DNA from: Faecalibacterium sp. I4-3-84 | GTDB lineage: Bacteria > Bacillota > Clostridia > Oscillospirales > Ruminococcaceae | Assembly: GCF_023347255.1 (NCBI RefSeq) | Contig: NZ_CP094466.1 | Location: forward strand, 2,170,001 to 2,234,000 | Length of the DNA stretch: 64,000 nt | Reading direction: 5' to 3' | Shown: positions 1-64,000 of the stretch, piece by piece | Numbering within the stretch: the stretch's first letter is position 1 | Layout of the letters: every line of letters begins with the position of its first letter | The notes under the pieces: generated by a model | Databases searched by the model: none | Told to the model about the DNA's origin: nothing | The model's input: the letters and a program-made list of their open reading frames with translations, nothing else | Position numbers and translations under genes: made by a program

Positions 1-1
1 C

Positions 2-622
2 TACGTGCTCTACAACCTCACTCAGGAGCAGCTGGCGCATATCCGTCTGCCGCTGGGCGGCCTGCACAAGACTGAGGTGCGCGAGATCGCGGAGCAGCAC
101 AAATTTGTCAATGCCCGCAAGCACGACAGTCAGGACATCTGCTTCGTGCCGGATGGCGACTATGCCCGCTTTATGGAGGACTTCACCGGCAAACACTACC
201 CGGCAGGTGATTTTCTGGACGAGAGCGGCAGGGTGGTGGGCACCCACAATGGCGCGGTGCGGTACACCATCGGCCAGCGCAAGGGGCTGGGGCTTGCCAT
301 GGGGGCACCTGTGTACGTCTGCGGCAAGGACATGCAGGCAAACACCGTCACGGTAGGGCCGGAGGAGATGCTGTTCGACCGCATCGTGTATGCGGACGAG
401 GTGAACTGGATCGCCATTCCGGAGCTGACCGGGCCGCTGCGGGTCACGGCCCGCACCCGGTACCATCAGGTGGAGCAGGCCGCCACCGTCTACCCGGCGG
501 AGTGCGGCTTCCGGCTGGAATTTGACCAGCCCCAGCGCGCCCCTACGCCCGGTCAGGCCGTGGTGCTGTATCAGGGCGACACCGTGCTGGGCGGCGGCAC
601 CATTACGAGAGTGGAAAAGTAA
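2..622 (+). CDS. mnmA: tRNA-specific 2-thiouridylase MnmA, C-terminal part (cut by window edge)
   Basis: MnmA transfers sulfur to U34 of tRNA Lys, Glu and Gln in the cytoplasm. About 206 residues are visible, the last half or more of a roughly 360-residue enzyme; the frame is open at the left edge, so the true start lies outside. The stretch DSQDICFVPDG carries the second catalytic cysteine of the family (the ICF motif), and GQRKGLGL follows as in other MnmA proteins; the C-terminal beta-barrel ends in GGTITRVEK. The stop is 13 bases before the tcdA start, so the two tRNA-modification genes are probably co-transcribed. Confidence 0.93.
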   Translation, partial: YVLYNLTQEQLAHIRLPLGGLHKTEVREIAEQHKFVNARKHDSQDICFVPDGDYARFMEDFTGKHYPAGDFLDESGRVVGTHNGAVRYTIGQRKGLGLAMGAPVYVCGKDMQANTVTVGPEEMLFDRIVYADEVNWIAIPELTGPLRVTARTRYHQVEQAATVYPAECGFRLEFDQPQRAPTPGQAVVLYQGDTVLGGGTITRVEK

Positions 623-635
623 CAAGGAGAATAAA

Positions 636-1406
636 ATGCAAAATCAGTATTCCCGCACGCAGTTGCTGCTGGGCGCGGAAGCTATGGAAAAACTGCACAA
701 TTCCCGCGTGGCGGTGTTCGGCATCGGCGGCGTGGGCGGCTACACGGTGGAAGCGCTGGCGCGCAGCGGCGTGGGGGCACTGGATCTGATCGATGATGAT
801 AAGGTCTGCCTGACCAACCTCAACCGCCAGATCATCGCCACCCGCAGCACGGTAGGGCAATATAAGGTAGATGTGGCTGCGCAGCGCATCCACGACATTG
901 ACCCGGACATCAGGGTGACCACCCACCGGTGCTTCTTTGGCCCGGAAACACAGGACCAGTTCGACTTTACCCAGTACGACTATGTGGTGGATGCCATTGA
1001 CACCGTCACCGGCAAGCTGGCCCTTGTGATGAAGTGCAAGGAGGCGGGCACTCCCATCATCTGCTCCATGGGCGCAGGCAACAAGATGGACCCGACCCGC
1101 TTTGAAGTGACCGATATCTACAAGACCTCGGTCTGCCCACTGGCTAAGGTGATGCGCACCGAGTGCCGCAAGCGCAAAATCAAGCACCTGAAGGTGGTCT
1201 ACTCCAAGGAGCCTGCCATGACCCCCATCGAGGATGACGCCATCAGCTGCAAGTATCACTGTATCTGCCCTCCGGGCACCCAGCGCAAGTGCACCCAGCG
1301 CCGTTCGGTGCCGGGCTCCAATGCCTTTGTACCCTCGGTGGCTGGCCTGATCATCGGCGGCGAGGTGGTAAAAGACCTTGTGGGCTTTGTACCGATGAAG
1401 GGCTGA
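636..1406 (+). CDS. tcdA: tRNA threonylcarbamoyladenosine dehydratase TcdA (ThiF/E1-like)
   Basis: TcdA uses ATP to cyclise t6A at position 37 of tRNA to ct6A. The ATG at 636 follows an AAGGAG box and gives 256 residues, the family length; a longer in-frame opening from 522 would overlap mnmA and is not needed. The N-terminus has the adenylate-binding GIGGVGGYTVEALARSG loop (about residues 27-43), then DLIDDDKVCLTNLNRQ, the E1-like Asp and Asn/Arg region. The C-terminal part is cysteine rich (CICPPG, RKC), as in this family. The t6A synthesis genes tsaE and tsaB lie 20 kb downstream, so precursor and product steps are both represented in the window. Confidence 0.93.
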   Translation: MQNQYSRTQLLLGAEAMEKLHNSRVAVFGIGGVGGYTVEALARSGVGALDLIDDDKVCLTNLNRQIIATRSTVGQYKVDVAAQRIHDIDPDIRVTTHRCFFGPETQDQFDFTQYDYVVDAIDTVTGKLALVMKCKEAGTPIICSMGAGNKMDPTRFEVTDIYKTSVCPLAKVMRTECRKRKIKHLKVVYSKEPAMTPIEDDAISCKYHCICPPGTQRKCTQRRSVPGSNAFVPSVAGLIIGGEVVKDLVGFVPMKG

Positions 1407-1428
1407 TATTTAAAATAGTTTTTACGGA

Positions 1429-1467
1429 ACCCCGGAAAAGTCTGCGGATTTTTCTGGGGTCTTTTCT
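1429..1467 (+). terminator. Intrinsic terminator after tcdA
   Basis: ACCCC-GAAAA pairs with TTTTC-GGGGT around a short loop and is followed by TCTTTT. It ends the mnmA-tcdA unit. Confidence 0.75.
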
Positions 1468-1651
1468 GTTATGGACAGTGTCACCGCCCGCTCTGTCCTT
1501 CTTCCGCTCGCCAGACCACCAGCGGGATGCAGCCCTCGCACTCCCCAGAAGAAAATATCGTCGATTATAGTTCTGGCCCGACCTTCAGACATGGCATCGC
1601 GTCATCCTGCCAGAGCAGGCGGCACCGCTGCGGCACAGGCTTCAAAAATAC

Positions 1652-1752
1652 TGCAAAAATAAATTTGCAACTAATTTGCATTTTGGTATTGCAATTGGAG
1701 AGAATATCGTGTATAATCATCCCTGTTCAAAAATGCAACCAATTTGCAATTT
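1652..1752 (+). promoter_or_regulatory. TGCAA repeat cluster overlapping the transporter promoter
   Basis: Six TGCAA-type elements occur in 100 bp: at 1652, AATTTGCAA at 1662, AATTTGCAT at 1673, the palindrome ATTGCAAT at 1688-1695, ATGCAACC at 1733 and AATTTGCAATTT at 1741-1752. They sit on both sides of, and inside, the -35 box of the transporter gene, so a repressor footprint is likely (inference). The rest of the 1468-1650 gap shows no gene. Confidence 0.5.
1689..1717 (+). promoter_or_regulatory. Sigma-70-type promoter of the metal transporter gene
   Basis: TTGCAA (1689-1694), 17-bp spacer, TATAAT (1712-1717). The -35 box is part of the ATTGCAAT palindrome. Confidence 0.7.
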
Positions 1753-1792
1753 ACTAAAATGAAGCGACGAACGGTCGTTTTTAGGAGCGTAT

Positions 1793-2680
1793 ATGGAACT
1801 GTTTCTGGATGTTCTGGGCGAATCTCTGGTGGATACCGCTAAGATGCTGCCCTTCCTGTTTTTGGCTTATCTTCTGATCGAGTATATCGAGACCCGCCAC
1901 GGTGAGCGCATTGAAGCACTGCTGGCAGGCGGCGGGCGCTGGGGCGCGATTCCGGGCGCGGTGCTGGGCTGTGTGCCGCAGTGCGGCTTCTCGGCCATTG
2001 CGTCCAACTTCTACTCCTCCCGTGTGATCACGCTGGGCACCCTGATGGCCGTCTACCTTGCCACCAGCGACGAAGCCATCCCGCTGCTGGTATCCATGCC
2101 GGCTTATTGGGACAAGCTGGCGGTGCTCATGGTCATCAAGGTGGTATACGCCATTGTGGTGGGCTTTGTGCTGGATTTTGTCCTGCGCGGCGTACTGCCC
2201 AAATCGCTGCGCGGCGGCTACACCGGCCATGCGGATGAAGTGGACTGTCACGAGGAGCACAGCGACGAAGAGGGCAAGCCTGCCCCCATCTGGAAAGCGG
2301 CCCTGCGCCACACGCTGGAGATTTTTGTGTTCATCTTTGCGTTCAGTCTGGTGTTCGGCCTGATCGTCGAGGGCGTGGGCGAAGATGTGTTTGCAGACCT
2401 TCTGGGCAGCATGGGCTTCTTCCAGCCGGTAGTGGCTGCGCTGGTGGGCCTGATCCCCAACTGCGCCGCCAGCGTGCTGCTGACCCAGCTGTATGTGGAG
2501 GGTGCTCTGCGCTTTTCCAGTCTGGTGGCGGGCCTTTGCACCGGTGCAGGCGTGGGCCTTGCGGTGCTGTGGCGCACCAATCCTTCGTGGAAGCAGAACC
2601 TGTTCATCACCGGCCTGACATGGGGTGCAGGCGCATTCCTCGGCGTGGCAATGCAGGTGGTCGTGGCAGTGTTTGCGTGA
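1793..2680 (+). CDS. Putative manganese/arsenic efflux membrane protein (ArsP_2-like, 10 TM)
   Basis: A 295-residue polytopic inner-membrane protein of the family annotated either as arsenic efflux or as putative manganese transporter. It is built as two similar halves: GCVPQCGFSAIASNFY near residue 61 and GLIPNCAASVLLTQLY near residue 221 are matching re-entrant motifs with a conserved Pro-x-Cys. The halves are joined by an acidic, His-rich cytoplasmic loop (about residues 144-163, CHEEHSDEE), a plausible metal-binding segment. The start follows TTAGGAG. Expression is probably metal controlled, given the TGCAA cluster upstream; the transported ion cannot be read from sequence. Confidence 0.75.
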   Translation: MELFLDVLGESLVDTAKMLPFLFLAYLLIEYIETRHGERIEALLAGGGRWGAIPGAVLGCVPQCGFSAIASNFYSSRVITLGTLMAVYLATSDEAIPLLVSMPAYWDKLAVLMVIKVVYAIVVGFVLDFVLRGVLPKSLRGGYTGHADEVDCHEEHSDEEGKPAPIWKAALRHTLEIFVFIFAFSLVFGLIVEGVGEDVFADLLGSMGFFQPVVAALVGLIPNCAASVLLTQLYVEGALRFSSLVAGLCTGAGVGLAVLWRTNPSWKQNLFITGLTWGAGAFLGVAMQVVVAVFA

Positions 2681-2719
2681 TCACAAGAAGGAGCCGCAAA
2701 GAAAACGGCATCGTGAAAT

Positions 2720-2764
2720 AAAATAAGGCTATTGCATGGAATTCTGTGCGATAGCCTTATTTTT
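2720..2764 (+). terminator. Intrinsic terminator after the transporter gene
   Basis: AAAATAAGGCTATTGC pairs with GCGATAGCCTTATTTT, and a T tract closes it. Confidence 0.85.
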
Positions 2765-2838
2765 ATGCCCAAATGCACCCCAATTTTAAAAAAGTATGGT
2801 ATACTGGTACAAAACTCAGTTCCATAGGGGAGAATAGA

Positions 2839-3729
2839 ATGCAATATAAGATTCTGGCAAGCGATTACGACAACACACTGGTGCCCTTTGGCGAGGGCAA
2901 GCCGCGTCAGAAGGTGGTAAAAGCCATCAAAAAGCTGCAGGCCGCAGGCGGCAGATTTGTGCTCAGCACCGGCCGTGCGTATCCGTGCGTCAACCTCAAA
3001 GGGCAGCTGGGCGGCATCCGGTTCGATTATGCCATCACCTGCAACGGTGCCTGTGTGGTGGACCGCGAGGGCCGTATCGTGGCCGAGCACCCGCTCACTG
3101 CAGAGGAAATGTATGCACTGGTGGATTTCTGCGAGGATTATAACTATCCGCTGCAGTTCAATTTCAGGGATGCCTGCTACGCCTACTGCGAGTATGAATA
3201 TCTGCACAGGGGCTATCAGCAGATGAACAGCATCGGGCTGGACTGTGTGGACGGTGAAGATCAGGACCGCCACCTGATCGACATGCCCCACGCGGCCTTT
3301 GCGGCCATGCCGCCGGAGCGTGTGGCGGACTTCAACGCCAAGTACGGCCATCTGGGCCTGCACTGGATGCAGGTGGGCGCGCAGAATGCCGACGGCCTGT
3401 GCTACTACGACATCGTGCGCGGTGGAATGGACAAAGGCGTTGGCCTTGCCGACCTGTGCGAAAAGATGGGCCTGACACTGGCCGATGCCGTGGCGGCAGG
3501 CGATTCTGCCAACGATGTGGCCATGCTGAAGGCAGCGGGCCTTGGCTGCTGCATGGCAAACGGCACGCCGGACGCAAAGGCTGCCGCCGACCGCATCATT
3601 GGCGATGTGCGGGAGGACGGCCTTGCCGACCTGATCGATGAGCTGTGGTTCGACGGCCCCAGAGCAGAGCCGTCCGGCCGCGACCTTGGCTCGCCTTGGG
3701 ATAAAATTGAAAGTGCAGGCGGACAATGA
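2839..3729 (+). CDS. Cof-type HAD-superfamily hydrolase
   Basis: A cytoplasmic phosphatase-like protein of 296 residues. Motif I is DYDNTLVPFG with the nucleophile and acid aspartates near residues 9 and 11; motif IV is GDSANDVAMLKAA near residue 220; the large cap between them is type C2B, as in Cof/YbiV sugar-phosphate or nucleotide phosphatases. ATG 2839 is chosen because AGGGGAGAATAG precedes it; the in-frame opening at 2773 has no ribosome site. The last four bases (ATGA) overlap the next gene, so translation is probably coupled. The substrate is unknown. Confidence 0.85.
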   Translation: MQYKILASDYDNTLVPFGEGKPRQKVVKAIKKLQAAGGRFVLSTGRAYPCVNLKGQLGGIRFDYAITCNGACVVDREGRIVAEHPLTAEEMYALVDFCEDYNYPLQFNFRDACYAYCEYEYLHRGYQQMNSIGLDCVDGEDQDRHLIDMPHAAFAAMPPERVADFNAKYGHLGLHWMQVGAQNADGLCYYDIVRGGMDKGVGLADLCEKMGLTLADAVAAGDSANDVAMLKAAGLGCCMANGTPDAKAAADRIIGDVREDGLADLIDELWFDGPRAEPSGRDLGSPWDKIESAGGQ

Positions 3730-4214
3730 GCTTTGAACCGGTGTATAACGAACACAGCCGGGCGCTGATCCTTGGCACATGGCCCAGCCCCAAAAGCCGG
3801 GAGATGGCCTTTTACTACGGCCACCCGCAGAACCGCTTCTGGCCCGTGCTGGCCGCGCTGACCGGTGAGCCGGTGCCTGCCCGTGAGGACATTGAAGCCA
3901 AAAAGCAGATCATCCTGCGCCATGGGCTGGCCCTCTGGGACACGCTGGAACGCTGCACCATCACCGGCGCAGCGGACGCTTCCATCAAGGATGCAGTGCC
4001 GAATGATATTGCTGCTCTGCTGGCAAAGGCGCCCATCGAAGCAGTATTCTGCAACGGAGCCACCGCATACCGGATCTATACAAAGTATCTGCAGCCGGTG
4101 TCCGGCATTGCAGCGGTAAAGCTGCCCAGCACCAGCCCGGCAAACGCTGCCTGCCGCCCGGAAAAACTGCGCGAAATCTGGGGCGCGGCCCTCTTGCCGT
4201 GGATCAACAAATGA
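3726..4214 (+). CDS. DNA-deoxyinosine (hypoxanthine) glycosylase, UDG superfamily
   Basis: This 162-residue protein matches the small hypoxanthine-DNA glycosylase branch of the uracil-DNA glycosylase superfamily, which removes deaminated adenine from DNA. Diagnostic parts are GTWPSP at residues 17-22, YYGHPQNRFW at 30-39 with the presumed catalytic Asn36, and the C-terminal LPSTSPANA loop near 132-140. It overlaps the HAD gene by four bases. Pairing with a HAD phosphatase suggests a small nucleotide/DNA housekeeping unit, but that link is inferred only. Confidence 0.85.
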   Translation: MSFEPVYNEHSRALILGTWPSPKSREMAFYYGHPQNRFWPVLAALTGEPVPAREDIEAKKQIILRHGLALWDTLERCTITGAADASIKDAVPNDIAALLAKAPIEAVFCNGATAYRIYTKYLQPVSGIAAVKLPSTSPANAACRPEKLREIWGAALLPWINK

Positions 4215-4244
4215 TGGCCAGGTTGTAAATTATCCGTGAAAGCC

Positions 4245-4272
4245 TTGCGTTTTTCGCGGGGTGCGGTATTAT
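4245..4272 (+). promoter_or_regulatory. Promoter of the XpaC-TelA-LemA-TPM cassette
   Basis: TTGCGT (4245-4250), 16-bp spacer, TATTAT (4267-4272); the first gene starts 41 bases further on. Confidence 0.55.
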
Positions 4273-4313
4273 GGATGACATAAGGGGCAATGCCCCGGAC
4301 AAGGAGAAGAAAC

Positions 4314-4940
4314 ATGAGCAAGATCATCCGCACCAGAAAGCCCAGCGTTCTGCCATTTTATGCAATGGCACTGGTCTTTTTGGTATTGTGCGCGGTACTG
4401 CCGGTGTATAAGCTGTGGGCGCTTCTGGCGGCGCTGGGCGGTGCATTTGTGGCCTTTGGTGCGGCACAGAAGGTCTGCCCGCCCCGGGTGGTGGAGCACG
4501 AAGTGCCTTTCCACACCGGTGTGGAGGATGTGGACGCGATGCTGACCGACATTCAGCAGAAACTGGATACCCTGCACACCCTCAACGAGCAGCTGCCGGA
4601 CCCGCAGCTCTCTGCCGCCATGACCCGCATGGAAAAGGCGGGCCGCTCCATTGTGGAAGCGGTGGAAGCAAACCCGGAAAAGGCAAAGCAGGTGCGCAGG
4701 TTCGCAAACTATTACCTGCCGGATGCGGTGAACGTTCTGCAGCAGTATGCAAAGCTGGCAAAGCAGGGCGTGCGCGGCGAGAATGCCGCAGCCATCCGTA
4801 CCGAGGTGGAGCACAATGCTGCTTCCATTGCCACGGCGTTTGAAAACCAGCTGGATGCCCTGTACGCCGCCGAGAGCATGGATCTTTCGGCAGATATCAC
4901 GGTGCTGCAGAACATGCTCAAAGGGCAGGGCCTGAGCTAA
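4314..4940 (+). CDS. XpaC-like membrane protein (5-bromo-4-chloroindolyl phosphate hydrolysis family)
   Basis: A 208-residue protein with two adjacent membrane segments near the N-terminus (about residues 14-33 and 35-51) and a soluble helical remainder, the layout of the XpaC family that is typically encoded directly before TelA. ATG 4314 follows AAGGAGAAG at an ideal distance. No enzymatic motif is visible; the family name comes from a phenotype rather than a known reaction. The helical part (about residues 60-200) has heptad-like spacing and probably works with TelA at the membrane. Confidence 0.75.
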   Translation: MSKIIRTRKPSVLPFYAMALVFLVLCAVLPVYKLWALLAALGGAFVAFGAAQKVCPPRVVEHEVPFHTGVEDVDAMLTDIQQKLDTLHTLNEQLPDPQLSAAMTRMEKAGRSIVEAVEANPEKAKQVRRFANYYLPDAVNVLQQYAKLAKQGVRGENAAAIRTEVEHNAASIATAFENQLDALYAAESMDLSADITVLQNMLKGQGLS

Positions 4941-4980
4941 GAAAAAAGGTAAACGGTATTTGGAAAGGAAGGAATCTCTT

Positions 4981-6138
4981 ATGGCTGATAATACATTCAA
5001 CTTTGACCTCGATGCACCCGCAGTACCCACCCTGACGCTGGACCCCACCCCGGCAGAAGAGGAAAAGGCGGCACCCGCCCAGCAGGAAGCTGCCGCACCG
5101 GAACAGCCGCAGGTGAACCTGACCCCGGAAGAACAGGCCATGGTGGATCAGTTTGCTGAAAAGATCGATATTACCAACAGCCAGCAGGTGCTGCAGTACG
5201 GCTCCGCCTGTCAGAAGAAGATCGGCGATTTCTCCGAGGCCGCCCTTTCCAAGGTGGCCACCAAGGATCTGGGCGAAGTGGGCGATATGATCACCAGCCT
5301 GATCGGTGAGCTGAAGAGCTTTGATGCAGGCGAGGAAGAAAAAAAGGGCATCCTCGGCTTCTTCAAGAAGAAGGGCGACCAGCTGGATGCCATGAAGATG
5401 AAGTACAACAAGGCCGAGACCAACGTGGAAAAGATCCAGTCCATGCTGGAGGGCCATCAGGTGCAGCTGCTCAAAGACATCGCCATGCTGGATAAGATGT
5501 ACGAGCTGAACATGGCCTACTTCAAGGAGCTGAGCATGTATATCCTTGCCGGCAAAAAGAAGCTGGCCGATGTGCGCGCAAACGAGCTGCAGCAGGCCAT
5601 GGATAAGGCCAAGGCTTCCGGCCTGCCGGAGGATGCACAGGCGGCTCGTGATCTGGCCGACCAGTGCGAACGCTTTGAGAAGAAGCTCTATGATCTGGAA
5701 CTGACCCGCAACATCAGCCTGCAGATGGGGCCGCAGATCCGCCTGCTGCAGAACAACGACACCATGATGGCAGAGAAGATCCAGTCCACCATCGTCAACA
5801 CCATCCCCCTGTGGAAGAACCAGATGGTGCTGGCACTGGGTCTGGCCCACAGCCAGCAGGCCATGCAGGCCGAGCGTGCCGTGACCGACATGACCAACGA
5901 CCTGCTCAAGAAGAACGCCGAGGCCCTGAAGATGGGTACCATCGAGACCGCAAAGGAATCTCAGCGCGGTGTGGTGGATATCGAGACCCTGCAGCAGACC
6001 AACAAGAGCCTGATCGAGACGCTGGACGAGCTGAACAAGATCCAGAGCGAGGGCCGCGCAAAGCGCGCTGCCGCCGAGCAGGAGCTGAACCGCATCGAGG
6101 ACGAACTGAAAGCAAAAATGATGGAGATCCGGAGCTGA
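4981..6138 (+). CDS. TelA-family toxic anion resistance protein
   Basis: A 385-residue, mostly helical protein of the TelA/YceH family, linked by genetics to tellurite and other envelope stress resistance. The first 60 residues are acidic and Pro/Ala rich; the TelA core runs from about residue 60 to the end with long coiled-coil stretches. No membrane segment or signal peptide is visible, so it is cytoplasmic. ATG 4981 follows GGAAAGGAAGG. Stop and next start are one base apart, and the same strand and tight packing place it in one operon with XpaC-like, LemA-like and TPM genes. Confidence 0.88.
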   Translation: MADNTFNFDLDAPAVPTLTLDPTPAEEEKAAPAQQEAAAPEQPQVNLTPEEQAMVDQFAEKIDITNSQQVLQYGSACQKKIGDFSEAALSKVATKDLGEVGDMITSLIGELKSFDAGEEEKKGILGFFKKKGDQLDAMKMKYNKAETNVEKIQSMLEGHQVQLLKDIAMLDKMYELNMAYFKELSMYILAGKKKLADVRANELQQAMDKAKASGLPEDAQAARDLADQCERFEKKLYDLELTRNISLQMGPQIRLLQNNDTMMAEKIQSTIVNTIPLWKNQMVLALGLAHSQQAMQAERAVTDMTNDLLKKNAEALKMGTIETAKESQRGVVDIETLQQTNKSLIETLDELNKIQSEGRAKRAAAEQELNRIEDELKAKMMEIRS

Positions 6139-6139
6139 G

Positions 6140-6898
6140 ATGGCAAACGCAGATTTTTCGCAAAAACAGAACAGCACTTCCGGCGGTTTTGACGCGGGCA
6201 GCTACCGCGAACAAAAGCAGCCGGAGCAGGCCGTGCCGCTGACACCTCTGCAGCAGAAGCTGGCAGGGCTGGAAGCAAAGCTGCCCGCAGCCCTTTCCAC
6301 CCGCGCAGCTGCACTGGCGCTGAGCGTGGTGGTGATGCTGGCGGCCTTTTTGGGCTTTGGCAGCGCCAAGCTGCGCAGCCGGTACAACGAAGTCCGCAAA
6401 TGGTACACGGTGGGTGTGGCGGCAGACAACGGCTATAACCTCAACGAAGAGCTGACCACCCGCATGAACACGGCGGCAAACATCATCACCACCGCCGGCA
6501 GCACGCTGGGAGCGGACAGTGCCGAGGTACAGGCCGCACAGAGCGCGCTGAGCGATTTTACCGCCTGTCTGGAAGCCGTGCAGAACGGCGGCAAAAGTCA
6601 GGCACTCACCTCGCTGCCCTATTATCAGGGCAGCACGATGCATGCGCTGTATCAGGCTAACGAGGTGCTGGGGTCGCGGATCGATCAGCTCTACGCAAAA
6701 CTGCAGGAGCAGGCCGCAGACCCCATGAAGATGGGCGCGGTGCAGGGCCAGTACGGCCAGTTCAACAGTGCGGCTACCATTATCGGCACCCTGAAATACA
6801 ACGATGCCGTTTACGACTACCAGAAAGAGACCGGCGGCTTTCCGGCCAGCGTGTTGGGAGCCATTGCCGGTGTAAAGGAGGTTGAACCCTTCGCATGA
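6140..6898 (+). CDS. LemA-like single-pass membrane protein
   Basis: A 252-residue protein with a disordered 55-residue N-terminus, one membrane helix (about residues 55-77), then a helical domain starting LRSRYNEVRKWY. The end, YNDAVYDYQKETGGFP followed by a short hydrophobic stretch, matches the closing helix of LemA proteins (YNxAVxxYN, P-x-N/S-x-hydrophobic). LemA genes are commonly next to TPM-domain genes, as here: the last four bases overlap the next start. Compared with usual LemA (about 190 residues) the N-terminal extension is unusual. Function is structural or stress related; not known in detail. Confidence 0.65.
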   Translation: MANADFSQKQNSTSGGFDAGSYREQKQPEQAVPLTPLQQKLAGLEAKLPAALSTRAAALALSVVVMLAAFLGFGSAKLRSRYNEVRKWYTVGVAADNGYNLNEELTTRMNTAANIITTAGSTLGADSAEVQAAQSALSDFTACLEAVQNGGKSQALTSLPYYQGSTMHALYQANEVLGSRIDQLYAKLQEQAADPMKMGAVQGQYGQFNSAATIIGTLKYNDAVYDYQKETGGFPASVLGAIAGVKEVEPFA

Positions 6899-7932
6899 AA
6901 AATTTTGCAAAACGCGTAAGCGCTCTGGTGCTGGCCCTTGTGGTGGGCGCAGCGGCCCTGTGCCCGGCGGCCCTTGCCGCCGCCAGCCTGCCGGACCTGC
7001 CCAGAGACGAATGTGTGGTGGATGATGCCAACATCCTGAGCGACAGCACTACCCAGACCATCGTTGATCTGAACAACCAGCTGCAGTCCAGCTGCAACGG
7101 AGCACAGATCGGCGTACTGACTGTAGATTATACGGGTAATTATTCCACTGAGGATTATGCAACACAGGCCTTCAACGCCTGGGGCATCGGCGATGCTACG
7201 AATAATAACGGCGTGCTGATCCTGCTGGTGATGGAATCGCCCATCTACGAGGACGGCGATTACTACGTGACCTACGGCGACGGCTTCCGCAATACCACGC
7301 TGGAAAGTCAGGCCAGTGCCATTGCCCAGAGCATGGAAAACGACTTTGCTGCCTATGATTACGACGGTGCAGTGACCACCTGTGCCAACAATGTGGCCAG
7401 CACCATTGCGGATATCTACGGTGTGAGCCTTTCGGGCAATAATGGCAGCTATGCCCAGCCGGACGACGGCCCCACCACTTTTGAGGATGTCGTTCTGGGC
7501 ATCGTGATCCTGTTCATGTCCCTGATGGTGATGCTGATCATCGTGCTGTTCGTGTTCCGGGTGTTCATTGCACCCATCGGCCACGCAGCAGGCTGGAACT
7601 GGGGTCCCTTTGCATGGGGCTACATGGCAGGTTCGGCCCGTCGGCACCGTCCCGGCCCGCCGCCTCCTCCGGGCCCCGGCTTCGGTCCCGGATACGGCCC
7701 GGGCTATGGCCCCGGCCCCCGCAATGACCGGCCCCGCCCGCCCCGGAACAACAACCGGCGTCCGCCCCGTCCTCCCATGGGCGGCGGCTTTGGCGGCGGG
7801 TCCTTCGGTGGCTCCCGCGGAGGCGGCTCCTTTGGGGGCGGCTCGTTCGGCGGCGGCAGCTTCGGCGGCGGCTCCTTCGGTGGAATGGGCGGCGGCGGCA
7901 GCCACGGCGGCGGCGGTGGCCGCGGCCGTTAA
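6895..7932 (+). CDS. TPM-domain (YgcG-like) exported membrane protein with Gly-rich tail
   Basis: A 345-residue protein with a signal peptide (residues 1 to about 27, cleaved after ALAAA), a TPM domain (about 35-180; opening VVDDANILSD and the GVLILLVMESP core are typical), one membrane helix near 198-224, and a cytoplasmic tail. The tail is first Pro/Gly/Arg rich (about 245-290) and then a long GGGSFGG repeat to the end. TPM domains occur in membrane-protein repair and photosystem II assembly factors; in Firmicutes they accompany LemA. Start overlaps the upstream gene by four bases. The repeat tail may be unstable in length. Confidence 0.85.
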   Translation: MKNFAKRVSALVLALVVGAAALCPAALAAASLPDLPRDECVVDDANILSDSTTQTIVDLNNQLQSSCNGAQIGVLTVDYTGNYSTEDYATQAFNAWGIGDATNNNGVLILLVMESPIYEDGDYYVTYGDGFRNTTLESQASAIAQSMENDFAAYDYDGAVTTCANNVASTIADIYGVSLSGNNGSYAQPDDGPTTFEDVVLGIVILFMSLMVMLIIVLFVFRVFIAPIGHAAGWNWGPFAWGYMAGSARRHRPGPPPPPGPGFGPGYGPGYGPGPRNDRPRPPRNNNRRPPRPPMGGGFGGGSFGGSRGGGSFGGGSFGGGSFGGGSFGGMGGGGSHGGGGGRGR

Positions 7933-7947
7933 AAACACAAAAACACG

Positions 7948-7989
7948 GAGAACTGCTGTGGGCGGTATGCCTGCGGCAGTTCTCTTTTT
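7948..7989 (+). terminator. Intrinsic terminator after the TPM gene
   Basis: GAGAACTGC pairs with GCAGTTCTC and is followed by TTTTT. Confidence 0.85.
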
Positions 7990-8015
7990 CGGTTTCAGGC
8001 GTGAAGGAAATTCAT

Positions 8016-8044
8016 TTGACAAATCAACTTTGCTAACCTATACT
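8016..8044 (+). promoter_or_regulatory. Promoter of ilvA-ridA
   Basis: TTGACA (8016-8021), 17-bp spacer, TATACT (8039-8044). Confidence 0.75.
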
Positions 8045-8132
8045 GAGAAACATGCATAATAAGCCAGAAATAAAGGCTCTGAGGGCGGAAAAGCCGCAGA
8101 GCAGGGAACGATAAAAATAGAGGGAGAAAACC

Positions 8133-9338
8133 ATGCTGACTCTGGATAAGATCTACCATGCAGCCTTTGTGCTCAAGGATGTTGCCCGCAAGACCGACCT
8201 CATCGAGGCACCCAAGCTCTCCAAGGACTGCCAGCTGTACCTGAAAACCGAAAACCTGCAGGCCACCGGCAGCTTTAAGGTGCGCGGTGCTTACTATAAG
8301 ATCAGCCAGCTTTCCGAGGAGGAGAGCGCCAAGGGCGTGATCGCCTGCTCTGCCGGCAACCACGCACAGGGCGTGGCGCTGGCTGCTACCCGTCGCGGCA
8401 TCAAGAGCATCGTCTGTATGCCGGACGGTGCCCCCATCATGAAGGTGGAGAATACCAAGAATCTGGGCGCAGAGGTGTGTCTGGTGCCCGGCACCTACGA
8501 TGATGCCCACGACAAGGCTGTGGAGCTGCAGGAAGAGACCGGCATGACCTTTATCCACCCCTATGACGATGAGCAGGTCATCGCGGGGCAGGGAACCATT
8601 GGTCTGGAAATTCTGGATCAGCTGCCGGATGTGGATGCGGTCGTTGTGCCGGTGGGCGGCGGCGGCCTGATCTCCGGCGTGGCCTTTGCTATCAAGAGTC
8701 TGCGCCCGGAGGTGAAGGTCTATGGCGTACAGGCCGAGGGTGCACCCAGCATGTACCGCAGCCTGCACGAGCATAAGTACCAGACCCTGAAAGCCGTTTC
8801 TACCTTTGCAGACGGCATTCAGGTCAAGACTCCCGGTGAGCTGACCTACCAGATCTGTGAGCAGTATGTGGACGACATCGTGACCGTGAGCGAGGATGAG
8901 ACCGCTGCCGCCATCCTCTCGCTGATGGAGAACCAGAAGCTGGTTGCCGAGGGTGCCGGAGCCGTGCCGGTGGCTGCAGTGCTGTTCCACAAGCTGCCGG
9001 TCGAGGGCAAAAAGGTGGCCTGCGTCGTCTCCGGCGGCAACATCGATGTGAACATCCTCAACCGCGTGATCACCCGTGGTCTGGTCATGAGCGGCCGCAA
9101 GGCGAACATGACCATTGCGCTGGAGGACAGGCCCGGCCAGCTCAAGAAGGTGGCCGAGATCGTGTCCCGCTGCGGCAGCAATGTGGTGTCGGTGCAGCAC
9201 GATGGCTCCGATCCCAATATGCCCATTTCCAGCTGCTTCCTCAAGCTCACTCTTGAGACCCGCGATGCCGAGCAGATCGAGCAGATCCGCGCAGAGCTTG
9301 CAAAAGAGGGTTTCCAGCTTGTGAGCGAAAGAGTATAA
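8133..9338 (+). CDS. ilvA: Threonine ammonia-lyase
   Basis: PLP enzyme that deaminates threonine to 2-oxobutyrate, the entry to isoleucine synthesis. The 401-residue length is that of the IlvA/TdcB class with one ACT domain. TGSFKVRGA holds the Schiff-base lysine (K49); the phosphate-binding glycine loop VGGGGLISG lies near residues 174-182; the ACT domain (MTIALEDRPGQLKKVAEIV onward) covers about 328-401 and suggests feedback control. AGGGAGAAAACC precedes the ATG. The neighbouring ridA clears the reactive enamine made by this enzyme, a classical pairing. Confidence 0.92.
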   Translation: MLTLDKIYHAAFVLKDVARKTDLIEAPKLSKDCQLYLKTENLQATGSFKVRGAYYKISQLSEEESAKGVIACSAGNHAQGVALAATRRGIKSIVCMPDGAPIMKVENTKNLGAEVCLVPGTYDDAHDKAVELQEETGMTFIHPYDDEQVIAGQGTIGLEILDQLPDVDAVVVPVGGGGLISGVAFAIKSLRPEVKVYGVQAEGAPSMYRSLHEHKYQTLKAVSTFADGIQVKTPGELTYQICEQYVDDIVTVSEDETAAAILSLMENQKLVAEGAGAVPVAAVLFHKLPVEGKKVACVVSGGNIDVNILNRVITRGLVMSGRKANMTIALEDRPGQLKKVAEIVSRCGSNVVSVQHDGSDPNMPISSCFLKLTLETRDAEQIEQIRAELAKEGFQLVSERV

Positions 9339-9367
9339 TAGAAGAAAAAAGAAAGGAACGTTTTATC

Positions 9368-9742
9368 ATGAAAGTCGTTTCCACTTCCAACGCACCCGCA
9401 GCCATCGGCCCTTACAGCCAGGCGATCGATCTGGGCAATATGGTGTTTGTTTCCGGCCAGATCCCGGTAGACCCTGCTACCGGCAAGATGGCCGATACGG
9501 TTGAAGAGCAGGCTGCGCAGAGTCTTGCAAACCTCAAGGCCATTCTGGCCGAGGCTGGCCTTTCCATGGCAAATGTGGTCAAGACTGTCATTTTTCTGGC
9601 CGATATCAACGATTTTGCCGCTGTGAATGCCGTGTATGCCAAGGCCTTTGCTGAGCCGTTCCCTGCCCGCAGCTGCGTGCAGGTGGCCGCCATCCCCAAG
9701 GGCGCAAAGCTGGAGATCGAGTGCATCGCCGTGCGCGAATAA
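9368..9742 (+). CDS. ridA: RidA family reactive intermediate (enamine/imine) deaminase
   Basis: A 124-residue YjgF/YER057c/UK114 protein that hydrolyses 2-aminoacrylate and 2-aminocrotonate released by PLP dehydratases. Family marks are AIGPYSQAID near the start, SGQIPVDPATG near 32-42, the conserved Arg in PARSCVQVAAIPKGAKLEIE near residue 100, and the right length. It starts 29 bases after ilvA with its own AAAGGAACG site and probably shares its transcript. Confidence 0.93.
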   Translation: MKVVSTSNAPAAIGPYSQAIDLGNMVFVSGQIPVDPATGKMADTVEEQAAQSLANLKAILAEAGLSMANVVKTVIFLADINDFAAVNAVYAKAFAEPFPARSCVQVAAIPKGAKLEIECIAVRE

Positions 9743-9756
9743 TCAGGCCTAAACAC

Positions 9757-9789
9757 AAAAGGGGCTGTGCCGCTGGCACAGCCCCTTTT
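9757..9789. terminator. Bidirectional terminator between ridA and the SDR gene
   Basis: AAAAGGGGCTGTGCC and GGCACAGCCCCTTTT form a perfect 15-bp stem with T tracts on both strands; the genes converge here. Confidence 0.9.
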
Positions 9790-9818
9790 GCATGTATGAG
9801 GAAGAATGAGAACAGCAA

Positions 9819-10619
9819 TTACGGGCGCAGACCCATGCCGCCCTCCAGCGTGAGAGTCTCGCCGGACAGATACTTGAAGTCCGGCATGGCCAGCTGCACG
9901 CATACCCGGCCGATCTCGGTCTCGGGGTTGGCGTAGTGGCCCATGGGCGGCATCTTGACGTTGGCCTTGAACGCATCTGGGTATGCCTGCTGGAACTGCT
10001 CCAGCTTGGCGGTCCAGGCCAGCGGGCAGATCACGTTGACATTGATGCCATCCTTGCCCCACTCAGTAGCGGCCACGCGGGACAGGCCGCGGATGCCCTC
10101 CTTGGCGGCAGCGTAGGCGCACTGGCCAAAGTTGCCAAACAAGCCTGCACCGGATGCAAAGTTGATTACGCTGCCCTTGGACTTGGCCAGATAGGGATAG
10201 CAGGCCTTCATATAGTAAAATGCGGCGTACAGGCCGGAATAAAGGGCCAGATCAAACTGCTCGGTGGTGTGCTCTGCCAGCGGCACGCCGGAAGCGGATG
10301 CCTGTGCGTTGTTCACCAGCACTTGAATGCCGCCAAAGGTATCCACAGCCTGCTTGACGACATTTTGCACGGTGGCTTCGTTGTCGGTGCCTGCACACAC
10401 ATCTGCCTGCACCGGCAGAACGCGGATGCCATACTTGGCTTCCAGCTCGTTTTTTGCCTCTTCCAGTTTTTTTACATTGCGGCCAGTGATGACCAGATTT
10501 GCGCCCTCTTTTGCAAAGGCGGTGGCAATGCCATAGCCGATGGAGCCGCAGCTGCCATCGGAAAGTACGGCGCGTCCTGCGCCGGTGATGATAGCGGTCT
10601 TACCCGTTAAAAAGCCCAT
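9819..10619 (-). CDS. Short-chain dehydrogenase/reductase
   Basis: A 266-residue NAD(P)-dependent SDR. The catalytic triad can be read as Ser156, Tyr169 and Lys173 (ASGAG...YAAAK); NNAQ at 103-106 replaces the usual NNAG. The cofactor loop is unusual: TGAGRA is followed by an insertion (VLSDGSCGS) before IGYGIA, so the TGxxxGxG loop is stretched. The closing LSGETLTLEGGMG is typical. It has its own promoter and a palindromic operator candidate, and no functional neighbour reveals the substrate. Confidence 0.85.
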   Translation of the reverse strand: MGFLTGKTAIITGAGRAVLSDGSCGSIGYGIATAFAKEGANLVITGRNVKKLEEAKNELEAKYGIRVLPVQADVCAGTDNEATVQNVVKQAVDTFGGIQVLVNNAQASASGVPLAEHTTEQFDLALYSGLYAAFYYMKACYPYLAKSKGSVINFASGAGLFGNFGQCAYAAAKEGIRGLSRVAATEWGKDGINVNVICPLAWTAKLEQFQQAYPDAFKANVKMPPMGHYANPETEIGRVCVQLAMPDFKYLSGETLTLEGGMGLRP

Positions 10620-10642
10620 AGTTGCCCTCCAGAAATACTCAG

Positions 10643-10654
10643 TTGATATATCAA
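10643..10654 (-). promoter_or_regulatory. Palindromic operator candidate in the SDR leader
   Basis: TTGATATATCAA is a perfect 12-bp palindrome between the -10 box and the start codon of the SDR gene, placed where a repressor would block transcription. The regulator is not in the window. Confidence 0.5.
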
Positions 10655-10672
10655 TTGGCTGATGTTGGCCAT

Positions 10673-10701
10673 ATTATAGCCTGAATTTCCATAGAATGCA
10701 A
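10673..10701 (-). promoter_or_regulatory. Promoter of the SDR gene
   Basis: On the minus strand TTGCAT (10701-10696), 17-bp spacer, TATAAT (10678-10673). Confidence 0.7.
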
Positions 10702-10734
10702 GGCTTTTTACCGATAAATAAAAAATAGACAAAG

Positions 10735-10774
10735 AATGCCGAGAAGGTGAAAAAATTCACGACTTCTCGGCATT
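10735..10774 (-). terminator. Terminator after the DUF815 ATPase gene
   Basis: AATGCCGAGAAG pairs with CTTCTCGGCATT; it lies just past the minus-strand stop at 10824. Confidence 0.8.
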
Positions 10775-10823
10775 TTGTGAAAGATTTATCAGAGACTTTG
10801 ATGTTAAAATAAAGACAAACTAA

Positions 10824-12041
10824 TTACTTCTGCACGCCCGCCTCGCACTGCTCAATAAACTGCTTTGCCACGCGGGGGCTGCGGCCGCCGGCGCGGATGG
10901 CAAAGGCTTCGGCTTTGACCAGCAGCTGATCCATCGGCATGTCGATGCCGTGCTGCTTTGCCAGTTCGGCCAGAATGGTCTCAAACCGGGCCTTCTCCGG
11001 CCGCTGGAAAGTGACCGTCAGGCCGAATCGGGCCGAAAGGCTCATCAGCTCCTGCCGGGTATCGGCTTCATGGATGTCGTCGCCGGTGCGGTCGGTCAGT
11101 GTTTCTTTAATAAGGTGGCGGCGGTTGGAGGTGGCGTATACCGCAATGTTTTTGGCTCTGCCGCCCACGCTGCCCTCCAGAATGGCCTTCAGGGCGGCAA
11201 AGTTGTCGTCGTTGGCGGTAAAGCTCAGGTCGTCGATGAACAGGATGAATTTGAGCGGGTTCGCGGCCAGTTTGTCCATCAGATCCGGGATCTGGTAGAG
11301 CTGGTTCTTCTTCACTTCCACCAGCCGCAGGCCTTCAGGTGCAAACTCATTGGCAATGGCTTTCACCGCACTGGACTTGCCGGTGCCTGCATCGCCGTAC
11401 AGCAGCACATTGTTGGCGGGCATCCCGGCCAGCAGGGCCTTTGTGTTGGCAATGACCTTTTCGCGCTCCTTCTCGTAGCCGGGCAGCTCGGAAAGGCGCT
11501 GGGGATCCGGGTATTTCACCGGCACCAGCTGGCCGTTCTCCACCGTGAACACATGGTGCTTGGCAAACATGCCATAGCCCTTTTTTCCCACCTCGCTCAT
11601 GCGCTGGGCGTAGGCGGCAGGCAGGTCGATGCTGGAGGTCTCCCACCGGGGCAGGAAAGCCAGCTCCTGCGCCTGCCCTGTGGCAGAACCGGCAGCGGCC
11701 AGCAGTTCGTCCAGCGTCAGGCCGCACAGAGCCTGCAGAAAAGCCAGTTCACTGTCCAGCGCGGTCTGCAATGCAGGGGCAAGGGTGCCCGATGCAGCCT
11801 GACGTACGCAGACGGTCTCGGCTTCCAGCACAGCGGCGCTGAGGTAGCTGCCCCAGTTGGTGGTGTGCTCGAACAGTGCGGCTTCAAATTGGGCCACAGC
11901 GTCGCACACCGGGCCATAGCCGGGCGCACCGGCTTCCATGCGGTCGGTCAGGTCCACAAGCTTTGCCACAACGGGGTCGTCCAGCAGGCTGCGGAAAACA
12001 ACAAGCCCGTGCAGCCGGGCATTCCATTCTCTCAATTTCAT
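10824..12041 (-). CDS. DUF815 family AAA ATPase
   Basis: A 405-residue ATP-binding protein. After a 170-residue helical N-terminal region come the Walker A motif GDAGTGKSS (about 216-224), Walker B FILFIDDLSF (about 264-273), an Asn/Arg sensor in YATSNRRHL and the C-terminal lid with RSPRVAKQF. This is the DUF815 layout, related to the ORC/Cdc6 and DnaC type AAA+ ATPases. It is a single gene with its own terminator; the direct partner and role are unknown for the family. Confidence 0.85.
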   Translation of the reverse strand: MKLREWNARLHGLVVFRSLLDDPVVAKLVDLTDRMEAGAPGYGPVCDAVAQFEAALFEHTTNWGSYLSAAVLEAETVCVRQAASGTLAPALQTALDSELAFLQALCGLTLDELLAAAGSATGQAQELAFLPRWETSSIDLPAAYAQRMSEVGKKGYGMFAKHHVFTVENGQLVPVKYPDPQRLSELPGYEKEREKVIANTKALLAGMPANNVLLYGDAGTGKSSAVKAIANEFAPEGLRLVEVKKNQLYQIPDLMDKLAANPLKFILFIDDLSFTANDDNFAALKAILEGSVGGRAKNIAVYATSNRRHLIKETLTDRTGDDIHEADTRQELMSLSARFGLTVTFQRPEKARFETILAELAKQHGIDMPMDQLLVKAEAFAIRAGGRSPRVAKQFIEQCEAGVQK

Positions 12042-12174
12042 ATTCCTGTCCTCTAGTTGGTCTTAAATTAAACGCGCAGGCGCGCATATCAGAAGTATAC
12101 AGCGCATTGTGCCATGGCGCAAGAGGTGTTCAATTAACTTCATGTTTGGGGTGATTCAGGTTACAAATTGTCGA

Positions 12175-12202
12175 TTGACAAAAGGCCGATTTATAGTATA
12201 AT
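12175..12202 (+). promoter_or_regulatory. Promoter of the ilvBNCD operon
   Basis: TTGACA (12175-12180), 16-bp spacer, TATAAT (12197-12202); it begins the T-box leader. Confidence 0.8.
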
Positions 12203-12207
12203 TTACA

Positions 12208-12500
12208 TCAACAAATGCGCAGATGGGAAAAAGTACCACACGATCCCCACTGTTCAGAGAGCTGCCGTCTGGTGCAAGGCAGTCAGTGCTTCGTGCGGAA
12301 AATCATCCCGGAGCAGCCTGCCCAACGGGTGCAAAACCCTTGTAAGCAGCGCCGGTTGCAGCCGTTACCGTGCAGGGCTTTGTTGGAAGCCCGTGAGAGG
12401 GTGTGCACAGCACGCCAACGAGAGTGGTACCGCAGAGAGCTTGATGATCACAAGGTCTTTGTCTCTTGATAACAGGGGACAAGGGCCTTTTCTTTTAAAA
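12208..12500 (+). promoter_or_regulatory. T-box leader of the ilv operon
   Basis: The leader contains the stem I landmark AGAGAGCTGCCG...GGTGCAAGGCAG (12256-12282), the universal T-box antiterminator core GAGAGTGGTACCGC (12420-12433) that reads the tRNA acceptor end, and a terminator whose 14-bp stem (12452-12465 with 12476-12489) ends in TTCTTTT. The best specifier candidate is AUC (Ile) at 12302-12304 inside GGAAAATCATCC; this assignment needs a proper fold. Uncharged tRNA should favour read-through into ilvB. Confidence 0.9.
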
Positions 12501-12562
12501 AAGAAGCTCCCCGGGAACGTGTAAAAAGTGGAAAAAGGTTAGGAAAACAGGAGAAACTCACC

Positions 12563-14227
12563 ATGCAGTTGAATGGTTCTCAGATTTTTGTGGAGGTCCT
12601 CTGCGAGCAGGGCGTGGACACCCTTTTTGGTTATCCCGGCGGCGCAGTGCTGAATCTTTACGATGAGCTGTACAAAAATTCGGACCGCATCACCCATGTG
12701 CTGACGGCACATGAACAGGGCGCGGCCCACGCGGCAGACGGTTATGCCCGTGCCACCGGCCGCACCGGTGTGGTGCTGGCCACCAGCGGCCCGGGTGCCA
12801 CCAATCTGGTCACCGGCATTGCCACAGCCTATATGGACTCGGTGCCCATGGTGGCCTTCACCGGCAACGTAGCCACGGCGGGCCTTGGCAAGGACGGCTT
12901 TCAGGAAGCCTACATTGAGGGCATCACGATGCCCATTACCAAGCACAACTTCACGGTGCGCCGGGTGGAAGAGCTGGCCGATACCATGCGCTCTGCCTTC
13001 CGTATTGCACAGAGCGGCCGCAAGGGCCCGGTGCTGGTGGATATCCCCAAGGACGTGACAACGGCGGTATGCGAGTTCACCCCCAAAAAGCCGGAGCCCA
13101 TCCGCACCGTGACCACCTTCAACGCGGAGCAGGTCAAGTGGGCAGCGGATCTTATCAATGCGGCCCAGCGCCCGCTGGTCTACTTTGGCGGCGGCGTGCG
13201 CAGCGCAGCCTCCTGCCAGCCGCTGCGTGATCTGCTGCACAAGGCAGAGATCCCGGCCACCTACACCCTGATGGCCGCAGGCGTTGTGCCCTACGGCGAC
13301 CCGATGAACATTGGGATGGTGGGTATGCACGGCTGTTACACCTCCAATCGTGCCGTGGCCGACTGCGACGTGCTGATCGCGGTGGGCACCCGCTTCTCGG
13401 ACCGTGTGGCCCTGAACCCCAAGACCTTTGCAAAGAACGCCACCATCATCCAGATCGACATCGACCCCAGTGAGCTGGGCAAGAATGTGGAGGTCGATCT
13501 TTCCATCGTGGGCGATGCCGCTTACGTGCTGAACGCCATGCTGCCGCAGATCGAGGAAAAGAAGCATCCCGACTGGATGAAGATGATCCGTGAGTGGCAG
13601 GCACAGGATTACCACCCGGTGTCCGACCCCACCCGCCTGATGCCCCATCAGGTGATCGGCGAGGTGTGCAACCAGTGCGGCCCGGAGGCCGTGTATGTGA
13701 CCGATGTGGGCCAGCACCAGATGTGGGCGGCACAGTACCTGCGCCACGCCAAGAGCCGCGGCTTTATCACCAGCGGCGGTCTGGGCACCATGGGCTTTGG
13801 CTACGGTGCCGCCATTGGCGCACAGATGGCTCTGGGCCGCGACCAGCGGGTGGTCATGTTTACCGGCGACGGCTCCTTCCACATGAACCTGAACGAGGCC
13901 TGCACCGCCGTGAGCTATGAGCTGCCCATCATCACCGTGATCTTCAACAACTCGGTGCTGGGCATGGTGCGCCAGTGGCAGACCACCTTCTACGAAAAGC
14001 GCTACAGCCAGACCGATCCCCACCGCAAGACGGACTTCGTCAAGCTGGCCGAGGGCTTTGGCCTGAAGGGCTACCGCTGCAGAAACCTGCCGGAGTTTCA
14101 GGCTGCTTTTGCGGATGCGATGAAGCAGAAAGGCCCTACCTGGATCGAGTGCATCATCGATAAGGACGAAAAGGTGCTGCCCATGATCCCCGGCGGCGGC
14201 GACATCAACGATATCATCATGGAATAA
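12563..14227 (+). CDS. ilvB: Acetolactate synthase, large (catalytic) subunit
   Basis: ThDP-dependent enzyme joining two pyruvates (or pyruvate and 2-oxobutyrate) in valine, leucine and isoleucine synthesis. The 554 residues show the N-terminal Pyr domain with the catalytic glutamate in TAHEQGAAHAADGYAR (about residues 47-62), the central FAD-like domain, and the C-terminal ThDP motif GDGSFHMNLNE starting near residue 435 and closing with FNNSVLGMVRQWQ. The ATG follows AGGAGAAACTCACC, 60 bases after the T-box terminator. It is the first gene of ilvB-ilvN-ilvC-ilvD. Confidence 0.95.
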   Translation: MQLNGSQIFVEVLCEQGVDTLFGYPGGAVLNLYDELYKNSDRITHVLTAHEQGAAHAADGYARATGRTGVVLATSGPGATNLVTGIATAYMDSVPMVAFTGNVATAGLGKDGFQEAYIEGITMPITKHNFTVRRVEELADTMRSAFRIAQSGRKGPVLVDIPKDVTTAVCEFTPKKPEPIRTVTTFNAEQVKWAADLINAAQRPLVYFGGGVRSAASCQPLRDLLHKAEIPATYTLMAAGVVPYGDPMNIGMVGMHGCYTSNRAVADCDVLIAVGTRFSDRVALNPKTFAKNATIIQIDIDPSELGKNVEVDLSIVGDAAYVLNAMLPQIEEKKHPDWMKMIREWQAQDYHPVSDPTRLMPHQVIGEVCNQCGPEAVYVTDVGQHQMWAAQYLRHAKSRGFITSGGLGTMGFGYGAAIGAQMALGRDQRVVMFTGDGSFHMNLNEACTAVSYELPIITVIFNNSVLGMVRQWQTTFYEKRYSQTDPHRKTDFVKLAEGFGLKGYRCRNLPEFQAAFADAMKQKGPTWIECIIDKDEKVLPMIPGGGDINDIIME

Positions 14228-14242
14228 GGAGGGCACAGCAAT

Positions 14243-14815
14243 ATGGAATCCAACAAGCGCAGGGTCATCAGCCTGCTGGTGGACAACCAGAGCGGTGTTC
14301 TGGCCCGTGTGTCCAACCTGTTCTGCCGCCGCGGCTTCAACATCGACAGCCTGACGGTCTCGGCCACCAACGACCCGGCAGTCAGCCGCATCACCGTGAC
14401 CATTACCAGCGATGACAAGGCCCTCAAGCAGCTGATCCTGCAGACCGAACGGCTGGAAGTTACCCGTCAGGTGTTCGTGCTGGACGGCGAAAAATCTCTG
14501 GAACGGGAACTGCTGCTGCTGAAGGTAGCATCCGATGTGCACAACCGCAGCGAGCTGCGGGAGATCGCCAGCATCTACAAGGCCAAGATCATCGACCTTT
14601 CGCCGGACAGCATGGTGTTTGAGCTGATCGGCAAGCCGGATAAGATCGATGCCTTCCTGAAAATGTTTACAGATTACAAAATTTTGGAGCAGTGCCGCAC
14701 CGGCGTTACCGCACTGGAGCGCGGCGGGATGCATCAGCATATGCAGAAGCCTCCGCAGGAGGTGCGCGAAGCACAGCTGCCTCTGCCGGGGACCCACTGC
14801 CCGGAACGAACCTGA
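14243..14815 (+). CDS. ilvN: Acetolactate synthase, small (regulatory) subunit
   Basis: The 190-residue subunit binds valine and activates IlvB. Its N-terminal ACT domain opens RRVISLLVDNQSGVLARVS, with the FNIDSLTV segment typical of IlvH/IlvN, and the second half matches the C-terminal ALS_ss domain up to about residue 162 (TGVTALERGG). A further 25 residues, Pro/Gln/Glu rich with no homology I recognise, extend the C-terminus beyond the usual 160-170 residues. It starts 15 bases after ilvB with an AAGGAGGG site. Confidence 0.93.
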   Translation: MESNKRRVISLLVDNQSGVLARVSNLFCRRGFNIDSLTVSATNDPAVSRITVTITSDDKALKQLILQTERLEVTRQVFVLDGEKSLERELLLLKVASDVHNRSELREIASIYKAKIIDLSPDSMVFELIGKPDKIDAFLKMFTDYKILEQCRTGVTALERGGMHQHMQKPPQEVREAQLPLPGTHCPERT

Positions 14816-14868
14816 GCTTTTCCGCTCTCAAGGAGCGAAAAAATAAAATGTTTACAATCAGCCACTGA

Positions 14869-15921
<1,053 letters not shown>

Positions 15922-15930
15922 GGGGAAAAC

Positions 15931-16066
15931 CCTCTCAGGCCGCCTTTCGGCGGCCAGCTCCCCCGAAAGGGGGAGCTTTTGTTGAAAGTGAGAACCTTAT
16001 AGATCCTCCGCAAAAACCTCTCCCCTTCGGGAGAGGTGGCACGGCGCAGCCGTGACGGAGAGGTTT
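15931..16066 (+). repeat. Interspersed hairpin repeat, copy 1 (ilvC-ilvD gap)
   Basis: It contains the module CAGCTCCCCC-AAAGGGGGAGC and, after a spacer, a module CCTCTCC..GGGAGAGGTGGCACGG followed by GCCGTGACGGAGAGG. Both are inverted repeats. The same modules in the same order recur at 28771-28910 and in diverged form at 26931-27062. Confidence 0.75.
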
Positions 16067-16089
16067 TTTGTCAGAAAAGAGGATTTGAA

Positions 16090-17748
16090 ATGAGAAGCGA
16101 CAATGTGACCAAGGGTTCGGAGCGTGCGCCGAACCGAAGCCTGTTCTACGCACTGGGCTATACCAAGGAAGAGCTGGAGCGCCCGCTGATCGGCGTGGTG
16201 AGCGCCTACAGCGAGATCGTGCCCGGCCATATGAATCTGGACAAGATCGCCGATGCCGTAAAGGCCGGTGTTGAGATGGCAGGCGGCACCCCCATCCTGA
16301 TCCCCGCCATTGGCGTGTGCGACGGCATCGCCATGGGCCATGTGGGCATGAAGTACAGCCTTGCATCCCGTGAGCTGATCTGCGACAGCGTGGAGACCAT
16401 GCTCATGGCCCACCAGCTGGACGGTCTGGTGCTGGTGCCCAACTGCGACAAGATCGTGCCCGGCATGGTCATGGCCGCTGTCCGTATGGATGTGCCCGCT
16501 GTGGTCTGCTCCGGCGGCCCCATGCTGGCCGGTACCTACGGCGGCGAAGAGGTCAGCCTTTCCAAGATGTTCGAGGCTGTGGGTGCCTACAAGGCCGGTA
16601 TGATCACCGAGAATCAGCTGGAAGACTGCACCTGCAACTGCTGCCCCAGCTGCGGCAGCTGCTCCGGCATGTACACCGCCAACAGCATGAACTGCCTGTG
16701 CGAGGCCATCGGCATCGCACTGCCCGGCAACGGCACCATTCCTGCCGTCTACTCCAAGCGTCTGCAGCTGGCAAAGCACGCCGGTATGGCCATCATGGAT
16801 ATGGTCAAGAAGGGCATCACCGCACGCCAGATCATCAACGAGCGCTCCATCCGCAACGCTCTTACCTGCGATATGGCGCTGGGCTGCTCCACCAACACCG
16901 TGCTGCACCTGCTGGCCATCGCCTATGAGGCCGGTGTGCCCATCGACCTGAAGCTGTTCAATGAGATCAGCGCCAAGACCCCGAACCTGTGCCATCTGGC
17001 ACCGGCCGGCCCCACCCACATGCCGGATCTCTACGCCGCAGGCGGCATCCCCGCCGTGCAGGCAGAGCTGGCCAAGAAGGGCCTGCTGGATCTGGATGTG
17101 CCCACCGTTACCGGCAAGACGCTGGGCGAGAACATCAAGGGCGCACACATCCTGAACGACAAGGCCATCCGTCCCATCGACAACCCCTACTCCCAGACCG
17201 GCGGTCTGCAGATCCTGTGGGGCAACATTGCACCGGACGGCTGTGTGGTCAAGCGCAGCGCCGTGGCCCCCGAGATGCAGCAGCATTCCGGCCCGGCCCG
17301 CGTGTTCAACAGCGAGGACGAGGCCATTGCCGCCATCTATGCGGGCAAGATCGTCCCGGGCGATGTAGTGGTCATCCGCTACGAAGGCCCCAAGGGCGGC
17401 CCCGGTATGCGTGAGATGCTGAACCCCACCTCCGCACTGGCCGGCATGAAGCTGGACAAGACCGTGGCCCTCATCACCGACGGCCGCTTCTCCGGCGCGA
17501 GCCGCGGCGCAGCCATCGGCCATGTCAGCCCGGAGGCTGCTTCCGGCGGCCCCATCGGCCTGATCGAGGAGGGAGATACCATCAACATTGATATCCCCAA
17601 TGCCTCCATCACGCTGGAGGTCAGCGACGAAGTTCTGGCCCAGCGCAAGGCAAAGTATGTTGCACCCGAACCCAACATCAAAACCGGCTGGCTGAGCCGC
17701 TACGCACGCATGGTCACCAGTGCAAATCTGGGCGCCGTGCTGAAGTAA
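16090..17748 (+). CDS. ilvD: Dihydroxy-acid dehydratase
   Basis: Fe-S dehydratase that forms the branched 2-oxo acids for valine and isoleucine. The 552-residue frame begins at ATG 16090 after GAGGATTTGAA; the longer opening from 16036 would read through the repeat. Cluster cysteines are visible in [10 protein letters not shown] and in [19 protein letters not shown], and [19 protein letters not shown] near the end is diagnostic. It closes the ilv operon, followed by a strong terminator. Confidence 0.95.
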
Positions 17749-17766
17749 TTTGATGATCTAAGCAAA

Positions 17767-17803
17767 AACAGAGGGACGACCCCGCGTCGTTCCTCTGTTT
17801 TTT
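17767..17803 (+). terminator. Terminator of the ilv operon
   Basis: ACAGAGG-ACGAC pairs with GTCGT-CCTCTGT, followed by six T. Confidence 0.9.
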
Positions 17804-17823
17804 GTTTCCTGAAGGCTATCTGT

Positions 17824-17857
17824 AAAAAAATCGGCAAAGCCTGCAGGCTCTGCCGAT
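17824..17857 (-). terminator. Terminator after the sugar transferase gene
   Basis: ATCGGCA-AGCC and GGCT-TGCCGAT pair; on the minus strand a run of seven T follows. Confidence 0.85.
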
Positions 17858-17869
17858 CTGTGATCCGAA

Positions 17870-18604
17870 TTATTCTCCGTGGCCGAACAGCACCGCACGG
17901 AAGGTTGCAAAGATGATCTTCCAGTCCACCAGAAAGCTGCGTTCCTTGACGTACTTCACATCCAATGCCATCCATTCGTCAAAGCTCAGCTGGTTGCGGT
18001 GCGGCGCGATCTGCCAGTAGCAGGAAAGGCCGGGTGTCACGTACAGCCGCTGCCATTCATAGGGCGTGTACTGGGCTACCTCGCGGGGCAGCGCCGGGCG
18101 CGGGCCTACAATGCTCATATCGCCCTTGAGGATGTTCACCAGCTGCGGCAGCTCGTCGATGCTGGTCTTGCGGATGAAATGGCCCACACGGGTGATGCGC
18201 GGGTCATCATTCATCTTGAACACCGGGCCGTCCATCTCGTTGTCCTTCAGCAGATCGTTGAGCTTGCTCTCGGCGTTCGGGCACATGGAACGAAACTTGT
18301 ACAGCCGGAACAGCTTGCCATTGCGGCCCACCCGCCACTGGCTGAAGATGGGGCTTGAACCCGGGCTGTCAAGCCAGATCGCAAGGCTGGTGATGAGCAG
18401 CAGCGGCGAAAGCACCACCAGCGCCAGCAGAGAAAAGAAGACATCCTGTGCGCGGCGCACACACCAGTAGGCACGGTGCTCGTACAGGTTTGTTTTGCGG
18501 TCGATGGTGACTGGTTTGCGGATGCCAAACTCCGCGCCAGGTTCCTCCATCCAACCGGTCTGCAGCCAGTATTCCGCCTCTGGCGCAGTTGTTGTGGATG
18601 TCAT
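17870..18604 (-). CDS. Undecaprenyl-phosphate sugar-1-phosphate transferase
   Basis: A bacterial sugar transferase of the WcaJ/RfbP C-terminal type that loads the first sugar phosphate onto the lipid carrier for an exopolysaccharide or surface glycan. The 244-residue frame has a membrane segment (about 55-77), then the catalytic domain with FRLYKFRSM, the KTSIDELPQLVNILKG block holding the active Asp-Glu, and SIVGPRPALP. The start is taken at ATG 18604, 11 bases after GGAG; GTG 18616 is possible but too close to that box. No other glycan genes are next to it; RodA lies upstream on the same strand. Confidence 0.87.
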   Translation of the reverse strand: MTSTTTAPEAEYWLQTGWMEEPGAEFGIRKPVTIDRKTNLYEHRAYWCVRRAQDVFFSLLALVVLSPLLLITSLAIWLDSPGSSPIFSQWRVGRNGKLFRLYKFRSMCPNAESKLNDLLKDNEMDGPVFKMNDDPRITRVGHFIRKTSIDELPQLVNILKGDMSIVGPRPALPREVAQYTPYEWQRLYVTPGLSCYWQIAPHRNQLSFDEWMALDVKYVKERSFLVDWKIIFATFRAVLFGHGE

Positions 18605-18714
18605 GATTCGTTTCACTCCATTTTCCGGTTGATACTATAAAAGTAGGGGAGAGTCCCCAATCTCTCTCCATGCAGCTTCTTGCACCATATTGAGCAGCAA
18701 AACTGCACATTTTT

Positions 18715-18743
18715 ATTATATCATGCATCCCAGTGGATTGCAA
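18715..18743 (-). promoter_or_regulatory. Promoter of the sugar transferase gene
   Basis: On the minus strand TTGCAA (18743-18738), 17-bp spacer, TATAAT (18720-18715). Confidence 0.7.
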
Positions 18744-18792
18744 GCAGGATGCGGAGATTTCAACTGATATAACGGCAAATGTGGAAAATACA

Positions 18793-18802
18793 GGGGGGGG
18801 GG
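18793..18802. repeat. Ten-base poly-G/poly-C tract
   Basis: Ten consecutive G on the plus strand, 12 bases past the minus-strand stop of the RodA-like gene and upstream of the sugar transferase promoter. It lies in no reading frame I call. Confidence 0.8.
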
Positions 18803-18813
18803 TAAGCTGCACT

Positions 18814-20031
18814 TTACCCGAACAGGCTCTTTGTATTGTGCATATATACGGAAAGGACTAATCCAACACAGATATACAGCATCAGCACCGAGCTGCCGCC
18901 CGCAGAATAGAAGGGCAAGGTGACACCGATGACCGGCAGCAGACGCAGATTCATGCCCACGTTCACGGCGATCTGCGCCATCAAAGCACCGCCGATGCCG
19001 GCGCAGATGTAGCTGCCCAGCAGGTCTTCGCTGCGCGCACCGGTGGCAAAGGTCTTGATCACCAGTGCCAGCAGTGCCCCCAGCACGATGCACAGGCCAA
19101 CAAAGCCAATGGCATTGCCCATCCAGCTGAGAATAAAGTCGTTGTGGGCATTGGGCACGCTGTAGTACCGCCCGCTGAACAGGCCGTTGCCGAAGATGCC
19201 GCCGGAGCCGATGGCGATCTCGCCGCGCTGCTGCTGATAGATGATGTTTTTCCAGGTGGCTTCGTTGGGTGCCCAGCCGGTGGAATTCTCCGGGTCGATA
19301 ACGGCCAGAATGCGGTACCACTGGTAGCCCTTGCCGATCTTATCGCTGAAAAAGGCAAACGCCGCCGCCACGGCCACAGCTGCCGCCGAGATGGCACCGA
19401 TGATATACTTCCAGCTCAGGCCCGCTGCAAACATCATGCAGCAGCCGATGATGGCGTAGATGATGGCGGTGCCGTCGTCGCCCTGAATGTGGATAATGAG
19501 GATGGGCGCGGCCAGATGCAGCAGAAGCTTTGCCAGCTCCTTTGGCTCGTTGATGCGGCTGCGCACATTGTTCAGGTGCATGGCAAAGGTAAGGATAAAG
19601 CTGATCTTTGCCAGCTCCGTGGGCTGGAAGGTAAAGCCGCCCAGCTTGTACCAGGAGTAGTTGTCGGTGTCACCGGCGTTGAAGCCGATGGTCAGCGGGC
19701 CGATGGCCACATTGCGGATGAACAGCGTGGGCAGCACCAGACCCCATGTCAGGGCTACATGCACCGGCCACACCTTGACAAGGCTGCGGTAGTCGATGCA
19801 GGAGAGCAGCAGCGCAATCACGATGCCAAGCACCGCCGCACCGGCCTGCACCAGCGCGCGGCGGTAATCGCCGATGCCGGTAATGGCACCAGTGATCTCG
19901 TCCGTGGCAAAGCCGTTGCCCTGCTTTGCGGCCCAGGAGGCAAGAGCCACCACCGCCATGGTGCTGCTGAAGATGCACAGCAGCAGATAGATCTTATCTG
20001 TTCGTTTAAAATATTGTCGAATGCTTTCCAA
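18814..20031 (-). CDS. RodA/FtsW/SpoVE-family peptidoglycan polymerase
   Basis: A polytopic SEDS-family protein of about 405 residues with ten hydrophobic segments. SEDS marks are KLGGFTFQPTELAKISFIL, the GIGGALMAQIAVNVGMN segment and the closing VTLPFYSAGGSSVL. It polymerises lipid II glycan strands together with a class B PBP. Start choice: TTG 20031 lies seven bases after AAAGGTGG and fits family length; an upstream opening at 20094 lacks a ribosome site. RodA versus FtsW cannot be settled from neighbours. The poly-C tract follows its stop. Confidence 0.85.
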   Translation of the reverse strand: MESIRQYFKRTDKIYLLLCIFSSTMAVVALASWAAKQGNGFATDEITGAITGIGDYRRALVQAGAAVLGIVIALLLSCIDYRSLVKVWPVHVALTWGLVLPTLFIRNVAIGPLTIGFNAGDTDNYSWYKLGGFTFQPTELAKISFILTFAMHLNNVRSRINEPKELAKLLLHLAAPILIIHIQGDDGTAIIYAIIGCCMMFAAGLSWKYIIGAISAAAVAVAAAFAFFSDKIGKGYQWYRILAVIDPENSTGWAPNEATWKNIIYQQQRGEIAIGSGGIFGNGLFSGRYYSVPNAHNDFILSWMGNAIGFVGLCIVLGALLALVIKTFATGARSEDLLGSYICAGIGGALMAQIAVNVGMNLRLLPVIGVTLPFYSAGGSSVLMLYICVGLVLSVYMHNTKSLFG

Positions 20032-20176
20032 GAAAGCACCACCTTTCGTTCCCAGATGCACACCGGGTTTTGCCGCTGCAGCGGGCAATACCAACCCAGT
20101 TTATCCTATTATACACAGCCTGCACACCGTTTGCAATCCACCGGGTGTGACAGCTTTGCAAAATCCGCACGAATGC

Positions 20177-20205
20177 TTGACAAAGCAGACCGCACCATCT
20201 ACAAT
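20177..20205 (+). promoter_or_regulatory. Promoter of the secreted peptidase-like gene
   Basis: TTGACA (20177-20182), 17-bp spacer, TACAAT (20200-20205). Confidence 0.75.
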
Positions 20206-20327
20206 GAAGGTGCAGCAGAAAGCTCCTTTGCAGAGCGCCTGCCGCGCAAAGAAAATGGCAGGAAGATGCCTGCTGGAAAAGGGCGGCGTGCCGCATTGGG
20301 CGGCAGATATGCCCGGAGGAAATGGGA

Positions 20328-21503
20328 ATGGAACACGATATGCTCCGCCGTTTTGGGTGTGCACTGTGCGCTCTGGCTTTCGCGCTCACAGCGCTGCCCA
20401 CAGCGGCTTTTGCACAGCAGCCGGAAGAACAGGCGGCTGTGCAGCAGAGCCTTTCGGCCACAGATGTGCGCGAGATGCAGCAGGCAGATGCTGCTGTGAC
20501 CGCACTGACCGGAGGCAGCGACTATGCACAGATGACCGAGGACGAGCGCACAGATGCTGCTTTGCGGCAGCTGGATGCGCTGACCGCACAGGGCCTTGTG
20601 AAGCAGGGGTCTGTCTACACCGATGCCGAAAACGGCATGATCAGCTTTACCTACAGCTGCGGCGCGCTGGGCGGCATCTTGCTTACCGACCCGGAGGAGG
20701 AGAACACCGCAGCCCTGCCGGAGCTGGACGAGAGCCAGCTGCAGGAGCTGGCAGAGAACAAGCGGGTGGGCACGGCGGCGATCTATTATGCGTTTGACAA
20801 CACGATCAACAGCACCCGCTACCCGTATTATGCCTACATGCAGACCTATTGGGATTCGGTGGGCCTGCAGACGGATCTGGATACCACCGTTACCGTATCC
20901 GACCTGCGCAGGATGGGCCGTTACGACCTGTGCATCCTGAGCACCCACGGCGCGTACTACACCTATGAATACGGCTGGCTGTTCAAAAAGACCGCCACGG
21001 AACCGCTGATCCTGCTGACCGAGAGATCGGACTTCTGGAGCGATCTGCGCTATGGCTTTGACCTGCTGGCCCACCGCGTGGTCAAGGTGAACGGCATGTA
21101 CGCCGTCAACGGCGATTTCTTCCGCAGTGCCTACCGCGGCAACGGCATCGTGCTCAGCGAGACCTGCGAGTTCTACGGCAAGAACGGCCATGTGGACACC
21201 TCTATGGCAGACGGCCTGCTGGCAGGCGGTGCCAAGGCGGTGATGGGCTATGTGAACAATGTCTACTCGGTGTATTCCCGCAGTATGCTGTGGGCCGCTG
21301 TGAACCGGATGATCGAGGGCGAAACGCTGGAACGGGCCGTGGACTATGCCAAGAGCATCTACGGCACCGATGATATCATCTGGTACAACGAGCAGGGCGG
21401 CAGACGGCCCCATGCGGCGGCATCCTATGCGATGCTCAGCGGAGACCGAAGCGCTGCACTGCCCAACCCCTACACGGCAGCGGATGTGGATGCGGCGGCG
21501 TAA
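20328..21503 (+). CDS. Secreted clan-CD-like (C25/clostripain/caspase-fold) putative cysteine peptidase
   Basis: A 391-residue exported protein. The start is placed at ATG 20328, seven bases after GGAGGA. A signal peptide ends at AAFA (about residue 29), followed by a Gln/Ala-rich region (30-140). From about 145 the sequence follows the caspase-like pattern: a strand (AAIYYAF), a helix, then CILSTHGAYY with His207-Gly, and GIVLSETCEFYG with Cys280; after it comes SMADGLLAGGAKAVMGY and a GETLERAVDYA helix as in C25 and CHAT proteins. No membrane anchor or sortase signal is visible, so it is probably released. The peptidase activity is inferred from the dyad and fold pattern only; no family assignment was computed. 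Confidence 0.6.
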   Translation: MEHDMLRRFGCALCALAFALTALPTAAFAQQPEEQAAVQQSLSATDVREMQQADAAVTALTGGSDYAQMTEDERTDAALRQLDALTAQGLVKQGSVYTDAENGMISFTYSCGALGGILLTDPEEENTAALPELDESQLQELAENKRVGTAAIYYAFDNTINSTRYPYYAYMQTYWDSVGLQTDLDTTVTVSDLRRMGRYDLCILSTHGAYYTYEYGWLFKKTATEPLILLTERSDFWSDLRYGFDLLAHRVVKVNGMYAVNGDFFRSAYRGNGIVLSETCEFYGKNGHVDTSMADGLLAGGAKAVMGYVNNVYSVYSRSMLWAAVNRMIEGETLERAVDYAKSIYGTDDIIWYNEQGGRRPHAAASYAMLSGDRSAALPNPYTAADVDAAA

Positions 21504-21545
21504 GCAACACACGGCATTGCACTTTTGCACAAAGTATATTATACT

Positions 21546-21577
21546 AAAGGACGGCAGAGCATTCTGCCGTCCCTTTT
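21546..21577 (+). terminator. Terminator after the peptidase-like gene
   Basis: GGACGGCAGA pairs with TCTGCCGTCC, followed by CTTTT. Confidence 0.8.
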
Positions 21578-21601
21578 GCTTTATAAAATGAGGTAAGCTT
21601 C

Positions 21602-22027
21602 ATGTCAGAATATATCACCCACTCCCGCGCCGAGACGGTGGCGCTGGGTGCCCGTATGGCCGCAGTGCTGGCACCGGGTTCGCTGGTTGCGTTCACCGGC
21701 GGGCTGGGCGCGGGCAAGACCGCTTTTACCGAGGGCCTTGCCGAGGGCCTTGGCTGCACCGACCCGGTGTCCAGCCCAACCTTTGCCATTGTGAACTACT
21801 ACCGCGGCCCAAAGCCGCTGGCGCACTTTGACCTGTACCGTATTTCCACTGAGAACGACCTGTGTGCTGCAGGCTTTTACGATTATTTGGATCAGGGGGC
21901 CATTGTGGCAGCAGAGTGGAGCGAGAACTTTGCAGACCTGCTGGCACTGGAAAACCCCATCCGGGTGGATATCCAGCGCGTGGACGAAAATACCCGCAGG
22001 ATCACCATTGAGGGGGTAACGCTATGA
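21602..22027 (+). CDS. tsaE: tRNA threonylcarbamoyladenosine biosynthesis ATPase TsaE
   Basis: The 141-residue ATPase acts with TsaB and TsaD in t6A37 synthesis. Walker A is GGLGAGKTAF (about 35-44), then SSPTFAIVNYY and HFDLYRI with the conserved Asp-x-Tyr-Arg, and the E-W-SEN motif (AAEWSEN). Its last four bases overlap tsaB, so they are translationally coupled. Confidence 0.94.
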   Translation: MSEYITHSRAETVALGARMAAVLAPGSLVAFTGGLGAGKTAFTEGLAEGLGCTDPVSSPTFAIVNYYRGPKPLAHFDLYRISTENDLCAAGFYDYLDQGAIVAAEWSENFADLLALENPIRVDIQRVDENTRRITIEGVTL

Positions 22028-22752
22028 ACATCTTAGCTGTGGATACAGCGGGCAAAACGGCCGGTGTGGCTCTTTTGCAGGATGACCGCCTGCTGTACGA
22101 GGTGTATCTGGACGCAGGCATGACCCACAGCGAAACGCTGATGCCCATGATCGACACCTGCCTGAAGATGTGCGGCATGACCTGTGCAGAGATTGACTTG
22201 TACGGTGTCAACGCAGGCCCCGGCAGTTTTACCGGGCTGCGCATCGGTCTGGCGGCGGTCAAGGGTCTGGCCTTCCCGCGGGAAACGCTGTGCGCACCGG
22301 TTTCCACGCTGGAAGCACTGGCCGCAGCCCACACGGGCGAGGGCACCGTGCTGTGCGCACTGGATGCCCGCCGTGCGCAGGTATACAGTGCCGCGTTCGA
22401 CCTTGCCACCCACAGCCGCCTGCTGGAAGACGATGCCCGGGCGGTGGCAGATCTGGCCGATTTTGTAGAAAATTGCAAAAAGCCCCTGTTTTTTGTTGGT
22501 GATGGCGCATCTCTGTGCTATAATAAATACAGCAGTGTGCCGGGTGTGCTGCAGGCACCTGCGGCCCTGCGCGGCGGGCGTGCTGCTGCAGTGGCCCTTG
22601 TGGCAAAGCAGATGGCCGAAGCCGGAAAGGCTGTGCTGCCGGAGGCTCTGCTGCCGGACTACCACCGCCTGAGTCAGGCCGAGCGGGAGCGCGCAGAGCG
22701 CCTTGCAGCAGAAGCTGCAGCCAATGCCGCCCAAAACAAGGAGCAGGCATAA
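22024..22752 (+). CDS. tsaB: tRNA threonylcarbamoyladenosine biosynthesis protein TsaB
   Basis: A 242-residue ASKHA-fold scaffold for TsaD. Diagnostic are the N-terminal AVDTAGKTAGVAL, THSETLMPMID and the block NAGPGSFTGLRIGLAAVKGLAF. The second half is less conserved and ends in an Ala/Glu-rich helix. It shares the transcript with tsaE and is followed 33 bases later by rpiB. Confidence 0.94.
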   Translation: MNILAVDTAGKTAGVALLQDDRLLYEVYLDAGMTHSETLMPMIDTCLKMCGMTCAEIDLYGVNAGPGSFTGLRIGLAAVKGLAFPRETLCAPVSTLEALAAAHTGEGTVLCALDARRAQVYSAAFDLATHSRLLEDDARAVADLADFVENCKKPLFFVGDGASLCYNKYSSVPGVLQAPAALRGGRAAAVALVAKQMAEAGKAVLPEALLPDYHRLSQAERERAERLAAEAAANAAQNKEQA

Positions 22753-22785
22753 AACCCTGCGTGACTGAGAGAAAGGAACATTTCC

Positions 22786-23232
22786 ATGGCAAAACCCATT
22801 GCACTGGCCGCTGACCACGGCGGATTTGAACTGAAAGAAGCTGTCAAGGCGCATCTGAAGGAGCTGGGGCTGGAATACATCGATTTTGGCACCCATAGCA
22901 CCGACAGCGTGGATTACCCCGATATGGCCGTGCCCGCCTGCGATGCAGTTGTGAGCGGCGAGTGCAGCAAGGCACTGCTGTTCTGCGGCACCGGCGTGGG
23001 CATCAGCATGGCAGCAAACAAGATCAAGGGCATTCGTGCCTGCTGCTGCTCTGACAGCTTCAGCTGCGAGTATACCCGCCGCCACAACGATGCCAACGCC
23101 CTGTGCATGGGCGGCCGCGTCGTGGGTGCAGGCTTGGCCTGCCAGCTGGTGGATCTCTTCCTGAACACCGAGTTTGAAGGCGGCCGCCATCAGCGCCGCA
23201 TCGACAAGCTGACCGCACTGGAGAACCGCTGA
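22786..23232 (+). CDS. rpiB: Ribose-5-phosphate isomerase B
   Basis: Cytoplasmic enzyme interconverting ribose 5-phosphate and ribulose 5-phosphate. The 148 residues show ADHGGFELK at the start, the active cysteine in LLFCGTGVGISMAANK, and the RRHNDANALCMGGR block that binds the phosphate. Length matches the RpiB/LacAB family. It follows tsaB closely and has an AAAGGAAC site. Confidence 0.94.
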   Translation: MAKPIALAADHGGFELKEAVKAHLKELGLEYIDFGTHSTDSVDYPDMAVPACDAVVSGECSKALLFCGTGVGISMAANKIKGIRACCCSDSFSCEYTRRHNDANALCMGGRVVGAGLACQLVDLFLNTEFEGGRHQRRIDKLTALENR

Positions 23233-23317
23233 TCATGGCGAAGCGTATGCGGAGCTGTTTTAAATCGTAATCTTGGACCCGATAGAGTTATCTATTTAAA
23301 ATAAGGAGCGTGTTTTT

Positions 23318-23944
23318 ATGACCCCGATGATCGTTGAGCATCCGCTGCTGCAGCACAAGCTGAGCATTCTGCGCAACAAGCAGACCGGTACCAAGGAGTT
23401 CCGTGACCTCGTTGGCGAGATCGCGACCCTGCTGTGCTACGAAGCGACCCGTGACCTGCCTCTGGAAGAGGTGGAGATCGAAACACCCATCACCATGGCA
23501 AAGACCAAGGTGCTGGCTGGCCGCAAGCTGGCTCTGGTGCCCATCCTGCGCGCAGGCATGGGTATGCTGGACGGTATGCTGACCCTGCTGCCCGCTGCAA
23601 AGGTGGGCTTCATCGGCCTGTACCGCGACGAGGAGACCCTGCAGCCTGTGGAGTACTTCTGCAAGCTGCCGCAGGATATCGCAGAGCGCGATGTTCTGGT
23701 TCTGGACCCGATGCTGGCTACCGGCGGCAGCGCCATTGATGCCATCACCCAGATCAAGAAGCATGGCGCAAAGCGCATCAAGTTCATCGGCCTGATCGCC
23801 GCTCCGGAAGGCATCAAGGCCCTGCACGAGGCACACCCTGATGTGGATATCTACCTCGGCGCACAGGACGACCACCTGAACGAGAACGGCTATATCGTTC
23901 CCGGTCTGGGCGACGCAGGCGACCGCATCTACGGCACCAAGTAA
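23318..23944 (+). CDS. upp: Uracil phosphoribosyltransferase
   Basis: Salvage enzyme that makes UMP from uracil and PRPP. The 208-residue length is typical. The PRPP-binding motif is [12 protein letters not shown] (about residues 127-138), the C-terminal uracil-binding loop is [12 protein letters not shown], and RAGMGMLDG near residue 80 is conserved. An AAGGAG site precedes the ATG. It ends with a terminator and is the last plus-strand gene before the leu operon. Confidence 0.95.
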
Positions 23945-23961
23945 GAAACTGTATCGCAGAA

Positions 23962-23990
23962 GGGCAGCTGGAAACAGCTGCTCTTTTTTT
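23962..23990 (+). terminator. Terminator after upp
   Basis: GGGCAGCTG pairs with CAGCTGCTC (one G-U pair), followed by seven T. Confidence 0.85.
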
Positions 23991-24000
23991 GTGCAGACGA

Positions 24001-24030
24001 AAAGGGGAACGACGGCTGTCGTTCCCCTTT
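24001..24030 (-). terminator. Terminator of the leu operon
   Basis: AAAGGGGAACGAC and GTCGTTCCCCTTT form a perfect 13-bp stem past the minus-strand leuB stop. Confidence 0.85.
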
Positions 24031-24047
24031 GTGCGTTATAGAAAAAC

Positions 24048-25121
24048 TCAGATCTCGGCCAGAATGGCGTCGCCCATGGCGGTGCAGCCAAGGCAGGTGC
24101 AGCCCTCGCTCATATTGTCGGCGGTGCGCAGGCCCTTGTCCAGCACCTTGTTCACGGCGTTCTCGATGGCGTCGGCTTCCGCGGTCAGGCCGAAGGAGTA
24201 GCGCAGCATCATGGCGGCAGACAGGATGCAGGCGGTGGGGTTCACGATGTCTTTGCCCGCAATATCGGGGGCCGAACCGTGGATGGGCTCGTACAGGCCG
24301 CGGGTGCCGTCGCCCAGAGAAGAGGACGGGATCATACCGATGGAGCCGGTGATCATGGAAGCCTCGTCCGACAGGATGTCGCCGAACATGTTCTCGGTGA
24401 CGATGACGTCGAACTGGGCGGGGTTCTTGACGATCTGCATGGCGCAGTTATCCACGAACATCTCGCTGTATTCCACATCCGGGTATTCGGCCTGCAGGCG
24501 GTGCATCACGCTTCTCCACAGACGGCTGGTGTCCAAAACGTTTGCCTTGTCCACGCAGCACAGCTTCTTGCGACGCTTGCGTGCGGTCTCAAAGCCGATG
24601 CGGCCGATGCGCTCGATCTCGTGCTCCGCGTAGGGCATGGAGTCGATGGCCTGCTTCTCGCCGCTGGCGAGGGTGTGGGTCTCGTGATTGCCAAAGTATA
24701 CGCCGCCGATCAGCTCACGCACGATGATGAAATCGATGCCCTGTGCCACGATCTCGGGCTTCAGGGGGCTGGCAGGAGCCAGCTGCGGCCAGATCTTGGC
24801 CGGGCGGTTGTTGGAGTACAGGCCCATGCCTGCACGCAGACGCAGCAGGCCCTTCTCCGGGCGCTGCTCACCGGGCAGGCCCTCCCACTTGGGGCCGCCC
24901 ACGGCACCCAGCAGGACGCTGTCCGCAGCAAGGCACTTGTCCAGCTCGTGCTGGGGCAGTGGGTCGCCGTATTTGTCAATGGCTTCGCCGCCCATGGCAG
25001 CGTCGGTGTAGTGGAAGGTGTGGCCGTACTTCTCGGCCACCTTGTCAAGCACGCGGATGGTTTGCTTGACGATCTCCGGGCTGGAGCAGTCGCCCCAGAT
25101 GACAGCAATGTTTTTTTCCAT
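24048..25121 (-). CDS. leuB: 3-isopropylmalate dehydrogenase
   Basis: NAD-dependent decarboxylating dehydrogenase of leucine synthesis, 357 residues. LLGAVGGPKW, LRLRAGMGLYSNNRPAK and the VRELIGGVYFG catalytic region are typical, as are the metal aspartates in FGDILSDEASM and the NAD loop EPIHGSAPDIAG. One oddity: the N-terminal GDGIGPE found in most homologues reads GDCSSPE here. It is the last gene of leuA-leuC-leuD-leuB, 11 bases after leuD, with an AAGGAG site. Confidence 0.94.
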   Translation of the reverse strand: MEKNIAVIWGDCSSPEIVKQTIRVLDKVAEKYGHTFHYTDAAMGGEAIDKYGDPLPQHELDKCLAADSVLLGAVGGPKWEGLPGEQRPEKGLLRLRAGMGLYSNNRPAKIWPQLAPASPLKPEIVAQGIDFIIVRELIGGVYFGNHETHTLASGEKQAIDSMPYAEHEIERIGRIGFETARKRRKKLCCVDKANVLDTSRLWRSVMHRLQAEYPDVEYSEMFVDNCAMQIVKNPAQFDVIVTENMFGDILSDEASMITGSIGMIPSSSLGDGTRGLYEPIHGSAPDIAGKDIVNPTACILSAAMMLRYSFGLTAEADAIENAVNKVLDKGLRTADNMSEGCTCLGCTAMGDAILAEI

Positions 25122-25132
25122 GGGAAAGCTCC

Positions 25133-25621
25133 TTACTTCTTATTTTTGATGGACTTCATCAGTCCACCGGCGGAGATGATCTCCTGAATGAACGGCGGGA
25201 AGGGTTCGGCATGGAACACCTTACCGTTGGTCTCGTCGGTGATCACGCCGGTGTCAAAATCGACGCTGACGGTGTCGCCCGCATTGATGGCATCCACAGC
25301 CTCCGGGCACTCCATGATGGGCAGACCGATGTTGATGCTGTTGCGGTAGAAGATGCGGGCAAAGCTCTTGGCAATGACCACCGAGATGCCGGCGGTCTTG
25401 ATGCACAGCGGTGCGTGCTCACGGGAGGAGCCGCAGCCGAAGTTCCAGCCGCCCACCATGATGTCGCCGTCCTTCACCTTCTTGACGAAGTCCTTGTCGA
25501 TGTCCTCCATGCAGTGGCTGGCCAGCTCTTTAGCATCCTGCGTGTTCAGGTGGCGGGCCGGGATGATGACATCGGTATCCACGTTGTCCGGGTATTTGAA
25601 AACAGAACCTTTTGCGTTCAT
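25133..25621 (-). CDS. leuD: 3-isopropylmalate dehydratase, small subunit
   Basis: The 162-residue swivel-domain subunit of isopropylmalate isomerase. It opens with [16 protein letters not shown] and has the [15 protein letters not shown] loop that reaches the LeuC active site, and [16 protein letters not shown]. Length fits the short archaeal/clostridial LeuD2 type. It starts 18 bases after leuC. Confidence 0.94.
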
Positions 25622-25639
25622 TGTTGTGCTCCTTTCCGA

Positions 25640-26899
25640 TCAGACCGTGCGGGGGTCGGTGATGCAGCCGGTCAGTGCGCTGGCGGCGGCAGTGGCGGGA
25701 GAAGCAAGGTAGACCTCGCTCTTCACATGGCCCATGCGGCCCACAAAGTTGCGGTTGGTGGTGGAAACGCAGCGCTCGCCCTCAGCCAGAATGCCCATGT
25801 AGCCGCCGAGGCACGGGCCGCAGGTGGGGGTGGACACGATGCAGCCTGCATCAATAAAGGCAGTGGTCCAGCCGCGCAGGATGCATTCCTTGTAAACGGC
25901 CATGGTGGCGGGGATGATGATGCCGCGCACGCCCTTGGCAATGTGCTTGCCCTTGAGCACGTTGTAGGCGGCTTCCATGTCCTCCAGACGGCCATTGGTG
26001 CAGCTGCCGATCACAACCTGATCGATCTTGATGTCCTTGCCCTCGCTGGCAAGGTGGGTGTTCTCGGGCAGGTGGGGGTAGCTGACGGTGGGTTCCAGCT
26101 TGTCCAGATCGATCTCAATGGTCTTTTCGTACTCGGCATCCGGGTCGGCCTCAAAGAACACCGGCTCACGCTGGCTGCGGCCCTTGAGGTAAGCCTTGGT
26201 CACATCGTCTACGGGGAAGATGCCGTTCTTGGCACCGGCCTCGATGGCCATGTTGCAGATGCACAGGCGGTCGTCCATCGTCAGGCTGGCAACGCCCGGG
26301 CCGGTGAACTCCATGGATTTGTACAGCGCACCGTCCACACCGATCATGCCGATGATGTGCAGAATCAGGTCCTTGCCGGACACGCGGGGGCCGAACTTGC
26401 CCTTGAGCACGAACTTGATGGCAGAGGGCACCTTGAACCATGCCATGCCGGTGGCCATGCCGGCGGCCATGTCGGTGGAGCCGACGCCGGTGGAGAAGGC
26501 ACCCAGTGCACCATAGGTGCAGGTGTGGCTGTCCGCACCGATCACGCAGTCGCCTGCGGTCACGATGCCTTTTTCCGGCAGCAGGGCGTGCTCAATGCCC
26601 ATCTGGCCCACATCATAGAAGTTGAGGATATCGTATTTGTTGGCGAACTCGCGGCACTGCTTGGACTGGGTGGCGCTCTTGATGTCCTTGTTGGGCACAA
26701 AGTGATCCAGCACGATGGCAATGTGCTCTTTGTCGAACACACCGTCAAAACCGGCCTTTTCAAACTCGTTGATGGCAACCGGGGTGGTGATGTCGTTGCC
26801 CAGCACGATGTCCAGCTTTGCATTGATGAGCTGGCCTGCCTTGACCTCGGCAAGACCGGCATGTGCGGCAAGAATTTTCTGCGTCAGGGTCATTCCCAT
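25640..26899 (-). CDS. leuC: 3-isopropylmalate dehydratase, large subunit
   Basis: The 419-residue aconitase-family subunit that holds the 4Fe-4S cluster. Cluster cysteines can be seen in [12 protein letters not shown] and [25 protein letters not shown] and the [10 protein letters not shown] segment are typical of the LeuC2/homoaconitase-like branch. GGAGAG stands seven bases before ATG 26899. It is separated from leuA by a 163-bp gap filled by a repeat copy. Confidence 0.94.
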
Positions 26900-26930
26900 G
26901 ATGGTACTCTCCTTTTATCTGTTGGTAGAA

Positions 26931-27062
26931 CTCCTTCAGGCACGGCTTGCGCCGTGCCAGCTCCCTCAAGGAGGGAGCCTCTGGCGAAACGGGAAGCTTT
27001 TCCGCACTGCCAAGGGCCCCATCTCCGAGGGGACTGTCTGCGAAGCAGACTGGGGGAGTTCT
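26931..27062 (-). repeat. Interspersed hairpin repeat, copy 2 (leuA-leuC gap, diverged)
   Basis: The segment holds GGCACGGC-GCCGTGCC, AGCTCCCTC-GAGGGAG and a middle part (GGCGAAACGGGAAGC, CACTGCCAAGG) that closely matches copy 3. It fills almost the whole gap between leuA and leuC. Confidence 0.65.
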
Positions 27063-28715
27063 TTATTTATTATTGATCGCGCTCACCAGTGCCTTGATGC
27101 CAGCCACGATGATATCGGTGTCGGTGCCGGCACCCCAGGTGACGGTGTTATCGCCCCAGACAAGGCCGACGTAGGAGGCGGCGCGGGAGGTGGAGCCTTC
27201 GTCCAGACTGTGCTCGGAGTAGGTCTCGAGGTGGAACTCCATGCCGGTGGCGCTCTGGATGGCGTTTGCCACAGCGTCCAGACGGCCATTGCCCACCGAG
27301 GTGACCACCTTGCGCTGACCGTTCAGCTCCAGCGTGACGGTGGCGGTGATGCCGCTCACCTGTGCAAAGTGGGCTTCCAGAACGTTGAGCGGCTTGCAGC
27401 GGTTGAGGAAGGCATCCTCGAAGATGTGCAGCACCTCGTTTGCGCTCAGCTCCTTGTGGCTGTGGTCGGAAACGCTCTTGACCTTGTAGCCCAGCGCCTC
27501 GCGCATTTTGGGCGGCAGGTTGTAGCCGTAGTTCTGTTCCAGCACAAAGCCGATGCCGCCCTTGCCGCTCTGGCTGTTGATGCGGATAACATCGGCATCG
27601 TAGGTGCGTCCGATGTCGTGGGGGTCAACGGGGATGTAGGGGCAGGTCCAGCGGTGTTCGCCATGCTCCTTGCGGAAAGCCATGCCCTTTGCAATGGCAT
27701 CCTGATGGCTGCCGGAGAAGGCGGCAAACACCAGCTGACCGGCGTAGGGGGTGCGCTCGTAAATGTGCATCCGGGTCACCCGCTCGTAGGTGGCGCAGAT
27801 GTCCGGCATATCGGAGAAGTCCAGCTTGGGGTCCACGCCGTGGCTGTACATGTTCATTGCCAGCGTCACGGCATCCACGTTGCCGGTGCGCTCGCCGTTG
27901 CCGAACAGGCAGCACTCCACGCGCTGTGCACCCGCCAGCACGGCCAGCTCTGCGCAGGCCACGCCGGTGCCGCGGTCATTGTGGGGATGGGTGGAGATGA
28001 TCACGCTGTCGCGGTATTTCAGGTGCTTGTCGCAGTACTCAATCTGGTTTGCGTAGACGTGCGGCATGCTCATTTCCACGGTAACGGGCAGGTTGATGAT
28101 CATGGGACGGTCCGGGGTGGGCTGCATGATGTCCAGCACGGCGTTGCACACATCCACCGCATAGTCCACCTCGGTGCCGGTAAAGCTCTCAGGGCTGTAC
28201 TCGAACAGGAAGTTGCCCTCATACTCTTCGCTCAGCTGCTTGACCAGCTTTGCGCCGTCGGTGGCGATCTGCTTGATCTCTTCCTTGCTCTTGTGGAACA
28301 CCTGCTCGCGCTGGGCCACAGAGGTGGAATTGTAGAAGTGGATCACCGCGCGGGGTGCGCCCTTGACGGCCTCAAAGGTCTTGCGGATGATGTGGTCGCG
28401 GCACTGGGTCAGCACCTGCACAGTGACATCATCGGGGATCATGTTCTTCTCGATCAGGGTGCGCAGGAACTCGTACTCGGTGTCGCTGGCGGCAGGGAAG
28501 CCCACCTCGATCTCCTTGAAGCCGATCTTGACCAGCATCTGGAAGAACTCCAGCTTTTCCTCAAGGCTCATGGGCACGATCAGGGCCTGATTGCCGTCGC
28601 GCAGGTCCACGCTGCACCATGCGGGGGCTTTTTCAATGTGATCCTTCTTTACCCAGCTGTCATAGCCTGCGGGTACCGGGTAGTAACCCGGAGCGTACTT
28701 GGTTGCGTCCATCAT
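27063..28715 (-). CDS. leuA: 2-isopropylmalate synthase
   Basis: First committed enzyme of leucine synthesis, condensing acetyl-CoA with 2-oxoisovalerate. The 550-residue protein is of the long LEU4/LeuA2-type: KYAPGYYPVPAGYDSW at the start, metal and catalytic residues in CSVDLRDGNQAL, the HPHNDRGTG metal histidines, GNGERTGN, and a C-terminal regulatory LeuA dimer domain (about 430-550). Start is the first of two adjacent ATG codons at 28715, eight bases after GGGAGGA. A T-box leader and a repeat copy stand in front of it. Confidence 0.94.
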   Translation of the reverse strand: MMDATKYAPGYYPVPAGYDSWVKKDHIEKAPAWCSVDLRDGNQALIVPMSLEEKLEFFQMLVKIGFKEIEVGFPAASDTEYEFLRTLIEKNMIPDDVTVQVLTQCRDHIIRKTFEAVKGAPRAVIHFYNSTSVAQREQVFHKSKEEIKQIATDGAKLVKQLSEEYEGNFLFEYSPESFTGTEVDYAVDVCNAVLDIMQPTPDRPMIINLPVTVEMSMPHVYANQIEYCDKHLKYRDSVIISTHPHNDRGTGVACAELAVLAGAQRVECCLFGNGERTGNVDAVTLAMNMYSHGVDPKLDFSDMPDICATYERVTRMHIYERTPYAGQLVFAAFSGSHQDAIAKGMAFRKEHGEHRWTCPYIPVDPHDIGRTYDADVIRINSQSGKGGIGFVLEQNYGYNLPPKMREALGYKVKSVSDHSHKELSANEVLHIFEDAFLNRCKPLNVLEAHFAQVSGITATVTLELNGQRKVVTSVGNGRLDAVANAIQSATGMEFHLETYSEHSLDEGSTSRAASYVGLVWGDNTVTWGAGTDTDIIVAGIKALVSAINNK

Positions 28716-28770
28716 AATGTGCGTCCTCCCAAACGATTTACACTTCTTGCTCCATGCTCTTTGTGAGCGT

Positions 28771-28910
28771 CCTCGCCCTCTCAGTCTCACATTCGTTCGA
28801 CAGCTCCCCCAAAGGGGGAGCCCTTGGCAAAACCGGAAACTTTGCCGTACTGCCAAGGCCTCTCACTTTGGGAGAGGTGGCACGGCGTAAGCCGTGACGG
28901 AGAGGGCAAG
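28771..28910 (-). repeat. Interspersed hairpin repeat, copy 3 (between T-box and leuA)
   Basis: Carries CAGCTCCCCC-AAAGGGGGAGC, the middle segment GGCAAAACCGGAAAC...TACTGCCAAGG, and CCTCTC..GGGAGAGGTGGCACGG with GCCGTGACGGAGAGG. It lies between the T-box terminator and the leuA start codon, so it is transcribed in the leuA 5' UTR. Confidence 0.75.
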
Positions 28911-28929
28911 CCTGCTTCCAAAAGGCAGA

Positions 28930-29250
28930 TATACGAAAAGGCTCTCGTCTTTCAAGGCGAAAACCTTGAGAGACGAGAGCCTGTAAATTCAAACTACAGG
29001 GCACCCGTGGTACCACTCTCTTTGCTGCGCCTTTGGGCACAGCCGCTTTGCACGATCGGCTTTTTGCGGCGAATCGCTGTCCTTGTAACGGTGGACATCC
29101 GTCAGAGCCTACTTGTGTGTTCAGCCCTGCCGCTCAGGGGCCAGTAACCGAAACCCTCTGCACCCGCCTTGCACCACCCGGCGGCTCTCTGTACGCAGAA
29201 GAAAATCGTTTTTTCCCCGTCAACGCATTTGTGCTTTTTTCAAAGTGGAC
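28930..29250 (-). promoter_or_regulatory. T-box leader of the leu operon
   Basis: On the minus strand the leader has the stem I distal landmark AGAGAGCCGCC...GGTGCAAGGCGGG, the antiterminator core GAGAGTGGTACCACGGG (29020-29004), and a terminator hairpin at 28981-28940 (GGCTCTCGTCT with AGACGAGAGCC) followed by TTTTCG. CUG (Leu) at 29144-29142 is a possible specifier codon, consistent with the operon; fold prediction is needed to fix it. Confidence 0.9.
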
Positions 29251-29252
29251 TA

Positions 29253-29281
29253 ATTTTAGCATGATTCGCGGGCAGTGTCAA
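29253..29281 (-). promoter_or_regulatory. Promoter of the leu operon
   Basis: On the minus strand TTGACA (29281-29276), 17-bp spacer, TAAAAT (29258-29253). Confidence 0.8.
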
Positions 29282-29351
29282 GCAATCTGACTCATTCTCA
29301 AAATGAAACAATTTCACAAAATAAGGGGCAGAATTTTCCAAAATTGTGCAC

Positions 29352-29383
29352 CGGTCGATTCGACGCATTTTTCGGTCGATTCG
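29352..29383 (+). promoter_or_regulatory. Direct repeats CGGTCGATTCG upstream of the surface-protein gene
   Basis: Two identical 11-mers start at 29352 and 29373, exactly 21 bp apart (two helical turns), about 40 bp before a TATGATAC -10-like sequence near 29418. Arrangement suits a dimeric activator. Confidence 0.5.
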
Positions 29384-29455
29384 TGCCGGAGATCGTCCGG
29401 GGGAGGGGCAAGCATGATATGATACAGACAAAGAAAGAGAGGAGGCACTCATTTT

Positions 29456-32140
29456 ATGAAACGATGGACCCGAAAACTCCTTGCCGGTCTGTTGAGCCTT
29501 GGCCTGCTGCTGCAGGCGGCAAGTCCCCTCAGCGCACTGGCGGCGGAGGATATCAGCGGAGCGGCACAGGTGGCTCCTGTAAGTTTGCTGATCGTCCGCG
29601 ACGGAGATTCCGACAATTATGCGACCGTCAAGTATACGCTGAACCACTATGCAGACGGAAGAGTCAGCTGGGAAAACGGCAAAAAGCCGTTTGAAGGAAT
29701 TGATGTGAAGTACGATACGGCAACCAGTACCTTTGTTTTTACGGGAACGCTGTCACTTCCCGAGAGTGAGAAGCCGTTTGTCAATCTGACCTGTACAGAC
29801 CCTAAAACCGACAGCATCAAGCTGGACGGCAATGGCGATAACGCAGTAGGTGCGGCTTTGACGGTCGGATTCCCGTCTCAGACCCGAGGTGCCAAGAACA
29901 TTACCATTGTGACAGACAGTAGCAGCAGTGCGGCGATCAGGGGATACGCCTGCCTTGACTGCTATGGTAATGTGGTGATTGAAAACCCGAGCGGCAAGGT
30001 CACGGGCGGTGCTACCCGCACAGCCGAAGGCGTTCTGGTATATGGTAATGCACAGAATGTTACAGTGACCGGCGATGACAGCAGATTCATCATTTCGGGT
30101 GATTTTTCTGTTTACAGCAAGGGCGATGTTACACTGACGAATCCGTCCGGCGCAATCACAGAAAGCTACATCCGGGTTGCTGAATCTGCCGGAGACGTTA
30201 AAATCGAAGGCAGCAGCAGCAACGGATTGGCATGGCTCTACGGAACAACCTACGATTCGACCATGATCAAAGCCAAGACCCTGACCATGAAGAATAACGG
30301 CGGCACTGTGGGCAAGGTCGTGTTCACCGGCGCAGATACCACAAGTGCTTACCGTGTGGCAGTTGGTGAAAGTGAAAGCAGCAATACTCAGACTGCGCTG
30401 ACGGATACGAATTACTCTGCAACGGTGGATGCAAAGTATCTGAACATCCAGACCGGAACGCCGGAAAATACCACTGTCAAGCACACCCTTACCCTGACGA
30501 ATGCCAAGGCTTATACCGACGAAAACCATACGGTGGAAGCAGACAAGAACGAAGCTGGTATTTATTCTGTTGCCAAAGGCACTAAGGTGTATGTCGTTGC
30601 CGAAGCGCCGGATAATGTCTCTCGGTGGAAATTCACTGGCTGGGAGGGAAGCAGCGAGACCAGCGAAAATATCACTGTTACTGTGAACGAAAACACGACC
30701 CTGACCGCTAAATGGGAGAAGGTCACTGATCAAGCAACCAACTACGGCATCACAGTCACGATAGGCAATAATCCTCCCATTGAAGTGACCAGCGAAAACT
30801 GCGGGCACATTCTTGGAGTCGGAAACGACAAGCTCACCTATGACCCGGATACCCACACCCTGACCGGTACCGGCAGCTTTGGCAAGATGAAGGTCGAGAT
30901 CACTGACGATCTCGAGGATAAGGTGGATGTGGTACTGAGCAATGCGAACGGTGCTGTGGTAAATGGCAGCCTGACCGTTACCGGCGCACAGGATGTGAAG
31001 GTAACGGGAGTATCCTCCACCGCCCTTATCACGGGGGACGCTACTATTACCTGCGCCGGTGACATCCTGATGGATAATACCGGTTCTGGCAATGTGCTGG
31101 GTTATGGTGACCACGGCAATCTCGATGTTCAGAGCGCACAGAATGTGACCATCCATGGTGAGGGCCGTACAGGCACCGATGAAGATGGAAACAACTATAC
31201 CATCTATGGCAGAGCCGAGATTGAGTGCAGCGGTAATGTGGAGATCACCAGCCAGAATGGCGGTGCAGTTTGGGACCCGGTCGTGATCACCAAGGCGGCT
31301 AATGTGACGATCACTGCAAACCAGCGCGCTGTCTGGGATTCGCGCAGTTACCTCGATTCGTCCATCAATTGCAGTGGTGAAGTGAAGATCACAAGTAAGA
31401 ATGCTGCGGCACTCCATGATGGCAAGCTGACGATCACTGGCGCAACAGACGTGACCATTTCTGGTAAGCGAGACGAAGGAGCAACCATTGGCGGTGATGC
31501 TGAAATCACCTGCTCTGGTGATGTGGTGCTGGAAAACAAGGGCACTGGCGCTGTAGTGGAGAGCAAACTGGTCTACACTCAGAGTCCTGCCAAGGGTTAT
31601 GAGGTGAAGACCGGCAAGAATGCTGAAAGTGCAACGGTTGCTTATACGGACGAAGAAGGTACAACTTCTTACACTGTGCCGAACACTGAGACGAATCCTG
31701 AGACGAATCCTGTACCTTCGTACATCTCCATTACCGCTGTGGGCACTCCTCCTGTCGTGCCCGGCGATGACGACTTTACCGGCGGCGATTCCGGCGCAGG
31801 CGGCGCTGTTGCAGCCGTTCTGGTGGGCGGTGCAGCAGTCTGGGGCGGCTACGAGATCACTACCCGGGTGATCCTGCACAACATCCTGCCCGAGGGTGCA
31901 GAGATCCCCGCAAACCGCGGCCAGCTGGCACTGCTGGTGTGGAACACCGCAGGCAGACCTGAACCTGTGAACACCCCGGCCTTTGCGGATGTGGCAGATG
32001 CCGACACCGCCAAGGCAGCCCAGTGGTGTGTGGAACAGGGCATCATGGATGCCAAGAGCGAGAGCACCTTCAAGCCGGAAGGCTGGATGCCCAAGTTCAA
32101 GACCATTGAAGTGTGGGAAAGGGCTTTCCCCAAGCAGTAA
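29456..32140 (+). CDS. Large secreted surface protein with beta-helix-like repeats and SLH-like C-terminus
   Basis: An 894-residue exported protein. The signal peptide (residues 1 to about 31) ends in ALAAE. Two blocks of beta-helix-like repeats follow (about 90-330 and 450-720); units resemble LTITGATDVTISG then GDAEITCSGDVVLEN. Between them is an InlB B-type repeat (about 375-423, ending TLTAKWEK). A Gly/Ala-rich hydrophobic helix (about 780-800) precedes a C-terminal domain containing FADVADADTAKAAQWCVEQGI and STFKPEGWM, which resembles an SLH motif. No sortase signal is present, so anchoring is probably by the helix or SLH-like part. AGGAGG precedes the ATG. Adhesin or carbohydrate-binding roles are guesses. 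Confidence 0.7.
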   Translation: MKRWTRKLLAGLLSLGLLLQAASPLSALAAEDISGAAQVAPVSLLIVRDGDSDNYATVKYTLNHYADGRVSWENGKKPFEGIDVKYDTATSTFVFTGTLSLPESEKPFVNLTCTDPKTDSIKLDGNGDNAVGAALTVGFPSQTRGAKNITIVTDSSSSAAIRGYACLDCYGNVVIENPSGKVTGGATRTAEGVLVYGNAQNVTVTGDDSRFIISGDFSVYSKGDVTLTNPSGAITESYIRVAESAGDVKIEGSSSNGLAWLYGTTYDSTMIKAKTLTMKNNGGTVGKVVFTGADTTSAYRVAVGESESSNTQTALTDTNYSATVDAKYLNIQTGTPENTTVKHTLTLTNAKAYTDENHTVEADKNEAGIYSVAKGTKVYVVAEAPDNVSRWKFTGWEGSSETSENITVTVNENTTLTAKWEKVTDQATNYGITVTIGNNPPIEVTSENCGHILGVGNDKLTYDPDTHTLTGTGSFGKMKVEITDDLEDKVDVVLSNANGAVVNGSLTVTGAQDVKVTGVSSTALITGDATITCAGDILMDNTGSGNVLGYGDHGNLDVQSAQNVTIHGEGRTGTDEDGNNYTIYGRAEIECSGNVEITSQNGGAVWDPVVITKAANVTITANQRAVWDSRSYLDSSINCSGEVKITSKNAAALHDGKLTITGATDVTISGKRDEGATIGGDAEITCSGDVVLENKGTGAVVESKLVYTQSPAKGYEVKTGKNAESATVAYTDEEGTTSYTVPNTETNPETNPVPSYISITAVGTPPVVPGDDDFTGGDSGAGGAVAAVLVGGAAVWGGYEITTRVILHNILPEGAEIPANRGQLALLVWNTAGRPEPVNTPAFADVADADTAKAAQWCVEQGIMDAKSESTFKPEGWMPKFKTIEVWERAFPKQ

Positions 32141-32156
32141 ACCCATGCTGAACCAA

Positions 32157-32185
32157 AGAGAGCAGCTTCGGCTGCTCTCTTTTTG
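32157..32185 (+). terminator. Terminator after the surface-protein gene
   Basis: AGAGAGCAGC and GCTGCTCTCT flank a TTCG tetraloop, then TTTTT. Confidence 0.92.
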
Positions 32186-32308
32186 TGTGCAAAGGGAACC
32201 TTTGTTAACAAACTGCTAAGTTTTTGGAAAGTTCTGCTCGAATTGCTGTTGCGCCCGGTTTTACTGTGCTATACTACTTGCATCAGGAACCAAAGGAGGA
32301 ATTGCCCC

Positions 32309-34147
32309 ATGAAAGAAGTCAAACCTTCCAAAAAGCCGCTGGCGATCTACTACGCCATTGTGCTGGCGGTCCTGCTGCTGCTCAACCTTGTGCTGCTGCC
32401 GTGGATGAGCGAGCGTCAGGTGGAGGAAGTGGACTACGGTACCTTTATGACCATGACCGAGGAAAAGAACATCGGCCGTGTGGATATCGAATCCAACCAG
32501 ATCATTTTTACCGATAAAGAGGAAAAGCAGGTCTACAAGACCGGCCTGATGAACGACCCGGAGCTTACCCAGCGCCTGTATGATGCCGGAGCACAGTTTT
32601 CCAGCGAGATCGTGGAGCAGGGGTCGCCGATGCTCAATTTCCTGATCTGGTTCCTGCTGCCCATCCTGCTGTTCAGCTTCATCGGCAACCAGATGAACAA
32701 AAAGCTGATGGAAAAGGCCGGCGGCGGCCCGGGGTCCATGATGTTCGGCGGCGTGGGCAAATCCAATGCCAAGGTCTATGTGCAGTCCACCCACGGCATC
32801 CGCTTTGCGGATGTTGCCGGTGAGGATGAAGCTAAGGAAAACCTGCAGGAGATCGTGGATTACCTGCACGACCCCGGCAAGTACGAGAGCATTGGCGCAT
32901 CCATGCCCAAGGGCATTCTGCTGGTGGGCCCTCCGGGCACCGGCAAGACCATGCTGGCTAAGGCCGTGGCAGGCGAATCCAACGTGCCGTTCTTCTCCAT
33001 TTCCGGCTCTGAATTCGTGGAGATGTTCGTGGGCATGGGCGCATCCAAGGTGCGCGACCTGTTCCGGCAGGCCAAGGAAAAGGCCCCCTGCATCGTGTTC
33101 ATCGATGAGATCGATGCCATCGGTCAGAAGCGCAACAGCGGCAATCTCGGCGGCAACGACGAGCGTGAGCAGACTTTGAACCAGCTGCTCACCGAGATGG
33201 ACGGCTTTGAGAGCAACACCGGCGTCATCATTCTGGCGGCTACCAACCGCCCGGATTCGCTGGACCCGGCGCTGACCCGTCCCGGACGTTTTGACCGCCG
33301 TGTGCCGGTGGAGCTGCCCGACCTTAAGGGCCGCGAAGAGATTTTGAAAGTGCACGCCAAAAAGGTGGCGCTGGCCCCGGGCATCGACTTCAACACTGTG
33401 GCCCGCATGGCTTCCGGTGCATCCGGTGCGGAACTTGCCAACATTGTCAACGAAGCAGCTCTGCGCGCTGTGCGTGCAGGCCGCAAGAGCGTGACGCAGG
33501 CCGATCTGGAGGAGAGCATCGAGGTGGTCATTGCAGGCTACCAGAAGAAGAACTCCATCCTCACCGACAAGGAAAAGTGCATCGTGGCCTACCACGAGAT
33601 CGGCCATGCACTGGTGGCGGCCAAGCAATCCAACTCTGCCCCTGTGCAGAAGATCACCATTATCCCCCGCACCTCCGGCGCACTGGGTTACACCATGCAG
33701 GTGGACGAGGGCAACCACTACCTGATGAGCAAGGAAGAGCTGGAAAACAAGATCGCCACCCTTACCGGCGGACGCGCCGCCGAGGAAGTGGTGTTCCGAT
33801 CCATCACCACCGGTGCCTCCAACGATATCGAGCAGGCCACCAAGCTTGCCCGCGCCATGCTTACCCGCTACGGCATGAGCAAGGACTTTGACATGGTGGC
33901 GCTGGAGACCGTGAACAACCAGTATCTGGGCGGTGACACCTCGCTGGCCTGCTCGGCGCAGACCCAGCGCGAGATCGACCAGAAGGTGGTGGAGCTGGTC
34001 CGGGCCCAGCACGAAAAGGCTGTCCGCATCCTGACCGACAACCGCGCCAAGCTGGATGAGCTGGCACAGTATTTGTACCAGAAAGAGACTATCACCGGCG
34101 AGGAGTTCATGGAGATCCTGAACCGGGAACCGGCACAGGCCCAGTGA
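32309..34147 (+). CDS. ftsH: ATP-dependent zinc metalloprotease FtsH
   Basis: Membrane-bound AAA+ protease that degrades misfolded membrane and regulatory proteins. The 612-residue frame starts at ATG 32309 after AAAGGAGGAATTGCCCC; earlier in-frame codons lack a site. Order: membrane helix (about 12-32), short external domain, second helix (about 108-128), AAA module with GPPGTGKT (about 207-214), [10 protein letters not shown], the second-region-of-homology arginines in [13 protein letters not shown], then the protease domain with zinc motif HEIGH (429-433). Length and order are normal. A sequence block shared with the ABC promoter (35022) lies at 32213. Confidence 0.97.
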
Positions 34148-34199
34148 CCCCGGCGGCAGAGCTGCCAAAAATTTTTTTTAGCCTGCTGCAATAATCCCG

Positions 34200-34236
34200 C
34201 CGCCGCATCCGTTTATAAGACAGATGCGGCGGTTTT
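34200..34236 (+). terminator. Terminator after ftsH
   Basis: CCGCCGCATC pairs with GATGCGGCGG, followed by TTTT. Confidence 0.85.
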
Positions 34237-34318
34237 GTATTACACCGCATGGCAGACCATGGTTTTCCACAAAACAAAAATGTGCGGTGCAAAACCGCCG
34301 TCAACGGAGGTATTCCAA

Positions 34319-34954
34319 ATGAAACTGAACCATAAATTTGTCCGTACCGTCACCACCACCGCTGCAGTGCTGGGTGCTGCCGCCATGCTGAGCGTGGGCG
34401 CATTTGCCGCAGAGGCAGACATCAACGACCCTGCTGCCGCAGGCTATCTGCCCCCGCAGGAGCAGATGGTGCAGGGGGATATCGCCCTGCACAGCGCCGA
34501 TGTGGCGATCGGCGAAAAGGACCCCACCTACGGCGGCTACGGCGCACCGGAGGGAAACCCCATTCAGGGAAATATCATGCTGATCTCCGGCGATGAGCTG
34601 GCCGCCCCGTCCGCAGATGCAGCGGCGAAAAAGAGCGAGGCCCGTTACACCGTCAAGGGCCTGTTCGGCAGAGAAGTGCTGTACACTGCCCGCCAGAAGG
34701 ACAGTGTGCTGACGCTGGATGTGCCCGCCGGTTCTGCTACTTTCCGCACCACCGTGCAGGACATGCAGACCCTGCTGAACGAGGGCGTGAGCACGCTGGT
34801 GGTCCAGACTGAGAAGGGATCCACCACCCTGAACCTGTCTCTGCTGGTGGAGGGCCAGAAGGGCACCGACCGCGTGGTGCTGCGCCGACTGGGCGAAAAC
34901 ACCTTCCTCACCGTGGGCCTGCGCTGCCGCCGCGATTTGATCGTGGGGCGCTGA
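34319..34954 (+). CDS. Small exported protein of unknown function
   Basis: A 211-residue protein I do not recognise. ATG 34319 follows ACGGAGG. A clear signal peptide (residues 1 to about 30) ends in AFAAE, so it is secreted or wall associated. The mature part has a Pro/Gly-rich linker (GGYGAPEGNPIQGN) and a C-terminal domain from about 110 with alternating hydrophobic residues (EVLYTARQKDSVLTLDV, STLVVQTEKGSTTLNLSLL), suggesting a beta fold. It stands alone between two terminators. Confidence 0.7.
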   Translation: MKLNHKFVRTVTTTAAVLGAAAMLSVGAFAAEADINDPAAAGYLPPQEQMVQGDIALHSADVAIGEKDPTYGGYGAPEGNPIQGNIMLISGDELAAPSADAAAKKSEARYTVKGLFGREVLYTARQKDSVLTLDVPAGSATFRTTVQDMQTLLNEGVSTLVVQTEKGSTTLNLSLLVEGQKGTDRVVLRRLGENTFLTVGLRCRRDLIVGR

Positions 34955-34973
34955 CCGCTGAGATCAAATGATG

Positions 34974-35013
34974 AAAGGGCTGCTGCACGCAGAGATGTGC
35001 AGCGGCCCTTTTT
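34974..35013 (+). terminator. Terminator after the small exported protein gene
   Basis: AAAGGGC-GCTGCAC pairs with GTGCAGC-GCCCTTT, then TTTT. Confidence 0.85.
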
Positions 35014-35054
35014 GCGCTTTTCTGTTAAGTTTTTGAAAATTTGCGCAGATGTCT

Positions 35055-35083
35055 TTGCAAAGTCTGCCGGGAGATGTTATAGT
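35055..35083 (+). promoter_or_regulatory. Promoter of the ABC exporter pair
   Basis: TTGCAA (35055-35060), 17-bp spacer, TATAGT (35078-35083). The block at 35022-35041 just upstream matches one in front of ftsH. Confidence 0.65.
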
Positions 35084-35127
35084 TAAATTGAAACAGTATG
35101 CATTCCCGATAGAAAGGAAAAAACGCC

Positions 35128-35832
35128 ATGGAGCATTTTGTGGAGTTTGAGGACGTTTGCAAATACTACCAGACCGGCAGTGTGAAGATCGCCGCCGCAG
35201 ACCACCTGAATTTCTATGTGGATAAGGGCGAGTTCTGCATCATCGTGGGGCCCTCCGGCGCAGGCAAGACCACCCTGCTGAACATCCTTGGCGGTATGGA
35301 CAGCTGCGACGAGGGCAACGTCTGGCTGGACGGCCAGAACGTGAGCCATTTTACCGCCAGAGAGCTGACCACCTACCGCCGGTACGATGTGGGCTTTGTG
35401 TTCCAGTTCTACAACCTTGTGCAGAACCTGACCGCACTGGAGAACGTGGAGCTGGCCAGCGAGATCTGCCGCGACCCGCTGGACCCCAAAGAGACCCTGC
35501 GCAGCGTGGGTCTGGGAGAGCGGCTGAACAACTTCCCGGCCCAGCTTTCCGGCGGCGAGCAGCAGCGGGTGTCCATTGCCCGCGCACTGGCCAAAAACCC
35601 CAAGCTGCTGCTCTGCGACGAGCCCACCGGTGCACTGGATTACAAGACCGGCAAGCAGGTGCTGGCCCTTTTGCAGGATACCTGCCGCCGCACCGGCCGC
35701 ACGGTGATCGTTATTACCCACAACACCGCCCTGACAGCGATGGCAGACCGCATCATTCAGGTGCGCAGCGGTAAGATCGTCTCCAATCAGGTCAACGAGC
35801 ACCCTGTGCCGGTGCAGGAGATTGAGTGGTGA
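35128..35832 (+). CDS. ABC transporter ATP-binding protein (MacB/LolD/BceA type)
   Basis: The 234-residue ATPase has Walker [10 protein letters not shown] (about 39-47), a Q-loop in [12 protein letters not shown], the signature LSGGEQQRV (about 137-145), Walker [13 protein letters not shown] (about 157-168) and the switch His in VIVITHN. This is the subfamily that drives FtsX-like permeases for lipoprotein, peptide or antibiotic traffic. The stop overlaps the permease start (GTGA), so the two are a translational pair. Confidence 0.93.
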
Positions 35833-38800
35833 GAGCTGTGCTGAAAAGTTATCGTAAAAACATCCTGCGGGAAATGAAGGACAACCTGAGCCGCATGGTC
35901 TCGCTGTTCGGTATCGTAGCGCTGGGCGTGATGATGCTGACCGGCCTGATGAGTTTTGCGCCCAGCATGCGCATCGCCGGGCAGAAATACTACGTGCAGC
36001 AGAACGTGTTCGACCTGCGGGTGCTGTCCACACTGGGCCTTTCGGAGAAGGACATTGCCGTCCTTGCCGCCGTGGATGGCGTGGAGGCCGTACAGGCGGT
36101 AAAATATCAGGACGTGGAGGCCCAGTGGCAGGGCCAGAGCGAGACGGCGGTGGTGCGCCTGCAGCAGCTGCCCGCCGACCCCGGGGCCGACACGGCAGAA
36201 AATATGAACCGTCTGGTGCTGCTCTCGGGCCGGATGCCTGAGGCTCCGGATGAGTGCGTGGTGCATGTGATGGGCTACGGCGACCCGGTGGAACCGGGCA
36301 CGGTGCTCACTCTGCCGGAGGACACCGAATATGTGAGCCGGAAGCAATTCACGGTAGTGGGCACCGTGCAGGACCCGCAGCATTTTTCCACGGACAAGGA
36401 GAGCAGCACCGCCGGTGACGGCCAGCTGGATGATATTGTGTTCCTGCCGGAGGGCAGCCTGACCACGGATTATTATACGGCGTGCTATCTCAAGGTAAAA
36501 AATGCCGGCCTGTATGATAATTACTCGGACGAGTATCAGGCAGCAGTGGATGACACAGCCGCAAGGGTAAAGGCCATCAGCGGGGCACAGTGCACAGCCC
36601 GGCGGGCGGAGCTGATCGAGGATGCCAGTGCAGAGCTGGCCGATGCCCGGGCCGAGTACAACGACAAAAAAGCCGAAGCAGACCGTCAGTTTGCGGAGGC
36701 AGAACAGCAGCTGGCCGATGCACAGGCACAGCTGGACAGCGCCAAAGCCCAGCTGGACGCGGGCGAAGCGGAGCTTGCCGCCAACAAAAAGGCTCTGCCG
36801 GATACCATGCAGGGCGGTGCGGACGAGCTGGTGAGCGGCGAGGAACAACTGCTGGAATTTGAGGATCAGCTGCAACAGATCGAGATGCTGGTGAACCTGA
36901 AAAAGGTGGCCGACCCGCTGCTGGGCTATGCCGAAACGGCTCTGAACAATGCACAGAAAGCGCTGGACGAAGCGGAACCCGCCGATGAAGAGTACACCGA
37001 GCTGCGGGATGCCCTGCAGAAGGCGCAGGATGCTTACGACAACATCAGCGGCCAGCTGAACGGCTATCAGGCCCAGCTGGACGAGGGCAAGCGCCAGATG
37101 TATGCACAGGGGCTGATCTCTTCGCCCAGCCTTTCCAACGAGCAGCTGGTGACTGAGGCAAAGGCAGCACTGCGCCAGATGAAGGTAAAGCTTCTGCAGG
37201 GTCAGCTGCAGCTGACCACCGGCACGGCCACAGCCTACACCCAGTTCGATGCGGCTCGCACCCGGCTGGACGAGGGCTGGCAGGAATACAGGGACGGCGT
37301 GCAGCAGCTGGCCGATTCCCGCGCGGAGTACGAGAGCCGGAAGGCCGATGCCGAACAGCAGCTGGCCGACGGCCTTGCCCAGCTGAACGATGCCGAGGAG
37401 CAGGTGAGCCAGATCAAGAGCGGTGAGTGGTATGTGCTGGACCGAGACTCCACCATGAGCTTTGTCACCTTTGAGCAATATGCCGACCGCATGGATGCCA
37501 TTGCACGGGTGTTCCCGGTGTTCTTCTTCCTGGTGGCGGCGCTGGTGGCCACCACCACTATGACCCGCATGGTGGACGAGAACCGCCTGCAGCTGGGTAC
37601 CCTGAAAGCGCTGGGCTACTCCAACGCAAAGATCGCAGGCAAGTATCTGTTCTATGCCCTCAGCGCCAGCGTGCTGGGCAGCATCGTGGGCATGGTCATC
37701 GGTTTTGTGGTGTTCCCGCTCATCATCTGGTATGCCTACCAGATGATCTTCAGCATGTCCACCTTTACGCTGCACTTTTACCCCGGCATGGCGGCAGCCA
37801 GTGTGGCCATCAGCGCGGCCGTCATCGGTTTTGCTACATGGAACGCCTGCCGTGCCAGCCTGAAGGAAAAGACTGCAGCTTTGCTGCTGCCCCGGGCCCC
37901 GGTGGCAGGCAAGCGCATCTTTTTGGAGTACATCACCCCGCTGTGGCAGCACATGAGCTTCTCCCAAAAGACCACTGCCCGCAATCTGTTCCGCTACAAA
38001 AAGCGCTTCTTCATGACCGTGCTGGGCGTGGCGGGCTGCACGGCGCTGCTGCTGATCGGCTTTGGCATTCAGGATTCCATCCTGCCCATCGTGGACAAGC
38101 AGTCCGGGCAGCTGACCCACAACGATCTCACCATCTCGCTCAGCGATGAAAAGGCGCTGACCATGGAGCAGGGCCTTGCCGACACGCTGGACAGCAGCAG
38201 TGCGGTCCGCAGCTGGGGCGCGTTCTACACAAAGTCCACCACCCTTTATAATGAAGAGGGCGGGAGCGCCGATGTCAGCATCGTAGGCGCGGAGGACGAT
38301 GCCCGGATGACCGAATACTTCACCTTCCGCACTCGGGTGGGCCACGACCCCATTCCCTTTGAAGAGGACAGCGTGATCCTGACCGAAAAAACGGCCCTGA
38401 ATCTGGAGCTGAGCGTGGGCGATACGTTCTATGTGGAGGCTGCAGACGGAAGCCGCGTGCCGCTGACCCTGACCGGCATTACCGAGAACTACATGTTCAC
38501 CCGGCTGTATCTGTCCGGTGCACAGCTGGAGAGCCTGCTGGGCGGCACACCGGAGTGGAATACTGTGTACGGCCTGACCGGCTGTACCACCGAGGCGGAG
38601 TACAACGCCCTGCGCACAAAGCTGCTGGGTTGCAACTATGTGAGCAGCGTCAGCTTCACCGAGGACACCACCTCCATGTTCGGCAGCCTGATCGGCAGCC
38701 TGAACTACGTGGTGGTGCTGATCATCGTGTGCGCGGCGGCACTGGCGGCGGTGGTGCTGTACAACCTGATCAGCGTCAACCTTGCCGAGCGCAAAAAGGA

Positions 38801-39101
38801 GCTTGCCACCATCAAGGTGCTGGGCTTCTATGACAAAGAAGTGTACCGCTACATCTTCCGCGAGATCGAGCTTTTGTCCCTCATCGGCTCCGGCGTGGGC
38901 CTGCTGCTGGGCGTGCCGCTGCACCGGTTCATCGTCCTGACCGTGGAAATGGATCAGCTGATGTTTATTCGCACCATTGCACCCCACAGTTATCTGCTGG
39001 CAGTGGCATTGACGATGCTGTTCACCTTTGTGGTGTGCTTTGCCATGCGACGGCATGTGCGGCATATCAGCATGGTGGAAAGCATGAAAGCGCCGGAGTG
39101 A
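35829..39101 (+). CDS. FtsX-like ABC transporter permease with large coiled-coil extracellular domain
   Basis: A 1090-residue permease. It has one N-terminal membrane helix (about 20-43), a long extracellular part, an FtsX domain (about 560-690), a second short extracellular part and a C-terminal FtsX domain (about 955-1080). Within the first extracellular part, about 255-320 and 475-530, long Ala/Gln/Glu/Asp-rich heptads (such as EQQLADAQAQLDSAK) predict a coiled coil, so it may form a periplasm-like stalk. GTG 35829 lies eight bases after AGGAG and overlaps the ATPase stop; GTG 35826 is an alternative. Two-FtsX-domain permeases of this size export or extract lipids, peptides or antimicrobials; no sensor kinase is adjacent. 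Confidence 0.88.
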   Translation: MRAVLKSYRKNILREMKDNLSRMVSLFGIVALGVMMLTGLMSFAPSMRIAGQKYYVQQNVFDLRVLSTLGLSEKDIAVLAAVDGVEAVQAVKYQDVEAQWQGQSETAVVRLQQLPADPGADTAENMNRLVLLSGRMPEAPDECVVHVMGYGDPVEPGTVLTLPEDTEYVSRKQFTVVGTVQDPQHFSTDKESSTAGDGQLDDIVFLPEGSLTTDYYTACYLKVKNAGLYDNYSDEYQAAVDDTAARVKAISGAQCTARRAELIEDASAELADARAEYNDKKAEADRQFAEAEQQLADAQAQLDSAKAQLDAGEAELAANKKALPDTMQGGADELVSGEEQLLEFEDQLQQIEMLVNLKKVADPLLGYAETALNNAQKALDEAEPADEEYTELRDALQKAQDAYDNISGQLNGYQAQLDEGKRQMYAQGLISSPSLSNEQLVTEAKAALRQMKVKLLQGQLQLTTGTATAYTQFDAARTRLDEGWQEYRDGVQQLADSRAEYESRKADAEQQLADGLAQLNDAEEQVSQIKSGEWYVLDRDSTMSFVTFEQYADRMDAIARVFPVFFFLVAALVATTTMTRMVDENRLQLGTLKALGYSNAKIAGKYLFYALSASVLGSIVGMVIGFVVFPLIIWYAYQMIFSMSTFTLHFYPGMAAASVAISAAVIGFATWNACRASLKEKTAALLLPRAPVAGKRIFLEYITPLWQHMSFSQKTTARNLFRYKKRFFMTVLGVAGCTALLLIGFGIQDSILPIVDKQSGQLTHNDLTISLSDEKALTMEQGLADTLDSSSAVRSWGAFYTKSTTLYNEEGGSADVSIVGAEDDARMTEYFTFRTRVGHDPIPFEEDSVILTEKTALNLELSVGDTFYVEAADGSRVPLTLTGITENYMFTRLYLSGAQLESLLGGTPEWNTVYGLTGCTTEAEYNALRTKLLGCNYVSSVSFTEDTTSMFGSLIGSLNYVVVLIIVCAAALAAVVLYNLISVNLAERKKELATIKVLGFYDKEVYRYIFREIELLSLIGSGVGLLLGVPLHRFIVLTVEMDQLMFIRTIAPHSYLLAVALTMLFTFVVCFAMRRHVRHISMVESMKAPE

Positions 39102-39229
39102 ATTTACAAAATCTTCATAAAAAGAACATGGTTTCGCAGAAATTCTTTGGTATGATAATGCTACCGACAGGCGGGGCCGCAACCGCCTGAGCGGGTAACA
39201 TGATTCCTCCTTTACCAAACCAAATACCG

Positions 39230-39280
39230 CAAAACAAAACACCGCGCCTTGTCTGATCCGCAGCAGACAGGGCGCGGTGT
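39230..39280 (-). terminator. Terminator after the transglycosylase gene
   Basis: ACACCGCGCC-TGTCTG and CAGACA-GGCGCGGTGT pair; T-rich sequence follows on the minus strand. Bases 39102-39229 show no gene. Confidence 0.8.
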
Positions 39281-39285
39281 CTTGT

Positions 39286-40017
39286 TTAAACCGTTAAGTT
39301 TTCAGCATCTGCGGCAATGGCATCGGCCTGCTGCTGGGTGAGCACGCGGCACTTGACCATCCGCTTGAGCACCACCTGCATCCGCTTGAAGGCAAGCTCC
39401 GGGCTGCTGGCGTAGGTGGAAGGCGCGTTGGGCATACCCGCCAGATAGATCGCTTCGGCATCGGTCAGCTGGGCGGGTTCCTTGCCAAAGTAGCCCTCGG
39501 CAGCTTCTGCAATGCCATAATACCCGCTGCCAAAATAGATGGTGTTGGCGTACATCTCAAAGATCTGCTGCTTGGAGTAGGTCTTTTCAAGATCAAAAGC
39601 AGCAAGCATCTCGGCAGCCTTGCGGGCCAGATGCTTGTCCTGCGTGAACAGCTCGTTCTTGGCAAGCTGCTGGGTCAGGGTGCTGCCACCCTCGGCCAGC
39701 GAGTGGGTGCGCAGGTCGGCCAGCAGGGCGCGGGCAATGGCCCCCGGGTCGATGCCCTTGTGGGTCATAAAATGCTCGTCCTCGGTGCAGATGACTGCGT
39801 TAATATAGATCTGCGGCAGCGCATCGTAGGAAGTATAGCTCCCACGGGCACAGATGGTGTCGTACATGGAAGCCACTGGGTAACTGCTGGCGGCACTGCG
39901 GTACAGCTGCCTGCCCTGATAAAAGAACCAGCCGCCTGCCAGCAGCCCGCCAAGCAGCAGGATGCAAAGAACAACGAGCAGGCTCTGCTTTAAAAAATGA
40001 AAGAAACGATGCAGCAT
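39286..40017 (-). CDS. Monofunctional peptidoglycan glycosyltransferase (GT51)
   Basis: A 243-residue protein with one N-terminal membrane helix (about 10-32) and a GT51 domain that polymerises lipid II. Family motifs are EDEHFMTHKGIDP (catalytic Glu), GGSTLTQQLAKN, RKAAEMLAAFDLEKTYSK, and EMYANTIYFGSGYYGI. No transpeptidase domain follows, so it is monofunctional. ATG 40017 is preceded by AAAGGAG; upstream in-frame codons have no site. Confidence 0.93.
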   Translation of the reverse strand: MLHRFFHFLKQSLLVVLCILLLGGLLAGGWFFYQGRQLYRSAASSYPVASMYDTICARGSYTSYDALPQIYINAVICTEDEHFMTHKGIDPGAIARALLADLRTHSLAEGGSTLTQQLAKNELFTQDKHLARKAAEMLAAFDLEKTYSKQQIFEMYANTIYFGSGYYGIAEAAEGYFGKEPAQLTDAEAIYLAGMPNAPSTYASSPELAFKRMQVVLKRMVKCRVLTQQQADAIAADAENLTV

Positions 40018-40252
40018 CGAAAAAACTCCTTTGATGATAAAAAAGAACGCTACCATAATAAACGATTTGCAGGGCGTTTGCAAGGAACAGCTTTAGTATA
40101 ACAATAAAATTTTAAGGTTTTATCAATGGAAAAATAAAAATTTTCGAAGAAGCAGAAGTGTTACTCCTGTTGGAACTGCACAACGGGATGCTGCAAATGC
40201 GGGCTTCGCATCGTGCAGAAAACTCAATTTGAAAAAAACTGGAATTAACCTA

Positions 40253-40281
40253 TTGACAAACTGGGTAAGAGAGAATATAAT
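40253..40281 (+). promoter_or_regulatory. Promoter of the leader ORF-metY transcript
   Basis: TTGACA (40253-40258), 17-bp spacer, TATAAT (40276-40281), a near-consensus promoter 128 bp before the leader ORF. Confidence 0.85.
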
Positions 40282-40408
40282 GCAAACAACAAATCCACAA
40301 ACCTAGTGGGAAAAAGAAAACAAAGGTTTGCTTCCCGGTACAGAGCAGATAGAGGTGCCGGTTTGTAGATGAGTGGGAAAGAGTTTTACGGGAAAGGAGG
40401 GCACGGAT

Positions 40409-40540
40409 ATGAAGCTGATTTGGAACGACCTGCTGCACGCAAACTTCCGCTATGGGCGAATGTACGGTGACCGGGCAGAACATCTGGCTGCGAACTGTAC
40501 GATGCCCTCTTGCTGTGCACGAATGTGTACCCGAATGTGA
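40409..40540 (+). CDS. 43-residue Cys/Met-rich leader peptide upstream of metY
   Basis: A short ORF with a strong site (AAAGGAGG, eight bases before ATG). Its last 14 residues, CTMPSCCARMCTRM, contain all four cysteines (codons 30, 35, 36, 40) and three of the five methionines. It stands between a near-consensus promoter and an intrinsic terminator, directly before the enzyme that makes homocysteine or cysteine. Codons 21-23 contain ACCGGGCA (40470-40477), an exact complement of TGCCCGGT (40569-40576) in the terminator, and GGGCA can alternatively pair with TGCCC (40503-40507) just before the Cys-Cys codons. This is the layout of a cysteine-sensing attenuator; the peptide itself is probably not functional as protein. 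Confidence 0.65.
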   Translation: MKLIWNDLLHANFRYGRMYGDRAEHLAANCTMPSCCARMCTRM

Positions 40541-40570
40541 CGTTGACAGAATAGCTTTGAATTGTGTTTG

Positions 40571-40608
40571 CCCGGTGCGCTTTTGTATCACGCATCGGGA
40601 TTTTTTGT
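40571..40608 (+). terminator. Leader terminator (attenuator) before metY
   Basis: CCCGGTGCG pairs with CGCATCGGG (40591-40599, one G-U pair), followed by ATTTTTTG. It lies 45 bases before the metY start, with no gene ending just upstream except the leader ORF, so it must act on the metY transcript itself. Confidence 0.85.
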
Positions 40609-40652
40609 ATCATAAAATTATACTAAAAGTACAAATAGAGAGGTAAAATACT

Positions 40653-41942
40653 ATGTCTGACTATAAATTTGAGACCCTGCAGCTTCACGTTGGCCAGGAG
40701 CAGGCCGATCCCGCAACCGATTCCCGTGCAGTGCCTATCTACCAGACCACTTCCTATGTATTCCGCAACAGCCAGCACGCAGCAGACCGCTTCGGCCTGG
40801 CAGACGCAGGCAACATCTACGGCCGTCTGACCAACTCTACGCAGGACGTGTTCGAGAAGCGCATCGCTGCTCTGGAAGGCGGCGTGGCTGCTCTGGCTAC
40901 CGCTTCCGGTGCTGCTGCCATCACCTACACCATCGAAGCACTGGCACAGGCCGGTGACCACATCGTGGCTCAGAAGACCATCTACGGCGGCAGCTACAAC
41001 CTGCTGGAGCACACCCTGACCCAGTTCGGTGTCACCACTACCTTTGTCAATGCACACGATCTGGCTGAGGTGGAGAATGCCATCCAGCCCAACACCAAGG
41101 CCGTCTATCTGGAAACTCTGGGCAACCCCAACAGCGATATCCCCGATATCGATGCCATTGCAGCCATCGCGCACAAGCACGGCCTGCCGCTGGTCATCGA
41201 TAACACCTTCGGCACCCCGTACCTGATCCGTCCCATTGAGCACGGCGCAGATATCGTCGTCCATTCCGCCACCAAGTTCATCGGCGGCCACGGCACCACG
41301 CTGGGCGGCATCATCGTGGACAGCGGCAAGTTTGACTGGAAGGCAAGCGGCAAGTTCGGCAATATTGCTGACCCCAACCCCAGCTACCACGGCGTTTCCT
41401 TTGCCGATGCAGCAGGCCCCGCAGCTTTTGTCACCTACATCCGTGCGATCCTGCTGCGTGATACCGGTGCCACCATTTCGCCGTTCAACGCCTTCCTGCT
41501 GCTGCAGGGCACCGAGACCCTGAGCCTGCGCATCGAGCGCCATGTGGAGAACACCAAGAAGGTGGTCGAGTTTCTGGCAAACCACCCGCAGGTGGAGAAG
41601 GTCAACCACCCCTCCCTGCCGGATCACCCGGATCACGCCCTGTACGAGAAGTACTTCCCCAACGGCGGTGCATCCATCTTCACCTTCAACATCAAAGGCG
41701 GCCGTAAGGAGGCATTCAAGTTTATCGATAACCTGAAGGTCTTCTCCCTGCTGGCAAACGTTGCTGATGTGAAGAGCCTGGTCATCCACCCGGCTTCCAC
41801 CACCCACAGCCAGCTGAACGACGAAGAGCTGGCCGAGCAGCAGATCTATCAGAACACCATCCGCCTGTCCATCGGCACTGAGCACATCGACGATATCATT
41901 GCTGATCTGGAAGCAGGTTTCGCAGCCGTCCGCGGCGAGTAA
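40653..41942 (+). CDS. metY: O-acetylhomoserine (thiol)-lyase / homocysteine synthase
   Basis: PLP enzyme of the Cys/Met metabolism family that sulfhydrylates O-acetylhomoserine to homocysteine; some members also use O-acetylserine. The 429 residues open with FETLQLHVGQEQADPATDSRAVPI in style, with YGRLTNSTQDVFEKRIAALEGG and a PLP lysine in HSATKFIGGHG (K208). Length (about 430, longer than cystathionine synthases near 380) supports the MetY/CysD assignment. AGAGAGG precedes the ATG. Regulation is probably through the upstream leader peptide and terminator. Confidence 0.93.
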   Translation: MSDYKFETLQLHVGQEQADPATDSRAVPIYQTTSYVFRNSQHAADRFGLADAGNIYGRLTNSTQDVFEKRIAALEGGVAALATASGAAAITYTIEALAQAGDHIVAQKTIYGGSYNLLEHTLTQFGVTTTFVNAHDLAEVENAIQPNTKAVYLETLGNPNSDIPDIDAIAAIAHKHGLPLVIDNTFGTPYLIRPIEHGADIVVHSATKFIGGHGTTLGGIIVDSGKFDWKASGKFGNIADPNPSYHGVSFADAAGPAAFVTYIRAILLRDTGATISPFNAFLLLQGTETLSLRIERHVENTKKVVEFLANHPQVEKVNHPSLPDHPDHALYEKYFPNGGASIFTFNIKGGRKEAFKFIDNLKVFSLLANVADVKSLVIHPASTTHSQLNDEELAEQQIYQNTIRLSIGTEHIDDIIADLEAGFAAVRGE

Positions 41943-42032
41943 ATCTTATCCCCTTAGAAACTCCGACAGAATGTGTATGCCTTGTTTTTTCTCCTGATCT
42001 CTTCCAAAAATTCCTTATATCCTAAACACAGC

Positions 42033-42069
42033 AAAAGGGTCCCGGAATTTTCTCCGGGACCCTTTTGTC
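42033..42069. terminator. Bidirectional terminator between metY and the sugar ABC operon
   Basis: AAAAGGGTCCCGGA and TCCGGGACCCTTTT form a perfect 14-bp stem; the genes converge here. Confidence 0.92.
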
Positions 42070-42087
42070 GTTTGCGGCAAAATGCCG

Positions 42088-42954
42088 TCAGCCTTTCACG
42101 CCGCCCAAAGCAACACCGCGGACGATGAACTTGGAAAGCAGCAGGTACACGATGATGACGGGCAGAATGGCGATAGCCACCATCATGTAAACCTTGCCCA
42201 TATCAAACTTGAGGAAGTCTGCACTGCGCAGCTGTGCAATCAGGATGGGCAGGGTCTTTTTGTCGGCGCTGTCCAGCACCAGAGCGGGAATGAAGTAGTT
42301 GTTCCAGCTGGCCACGAAGGAGAAAATGGCCTGCACTGCCAGAGCGGGCTTCATAATGGGCAGCACGATCTTGTTGAAGGTGTAGAACTCGCCTGCACCG
42401 TCGATGCGGGCAGCCTCTACAATCTCCATGGGAAGGGAAGCGTCCAGATACTGCTTCATGAAGAAGAACACGGTGGGCGCTGCAATGCTGGGCAGGATCA
42501 GCGGGATAAAGCTGTTCTTCAGGCCCATCTTGGTGATGAGCTGTAAAAAGCCCAGAGCGGACACCTGCGTGGGCATGGTCATGATCAGCAGGATAATGGC
42601 GAACGCGGCCTTTTTGAATTTGAAGTTATAGGCGTAGATGCCGTAGGCCGTCAGGGCCGAAAAGTACACGCTGAACGCCGCCGAGCAAGCGGAGACGATC
42701 AGGCTGTTGCGGATGCCGGTGATGACAGGGATGTTAGCATCGGCCAGCACGTTCTGGAAGTTGGTAATGAGCGATTTGCCCGGCAGCAGCGAGAAGCCTT
42801 TCTGAATCTCGAAGTGGGTGCGGGTAGAGTTGATCACCAGCACATAGAAGAAGAACAGGCACAAAAAGCTGATGAACACCAGCACCAGATAACACCATGC
42901 GCGGCGTGCAGCCAGTGTTGCTTTTTCCGATTGATTTCTAGGAGTGTGTGCCAT
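42088..42954 (-). CDS. Carbohydrate ABC transporter permease (MalG-type)
   Basis: A 288-residue inner-membrane protein with six predicted helices. The EAA loop that contacts the ATPase is VEAARIDGAGEFYTFNKIVLP (about 187-207), ending in the usual hydrophobic-Pro pattern. ATG 42954 is nine bases after GGAGG; the ATG at 42960 is too close. It is the last gene of the binding protein-permease-permease operon, and overlaps the previous stop region by a few bases. No ATPase gene is present, so a shared MsmK-like ATPase elsewhere is expected. Confidence 0.9.
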   Translation of the reverse strand: MAHTPRNQSEKATLAARRAWCYLVLVFISFLCLFFFYVLVINSTRTHFEIQKGFSLLPGKSLITNFQNVLADANIPVITGIRNSLIVSACSAAFSVYFSALTAYGIYAYNFKFKKAAFAIILLIMTMPTQVSALGFLQLITKMGLKNSFIPLILPSIAAPTVFFFMKQYLDASLPMEIVEAARIDGAGEFYTFNKIVLPIMKPALAVQAIFSFVASWNNYFIPALVLDSADKKTLPILIAQLRSADFLKFDMGKVYMMVAIAILPVIIVYLLLSKFIVRGVALGGVKG

Positions 42955-42956
42955 AA

Positions 42957-43928
42957 TCATTTCCCTCCTTTTGCTGCCTTTTTGGCGGCGTTCAGTTCTT
43001 TGCGCTGGGCGCGGGTCAGGCCGTCATCCTCCTTGGTAAGGGAGAAGTAGACCACAACGCACAGCACTGCGCACACGAGGAACAGCACCACGGATACAGC
43101 ACCGGCCATGCCGTAGTTCTTGCTGAACAGGTGGTTGTTCAGGTACATGATCATGGTGGTGGAGGTGCGGTCCGGGCCGCCCTTGCCGTTGGTCAAAATC
43201 TGCGGCACATCGAACATCTGCAGGCCGCCGATCATGGAGGTGATCATGACGTAAACAAGGATGGGACGGATCAGCGGAATGGTGATCTTCCAGAACATCT
43301 GGTTCGGGGTGCAGCCGTCCAGTTCAGCCGCTTCGTACAGGGTGGGATCCACGCCCATGATGGCCGCCATCAGCATGATGGTGGTGTTGCCGAACCACAT
43401 CAGGAAGTTCATCAGGCCGATCAGCCCGCGGTTGCCCCACACGGTGTTCAAAAAGCTGATGGGTGCATCGATCCAGCCCATGCTCTGCAGCACGGCGTTC
43501 ACCGGGCCGTTGTCCGAGAACAGCGCGAAGAACAGCATTGCAAAGGCGGAGGCCATGATCAGGTTGGGCATGTAGATGACCGTTTTGAAGAAGGTCTGGC
43601 CCTTCAGCTTCAGGCGCAGATCGGTGAACCATGCTGCCAGCAACAGGGAAATGGCGATCTGCGGGATAAAGCCGATGATCCACAGGATCAGCGTGTTGCC
43701 AAAGTACTTGGGCAGATCGGTTGCGAACAGGGTAATGTAGTTTTTCAGGCCTACAAAGTTCGGGCCAATGATCTTCAGGCCGCTGCGGTAATATTCAAAA
43801 AAGCTGTAGTAAATGGTGGATGCCAGAGGGATCAGCTGGAATACCGCGAAGATGATGAAGAACGGCGCAATGAAGATGTAGCCCCATTTCGCGTAGCTGA
43901 TCGACCCTTTCTTTTTCTTTTCTCCCAT
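42957..43928 (-). CDS. Carbohydrate ABC transporter permease (MalF-type)
   Basis: A 323-residue permease with six predicted helices beginning near residue 20. Its EAA loop is LYEAAELDGCTPNQMFWKITIP (only part quoted as typical: EAAELDGC then P). ATG 43928 follows AGGAGGCGATCCTT; the longer in-frame opening from 44006 lacks a site. It pairs with the MalG-type permease and the lipoprotein encoded just upstream; the downstream cellobiose phosphorylase locus suggests a beta-glucoside substrate. Confidence 0.9.
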   Translation of the reverse strand: MGEKKKKGSISYAKWGYIFIAPFFIIFAVFQLIPLASTIYYSFFEYYRSGLKIIGPNFVGLKNYITLFATDLPKYFGNTLILWIIGFIPQIAISLLLAAWFTDLRLKLKGQTFFKTVIYMPNLIMASAFAMLFFALFSDNGPVNAVLQSMGWIDAPISFLNTVWGNRGLIGLMNFLMWFGNTTIMLMAAIMGVDPTLYEAAELDGCTPNQMFWKITIPLIRPILVYVMITSMIGGLQMFDVPQILTNGKGGPDRTSTTMIMYLNNHLFSKNYGMAGAVSVVLFLVCAVLCVVVYFSLTKEDDGLTRAQRKELNAAKKAAKGGK

Positions 43929-44031
43929 AAGGATCGCCTCCTGATAAATTTGCGGAAAGAACAGGGGCGGGCGGGAACAGCGTCCGGCCCGCCCCTGCGT
44001 ATTCACTTTTCCGTTTTAGGGTCGGCTGCTA

Positions 44032-45471
44032 TTATGCGGGCCACACCACGTCGGTCAGCTCAGGATACTTCTCCTTGATAGAGGTCTCGAAGTTTGCCTT
44101 TGCGGTATCTTCGTCCACGTTGCCGGTAAAGTAATCCTTGAACGCATTCTGGAAGCTCTCATTCAGGCCCTGATCGTACGGACCGGCGTTGGACATATCG
44201 ATCTTGGTTGCAGCCTCTGCAAACAGAGCGATGTGGTTCTGGCCGCCCAGGAAAGCGGAGCTGTAATCGCTGTTTGCGATCTCGTTCATAGCCTTCTCGT
44301 TGTTGGTGTAGTCCTGCGTATCCATGGTGATCTGCTTCATGATGGCTTCATCGCAGGTCAGCTTCTGCATAACATCCTTAATGGTCTCGATGTTGTCGCT
44401 GCCGGCTGCGCCGCAGATCCAGGTGCCGCCCCAGTAGTAGGGCTGAGGGCCTTCGCACACAGCGTAGTCGCCGTAGATACCGTTGCCAACTTCTTCCTTG
44501 CCGCCCTCAGCGACAGGAGTCTCCAGCGAGTTGCCCAGCAGGGTGAAGTTGATGCCCCAAGTGGAGTAGAAGAAGCCGAACACCTTACCGGTGGGACCCT
44601 GATCGGCTGCCCACTGGCTGTCCCACAGGCTGGACTTGTTGTTATAGCCCTTATCGGTGTACTCCTTGGTCTGATCGACCCACTTCATAATGTTCTCATC
44701 AACGGTAACGGTAGTGCCGGTGACCCACGGAGCTGCCACGTTGTTGGAGAAGGTGCGGTATGCATCATCAAAGCCGGACAGCATCTTGTAGCCCTTGGCG
44801 GCTGCCTGTGTAGCTACATCATTGAACTTATCCCAGTCGGACAGGTAGGTCTGCACTTCGGCGGGATCATCGGTGCCCAGAACATCCTTGGCAATGCTGC
44901 GGCGGTATGCAAACAGACCGGGAGTTGCCTGCCAGGTGGTGCCGCGCTGGCTGCCGTCCACAGTAACGATGTCCTTGGTGTACTGGTACTGGCCAGCCAG
45001 ATCGTCATCGGTCAGACCGATGTCTGCCTTGACATCCAGAACGTAATCGGAATCCACATACTTCAGAGCATAGTCAGCCTCGATCAGGAAGATGTCGATC
45101 TTGTCGTCATCAGCAGCGCTGTCCTGACTCAGCAGGGCTTCGTCCAGCTTGTTCTGATAGTTGTTGTTCTCGTTGGCATTGATGGTCCACTTCACAACGG
45201 TGCCATCCTTCAGGGTGGTGGTGGACTTGTCGGCTGCGATCTCGGAAACTTCCGGATAGTAGTCGTTGAAGCGGCTCTGGAACTCATCGTTCCAGCACCA
45301 GATGTTCAGCACCTTGCCGCCTGCTGCGGGAGCAGCGGAAGCAGCAGAGGAAGCCGGAGCAGAAGAAGCGGTGCTGGTGGAAGCGGAAGAACCGCCGCAG
45401 GCAGCCAGAGCTGCACCAATGGTCACGGCACCGGAAGCGAGCAGGAAATTACGGCGAGAGATCTTTTTCAT
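44032..45471 (-). CDS. Sugar-binding lipoprotein of the ABC transporter
   Basis: A 479-residue family 1 extracellular solute-binding protein. The N-terminus combines a twin-arginine motif (ISRRNFLLASG) with a lipobox (LAACGG, Cys25), so it may be exported folded by Tat and then lipidated. A Ser/Ala/Pro-rich linker (27-50) leads to the binding domain starting VLNIWCWNDEFQSRFNDYYPE. AAGGAGG precedes the ATG. It is the first gene of the operon with the two permeases and probably delivers cellobiose or longer cello-oligosaccharides (inferred from the phosphorylase nearby). Confidence 0.9.
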   Translation of the reverse strand: MKKISRRNFLLASGAVTIGAALAACGGSSASTSTASSAPASSAASAAPAAGGKVLNIWCWNDEFQSRFNDYYPEVSEIAADKSTTTLKDGTVVKWTINANENNNYQNKLDEALLSQDSAADDDKIDIFLIEADYALKYVDSDYVLDVKADIGLTDDDLAGQYQYTKDIVTVDGSQRGTTWQATPGLFAYRRSIAKDVLGTDDPAEVQTYLSDWDKFNDVATQAAAKGYKMLSGFDDAYRTFSNNVAAPWVTGTTVTVDENIMKWVDQTKEYTDKGYNNKSSLWDSQWAADQGPTGKVFGFFYSTWGINFTLLGNSLETPVAEGGKEEVGNGIYGDYAVCEGPQPYYWGGTWICGAAGSDNIETIKDVMQKLTCDEAIMKQITMDTQDYTNNEKAMNEIANSDYSSAFLGGQNHIALFAEAATKIDMSNAGPYDQGLNESFQNAFKDYFTGNVDEDTAKANFETSIKEKYPELTDVVWPA

Positions 45472-45556
45472 AAGGGTAAACCTCCTTCATGGTTTTCCAT
45501 TATTTGCAAAAGTTTTCTTCATAAAAGGTTCCGTAGCAAGAGCCTTTGGAGACATA

Positions 45557-46564
45557 TTAAAGAATGCTGACCGACCCGCCGTCCAGCAATTTGCCGGAAA
45601 CGCGGATCTGTTCGGGCAGGGTCACTCTTGGATGCTCGATCAGCTCAATGAGCTTGTCGGCAGCCGTGCGGCCCAGCGCGGCGGTGTTCTGCTGGTAAGT
45701 CACCAGCTGAGGCTTGACCACCCGCGAGAGGTAGATGCCGTCGTAGCCCATCACCGAAACATCCTCCGGGATCGAAAGCCTTTTTTCGCTGATGGCGTTG
45801 TAGCCGCCCAGCGCGGAGAAATCGTCCGGGAAGATGATGCAGGTGGGCGGCTGCGGAAGCTCCAGCAGCGCTTTGGTCTCGGCGGCACAGCGGTCAACAT
45901 CATGGTAGATGCCCTCCCGCACATAAGCTTCCGGGATCTTCAGGCCAAGCTCTTCGCAGGCTTGATAGAAACCTGCAACGCGGTTCTCGGTAACGGCGGT
46001 CTTTTCGCCGTGGATAAAGGCGATGCGGCGGTGGCCGCAGGCCCATGCCTGCCGCACCAGTGCCTTCAGGCCGAAAACGTTATCCGAGAGGATCGCCATG
46101 CGGTTATTGAACACATGATCGATCGTGACCACCGGCACCTCGCTGTTCACCAGCTCCACCACCTGCGGCTCGTAGAAGTTCACGCAGGCGATCACCACAC
46201 CGTCCACATTGCGGTAGCGGCAGTGCTCAAGGTAGCTCATGCTCTTGCCGCTGATATTGTGGTTGATAAAGGTGATGTCGTAACCGTGTTTCTCGGCTTC
46301 CACCTTGAAGCTGTCCAGCACGGCGGAAAAGTATTCGTGGGTCAGGCCGCTCTGCCGTTCATCCACGAACAGAACGCCCAGATTGTAAGTACGGTTTGTT
46401 TTCAAGGAACGGGCGGCGGCGTTTGGCATGTAGCCCATACGGTGCGCTGCGGCCCGCACCCGTTCTCGTGTGGCAGGCGAGATATCCGGCTGGTCGTTCA
46501 GTGCCTTGCTGACCGTTGCCACCGATACGCCGCATTCCTTTGCCAGATCTTTCAGGGACGGCAT
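45557..46564 (-). CDS. LacI-family transcriptional regulator
   Basis: A 335-residue repressor. The HTH is at the extreme N-terminus (LKDLAKECGVSVATVSKALN), followed by the hinge helix (NAAARSLKTNRT) and a periplasmic-binding-like sensor domain to the end. Gene position between the uptake operon and the phosphorylase gene marks it as the local controller. Operator candidates with identical core CGTTTTCGC stand at its own promoter, at 46850 and in front of the phosphorylase gene, so autoregulation is likely. AAGGAGG lies before the ATG. Confidence 0.92.
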   Translation of the reverse strand: MPSLKDLAKECGVSVATVSKALNDQPDISPATRERVRAAAHRMGYMPNAAARSLKTNRTYNLGVLFVDERQSGLTHEYFSAVLDSFKVEAEKHGYDITFINHNISGKSMSYLEHCRYRNVDGVVIACVNFYEPQVVELVNSEVPVVTIDHVFNNRMAILSDNVFGLKALVRQAWACGHRRIAFIHGEKTAVTENRVAGFYQACEELGLKIPEAYVREGIYHDVDRCAAETKALLELPQPPTCIIFPDDFSALGGYNAISEKRLSIPEDVSVMGYDGIYLSRVVKPQLVTYQQNTAALGRTAADKLIELIEHPRVTLPEQIRVSGKLLDGGSVSIL

Positions 46565-46619
46565 CGCTCGTTTGCCTCCTTCCGAAGAACGTTTTACGGG
46601 GGATGCTCTCCATCAAGCC

Positions 46620-46636
46620 CTTAATCGTTTTCGCAA
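46620..46636. promoter_or_regulatory. LacI-type operator candidate 1 (regulator promoter)
   Basis: CTTAATCGTTTTCGCAA, identical over 17 bp to the site at 47020-47036, lying at the presumed transcription start of the lacI-type gene. Confidence 0.6.
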
Positions 46637-46640
46637 TTTC

Positions 46641-46669
46641 ATAATAGCGTATTTTGTACGAAAAATCAA
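46641..46669 (-). promoter_or_regulatory. Promoter of the LacI-type regulator
   Basis: On the minus strand TTGATT (46669-46664), 17-bp spacer, TATTAT (46646-46641). Confidence 0.6.
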
Positions 46670-46849
46670 GCTCAAAAGAATAACTTTCATTGCTTTTGAC
46701 TCAATTTTGGCGTTTTGTTCGTTTCTGAAGAACCGAAATTGTGCACCTTGAATGGATTTCGTTACATTTCGGTTAAAATCAAAAGATTTTCGTTGCGGTT
46801 TCGTTATGATTTTCGCCGTATATAATATTACCTATAAATTGTGTTTCAA

Positions 46850-46858
46850 CGTTTTCGC
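46850..46858. promoter_or_regulatory. LacI-type operator candidate 2 (mid-region)
   Basis: CGTTTTCGC core in the context AACGTTTTCGCTTAC, 24 bp after a TATAAT at 46821. The rest of the 519-bp gap is AT-rich with many TTTCG runs and no gene. Confidence 0.45.
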
Positions 46859-46960
46859 TTACAGGAAGCACAAAAAGCGTGATTGAAATGAATTTTCTGA
46901 AAATCATGGAAACATGCGTATTTATGAAAGATACTTTCAGAAATTTTTTAGAAAATCCTC

Positions 46961-46989
46961 TTGCTTTTTTGGCCTGCTTGGGCTATGCT
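46961..46989 (+). promoter_or_regulatory. Promoter of the cellobiose phosphorylase gene
   Basis: TTGCTT (46961-46966), 17-bp spacer, TATGCT (46984-46989); the operator follows 30 bp downstream. Confidence 0.6.
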
Positions 46990-47019
46990 AGAAGCAAAGA
47001 GAATGCTTTGATCGTCTGT

Positions 47020-47036
47020 CTTAATCGTTTTCGCAA
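47020..47036. promoter_or_regulatory. LacI-type operator candidate 3 (phosphorylase promoter)
   Basis: CTTAATCGTTTTCGCAA, the same 17 bp as candidate 1, placed in the transcribed leader where a bound repressor would block elongation. Confidence 0.6.
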
Positions 47037-47083
47037 AAGCGATGCCGCCGGGGCTACCGGCAGCTGATAAGGAGGAAGCATTT

Positions 47084-49519
47084 ATGAAATTCGGCCATTT
47101 TGATGACGCACGCAAAGAATATGTCATCACCACCCCGCGCACGCCTCTGCCCTGGATCAACTACCTTGGCAGCGAGGATTTCTTCAGTCTTGTCTCAAAT
47201 ACGGCGGGCGGCTACAGCTTTTACCGCGATGCGCGGATGCGCCGCCTGACCCGCTACCGCTATAACAGTTCCCCGCTGGATATGGACGGCCACCACATTT
47301 ACATCAAGGATGGCGATACCGTCTGGAACCCCGGCTGGCAGCCCACCAAGACAGAGCTGGACAGCTACGCCTGCCGCCACGGTCTGGGCTATACCATTCT
47401 GGAGGGTGAGAAGAACGGTGTTTCCGCTGCGCAGGAGCTGTTCGTGCCCACCGGCGATGCCTGTGAGCTGGACCGCCTGACTTTGAAAAATAAGACGAAT
47501 GCCACAAAAGAGCTGGATGTGTTCAGCTATGTGGAGTTCTGCCTGTGGGATGCCATTGACGACAGCTCCAACTTCCAGCGCAACTTCTCCACCGGCGAGG
47601 TGGAGGTGGAGCCGGCCATCATCTACCATAAGACGGAATACCGTGAGCGCCGCAATCACTATGCGGTATTCTGGAGCAATACGCCCGTTACCAGCTTTGA
47701 TACCACCCGCGATGCCTTCTGCGGTGTGTATGGCGGCCCTGCAGACCCGCAGGCCGTCCGCGCCGGGCACTGCTCCGGCAGCATTGCCCACGGCTGGGCA
47801 CCGGTGGGCGCGCTGCACATCCATGTCACCCTTGCACCGGGTGAGGAAAAGAAGATCCTCTTCGGTCTGGGCTACATCGAGAACCCACAGGAAGAAAAGT
47901 TCACGGCTCCCGGTGTCATCAACAAGGAGCGTGCTCATGCCATGATCGCACGCTATGCCACCGATGCACAGGTGGACGCGGCCCGCAAGGCGCTGGCCGA
48001 CCACTGGGAAGCTCTGCTCTCCACCTACCATCTGGAATCCGGCGAGGAAAAGCTGAACCGTATGGTGAACATCTGGCACCAGTATCAGTGTATGGTCACC
48101 TTCAATATGAGCCGCTCGGCCAGCTACTTTGAAAGCGGGACCGGCCGCGGCATGGGCTTCCGCGACAGCTGTCAGGATCTGCTGGGCTTTGTACACATCA
48201 TTCCGTCCCGCGCACGGGAGCGCATTCTGGATATCGCCGCCACCCAGTTTGAGGATGGCAGCGCCTACCACCAGTACCAGCCCCTGACCAAGAAAGGCAA
48301 CCGCGATATCGGCACCGGCTTCAACGATGACCCGCTGTGGCTCATTGCCGGCACTGCCGCCTATCTGCGCGAGACTGGCGACTGGTCTATTCTGGACGAG
48401 CAGGTGCCCTTTGATAATGATGCCAGCAAGGCACAGAGCCTGATGGAGCATCTGCGCCGCAGCTTCAACTTTACCGTCACCCACCTTGGCCCCCACGGCC
48501 TGCCGCTCATTGGCCGCGCCGACTGGAACGACTGCCTGAACCTGAACTGTTTCTCGGAGCACCCGGGCGAGAGCTTCCAGATCACCGGTCCCAGCGAAGG
48601 CCCTGTGGCCGAAAGCGTGTTCATTGCGGGCATGTTCGTCAAGTACGGCCACGAGTACGCCGAACTGTGCGACCACCTGAACCTTGCCGATGAAGCCGCT
48701 GCGGCCCGCAAGGCCGTGGACGGCGTGGAACAGGCGGCCCTGACCTCTGGCTGGGACGGCGCATGGTTCCGCCGCGCCTACGATGCTTTTGGCAAGCCTG
48801 TTGGCAGCAAGGAGTGCACCGAGGGCCAGATCTTCATTGAGCCGCAGGGCATGTGCGTCATGGCTGGCATTGGCAAGGAGACCGGTCAGGCCGCGCAGGC
48901 ATTGAAGAGCGTAGAGGAACGGCTGGATACCAAGTACGGTGTGGTTCTGCACCAACCTGCATACACCAGTTATCAGCTCAATCTGGGCGAAATTTCCAGC
49001 TATCCTCCGGGATACAAGGAGAACGCCGGTATCTTCTGCCACAACAATCCGTGGATCAGCTGTGCCGAAGCCGTTCTGGGGCATGGCGACCGGGCCTTTG
49101 AGGTGTACCGCAAGACATGCCCGGCCTACATCGAGGATATTTCCGAGATCCACCGCACCGAACCCTATGTTTACAGCCAGATGGTGGCCGGTAAGGATGC
49201 CCCCACCTTTGGCGAAGCAAAGAACAGCTGGCTGACCGGCACTGCCGCATGGACCTTCTTCAATGTGAGCCAGTATATCCTTGGCATCCAGCCCACGTTG
49301 GACGGCCTGAAGGTAGACCCCTGTATCCCACACACGCTGGGCGGCTTCACCGTTACCCGCCGCTACCGGGGCGCAACCTATCACATTGCAGTGGATAATA
49401 CCGCTGCAGTCCAGTACGGTGTGAAGAGCGTCGCTGTGGATGGCAAGCCCATTGAGGGCAGCCTGCTGCCGCTGGCACCAGAAGGCGCTGTGGTAGAGGT
49501 GCAGGTGACCATGGGATAA
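47084..49519 (+). CDS. Cellobiose phosphorylase (GH94)
   Basis: Cytoplasmic enzyme that splits cellobiose with phosphate to glucose 1-phosphate and glucose. The 811 residues have the GH94 order: N-terminal beta-sandwich (about 1-270), linker helices, (alpha/alpha)6 barrel (about 315-740) and C-terminal beta sheet. Cellobiose-phosphorylase marks are [41 protein letters not shown] and [15 protein letters not shown], whose first Asp is the expected general acid. ATG 47084 follows AAGGAGG. Product, transporter and LacI regulator together make a cellodextrin utilisation locus; specificity for cellobiose over longer chains is likely from similarity but not proven. Confidence 0.9.
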
Positions 49520-49522
49520 CCT

Positions 49523-49759
49523 TTACTGCATTTTCATAATTTTTCCTTTGTGCTGTTCTGAAAGAACAGCGGCCTCCGCATTACGATCCTGCTTGGCATC
49601 ATATTTGCCTTGCAGGACTTCATCTGCAAGCTGCCGACCAATCTCGTGGGCCTGCTCCGGCGTGGTTTCGCCCGGATGTCGGTGGTGTCGATAGGATATC
49701 GCCGCAAGAAGAAGTCTCTTCATTCCAATGAACAGGATCGTCCCCGTCTCATTCTTCAC
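49523..49759 (-). pseudogene. Relaxase-like fragment
   Basis: A 78-codon frame whose middle, HPGETTPEQAHEIGRQLADEVLQGKY, matches the N-terminal part of MobA/MobL-type relaxases, where it is followed by a THxDxxHxHxH metal site; here the sequence turns into an unrelated tail after KYDAK. The metal histidines are therefore absent. I read it as a remnant of a mobilisation gene at the edge of the scar region; it is a different relaxase lineage from the intact one at 60820. Confidence 0.4.
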
Positions 49760-49966
49760 AAAAAGAGCCCTTGCATTTATTGGTAAAAATCACCTTGCCT
49801 CTTTCCCTTGTATGGAAAGGCTGCAAAAACAGACTTTCCAGCGTAATTTTACTCTTTACTTTATTGTACCACGGTAGGTTGGCGGGCTTCAAAGGGCATC
49901 TTCCACAAAGTTTGCCTCGTGCAATCTGCGCAGAATGCCCAGTGTAATTCTTGTGCAAAACTGCCT

Positions 49967-49995
49967 TTGCAAATTCCCGGCAGGCGGGCTATAAT
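49967..49995 (+). promoter_or_regulatory. Promoter of the truncated MATE gene
   Basis: TTGCAA (49967-49972), 17-bp spacer, TATAAT (49990-49995). Bases 49760-49966 show no gene. Confidence 0.7.
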
Positions 49996-50003
49996 AATTT
50001 CGT

Positions 50004-50064
50004 ACAACGAGTAGCACTCATGCGTAAAACCGGTTGCATGAGGGCTGCTCGTTGTTTTTTTTTT
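50004..50064 (+). terminator. Early terminator in the MATE leader (attenuator candidate)
   Basis: ACAACGAG-AGC-CTCATGC pairs with GCATGAG-GCT-CTCGTTGT and is followed by ten T. It begins about nine bases after the -10 box and ends 30 bases before the MATE start, so only about 60 nt are made unless read-through occurs. Confidence 0.75.
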
Positions 50065-50094
50065 GCCCCAAAATGGAAAGGTAAGGTGAATCCC

Positions 50095-50457
50095 ATGGAA
50101 AGTTCCAATCAATTCCTTGGCACGGAGCGCATCGGCAAGCTGATGCAAAAGTATGCGATCCCGTGCATTATTTCGCTGCTGGTGGGTGCGCTGTACAACA
50201 TCGTGGACCAGATCTTTATTGCAAACGCCTGCTATCTGGGCTCCTACGGCAACGCCGCCAACACCGTTGTGTTCCCCCTGACGGTGGTGGCTCTGGCCAT
50301 CGCCGTGATGATTGGTGACGGTTGCTGCGCCCTCGTCAGCATCAGCCTCGGGCAGAACGAAGTCCCCAAGGCAAAGCGGAGCGTCGGCAACGCGGTAGTG
50401 ATGTGTCTGGTCAGCAGCATTGTGTTGGCGGCGCTCTATCTGATTTTTGAGGATTGA
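50095..50457 (+). pseudogene. MATE-family efflux protein, N-terminal fragment
   Basis: The 120-codon frame begins GTERIGKLMQKYAIPCIISLLVGALYN in MATE style and covers only the first three membrane helices of about twelve (a full protein has about 450 residues). It breaks off within a helix (LAALYLIF) and terminates two codons later inside PadR-like sequence. Transport activity is not expected. Confidence 0.85.
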
Positions 50458-50677
50458 AGAAAAAACAAACGGACGGCTTTCCCTAGGCGCAGGCACTTTA
50501 TATGGAGCATTAAACTCTTTGCAGGACAAGAAGTGGATTGAACCTTATGGCGATAGTGAGGGAAGAAAAAAAGAATACCACATTACAGCACAGGGAAAAG
50601 AAATTGCAGAAAAAGAGCTTGCAAGACTAAACGAACTTGTAAGCATTGCAAGTGAAATTATTGGAGGTGCAGTATGA
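50447..50677 (+). pseudogene. PadR-family regulator, truncated at the N-terminus
   Basis: The 76-codon frame starts RIEEKTNGRLSLGAGTLYGAL, the middle of the PadR winged helix (recognition helix and wing), and runs to a normal end (LVSIASEIIGGAV). The first 30-35 residues with helix 1 and most of helix 2 are missing, replaced by the MATE fragment in another frame. A TTG at 50447 could start a short form but has no ribosome site. The intact partner gene DUF2812 overlaps its stop (ATGA). Confidence 0.8.
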
Positions 50678-51261
50678 GTAAAAAATGTTATCGCTTCTTT
50701 GGTGGATTGCTAAATGCACAGGCAAAATGGTTAAACAAAATGTCCGAAAAAGGCTATCGACTTGTCCGGACAGGGAGGGTGCTCTATGAATTTGAAGAAT
50801 GCAGTCCTGATGAAGTGACCTATTGTGTAGAGTTTATCGGAGAAAAATCAAAAGAGAATGCAACGGACTACGCTGATTTTTTGGAGGATATGGGCTACAA
50901 GGTATTTTTCAAGAATATCAATCTAAACTATTCTGTCGGAAAAGTTCGATTGCGTCCATGGGCGGAAATGGGCGGTTGTATTGCAACAAACGCAACAACT
51001 TTTAACAGGGAACTATTGATTGTAGAAAAATCAAACGACGGAAAGCCTTTTGAACTTCATACTTCTTATGCCGATAAAGAAAAATACTACCGCAATTTGC
51101 GTAATCCATGGCTATTCCTGCTGCTCCTATTTGCACTGTTTGCCATTATCAAGCATTCTATTGTCTTGGGTATTTTTTCATTGGTTTCTGCAATTCCCAG
51201 CATTTTATACCAGCTCCAAATTATAAATGTCCGACAAAAAGCCAAAACGTGGGAACAATAA
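50674..51261 (+). CDS. DUF2812 domain-containing membrane protein
   Basis: A 195-residue protein of the DUF2812 family, found next to PadR regulators in Firmicutes. The soluble N-terminal domain (1-130) opens KCYRFFGGLLNAQAKWLNKMSEKGYRL, typical for the family; two adjacent membrane helices (about 145-182) follow. Start overlaps the PadR stop by four bases, so the pair was an operon. Codon use here is markedly AT-richer than in the neighbours, a sign of recent transfer. Without intact PadR, control is probably lost. Confidence 0.85.
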   Translation: MSKKCYRFFGGLLNAQAKWLNKMSEKGYRLVRTGRVLYEFEECSPDEVTYCVEFIGEKSKENATDYADFLEDMGYKVFFKNINLNYSVGKVRLRPWAEMGGCIATNATTFNRELLIVEKSNDGKPFELHTSYADKEKYYRNLRNPWLFLLLLFALFAIIKHSIVLGIFSLVSAIPSILYQLQIINVRQKAKTWEQ

Positions 51262-51313
51262 ATAATAATCAAGAGGGTGACAACAAAAGCTGTCGCCCTC
51301 TTGATTATTATTT
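51260..51313. terminator. Long perfect terminator hairpin after the DUF2812 gene
   Basis: AAATAATAATCAAGAGGG and CCCTCTTGATTATTATTT, with an inner GACA-TGTC, make a 22-bp arm. Confidence 0.9.
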
Positions 51314-51336
51314 ATAGAAATACCAAAAAGATTGCT

Positions 51337-51496
51337 CCGCAGCCTTTGAGGAGCAGCACCGTGCAGAGCTGACAGTATACCGAGCGGCAGCAGCCTATTT
51401 CAAGGCAAACGACATCACCAAGCTGCCCAGCCCGAAGAAATCGGAAACCGAGTATGCGCAGCTGGCATCCGAAAAGGCGAAATTCTACGAGCAGTA
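51337..51496 (+). pseudogene. 160-bp relaxase gene remnant
   Basis: The segment aligns without gaps to 62099-62258, inside the 3' part of the intact relaxase gene, with about 90 percent identity by eye. It encodes the FEEQHRAELT...YAQLASEKAKFYEQY part and breaks exactly where a 51-bp repeat begins. It has no start and no ribosome site. Confidence 0.85.
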
Positions 51497-51545
51497 TCCG
51501 CGGTTGCAGCTAAAGGGAAACTGCTGTGTAAAACAAAAAAGACAG
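51495..51545. repeat. 51-bp direct repeat, copy 1
   Basis: TATCCGC-GTTGCAGC through AAAAAAGACAG; 48 of 51 bases match copy 2 at 51662-51712. It abuts the relaxase remnant. Confidence 0.85.
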
Positions 51546-51596
51546 TGGGCAGTCTGCCTCCCGGTAGACATTCCTACAGGTTGGGAACCGCGCACT

Positions 51597-51622
51597 AACA
51601 AAAGCCCCACTGGGGCTTTTGT
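51597..51622. terminator. AAAGCCCCACTGGGGCTTTT hairpin
   Basis: A short palindrome with T tract; the same AAAGCCCC-ACT-GGGGCTT occurs at 60257-60278 and at the right window edge. Confidence 0.6.
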
Positions 51623-51650
51623 TGCCCCGCCTGCGGTGGGGCCGTGCTGT

Positions 51651-53210
51651 TCAAGTCCTCTTATCCGCTGTTGCAGCTAAAGGGAAACTACTGTATAAAA
51701 CAAAAAAGACAGCTATCAAAAGCTGTCTTCCTTGTGGTGCAGTAAAGCAATCCAAATCCGAACCATTTCCCTCGGTTGCAACTTCTGTCGCTTCTCCAAA
51801 GGTGACGGTCTGTGTTCCTTCTTTATAGTTGAAGGTTATCAAAACCTTATCATCATACAGGTAAATCGCATTGATGAAGGTGTCCACCAGTGCCTGCCGC
51901 TGGTCTTTCAGGCTCATGTCCAGCTTGCGGAACCGCAGCAACCAAAAACGAATGAACTCCTCCGTGACTTTCGGCTTCGCCAGCTTTTCTTCTGCAATGC
52001 GGGCTTCAAGCTCACGCTTGGTTTCCTCCAGCTGCTCCAACCGTTCCTTGGTGGAGCTGGTCAGGATACCGGCCTGAATCGCATTGAGCATATTCTGGAT
52101 ACCCGATTCCGCATCCCGAAGCTGCTTCTCATAGAGGGGAATGTTGGTGTTTTCCTTATTTTGCAGTTCCATCACCTTGGCAATGATGGATTCCATGGCG
52201 GCATCGTCCTTGACAAGCTGCATGGTCTGGTTGACCACCAGATCTTCCAGCCACTGTTTACGGACGGTCTTTTTTTTGCAGCCTTTATGCTTCTTGGCAG
52301 TGGCACATTTATAATAACGGTGGACTTCACCAGTCCGGCTCGTGCCGCTTTCGCCAAACATCAACGCCCCACAGTAGCCGCAGAACAGCTTGGTGGTGAG
52401 CAGGTAGTCATCCTCTGCCTTTCTACGGGCAGGGGCTTTCTTGTTTTTGGCGATCTTCTCCTGCACATCCTCAAACAGTTCCAGCGGAATAATGGGCGGG
52501 ATGGCATCCGGTACGACCACATCCCGGAATTTCAGTTCTCCAATGTACCGCCGGTTCTTGAGCATATGTTCGACACTATTATAAGTAAATGCACCGCCCA
52601 CCGGGTTCTTGATGCCGTTTTCGTTCAGCCAATCACGGATCTCCTTCATGGTGGAGCCTTCATTGTACTTCTTGAACGATTCCAGTACAAAAGGAGAGAT
52701 GAGAGGGTCAATGTGAAACTTCCGCTCGGAATCCAGCGTATACCCAAAGGTTCCACGGCCACCGTTGCAGCGGCCTTTCAGGATGTTCTCAGTCTGTCCA
52801 CGCACGACCTTCTCGGCAAGGTCTGCCGAATAATACTCGGCATAGCCTTCAAGGACGGATTCCAGAATGATGCCCTCCGGGCCTTCGGAGATGATCTCGG
52901 TGGCAGACATGAGCTTGACACCGTTTTTCTTCAACTGGGTCTTGTACCGGGCGCTGTCATAGCGGTTCCGGGCAAAACGATCCAGCTTCCAGACCAGAAC
53001 GATATCAAACAGCTTCTTGTCGCTGTCCTTGATCATCTGCTGGAACTCCGGGCGGTTATCCGTCTTGGCAGAGATCGCACGGTCAATGTAATGCTTGACG
53101 ATGGTGATGCCGTTCTTTTCGGCATAGGCGGTGCATTCACGAATCTGACCTTCGATGGATTCTTCACGCTGATTGTCGCTGGAATAACGGGCGTAGATCA
53201 CGGCGGTCAT
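51651..53210 (-). CDS. Large serine recombinase (resolvase/integrase)
   Basis: A 519-residue recombinase of the TndX/phiC31-like class. Order: catalytic resolvase domain (1-150) with nucleophile Ser in YARYSSDNQ and RFARNRYD, recombinase domain (about 165-275), zinc ribbon (CGYCGALMFGES...YYKCATAKKHKGC, about 285-320) and a long coiled coil (about 350-410). ATG 53210 follows AGGAGG by eight bases. The last 18 codons contain copy 2 of the 51-bp repeat. No other genes of an integrated element lie between it and obvious attachment sites, so it is either domesticated or left from a deleted element. Confidence 0.9.
   Translation of the reverse strand: MTAVIYARYSSDNQREESIEGQIRECTAYAEKNGITIVKHYIDRAISAKTDNRPEFQQMIKDSDKKLFDIVLVWKLDRFARNRYDSARYKTQLKKNGVKLMSATEIISEGPEGIILESVLEGYAEYYSADLAEKVVRGQTENILKGRCNGGRGTFGYTLDSERKFHIDPLISPFVLESFKKYNEGSTMKEIRDWLNENGIKNPVGGAFTYNSVEHMLKNRRYIGELKFRDVVVPDAIPPIIPLELFEDVQEKIAKNKKAPARRKAEDDYLLTTKLFCGYCGALMFGESGTSRTGEVHRYYKCATAKKHKGCKKKTVRKQWLEDLVVNQTMQLVKDDAAMESIIAKVMELQNKENTNIPLYEKQLRDAESGIQNMLNAIQAGILTSSTKERLEQLEETKRELEARIAEEKLAKPKVTEEFIRFWLLRFRKLDMSLKDQRQALVDTFINAIYLYDDKVLITFNYKEGTQTVTFGEATEVATEGNGSDLDCFTAPQGRQLLIAVFFVLYSSFPLAATADKRT
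51662..51712. repeat. 51-bp direct repeat, copy 2 (3' end of recombinase gene)
   Basis: Matches 51495-51545 at 48 of 51 positions; lies within the last codons of the serine recombinase. Confidence 0.85.
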
Positions 53211-53326
53211 GGCGGACACCTCCTATTTATACATCATTGAACGGTGGAGCGTTCTTTCAAAGCAATGTTTCGTATAATCTATATATCATATTTTGCGGAA
53301 GATTGCAAGATGAATTTATATTAAAA

Positions 53327-53362
53327 ACCGGCAGTTCTCTGTTTTCTAAGAACTGCCGGTCA
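53327..53362 (-). terminator. Terminator after the MetE-like gene
   Basis: ACCGGCAGTTCT and AGAACTGCCGGT form a 12-bp stem; A-rich plus strand gives a T tract on the minus strand. A GAACG-CGTTC inverted repeat (53239-53254) lies in the recombinase leader. Confidence 0.85.
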
Positions 53363-53368
53363 TACTTC

Positions 53369-54487
53369 TTATTTACCCCAGACGGTCTCGGCGATTTCCT
53401 TGACCAGTTTGAGCTTGTTCCACTGTTCCAGCTCGGTCAGCTTATTGCCGATCTCACAGGATGCAAAGCCGCACTGCGGGCTGAGGCAGAGACGGTCGAG
53501 AGGAATGTACTTCTCTGCCTCATGAATGCGGGCGATGACGGTATCCTTATTTTCCAGTCGGGGAGATTTGGTGGTGACAAGACCCAGCACCACTTTTTTG
53601 CCATCGGCCACATACTTCAGCGGCTCAAAGCTGCCGGAACGCGCATCGTCAAATTCCAGATAGAACGCATCCACATTTTCCTGTGCCAGCAGGAAGGGAG
53701 CAACGGTGAAGTAATCGCCCTCGCTGGCCCAAGTGGAATGATAGTTGCCACGGCAGACATGAGTGGTGATCGTCAGACCCTCCGGGCGGTTTTCCAGTGC
53801 CAAATTGTTCAGACGCAGGTACTCTGCGGCTACATCCTCCACTTTGGTATTGCTCTCCTTGAGGAAGTTCTGGTAATTCGGGTCTCCGATCATGCCCCAT
53901 GTGCAGTCGTCAAACTGGATATTGCGGCAGCCAGCGGCATACAACTCCTGAATGACGGTGCGGTAGGCGACAGCAATATCCTGAATCAGCTGTTCGTGGT
54001 CAGGGTAAACAGTATCCGTGTTTTTACCGTTGTCCTCGCGGTACAGTTCGGCCAGCAGCTGCGCCGGGGCAGGCATAGTTTGGCGGGCGATGCAATTCTC
54101 ATCCTCAAACTGCTTAACAAATTTGTAGTGCTCTACAAAAGGGTGGTTCTCACCGCTGATCTTACCACTCACTTTAATGGAACCGTGGGTAGTCTCCTCA
54201 CCGTGGAAGAAGTAGCCGTGATCCAGTTCCACTTCCTCAATGCCGTGGAAGCCCCACATGAAGTCCAGATGCCAGTAGCTGCGGCGGAACTCGCCATCGG
54301 TGATGGCGTGATAACCAGCACGCTTCTGCTTCTCGATGAGGCGGGTGATTTCCTCATTTTCCACCGCGGTCAGCGCAGCATGGTCGATCTCGCCAGCCTT
54401 GAACTGGGCACGTGCCTCTTTCAAGTGCTGGGGGCGCAGGAAGCTGCCCACAAAGTCATAACGGAACGGTGATTTCAACTCTGCCAT
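53369..54487 (-). CDS. Cobalamin-independent methionine synthase-like protein (YxjG/YxjH, MetE C-terminal domain type)
   Basis: A 372-residue single-domain homologue of the MetE catalytic half. The zinc ligands are in place: His and Cys in TTHVCRGN (about 241-248), Glu in FYLEFDD, and the last Cys in SPQCGFASCE (about 338-347). FVGSFLRP and DGEFRRSYWHLDFMWGF at the N-terminus are typical of the YxjG/YxjH group. These enzymes make methionine from homocysteine with a still debated methyl donor. The upstream LysR gene on the same strand is a plausible regulator. Product links to metY, which supplies homocysteine. Confidence 0.88.
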   Translation of the reverse strand: MAELKSPFRYDFVGSFLRPQHLKEARAQFKAGEIDHAALTAVENEEITRLIEKQKRAGYHAITDGEFRRSYWHLDFMWGFHGIEEVELDHGYFFHGEETTHGSIKVSGKISGENHPFVEHYKFVKQFEDENCIARQTMPAPAQLLAELYREDNGKNTDTVYPDHEQLIQDIAVAYRTVIQELYAAGCRNIQFDDCTWGMIGDPNYQNFLKESNTKVEDVAAEYLRLNNLALENRPEGLTITTHVCRGNYHSTWASEGDYFTVAPFLLAQENVDAFYLEFDDARSGSFEPLKYVADGKKVVLGLVTTKSPRLENKDTVIARIHEAEKYIPLDRLCLSPQCGFASCEIGNKLTELEQWNKLKLVKEIAETVWGK

Positions 54488-54604
54488 ATCGTAAAACCCT
54501 CTCTATACGTCAATTTTCAGTACTCGTTGCTTGATGGCAACAGTATACCGCAGGAGTTGATTTGTGTAAAATACGAAATGCAGACGGTTTGACATAGCTT
54601 GAAG

Positions 54605-55510
54605 CTATACTTGCTCCGTATACTTTTTCAGAATCTCAATATACTGTTTTCCGAATCGTCCGGGCTGCACCTGTTTGTGGGTCAGATAGCCGATTTGCAT
54701 GGAATCATCTACCAACAGCGGCACGGCACGGATGTTCGGACCGTTGAGTGTTTCGCTGATGACGCCGCTGCAAATGGTATAACCATCCAGACCGATCAGC
54801 AGATTGAACAGTGTTGCGCGGTCACGCACCAGAATGTCCTTTTTGCTGTCCAGAGTGCTCAAAATCTCCTCCGAAAAATAGAACGCATTGTGCTCCCCCT
54901 GCTCATAGGAAAGGCGTGGGTAGGGCTTCAAATCGTCCAGTGTCAAAGCCTTTTTCTGCGCCAACGGGCTAGATGCACTGACGAACACATGGGGCTTTGC
55001 GGTGAAGAGCGGCGTGAAAGTCAAATCGTGTTCCCGGATGACCTTGCGCAGAACGGTTTCATTGTCGTTGTTCAAATAGAGTACGCCCACCTCACTGCGC
55101 AGCTTTGCAACATCCTCAATGATCTCATAGGTCTGCGTCTCCCGAATGCGGAAATCATATTCCTCTCCGCCGTATTCTTTCAGCAACTCCACAAAGGCTT
55201 CCACGGCAAAGGAATAGTGTTGGGCCGACACGCAGAACTGATGCTTGACCGGAGCTGAGCCGAGATATTTTTCCTCGATGAGTTCCATCTGGGCCAGCAC
55301 CTGCCGGGCATATCCCAGAAACTCCTCTCCCTCCGGGGTCAGAGCCACACCCCGATTGGTGCGGTGAAAAATAGTCAGTCCAACTTCCTGTTCCAACTCC
55401 CGGATGGCATTGGTCAGGCTGGGCTGTGCGATGAAAAACTGCTGTGCCGCCCGGCTGATGGTGCCGGTGTCGGCTACAGCGGTAGCGTAACGAAGCTGCT
55501 GTAAGGTCAT
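54605..55510 (-). CDS. LysR-family transcriptional regulator
   Basis: A 301-residue LysR protein: N-terminal winged HTH (TLQQLRYATAVADTGTISRAAQQFFIAQPSLTNAIRELE in form, residues 1-60) and a substrate-binding domain (about 90-295). It precedes the MetE-like gene on the same strand and diverges from the ThrE-like exporter gene, so either the synthase or the exporter could be its target; LysR proteins most often control the divergent gene. Effector unknown. Confidence 0.9.
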   Translation of the reverse strand: MTLQQLRYATAVADTGTISRAAQQFFIAQPSLTNAIRELEQEVGLTIFHRTNRGVALTPEGEEFLGYARQVLAQMELIEEKYLGSAPVKHQFCVSAQHYSFAVEAFVELLKEYGGEEYDFRIRETQTYEIIEDVAKLRSEVGVLYLNNDNETVLRKVIREHDLTFTPLFTAKPHVFVSASSPLAQKKALTLDDLKPYPRLSYEQGEHNAFYFSEEILSTLDSKKDILVRDRATLFNLLIGLDGYTICSGVISETLNGPNIRAVPLLVDDSMQIGYLTHKQVQPGRFGKQYIEILKKYTEQV

Positions 55511-55623
55511 AGCGGATTCCTCCCGATGGCTTTTTTATCATCCTATCGCAGAACGGACAAAAACGCAATGTCTTTTCTTGTTTGCAATACCAACCGAATA
55601 TTGTCGGCATATTCAAGATACGT

Positions 55624-55652
55624 TTTACCCATCCTGCAATTTCCCTTATAAT
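55624..55652 (+). promoter_or_regulatory. Promoter of the ThrE-like gene
   Basis: TTTACC (55624-55629), 17-bp spacer, TATAAT (55647-55652). Confidence 0.65.
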
Positions 55653-55658
55653 AGCACC

Positions 55659-55676
55659 GCAGTCTTAAAGGACTGC
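55659..55676. promoter_or_regulatory. Inverted repeat in the ThrE-like leader
   Basis: GCAGTC-ttaaag-GACTGC, arms of six and spacer of six, at the start of the transcript. The argG leader has a repeat of the same geometry at the same place. Confidence 0.45.
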
Positions 55677-55709
55677 AACATTCCCATATCAAAAAGGAGG
55701 CTTTCCGGT

Positions 55710-57044
55710 ATGGGACAGCGGCAAAGCGAGATCATCAAAAATCACATGGAAGTCTACTGGCACGATTATGCGTCCGCCAGTAAGGGCAACCCCATTACCG
55801 AGGCGGGACTTGTGGAAAAAGCCTCCGTCATTGGCCGCACCGGGCTGATGCTGCTGGAATGCGGCACCGGCGCATGGCGCGTCCGAAGCTCCATGAACAC
55901 CCTTTCGCGGGAGCTGGGTGTCACAACGACAGCAGATATCGGCCTGTTGTCCATTGAGTTCACCTGCTTTGATGGCGACCAGTGTTATACCCAGTCGCTC
56001 TGTCTGACAAACACGGGCGTGAACACCTCCCGCTTGAACCGGCTGGAGCATTTCGTCAGCGACTTCGACCGGGAGGGCAAATTTATGACCGGCGAAGAAC
56101 TGCACAGCCACCTCGACGAGATCGAGCGTATCCACGGCTTGTATTCGCCGGTTGCGCTGGGCTTTGCAGCCGCACTGGCCTGCGGCTGCTTCACCTTTCT
56201 GCTGGGCGGCGGCATCGTTGAGATGCTATGTGCCTTCTGTGGCGCGGGCATCGGCAACTTTGTACGGTGCAAGTTGACAAAGCACCACTTCACTCTGTTT
56301 CTGGGCATCACAGCTTCGGTCTGTTCGGCGAGCCTCGTGTATGCCGTCCTGCTGAAGCTGGCCGAGGTGCTGTTTGCCGTATCGGCGCAGCACGAGGCGG
56401 GATATATCTGCTCCATGCTCTTCATCATTCCGGGCTTTCCGTTCATCACCAGCGGCATCGACCTTGCCAAGCTGGATATGCGCTCCGGGCTGGAGCGTCT
56501 GGCTTACGCCGTCCTTATCATTCTGGTGGCGACCATGACGGCATGGATCATGGCACTGCTGCTGCATTTGCAGCCGGTGCAGTTCCCGGCTTTGAGCCTG
56601 ACGCTCCCGGAAGAGATCCTGTTCCGGCTGCTGACGAGCTTTGGCGGTGTGTTCGGCTTTTCGCTGATGTTCAACAGCCCCCGGAATCTGGCAGTCTGCG
56701 CCGCGCTCATCGGTGCGGTGACGAACACGTTCCGGCTGGAGCTGGTAAGCCTTGCAGGGTTCCCGCCTGCCGTAGCGGCGTTTCTGGGCGCATTGCTGGC
56801 CGGCCTGCTGGCATCCTGCCTGAAGAGCGCCGCAGGTTATCCCCGCATCTCTGTCACGGTTCCGTCCATTGTTATCATGGTGCCGGGGCTGTATTTCTAC
56901 CGCGCCATCTATAATCTGGGCATCCTGTCCCTGACGGATTCTGCCACATGGTTTGCAAACGCCATCCTCATCATCGTGGCGCTGCCGCTGGGTCTGATCT
57001 TTGCCCGCATCATCACCGATAAGACATTCCGTTATTGCACCTGA
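55710..57044 (+). CDS. Threonine/serine exporter family protein (fused ThrE, DUF1212-DUF3815)
   Basis: A 444-residue membrane protein with both ThrE halves fused. The soluble N-terminal portion (1-145), helices from about 150 and the GFPFITSGIDLAKLDM motif in the first half, and a second five-helix half (about 300-440, with PGLYFYRAIYN) match ThrE. ThrE exports threonine and serine by proton motive force in Corynebacterium. ATG 55710 follows AAAGGAGG; a longer opening at 55578 would read through the promoter. It is divergent from the LysR gene. In this window it would balance threonine used by ilvA. Confidence 0.85.
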   Translation: MGQRQSEIIKNHMEVYWHDYASASKGNPITEAGLVEKASVIGRTGLMLLECGTGAWRVRSSMNTLSRELGVTTTADIGLLSIEFTCFDGDQCYTQSLCLTNTGVNTSRLNRLEHFVSDFDREGKFMTGEELHSHLDEIERIHGLYSPVALGFAAALACGCFTFLLGGGIVEMLCAFCGAGIGNFVRCKLTKHHFTLFLGITASVCSASLVYAVLLKLAEVLFAVSAQHEAGYICSMLFIIPGFPFITSGIDLAKLDMRSGLERLAYAVLIILVATMTAWIMALLLHLQPVQFPALSLTLPEEILFRLLTSFGGVFGFSLMFNSPRNLAVCAALIGAVTNTFRLELVSLAGFPPAVAAFLGALLAGLLASCLKSAAGYPRISVTVPSIVIMVPGLYFYRAIYNLGILSLTDSATWFANAILIIVALPLGLIFARIITDKTFRYCT

Positions 57045-57077
57045 GGTGCAATGCCTTCCATTCTCCCCTCTATAATG

Positions 57078-57120
57078 CAAAACGCAGCGAGCCGTCAGAA
57101 GGTTCGCTGCGTTTTGTTTT
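57078..57120. terminator. Bidirectional terminator after the ThrE-like gene
   Basis: AAAACGCAGCGA and TCGCTGCGTTTT form a 12-bp stem, then GTTTT. Confidence 0.88.
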
Positions 57121-57163
57121 GCTGTGTGATGCACTTATAAAGGGAGTTCGTTTGTAGGAGAGC

Positions 57164-57916
57164 TTACTCCCCGTAAACGATCTTGGTAGCCGTTTCTACA
57201 TGGCGTTCCAGCCGGTCAGCAAAGTGCTCCAGCGGCAGAAAAACGCCCAGTTCATCGTAGCGGGTGCCGCCGTCCTTCAGCGTGTCCTGTCCATAGTAGA
57301 CCACGGAACGGGGCAGTGCGTGCTGCAGCTTCATCTGGATGTCCCAGACGGTGGAATAGGCTTCGGCTTCGGTCACCTTCTGCTTTACGGTGTCCGGCAG
57401 TTCGTAAATCAGCAGCAGCCCCAGATGCTGGTTATAGTGGTACTCCACCACATCCATAGAGCCTTCGTCGTAGCCGTGATACTTGCAGTAGCCGCTGGCA
57501 AGGTACATTTTCACCTTTTCCTGCTTCTGGAACACCCGGACAAACCGATCATATAGCTTTTTATTGACTGCAAACTTATTGTCCGGCAAAAGAACGCCGG
57601 CATCATCCGTCAGAATCACCGGGTTCGGCTGGCCGTCCGCATTGAACTTAAAGGGGATCAATGCCGCATTCCGCAGCAGATCAAACATACTGTGCTGACA
57701 GAGCGCCATCAGAAATGCAGACAGATCCTTGTTCTCGTAGGCATCGAATAATGCCGCAGCAAACTGTTGTGCACTCAGCGTCGGCGCATCCAGTACGTCT
57801 GCCATGTCCAGCGAATCGTTGAAGGTATCCATCAGACGGCGGCAGGCTTCCGGATTTTTCAGGATCTCCCCGAACAGTGCCTCTGCTTTTTCTTCTCTTG
57901 GAAATATCGTAGCCAT
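57164..57916 (-). CDS. Conserved-looking cytoplasmic protein of unknown function
   Basis: I do not recognise this 250-residue protein. ATG 57916 lies eight bases after GAGGG; the earlier in-frame ATG at 57946 has no site. There is no signal peptide or membrane helix. The N-terminal third is helical (FGEILKNPEACRRLMDTFNDSLDMADV), the middle has alternating strands (PVILTDDAGVLLPDNKFAV), and aromatic residues cluster in YCKYHGYDEGSMDVVEYHYNQ in form. It stands alone, divergent from argG, between a terminator and the argG promoter. Confidence 0.7.
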   Translation of the reverse strand: MATIFPREEKAEALFGEILKNPEACRRLMDTFNDSLDMADVLDAPTLSAQQFAAALFDAYENKDLSAFLMALCQHSMFDLLRNAALIPFKFNADGQPNPVILTDDAGVLLPDNKFAVNKKLYDRFVRVFQKQEKVKMYLASGYCKYHGYDEGSMDVVEYHYNQHLGLLLIYELPDTVKQKVTEAEAYSTVWDIQMKLQHALPRSVVYYGQDTLKDGGTRYDELGVFLPLEHFADRLERHVETATKIVYGE

Positions 57917-58017
57917 CAAAAAGACCCTCTTTCTGTTTATTTCCAACTGTTATTATAGGTTCAGAAAGTCCTGCTGTGAAATACTGCTTTTATATCGCCG
58001 CTATATGCAGAATACTT

Positions 58018-58046
58018 TTTACACATTTTCTAAGTGCCTGTATAAT
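58018..58046 (+). promoter_or_regulatory. Promoter of argG
   Basis: TTTACA (58018-58023), 17-bp spacer, TATAAT (58041-58046). Confidence 0.7.
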
Positions 58047-58051
58047 GACAC

Positions 58052-58069
58052 TGCAATCTTGAAATTGCA
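58052..58069. promoter_or_regulatory. Inverted repeat in the argG leader (operator candidate)
   Basis: TGCAATCTTGAAATTGCA: arms TGCAAT/ATTGCA with a six-base spacer, starting five bases after the -10 box. It does not look like a standard ArgR box. Confidence 0.5.
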
Positions 58070-58119
58070 CGAGGGAAATAGAAAAGTATATAAAGTTGGT
58101 TTGAACGGAGGCAGTTCCT

Positions 58120-59343
58120 ATGTCTGAGGTCAAAAAGGTCGTGCTGGCATATTCCGGCGGTCTGGATACGTCCATCATCATCCCGTGGCTGAAAGAGCAC
58201 TATAACAACTGCGAAGTCATTGCCGTGTGCGGCAATGTGGGACAGAAGGGTGAGCTGGACGGTTTGGAGGAGCGTGCGAAGGCAAGTGGCGCATCCAAGC
58301 TGTACATCGAAGACCTGACCGACGAGTTCGTGGAGGACTACGTCATCCCTACCATGCAGGCCGGAGCCGATTATGAGGGCTATCTGCTGGGCACCAGCTT
58401 TGCCCGCCCGATTTTGGCAAAGCGCGTCGTGGAGATTGCCCGTGCCGAGGGTGCGGATGCGGTCTGCCACGGCAGCACCGGTAAGGGCAACGATCAGGTG
58501 CGCTTTGAGCTGGCCATCATGCACTTTGCACCCGACCTGAAGATCATCACCCCGTGGCGTGAGTGGGATATCCAGAGCCGCGATGAAGAGATCGACTACG
58601 CCGAGGCTCATCACATCCCGCTGAAGATCAGCCGCGAGACGAACTACTCCAAGGACAAGAACCTGTGGCATCTGAGCCATGAGGGCCTTGACCTCGAAGA
58701 TCCGGGCAACGAGCCGCAGTACGACAAACCCGGCTTCCTTGAGCTGGGCGTCAGCCCCAAGACTGCCCCGGACAAGTCCGAGTTTGTGGAGCTGGAATTT
58801 GAACAGGGCGTGCCGGTGGCTCTGAACGGCGAGAAGCTGAAGCCCGCCGCCATCATTGCAAAGCTCAACGAGATTGGCGGACGCAACGGCATCGGCCTGT
58901 ACGACATGGTGGAGAACCGTCTGGTGGGCATGAAGAGCCGCGGCGTCTACGAGACCCCCGGCGGCACCATTCTGTACAAGGCGCATGAAGTGCTGGAGAC
59001 CCTGACATTGGACAAGCTGACTGCCCACAAGAAGCGCGAGCTGGCCATCACCTTTGGCGAGCTGGTTTACGACGGCCAGTGGTTCAGCCCTCTGCGCAAG
59101 GCTCTGAGTGCTTTCGTCACCTCCACGCAGGAGTACGTCACCGGCAAAGTCCGTCTGGAACTGTATAAGGGCAACCTCATCAATGCAGGAGTCTGGTCGC
59201 CCTACTCCCTCTACCGGGAAGACATCGCCACCTTTGCCGCAGGCGGTGACTACAAGCAGAGCGATGCCACCGGTTTCATCAGCATCTACGGTCTGCCCAC
59301 CAAGGTGCAGGCCATTGTAAACAGCGAAAAAGAAGGTAAATGA
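58120..59343 (+). CDS. argG: Argininosuccinate synthase
   Basis: ATP-dependent ligation of citrulline and aspartate in arginine synthesis. The 407-residue length is normal. The ATP-pyrophosphatase P-loop is AYSGGLDTS (residues 10-18), [13 protein letters not shown] holds the citrulline/aspartate-binding residues, and [15 protein letters not shown] follows as in other ArgG. ACGGAGG precedes the ATG. argH is not adjacent; transcription seems to be of argG alone. Confidence 0.96.
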
Positions 59344-59393
59344 AGTAGTTTAGGCTGATTGCCGTATCCATAGAGCCTCCCCAAAAGAAGAAA

Positions 59394-59468
59394 ACCGCCC
59401 CGCAACACACCCGATTCATTTTGCCGCCGATTCACCCGACAAAATCATCGCTGCGCTGCGTGGGCGGT
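59394..59468 (+). repeat. 75-bp structured repeat, copy A (after argG)
   Basis: Begins ACCGCCCCGCAACACA and ends GGGCGGT; the ends pair, and CGAT..ATTTTG pairs with CAAAAT.ATCG inside. T-rich sequence follows, so it probably ends argG transcription. Copy B is at 59802-59877. Confidence 0.8.
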
Positions 59469-59801
59469 TTTCTGTTTTGAAAAAGGCACAGTCATATAGT
59501 GCTCAATGATGTTTTTGCACAAAAATCGTTGTCGCCTTGCTATCATCAGATTTGCCTGTGCCCATCCCTTGAACAGGAATACAGACCAATACCCAGTCAA
59601 TTTTTCCTATACTCGCAAGATGCGTCATACTTTTCCCGCTTTACCGCAATAAATTTTCAAAATCCTCTTGACGTATTCAACATACCGTGGTATTTTCCTT
59701 GTAAATTCCACTGATTTTGTGGATTGGTCCAAACCCATCCACAAGATGTGGTTGTGTTCATTTTGAACACTGCCTCACCGTGGATTATCCCTGAAAGATC
59801 T
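59469..59801. other. Spacer between the two structured repeats, no gene seen
   Basis: AT-rich, many stops. A promoter-like TTGACG-17-TATTTT (59674-59702) is followed by a short hairpin with CCACAAGATGTGG; a small RNA ending at copy B is conceivable but unsupported. Confidence 0.4.
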
Positions 59802-59877
59802 ACCGCCCCGCAACACATCCGATTCATTTTGCCGCCGATTCACCCGACAAAATCCATCGCTATGCTGCATGGGCGGT
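59802..59877 (+). repeat. 75-bp structured repeat, copy B
   Basis: About 90 percent identical to copy A with one inserted base; outer stem ACCGCCC/GGGCGGT and inner ATTTTG/CAAAAT are kept, and TATTTTTCTTTT follows. Confidence 0.8.
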
Positions 59878-59950
59878 ATTTTTCTTTTATGGGAAACGCA
59901 CCTTGAAAATTTCATGAGCCGACCGGACGTGATACAGACTTTCCGTCAAC

Positions 59951-60058
59951 GCCGCTGCACAAACAGGGGCAGGAACTTCGTTCGGAGCGAACGGTGATTC
60001 CCATCCATGAGCAGCACAACCTCTACTTATTTTTTTGCGTCTTAACAATTCGGAAACA
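59951..60058 (+). repeat. Mobilisation-leader repeat, copy 1, left part
   Basis: GCCGCTGCACAAACAGGGGC through CTTAACAATTCGGAAACA matches 63818-63922 near the right edge, with a few small differences. Confidence 0.8.
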
Positions 60059-60118
60059 ATTACCCGGAAACGATTTTGAGCGCAGCGGTAGAGGGCAAGA
60101 ACCGTCCCGTGGCCACAA

Positions 60119-60189
60119 ATTTTCAATTCTTGAAAATGTTGTGCTCCATCGGGACTTCACTTCTTCAATGCACCTGCATTTCCGAAGTG
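60119..60189 (+). other. oriT candidate: two inverted repeats upstream of the mobilisation genes
   Basis: ATTTTCAAttcTTGAAAAT (60119-60137) is a perfect repeat with 8-bp arms. CACTTC...GAAGTG (60158-60189) encloses AATGCA/TGCATT. They lie about 225 bp before a MobC-like gene, and this 140-bp block is exactly what the second leader copy lacks. Assignment as transfer origin rests on position and symmetry. Confidence 0.5.
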
Positions 60190-60206
60190 ATCTTGTTGGG
60201 GTAGCG

Positions 60207-60275
60207 CTTGTCGGGGCAACGCCCCTCCATCTGCTGTCGCAGACCGCGCTGCCGCTTAAAAGCCCCACTGGGGCT
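60207..60275 (+). repeat. Mobilisation-leader repeat, copy 1, right part
   Basis: 69 bases from CTTGTCGGGGCAACGCCCC to CCCCACTGGGGCT are identical to 63932-64000, where the window stops. Confidence 0.9.
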
Positions 60276-60413
60276 TTCATTGCTGCGCTGCGCTTCGCAA
60301 ACGCGGTCCCACCCCAAACCCTGCTCATGGTTCGCACCTGACGGTGCGAACAGCAACGGCGTGTCGTGCTTACATAACTTCACCGAGGAGTTATCGAACA
60401 GACAGGAGGTACA

Positions 60414-60848
60414 ATGACCAAAACGAATGTTCAACCGACCCCTAGCAATTCCAAGCACCACGACACGCCGAACAACAAAACGCACGTCATCAAGTTCCGT
60501 GTGACAGCGGAGGAAAAAGCGTCACTGGAACTCACTTGCAAACTCCTGAATCTCTCCCTCTCCACTTTTATCCGCCGTGCCATCCACAACGTCAAGATCG
60601 AGAAAGCGGTCATCGTTGCAGGTGGCGGAGAAGAAACCCTGACCGCTGTTTCCACCCTGCTTGCCCAGTGCAGCAAGGTGGGCACCAACCTCAACCAGCT
60701 TGCAAGGCACTTCAATTCCGGCGGTGCAGACACCGCGCAGATCCGGGCGAAAATCCTTGACGAACTTGCAGACCTGACTGCATTCCGGCTCCACGCCGAG
60801 AAAGTTCTGGGTGAACTGTATGGCAACGCTCAAGCATATCGCCTCTAA
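60414..60848 (+). CDS. MobC-like relaxosome accessory protein (ribbon-helix-helix)
   Basis: A 144-residue DNA-binding protein. Residues 24-60 (HVIKFRVTAEEKASLELTCK then LSLSTFIRRAIH in order) form a ribbon-helix-helix; the C-terminal half with CSKVGTNLNQLARHFN is the MobC signature that contacts the relaxase. An AGGAGGT site precedes the ATG. It overlaps the relaxase gene by 29 bases, so they are translated together, and it should bind the inverted repeats upstream to open oriT. Confidence 0.88.
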   Translation: MTKTNVQPTPSNSKHHDTPNNKTHVIKFRVTAEEKASLELTCKLLNLSLSTFIRRAIHNVKIEKAVIVAGGGEETLTAVSTLLAQCSKVGTNLNQLARHFNSGGADTAQIRAKILDELADLTAFRLHAEKVLGELYGNAQAYRL

Positions 60849-62355
60849 GAACTCGGCCTACACCGCCATCGAAGCGTACCTCGTTTACCAGCACGATGCG
60901 TTCACCGGGAAGCAACTTTTGGACGAACATGGCAGACCCATGCTGCGAGAATCGTACATTCTGGACACCCTTGAGTGTGGCGATTTCTCGTTTGCAACTG
61001 CCTGTCTGCTGGCAAACCGCAAGTACGGCAAGAACACCCAGCATGGTGATATCAAAAGCCACCAGTATATCATCAGCTTTGACCCAAGAGATGCAGCCGA
61101 CAACGGGCTGACCATGGAAAAGGCACAGGCACTTGGCCTGAAATTCTGCGAAGAAAACTTCCCCGGTCATCCTGCCATCGTCTGCACCCACCCGGATGGG
61201 CACAACCATTCGGGGAACATCCATGTCCACATCGTGATCGGCAGCATCCGAATGCGCGAGGTGGAACGCAAGCCCTATATGCAGAAGCCCCGTGACTGGC
61301 TAGAGGGCATGAAGCACTCCAGCACTGCCCAGACCATGCGGCACTTGCGTGTCGAGGTCATGGAGTTGTGCGAAGGTGCTGGACTGTACCAGATCGACCT
61401 GCTCAACGGCTCGAAAGAGCGCGTGAGCGAAGCCGAGTATTGGGTGCGCAGACGCGGCCAGTTGAAACTTGACCGTGAGAACGCAGCCCTCACCGCAACT
61501 GGACAGCAGCCCCGGCAGAAGAAGTTTGAAACTGTGAAGGATACTTTACGGAGACAGATTTCGTCTGTATTGTACCGTGCCACGAGCTTTGAAGAATTTT
61601 CTGACAGGCTCATGCAGAAGTATGGTATTGCCGTCAAGGAAAGCCGTGGGTGTCTGAGCTATCTGCCCGCTGGCAGAACGAAGTTCATCCGCGCGAAACA
61701 TCTCGGGGACAAGTTCGATAAGACGGCAGTGCTTGCCACATTGCAGGCAAACGCCGAACGCAAACCCAAGGTACAGTCCAAGCAGGATACCATCGGGAAA
61801 CTGATCGACATCCAGTCGAGGATGACCGAGGGCAAAGGCATTGGCTATAAGCGTTGGCTCACGAAACACAATCTCAAAGTTATGGCACAGACCGTGAAGC
61901 TTCTGCAGGAAAAGGGCTTGACCGACGAGGACGCTCTGAACCAGCGCATCACCGAACTGGAAACCAAGTATCACGACTCGCTGGCGGTGGTGAAAGACCT
62001 CGAAGGTCGCATGAAAACCAACAATGAGCTGCGCTATCACATCGCAGCCTACACCAGCACCAAGAATGTCGCACAGCAGCTAAAGACCGCCAAGCGACCC
62101 GCAGCCTTTGAGGAGCAGCACCGTGCAGAGCTGACAGCGTACCGGGCGGCAGCAGCCTATTTCAAGGCAAACAGCATCACAAAGCTGCCCAGCCCGAAAA
62201 AGCTGGAAGCCGAGTATGCGCAGCTGGCATCCGAAAAGGCAAAGTTCTACGAGCAGTACAAGGAAGCCAAGGAAGAACTGCTCAAACTGAAAACCGCAAA
62301 GCAGAATGTTGCGTCCTACTTCCGGGAGGAAGAACCGGCGCAGCAGGAGAGATAA
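60820..62355 (+). CDS. Relaxase/mobilisation nuclease (MobA/VirD2-like, MOBP type)
   Basis: A 511-residue relaxase that nicks oriT for conjugative mobilisation. The N-terminal nuclease domain shows tyrosines near the start (SAYTAIEAYLVYQ), GDIKSHQYIISFDP, and the metal site HNHSGNIHVHIVIG (about 124-137) with the three histidines. The C-terminal half (about 290-511) is a long helical/coiled region without a primase motif. The 3' part (62099-62258) is duplicated as a remnant at 51337. ATG 60820 is inside mobC; an upstream GTG at 60811 is possible. Confidence 0.9.
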   Translation: MATLKHIASKNSAYTAIEAYLVYQHDAFTGKQLLDEHGRPMLRESYILDTLECGDFSFATACLLANRKYGKNTQHGDIKSHQYIISFDPRDAADNGLTMEKAQALGLKFCEENFPGHPAIVCTHPDGHNHSGNIHVHIVIGSIRMREVERKPYMQKPRDWLEGMKHSSTAQTMRHLRVEVMELCEGAGLYQIDLLNGSKERVSEAEYWVRRRGQLKLDRENAALTATGQQPRQKKFETVKDTLRRQISSVLYRATSFEEFSDRLMQKYGIAVKESRGCLSYLPAGRTKFIRAKHLGDKFDKTAVLATLQANAERKPKVQSKQDTIGKLIDIQSRMTEGKGIGYKRWLTKHNLKVMAQTVKLLQEKGLTDEDALNQRITELETKYHDSLAVVKDLEGRMKTNNELRYHIAAYTSTKNVAQQLKTAKRPAAFEEQHRAELTAYRAAAAYFKANSITKLPSPKKLEAEYAQLASEKAKFYEQYKEAKEELLKLKTAKQNVASYFREEEPAQQER

Positions 62356-62367
62356 AGGAGTGTGCGT

Positions 62368-63303
62368 ATGATCAATCTGAAAATTGACCCGGAGTTCCAG
62401 TCCCAGATTCCCCCTCTGACCGATGATGAATTCAAGCAGCTTGAAGAAAACATCCTCAAAGAGGGCAAGCTGATCTCTCCTTTGATCGTTTGGAACAACA
62501 CCCTTGTTGACGGTCACAATCGTTATGAAATCGTTCAGGAGCATCCCGAAATCTCTTTCTCTACCATGCCGCTCCCGTTTGAAAGCAGAGAAGAAGTCCT
62601 CGCATGGATCTGCAAGAATCAGTTAGGGCGGCGTAATCTGACCCCGGAGCAGAAGAAGTTCCTTATGGGTAAGCAGTATTCCTCTGAAAAGCGCACCGAA
62701 GCATTTCGCGGCAATCAGCATACTGCAAAGAAATCTGGCAGTGTTCAATCTGAACACAACCAGAAGCCAATGAAAACCTGTGAGCGCATTGCGCAGGAAA
62801 ATCACAGCAGCGCAAGTTCAGTCCGCCGTGCAGAATACTATGCCCACGGCGTTGACGTTGCGGATGAACTGTCTCCCGGTTTCCGTGATCGGTTCTTCCG
62901 CGAGGAACTGCACATTCCCGATTATCTTCTCGAAAATCTCGGCAAGGCCAAGCCCGAAGAACAGGCTGAAATTTTTGAGGAAATCAAGAATTATGTGCCG
63001 AAGCCGAAGAAAGTCAAGCCTAACAAAGTAACGGTGAAGCAGGCAGAGAAAGCCGCCAGCAACACCATTGATGAAAGCTATGATGTTCCCCAAAAGTTTC
63101 TCGAACTGTACTACCGGCTCCACAATGCTGAATCTCTCATGCGAAAGAGTTGGGAAGTTACGTTCGACTTGAACCCGAAACTTCTTACGCATCCGGAACA
63201 GGTCAAAGTTCTCCGCTTTGCCTTGAAACCTCATCTTGAATTTTTGAAAACGCTGGACGAAGTTCTTGCAGAATCCAGCGGTGAATCCTCTAAAACGGCA
63301 TAA
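62368..63303 (+). CDS. ParB/Srx-like N-domain DNA-binding protein
   Basis: A 311-residue protein. Its N-terminal domain (about 1-90) has the ParB-like LISPLIVWNNTLVDGHNRYEI box, then the NLTPEQKKFLMGKQY helix; a putative HTH follows (ERIAQENHSSASSVRRAEYY, about 138-157). The C-terminal half is charged. Proteins of this layout accompany relaxase genes in Clostridial mobile elements and may act in partition, replication control or transfer regulation. AAGGAG is seven bases before ATG 62368; the same GGAG-N-GTGCGT context precedes the next ORF. Confidence 0.75.
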   Translation: MINLKIDPEFQSQIPPLTDDEFKQLEENILKEGKLISPLIVWNNTLVDGHNRYEIVQEHPEISFSTMPLPFESREEVLAWICKNQLGRRNLTPEQKKFLMGKQYSSEKRTEAFRGNQHTAKKSGSVQSEHNQKPMKTCERIAQENHSSASSVRRAEYYAHGVDVADELSPGFRDRFFREELHIPDYLLENLGKAKPEEQAEIFEEIKNYVPKPKKVKPNKVTVKQAEKAASNTIDESYDVPQKFLELYYRLHNAESLMRKSWEVTFDLNPKLLTHPEQVKVLRFALKPHLEFLKTLDEVLAESSGESSKTA

Positions 63304-63446
63304 CGACAGGCACTTGTAAGCCATCAACGAGCCACCAGCCGCAAGTGCAGGGTGGAAAGCATCCGCGCCCTTGCGCCTGATAAAAATTGGAACTTTGATT
63401 TTCTCGCCCAGCTTTGCCACGGTGGGACGATCAAAGGAGCGTGCGT

Positions 63447-64000
63447 TTGAACAAAAAGAAAAAGTCCACAAACACTTCCCCCTACCCCGATGAAGCCATC
63501 GACCGTCTGGCACGGGCATTCTACCCGGCCATCCTTGCCTGCTGGAACAGCGAGGAAGGGCAAAGAGAATTTGCTGCATGGCAGGCAGAGCAGGCTCATC
63601 ACACCACCAGCAAAGAAAAACAGAGCGTTCCCGACGGGGAACGCCCTGTTATACATATCGCTATCGTATGTGGATTTTTGCAGGGTGCGTCCGGCAGGGC
63701 GCACCCTGTTTTTTCTTTGTTATATATCCGATGTACCAAACTGCGTATTCTTATGGGAGAAACAATTCCTCTCTACCGTGCCATGACCTCACACTTTCTG
63801 TGGGCGAGCCGGACAATGCCGCTGCACAAACAGGGGCAGGAACTTCGTTCGGAGCAACCGGCGCCCCCCTTACATGAGCAGAATCCCTCTACTTATTTTT
63901 GCGCCTTAACAATTCGGAAACATTTGTCGAACTTGTCGGGGCAACGCCCCTCCATCTGCTGTCGCAGACCGCGCTGCCGCTTAAAAGCCCCACTGGGGCT
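63447..64000 (+). CDS. Small element-encoded protein, start of frame (runs off window)
   Basis: TTG 63447 lies seven bases after AAAGGAG and opens LNKKKKSTNTSPYPDE, then AIDRLARAFYPAILACW and EEGQREFAAWQAEQ, which reads like a real protein. The true coding part is probably about 65 residues: from about 63625 the frame passes through two hairpins (GCGTTCCC-GGGAACGC and the terminator at 63681) and then the leader repeat, although no stop occurs before the window ends. I do not recognise the family. Confidence 0.45.
   Translation, partial: MNKKKKSTNTSPYPDEAIDRLARAFYPAILACWNSEEGQREFAAWQAEQAHHTTSKEKQSVPDGERPVIHIAIVCGFLQGASGRAHPVFSLLYIRCTKLRILMGETIPLYRAMTSHFLWASRTMPLHKQGQELRSEQPAPPLHEQNPSTYFCALTIRKHLSNLSGQRPSICCRRPRCRLKAPLG
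63681..63714 (+). terminator. Terminator at the end of the mobilisation operon
   Basis: CAGGGTGCG pairs with CGCACCCTG, followed by TTTTTT. Confidence 0.8.
63818..64000 (+). repeat. Mobilisation-leader repeat, copy 2 (cut by window edge)
   Basis: Repeats 59951-60058 and 60207-60275 but lacks the intervening block with the oriT candidate. A second set of element genes probably follows outside the window. Confidence 0.85.

Follow-up and report, generated by a model that had tools for sequence, protein, structure and literature searches.

A conserved short reading frame with an invariant CGA-ATG codon pair as a putative cysteine-responsive attenuator of metY in Faecalibacterium and other Clostridia

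Organization of the metY upstream region

The window analysed here, a stretch of 64,000 nucleotides from Faecalibacterium sp. I4-3-84, carries on its forward strand metY, which encodes an O-acetylhomoserine/O-acetylserine sulfhydrylase and is preceded by a promoter, a short open reading frame (ORF) with its own Shine-Dalgarno (SD) sequence and an intrinsic terminator. Three short elements, designated A, B and C, are considered in the pairing schemes below. The features, in window coordinates, are as follows.

40253..40281, + strand: sigma-70-type promoter TTGACA-17-TATAAT (-35 at 40253-40258, spacer of 17 nt, -10 at 40276-40281), matching the consensus at 12 of 12 positions and seen again in the genus alignment
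40393..40401, + strand: SD sequence AAAGGAGGG of the leader ORF, alike in genus leaders
40409..40540, + strand: leader peptide ORF of 43 codons (family MxxxFxxLLRxNFRxGRM), with profile matches in family, order and class
40451..40453, + strand: codon 15 (-3 to Met18), TAT (Tyr) in the window, the best predicted stall codon
40454..40458, + strand: GGGCG, predicted partner of B and outer stem of the hairpin that would hold A without a ribosome (pairing 0.73-0.97 in the window)
40457..40462, + strand: first CGA-ATG dicodon (Arg17-Met18), invariant
40470..40477, + strand: element A, ACCGGGCA, around the Arg22-Ala23 codons, putative antiterminator strand (covariation with C, permutation test)
40496..40498, + strand: Cys codon 30, where a stall is predicted by ribosome-mask folding to cover B
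40503..40507, + strand: element B, TGCCC, with predicted partner GGGCG at 40454-40458, not A
40511..40516, + strand: tandem Cys codons 35-36
40520..40525, + strand: second CGA-ATG (Arg38-Met39), then Cys codon 40 at 40526-40528 (codon and motif-position counts)
40532..40540, + strand: third CGA-ATG (Arg42-Met43) and stop TGA (codon and motif-position counts)
40569..40576, + strand: element C, TGCCCGGT, overlapping the terminator 5' arm, putative partner of A (complement search, permutation, covariation)
40571..40606, + strand: intrinsic terminator, stem 40571-40579/40591-40599, U-run 40601-40606 (-15.6 kcal/mol, z -3.64)
40653..41942, + strand: metY (TIGR01326, 630 bits, cut-off 495)

A sequence-only reading of this region had described a consensus promoter, a 43-codon ORF with a strong ribosome site whose last 14 codons include four for Cys and three for Met (Cys at codons 30, 35, 36 and 40; Met at 32, 39 and 43), and an intrinsic terminator before metY, and all of these are borne out, as are the positions it gave for A, B and C. 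The ORF, whose coordinates count the TGA stop, encodes MKLIWNDLLHANFRYGRMYGDRAEHLAANCTMPSCCARMCTRM; a longer GTG frame in the ORF list shares its stop, and the profile match maps to 40409-40537. The terminator fold was equalled by none of 200 shuffles, and it is missing from the general hairpin scan because its loop of 11 exceeds the 3-8 permitted there. The same reading had pointed to two further partners in the 5' UTR, CCCGGT at 40334 and TGCCGGT at 40356. Both lie at these positions in the window, but beyond it they recur only in the same-species genome L025, in which the second has one base changed (CGCCGGT), and they were rejected as elements.

T-box and SAM riboswitches are the usual control of sulfur genes in Firmicutes. 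For the window leader Rfam returned no riboswitch or other match at the gathering threshold, an outcome that the sequence-only reading required, and 20 loci of the family gave no Rfam match besides two tRNAs; a T-box or SAM riboswitch of a described family in the leader is therefore hardly credible, even though two T-boxes are present elsewhere in the window. One of these (12211-12469, + strand, 106.8 bits) precedes what we take to be an acetolactate synthase-like gene, followed by genes for a short ACT-like subunit and a ketol-acid reductoisomerase-like enzyme, and the other (28966-29232, - strand, 101.7 bits) presumably precedes a 2-isopropylmalate synthase-like gene followed by an isopropylmalate dehydratase-like gene.

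Conservation of the leader ORF within the genus

Among the 31 genus genomes searched, 16 have a metY ortholog (at least 70% identity), the window's included, and the leader ORF lies upstream of it in 15 of these 16, again counting the window. The leader ORF is more than chance because it recurs before metY in this way together with the promoter, A, B and the terminator; a chance origin was ruled out by this recurrence and by the wider-family matches described below. In the alignment the promoter, the SD sequence and the terminator are seen again across the genus leaders, and GGGCGAATG, CCGGGC and TGCCCTC are unchanged in all 14 genus leaders besides L036.

The 14 distinct genus peptides all agree at eleven residues (M1, L8, L9, N12, R14, G16, R17, M18, R22, A23 and S34). 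Cys15 and Cys30 are each present in 13 of the 14, the window having Tyr at position 15. The tandem Cys codons 35-36, which the sequence-only reading had singled out, occur in just four of the 14, with a Cys-Cys pair at 29-30 in two others, and do not stand as a conserved feature. Of that reading, the pairing of A with C is supported by the covariation given below, and the pairing of A with B is not supported as a conserved feature.

The metY of the 16th genome (G020, locus L037) is about 70% identical and follows another short leader ORF, MKIVHFTKIQWQKKPRKRMCQARM, which has just CGA-ATG-TGC and CGA-ATG-TGA, 117 and 102 bases before metY. Within the window's own genome the second profile match is weak (E 0.04; LHAAFRTGRMPAAP) and has AGG, not CGA, before ATG. 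No CGAATG was found in 1.35 kb upstream of the MetQ gene of this genome or within 300 nt upstream of its second metY-like gene. A spacing-pattern search of the same genome gave zero matches, which is uninformative because the pattern does not fit the window leader and misses it too.

A wider leader family and its partner genes

The genus-peptide profile matches many genomes of the family, at positions 1-19 only, and the matched loci carry a short peptide of the form MxxxFxxLLRxNFRFGRM(C)(R)C; matches with E of 0.05-0.5 are probably mostly chance (163 of 297 genomes at E <= 0.5). With a 32-row profile, 35 of 197 genomes were matched at the order level at E <= 0.05, 31 reaching E <= 0.001, and 29 of 291 at the class level at E <= 0.001, 27 of those outside the window's order. 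The family is thus present in several orders of Clostridia. A degenerate LLRxNFRxGRM pattern, in which any Arg codon was permitted before Met, matched at least 119 stretches in a collection of 84,980 genomes. Among the 80 matches listed, one lies outside Bacillota (L143, Ignavibacterium, from which no leader was kept), a few have no stated group, and the remaining ones belong to Clostridia, Oscillospiraceae, Ruminococcaceae, Lachnospiraceae, Butyricicoccus, Gemmiger and similar groups.

After duplicates and non-fitting loci were dropped from L052-L250, the leader set comprised 169 leaders, the window's own included, and a downstream gene was present for 159. The genes 3' of these leaders are metY (120), MetQ/NlpA (27), MetN (4), nitrate/taurine/sulfonate-type permeases (3) and sulfonate-type binding proteins (2), with single instances of an Rrf2 regulator, an amino-acid permease and YeiH. 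Partner clusters were formed by BLAST, and the names other than metY come from NCBIfam scans of nine representatives, most of them below the curated cut-off; the binding protein at L172 is without an NCBIfam match, and the permease at L109 resembles ectoine, cystine and glutamine permeases. The leader at L086 stands before the Rrf2 (IscR/CymR-like) regulator and that at L208 before the YeiH-type putative exporter, hinting at a signal that reaches past uptake and synthesis genes.

Searches with the peptides themselves gave no match in NCBIfam for eight leader peptides, none in PADLOC for one, and no convincing match in Pfam for the 27 of 32 peptides scanned (two weak matches, E 0.06-0.07, one member each). 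The breadth of this family, the invariant CGA-ATG and a short, terminator-free form, both described below, had been missed by the sequence-only reading.

An invariant CGA-ATG codon pair

The Arg codon before the Met of GRM is CGA in all 168 leaders with enough flank; in the same leaders the Arg of FR uses all six codons and the Gly codon is free to vary. For comparison, the downstream genes use CGA for 51 of their 1726 Arg codons (3%), and the count is 78 of 1263 in window ORFs of at least 250 aa, a set that includes shadow ORFs. A further 24 leaders from class-level loci, at least one of which repeats a known peptide, have CGA in 24 of 24. Over all Arg-Met pairs in the 169 leaders the count is 173 of 177. 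After GRM, Arg is encoded by CGA in 27 of 38 cases before Cys and in 8 of 136 before another residue or a stop, Met aside; within the genus, Arg is CGA in 39 of 39 cases before Met and in 0 of 15 before Cys.

As a word, CGAATG is depleted across the window (17 occurrences, where shuffles predict 40.8), with three of these 17 inside the leader ORF. It is present in 19 of 28 metY upstream regions of the family (-250 to -20; expected 1.8, z 12.9), an enrichment like that of the -35 box TTGACA (20 of 28); behind three words that extend the -35 box, CGATGT comes sixth among the enriched words (10, expected 1.1), and the best z over 20 shuffled sets of these regions was 6.4. Among 29 family metY loci fetched via the protein, five have an NFRxGRM leader, 14 others have CGAATG within 450 nt upstream and ten have neither. 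CGA-ATG, not NFRxG, may therefore be the widest element. Of the variants listed, 10 of 13 lie 67-98 bases before the start, and for every one a short ORF that reads it in frame can be proposed (for example ..RMCR, ..SRMCSRM and ..YCRM), a reading that carries little weight because the script picked the best start.

The enrichment of CGAATG to the level of TTGACA, together with the predicted pairing of the short-form CGA in about 60% of leaders, would suit a word that is bound as nucleic acid, an RNA or protein-binding element to which the ORF is secondary. However, synonymous sites vary freely while the residues stay, CGA is preferred before tail Cys codons too, and Rfam is blank for the window leader and the 20 family loci. 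A downstream CATTCG occurs as an exact complement in just 2 of 113 short leaders (20 when G-U pairs are tolerated), and pairing with it was rejected as the reason for CGA conservation. We consider binding as nucleic acid very improbable. In a his-leader assay, CGA is reported to be slower than CGU and CGC (PMC4046918).

The long form: terminator and putative A:C antiterminator

A terminator-like hairpin was found in 32 of 43 leaders with more than 110 nt between GRM and the gene, and in 5 of 116 with a shorter distance, these five folding at -9 to -10 kcal/mol. Of the 46 leaders that have xR(A/T) after GRM, 45 have a complement of A by or in the apparent terminator 5' arm, L248 being without one; in L176 and L213 it spans five bases only. 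Two leaders, L252 and L257, are without NFR and retain (C)RMLFSRA, that is, CGA-ATG and the SRA antiterminator codons; a long form that lacks the NFR peptide may thus occur.

For the complement search, the ribosome-mask folding and the covariation analysis, C was picked by complementarity, and a permutation with C located independently of A is therefore the fairer test. The own A:C pairing scored 7.17 against 6.11 for permuted pairs (p < 1e-4, n=46) and, with the test restricted to the 31 non-genus leaders, 7.06 against 6.57 (p=0.0011), p-values that are optimistic since the leaders are related and that were obtained with an arm finder that put several terminator arms wrongly. Across 30 distinct A/C pairs, with C chosen by complementarity, 92.2% of cells are paired, the covariation score is 0.332 against 0.170 (0 of 500 shuffles as high), and 28 cells are changed on both sides against 8.8 in shuffles (0 of 500 reach this); weaker measures are the pairs with two-sided changes (5 against 3.1, reached by 27 of 500 shuffles) and the pair types (14 against 11.5, reached by 20 of 500). 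The role of ACCGGGCA as the terminator-breaking strand, as first read from the window sequence, is upheld by these tests; on comparative evidence the antiterminator strand is formed by the codons for xR(A/T), is exclusive with the terminator and is backed by covariation.

The effect of ribosome position was predicted by mask folding of transcripts cut before the terminator 3' arm, covering 29 of the 31 non-genus leaders (the two with short runs were left out, as in the complement search) and 15 genus leaders, with codon offsets counted from the Met of GRM as 0. A ribosome waiting at -3 would give a P(A:C) of 0.97 in the non-genus and 0.90 in the genus leaders; with the P site at 0 to +8 the predicted value is zero, and at +10 it is 0.87 and 0.45, respectively. 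Cys codons are distributed along the ORF in step with this profile. They occupy -3 in 21 of 29 non-genus and 14 of 15 genus long leaders, are nearly absent from +3 to +10 (1 of 232 and 1 of 120 codons) and reappear at +11 to +18 (32 of 224 and 25 of 120); Cys is also found at +1 in 7 and at +2 in 5 of 44 long leaders, where a stall would cover A. Without a ribosome, P(A:C) is predicted to be 0.958 in the 29 non-genus leaders, so the OFF state there would need a ribosome on A, and 0.455 on the genus average, which a Cys30-like stall (about 0.5) hardly exceeds.

In the window leader without a ribosome, folding predicts that B joins GGGCG, which belongs to the GRM codons, and that most of A lies in a nested hairpin with 40485-40492. 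The B:GGGCG stem exceeds 0.75 in 6 of 14 genus leaders. The alternative pairing of A with B, for which the sequence-only reading had GGGCA of A join TGCCC, is predicted at 0.00 in all 14 genus leaders carrying B and was rejected. For the window transcript from 40288, P(A:C) is 0.01 without a ribosome, 0.99 with a ribosome waiting at codon 15, and 0.52, 0.36, 0.25 and 0.00 with one at Cys30, 35, 36 and 40; for a transcript starting at 40389 the four Cys values fall to 0.09, 0.05, 0.04 and 0.00. The placement of Cys codons thus has a weaker predicted effect in the window (0.52 at Cys30) than in other long leaders, and the best predicted stall site, codon 15, is Tyr here. The Cys-codon attenuator of metY first proposed for this locus retains its direction, a Cys30 stall raising P(A:C) from 0.01 to 0.52, with a different partner for B.

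The short form: a predicted buried Shine-Dalgarno sequence

Folding of 112 short leaders predicts that the SD of the downstream gene is paired with the leader ORF, mainly with the NFR, LL and post-GRM codons. Its unpaired probability is 0.316, compared with 0.454 when the ORF is recoded synonymously (p 9e-10, n=112), and it rises in mask folding to 0.52 when a ribosome has the Met of GRM in the P site and to 0.40-0.42 when the ribosome is past +3; any mask loosens the SD, and the largest release falls at -9/-8 (0.56), not at GRM. Cys in this form sits at +1 (58 of 86), at +3 (39 of 74) and close to these positions, whereas -3 has it in only 2 of 115.

The only sulfur codon common to the leaders is AUG, which follows CGA in 168 of 168, and MetQ and MetN are among the targets. 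The leader might accordingly read methionine, P-site CGA making the next AUG hypersensitive to Met-tRNA supply, and for the short form, folding with a ribosome that waits at AUG (P site at -1) predicts an unpaired probability of the SD of 0.52 against 0.32 without a ribosome. The searches, however, required or favoured Met at that site, the Cys enrichment is left unexplained, and a ribosome that waits at AUG in the long form would cover A and give OFF (P(A:C) 0.05-0.11; window 0.00). A methionyl-tRNA gauge is, in our judgement, unlikely.

No Cys follows GRM in 51 of 169 leaders, and the ORF ends right after GRM in 33 of 168, so a pure Cys gauge fails to cover the family; the GRM-stop leaders leave room for a metabolite-sensing arrest or for a Met gauge. 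In the former case LLRxNFRxGRM would act as an arrest peptide that senses cysteine, SAM or O-acetylserine directly in the exit tunnel and stalls when Met occupies the P site and the A site holds a Cys codon or stop, the Cys codons serving only for tuning. The residues L, R, N, R and G are kept while their synonymous codons vary freely, as an arrest peptide would have it, the stop in the 33 leaders is TGA (27) or TAA (6) and never TAG, and a clostridial precedent is offered by the arrest peptide CliM (PMC13183943). Metabolite sensing has no need, however, of a tail Cys enrichment that relocates with the output form, and 14 of the 29 family metY loci keep an upstream CGAATG without the NFRxGRM peptide. 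We consider direct sensing by the nascent peptide rather unlikely, and less probable than a cysteinyl-tRNA gauge.

Proposed mechanism

Taking the conserved ORF, its gene partners, the A:C covariation, the Cys placement and the CGA invariance seen in the sequence comparisons together with the predicted hairpins, SD burial and ribosome-position effect, we consider it likely that metY is controlled by attenuation in response to cysteine starvation, the leader ORF serving as a gauge of cysteinyl-tRNA that the ribosome reads. That the signal is a shortage of Cys-tRNA is argued most strongly by the Cys codons, which differ in position between the two forms and lie mostly at places where a stall would turn the gene on. 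RNA polymerase would transcribe the leader ORF with a ribosome trailing. When Cys-tRNA is short, the ribosome would stall at a Cys codon from which its footprint does not reach A. In most relatives this would be codon 15; in the window it would be codon 30, less so 35 and 36, and the stall would there cover B and open the hairpin holding A. The freed A would pair with C, the terminator would be blocked and metY would be made. When cysteine is ample, the ribosome would reach the CGA-ATG Arg-Met site with its footprint over A or, alternatively, finish the ORF, leaving A in its local hairpin; with A unavailable, C would pair with the terminator 3' arm and transcription would stop. In the terminator-free form the leader ORF would bury the SD of metY or MetQ, and a stall at GRM-Cys would open it. 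We infer that Cys-tRNA shortage is the signal and that CGA slows the ribosome here, and each kinetic step is proposed on the same footing.

More tentatively, and with rather less confidence than in the gauge itself, we suggest that slow CGA, which is fixed before AUG and also preferred before tail Cys (UGU) except in the genus of the window, amounts to a codon-pair code, in which a ribosome hampered by CGA in its P site would be a sharpened gauge of the next tRNA or make a programmed pause, and that one peptide core drives both a terminator and a buried ribosome site, the Cys codons having been moved to fit. CGA-ATG as a slow site would, in the short form, hold the ribosome where the SD opens, the next codon often being Cys, and in the long form might park a well-fed ribosome over A.

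Comparison with known leader systems

Trp/his-type attenuators combine an SD-led leader ORF containing regulatory codons with an intrinsic terminator and an exclusive antiterminator. The window leader appears to share all of these, and sequence comparison and folding together point to a leader-peptide attenuator with a conserved ORF and SD, a terminator, an A:C antiterminator and a computed placement of stall codons. It differs from the Trp/his type in that strand A is inside the ORF, upstream of one set of stall codons, and in its conserved peptide, invariant CGA-ATG, cysteine and occurrence in Clostridia. In ermC-type translational attenuators the leader ORF pairs with the downstream SD, which a stalled ribosome frees. 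The short form resembles them in its predicted leader-SD pairing and differs by its sulfur genes and Cys codons, with no antibiotic.

Cys-codon leader ORFs are already known from Actinobacteria and Rhodobacterales. Actinobacterial short ORFs before cysteine genes have Cys-codon runs near their end and no conserved terminator hairpins, according to PMC1262725, and one from M. smegmatis, leaderless by its cited title, is reported to act by translational attenuation (Canestrari 2020, as cited in PMC13236596). The leaders here resemble such runs in part, with Cys-Cys at 35-36 in four and at 29-30 in two of the 14 genus peptides and with Cys-rich tails in the family; the window leader differs by its terminator and by another phylum and other genes. 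The Rhodobacterales cysS motif uORFC-8-2 (PMC8632094) combines a terminator with tandem Cys codons, mostly found at 14-15, and the window leader shares both; unlike the window leader, it is reported there solely before cysS in Rhodobacterales. CliM is likewise a conserved short peptide upstream of a regulated clostridial gene, but it serves yidC (PMC13183943), and for the present leaders an arrest is hypothetical.

The earlier statement that no such leader was known for this enzyme in gut Clostridia agrees with a search of open-licence papers, in which neither such a leader for metY in Clostridia nor any mention of the peptide was found; passages of PMC11109978 and PMC2965389 likewise mention neither. 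If the proposed attenuation holds true, gut Clostridia would have in this leader a signal for cysteine/methionine control that is recognizable by an 11-codon signature. It would also open to test whether bacteria exploit P-site CGA to tune amino-acid sensing, and how the output of an attenuator may move from transcription to translation while its sensor is kept.
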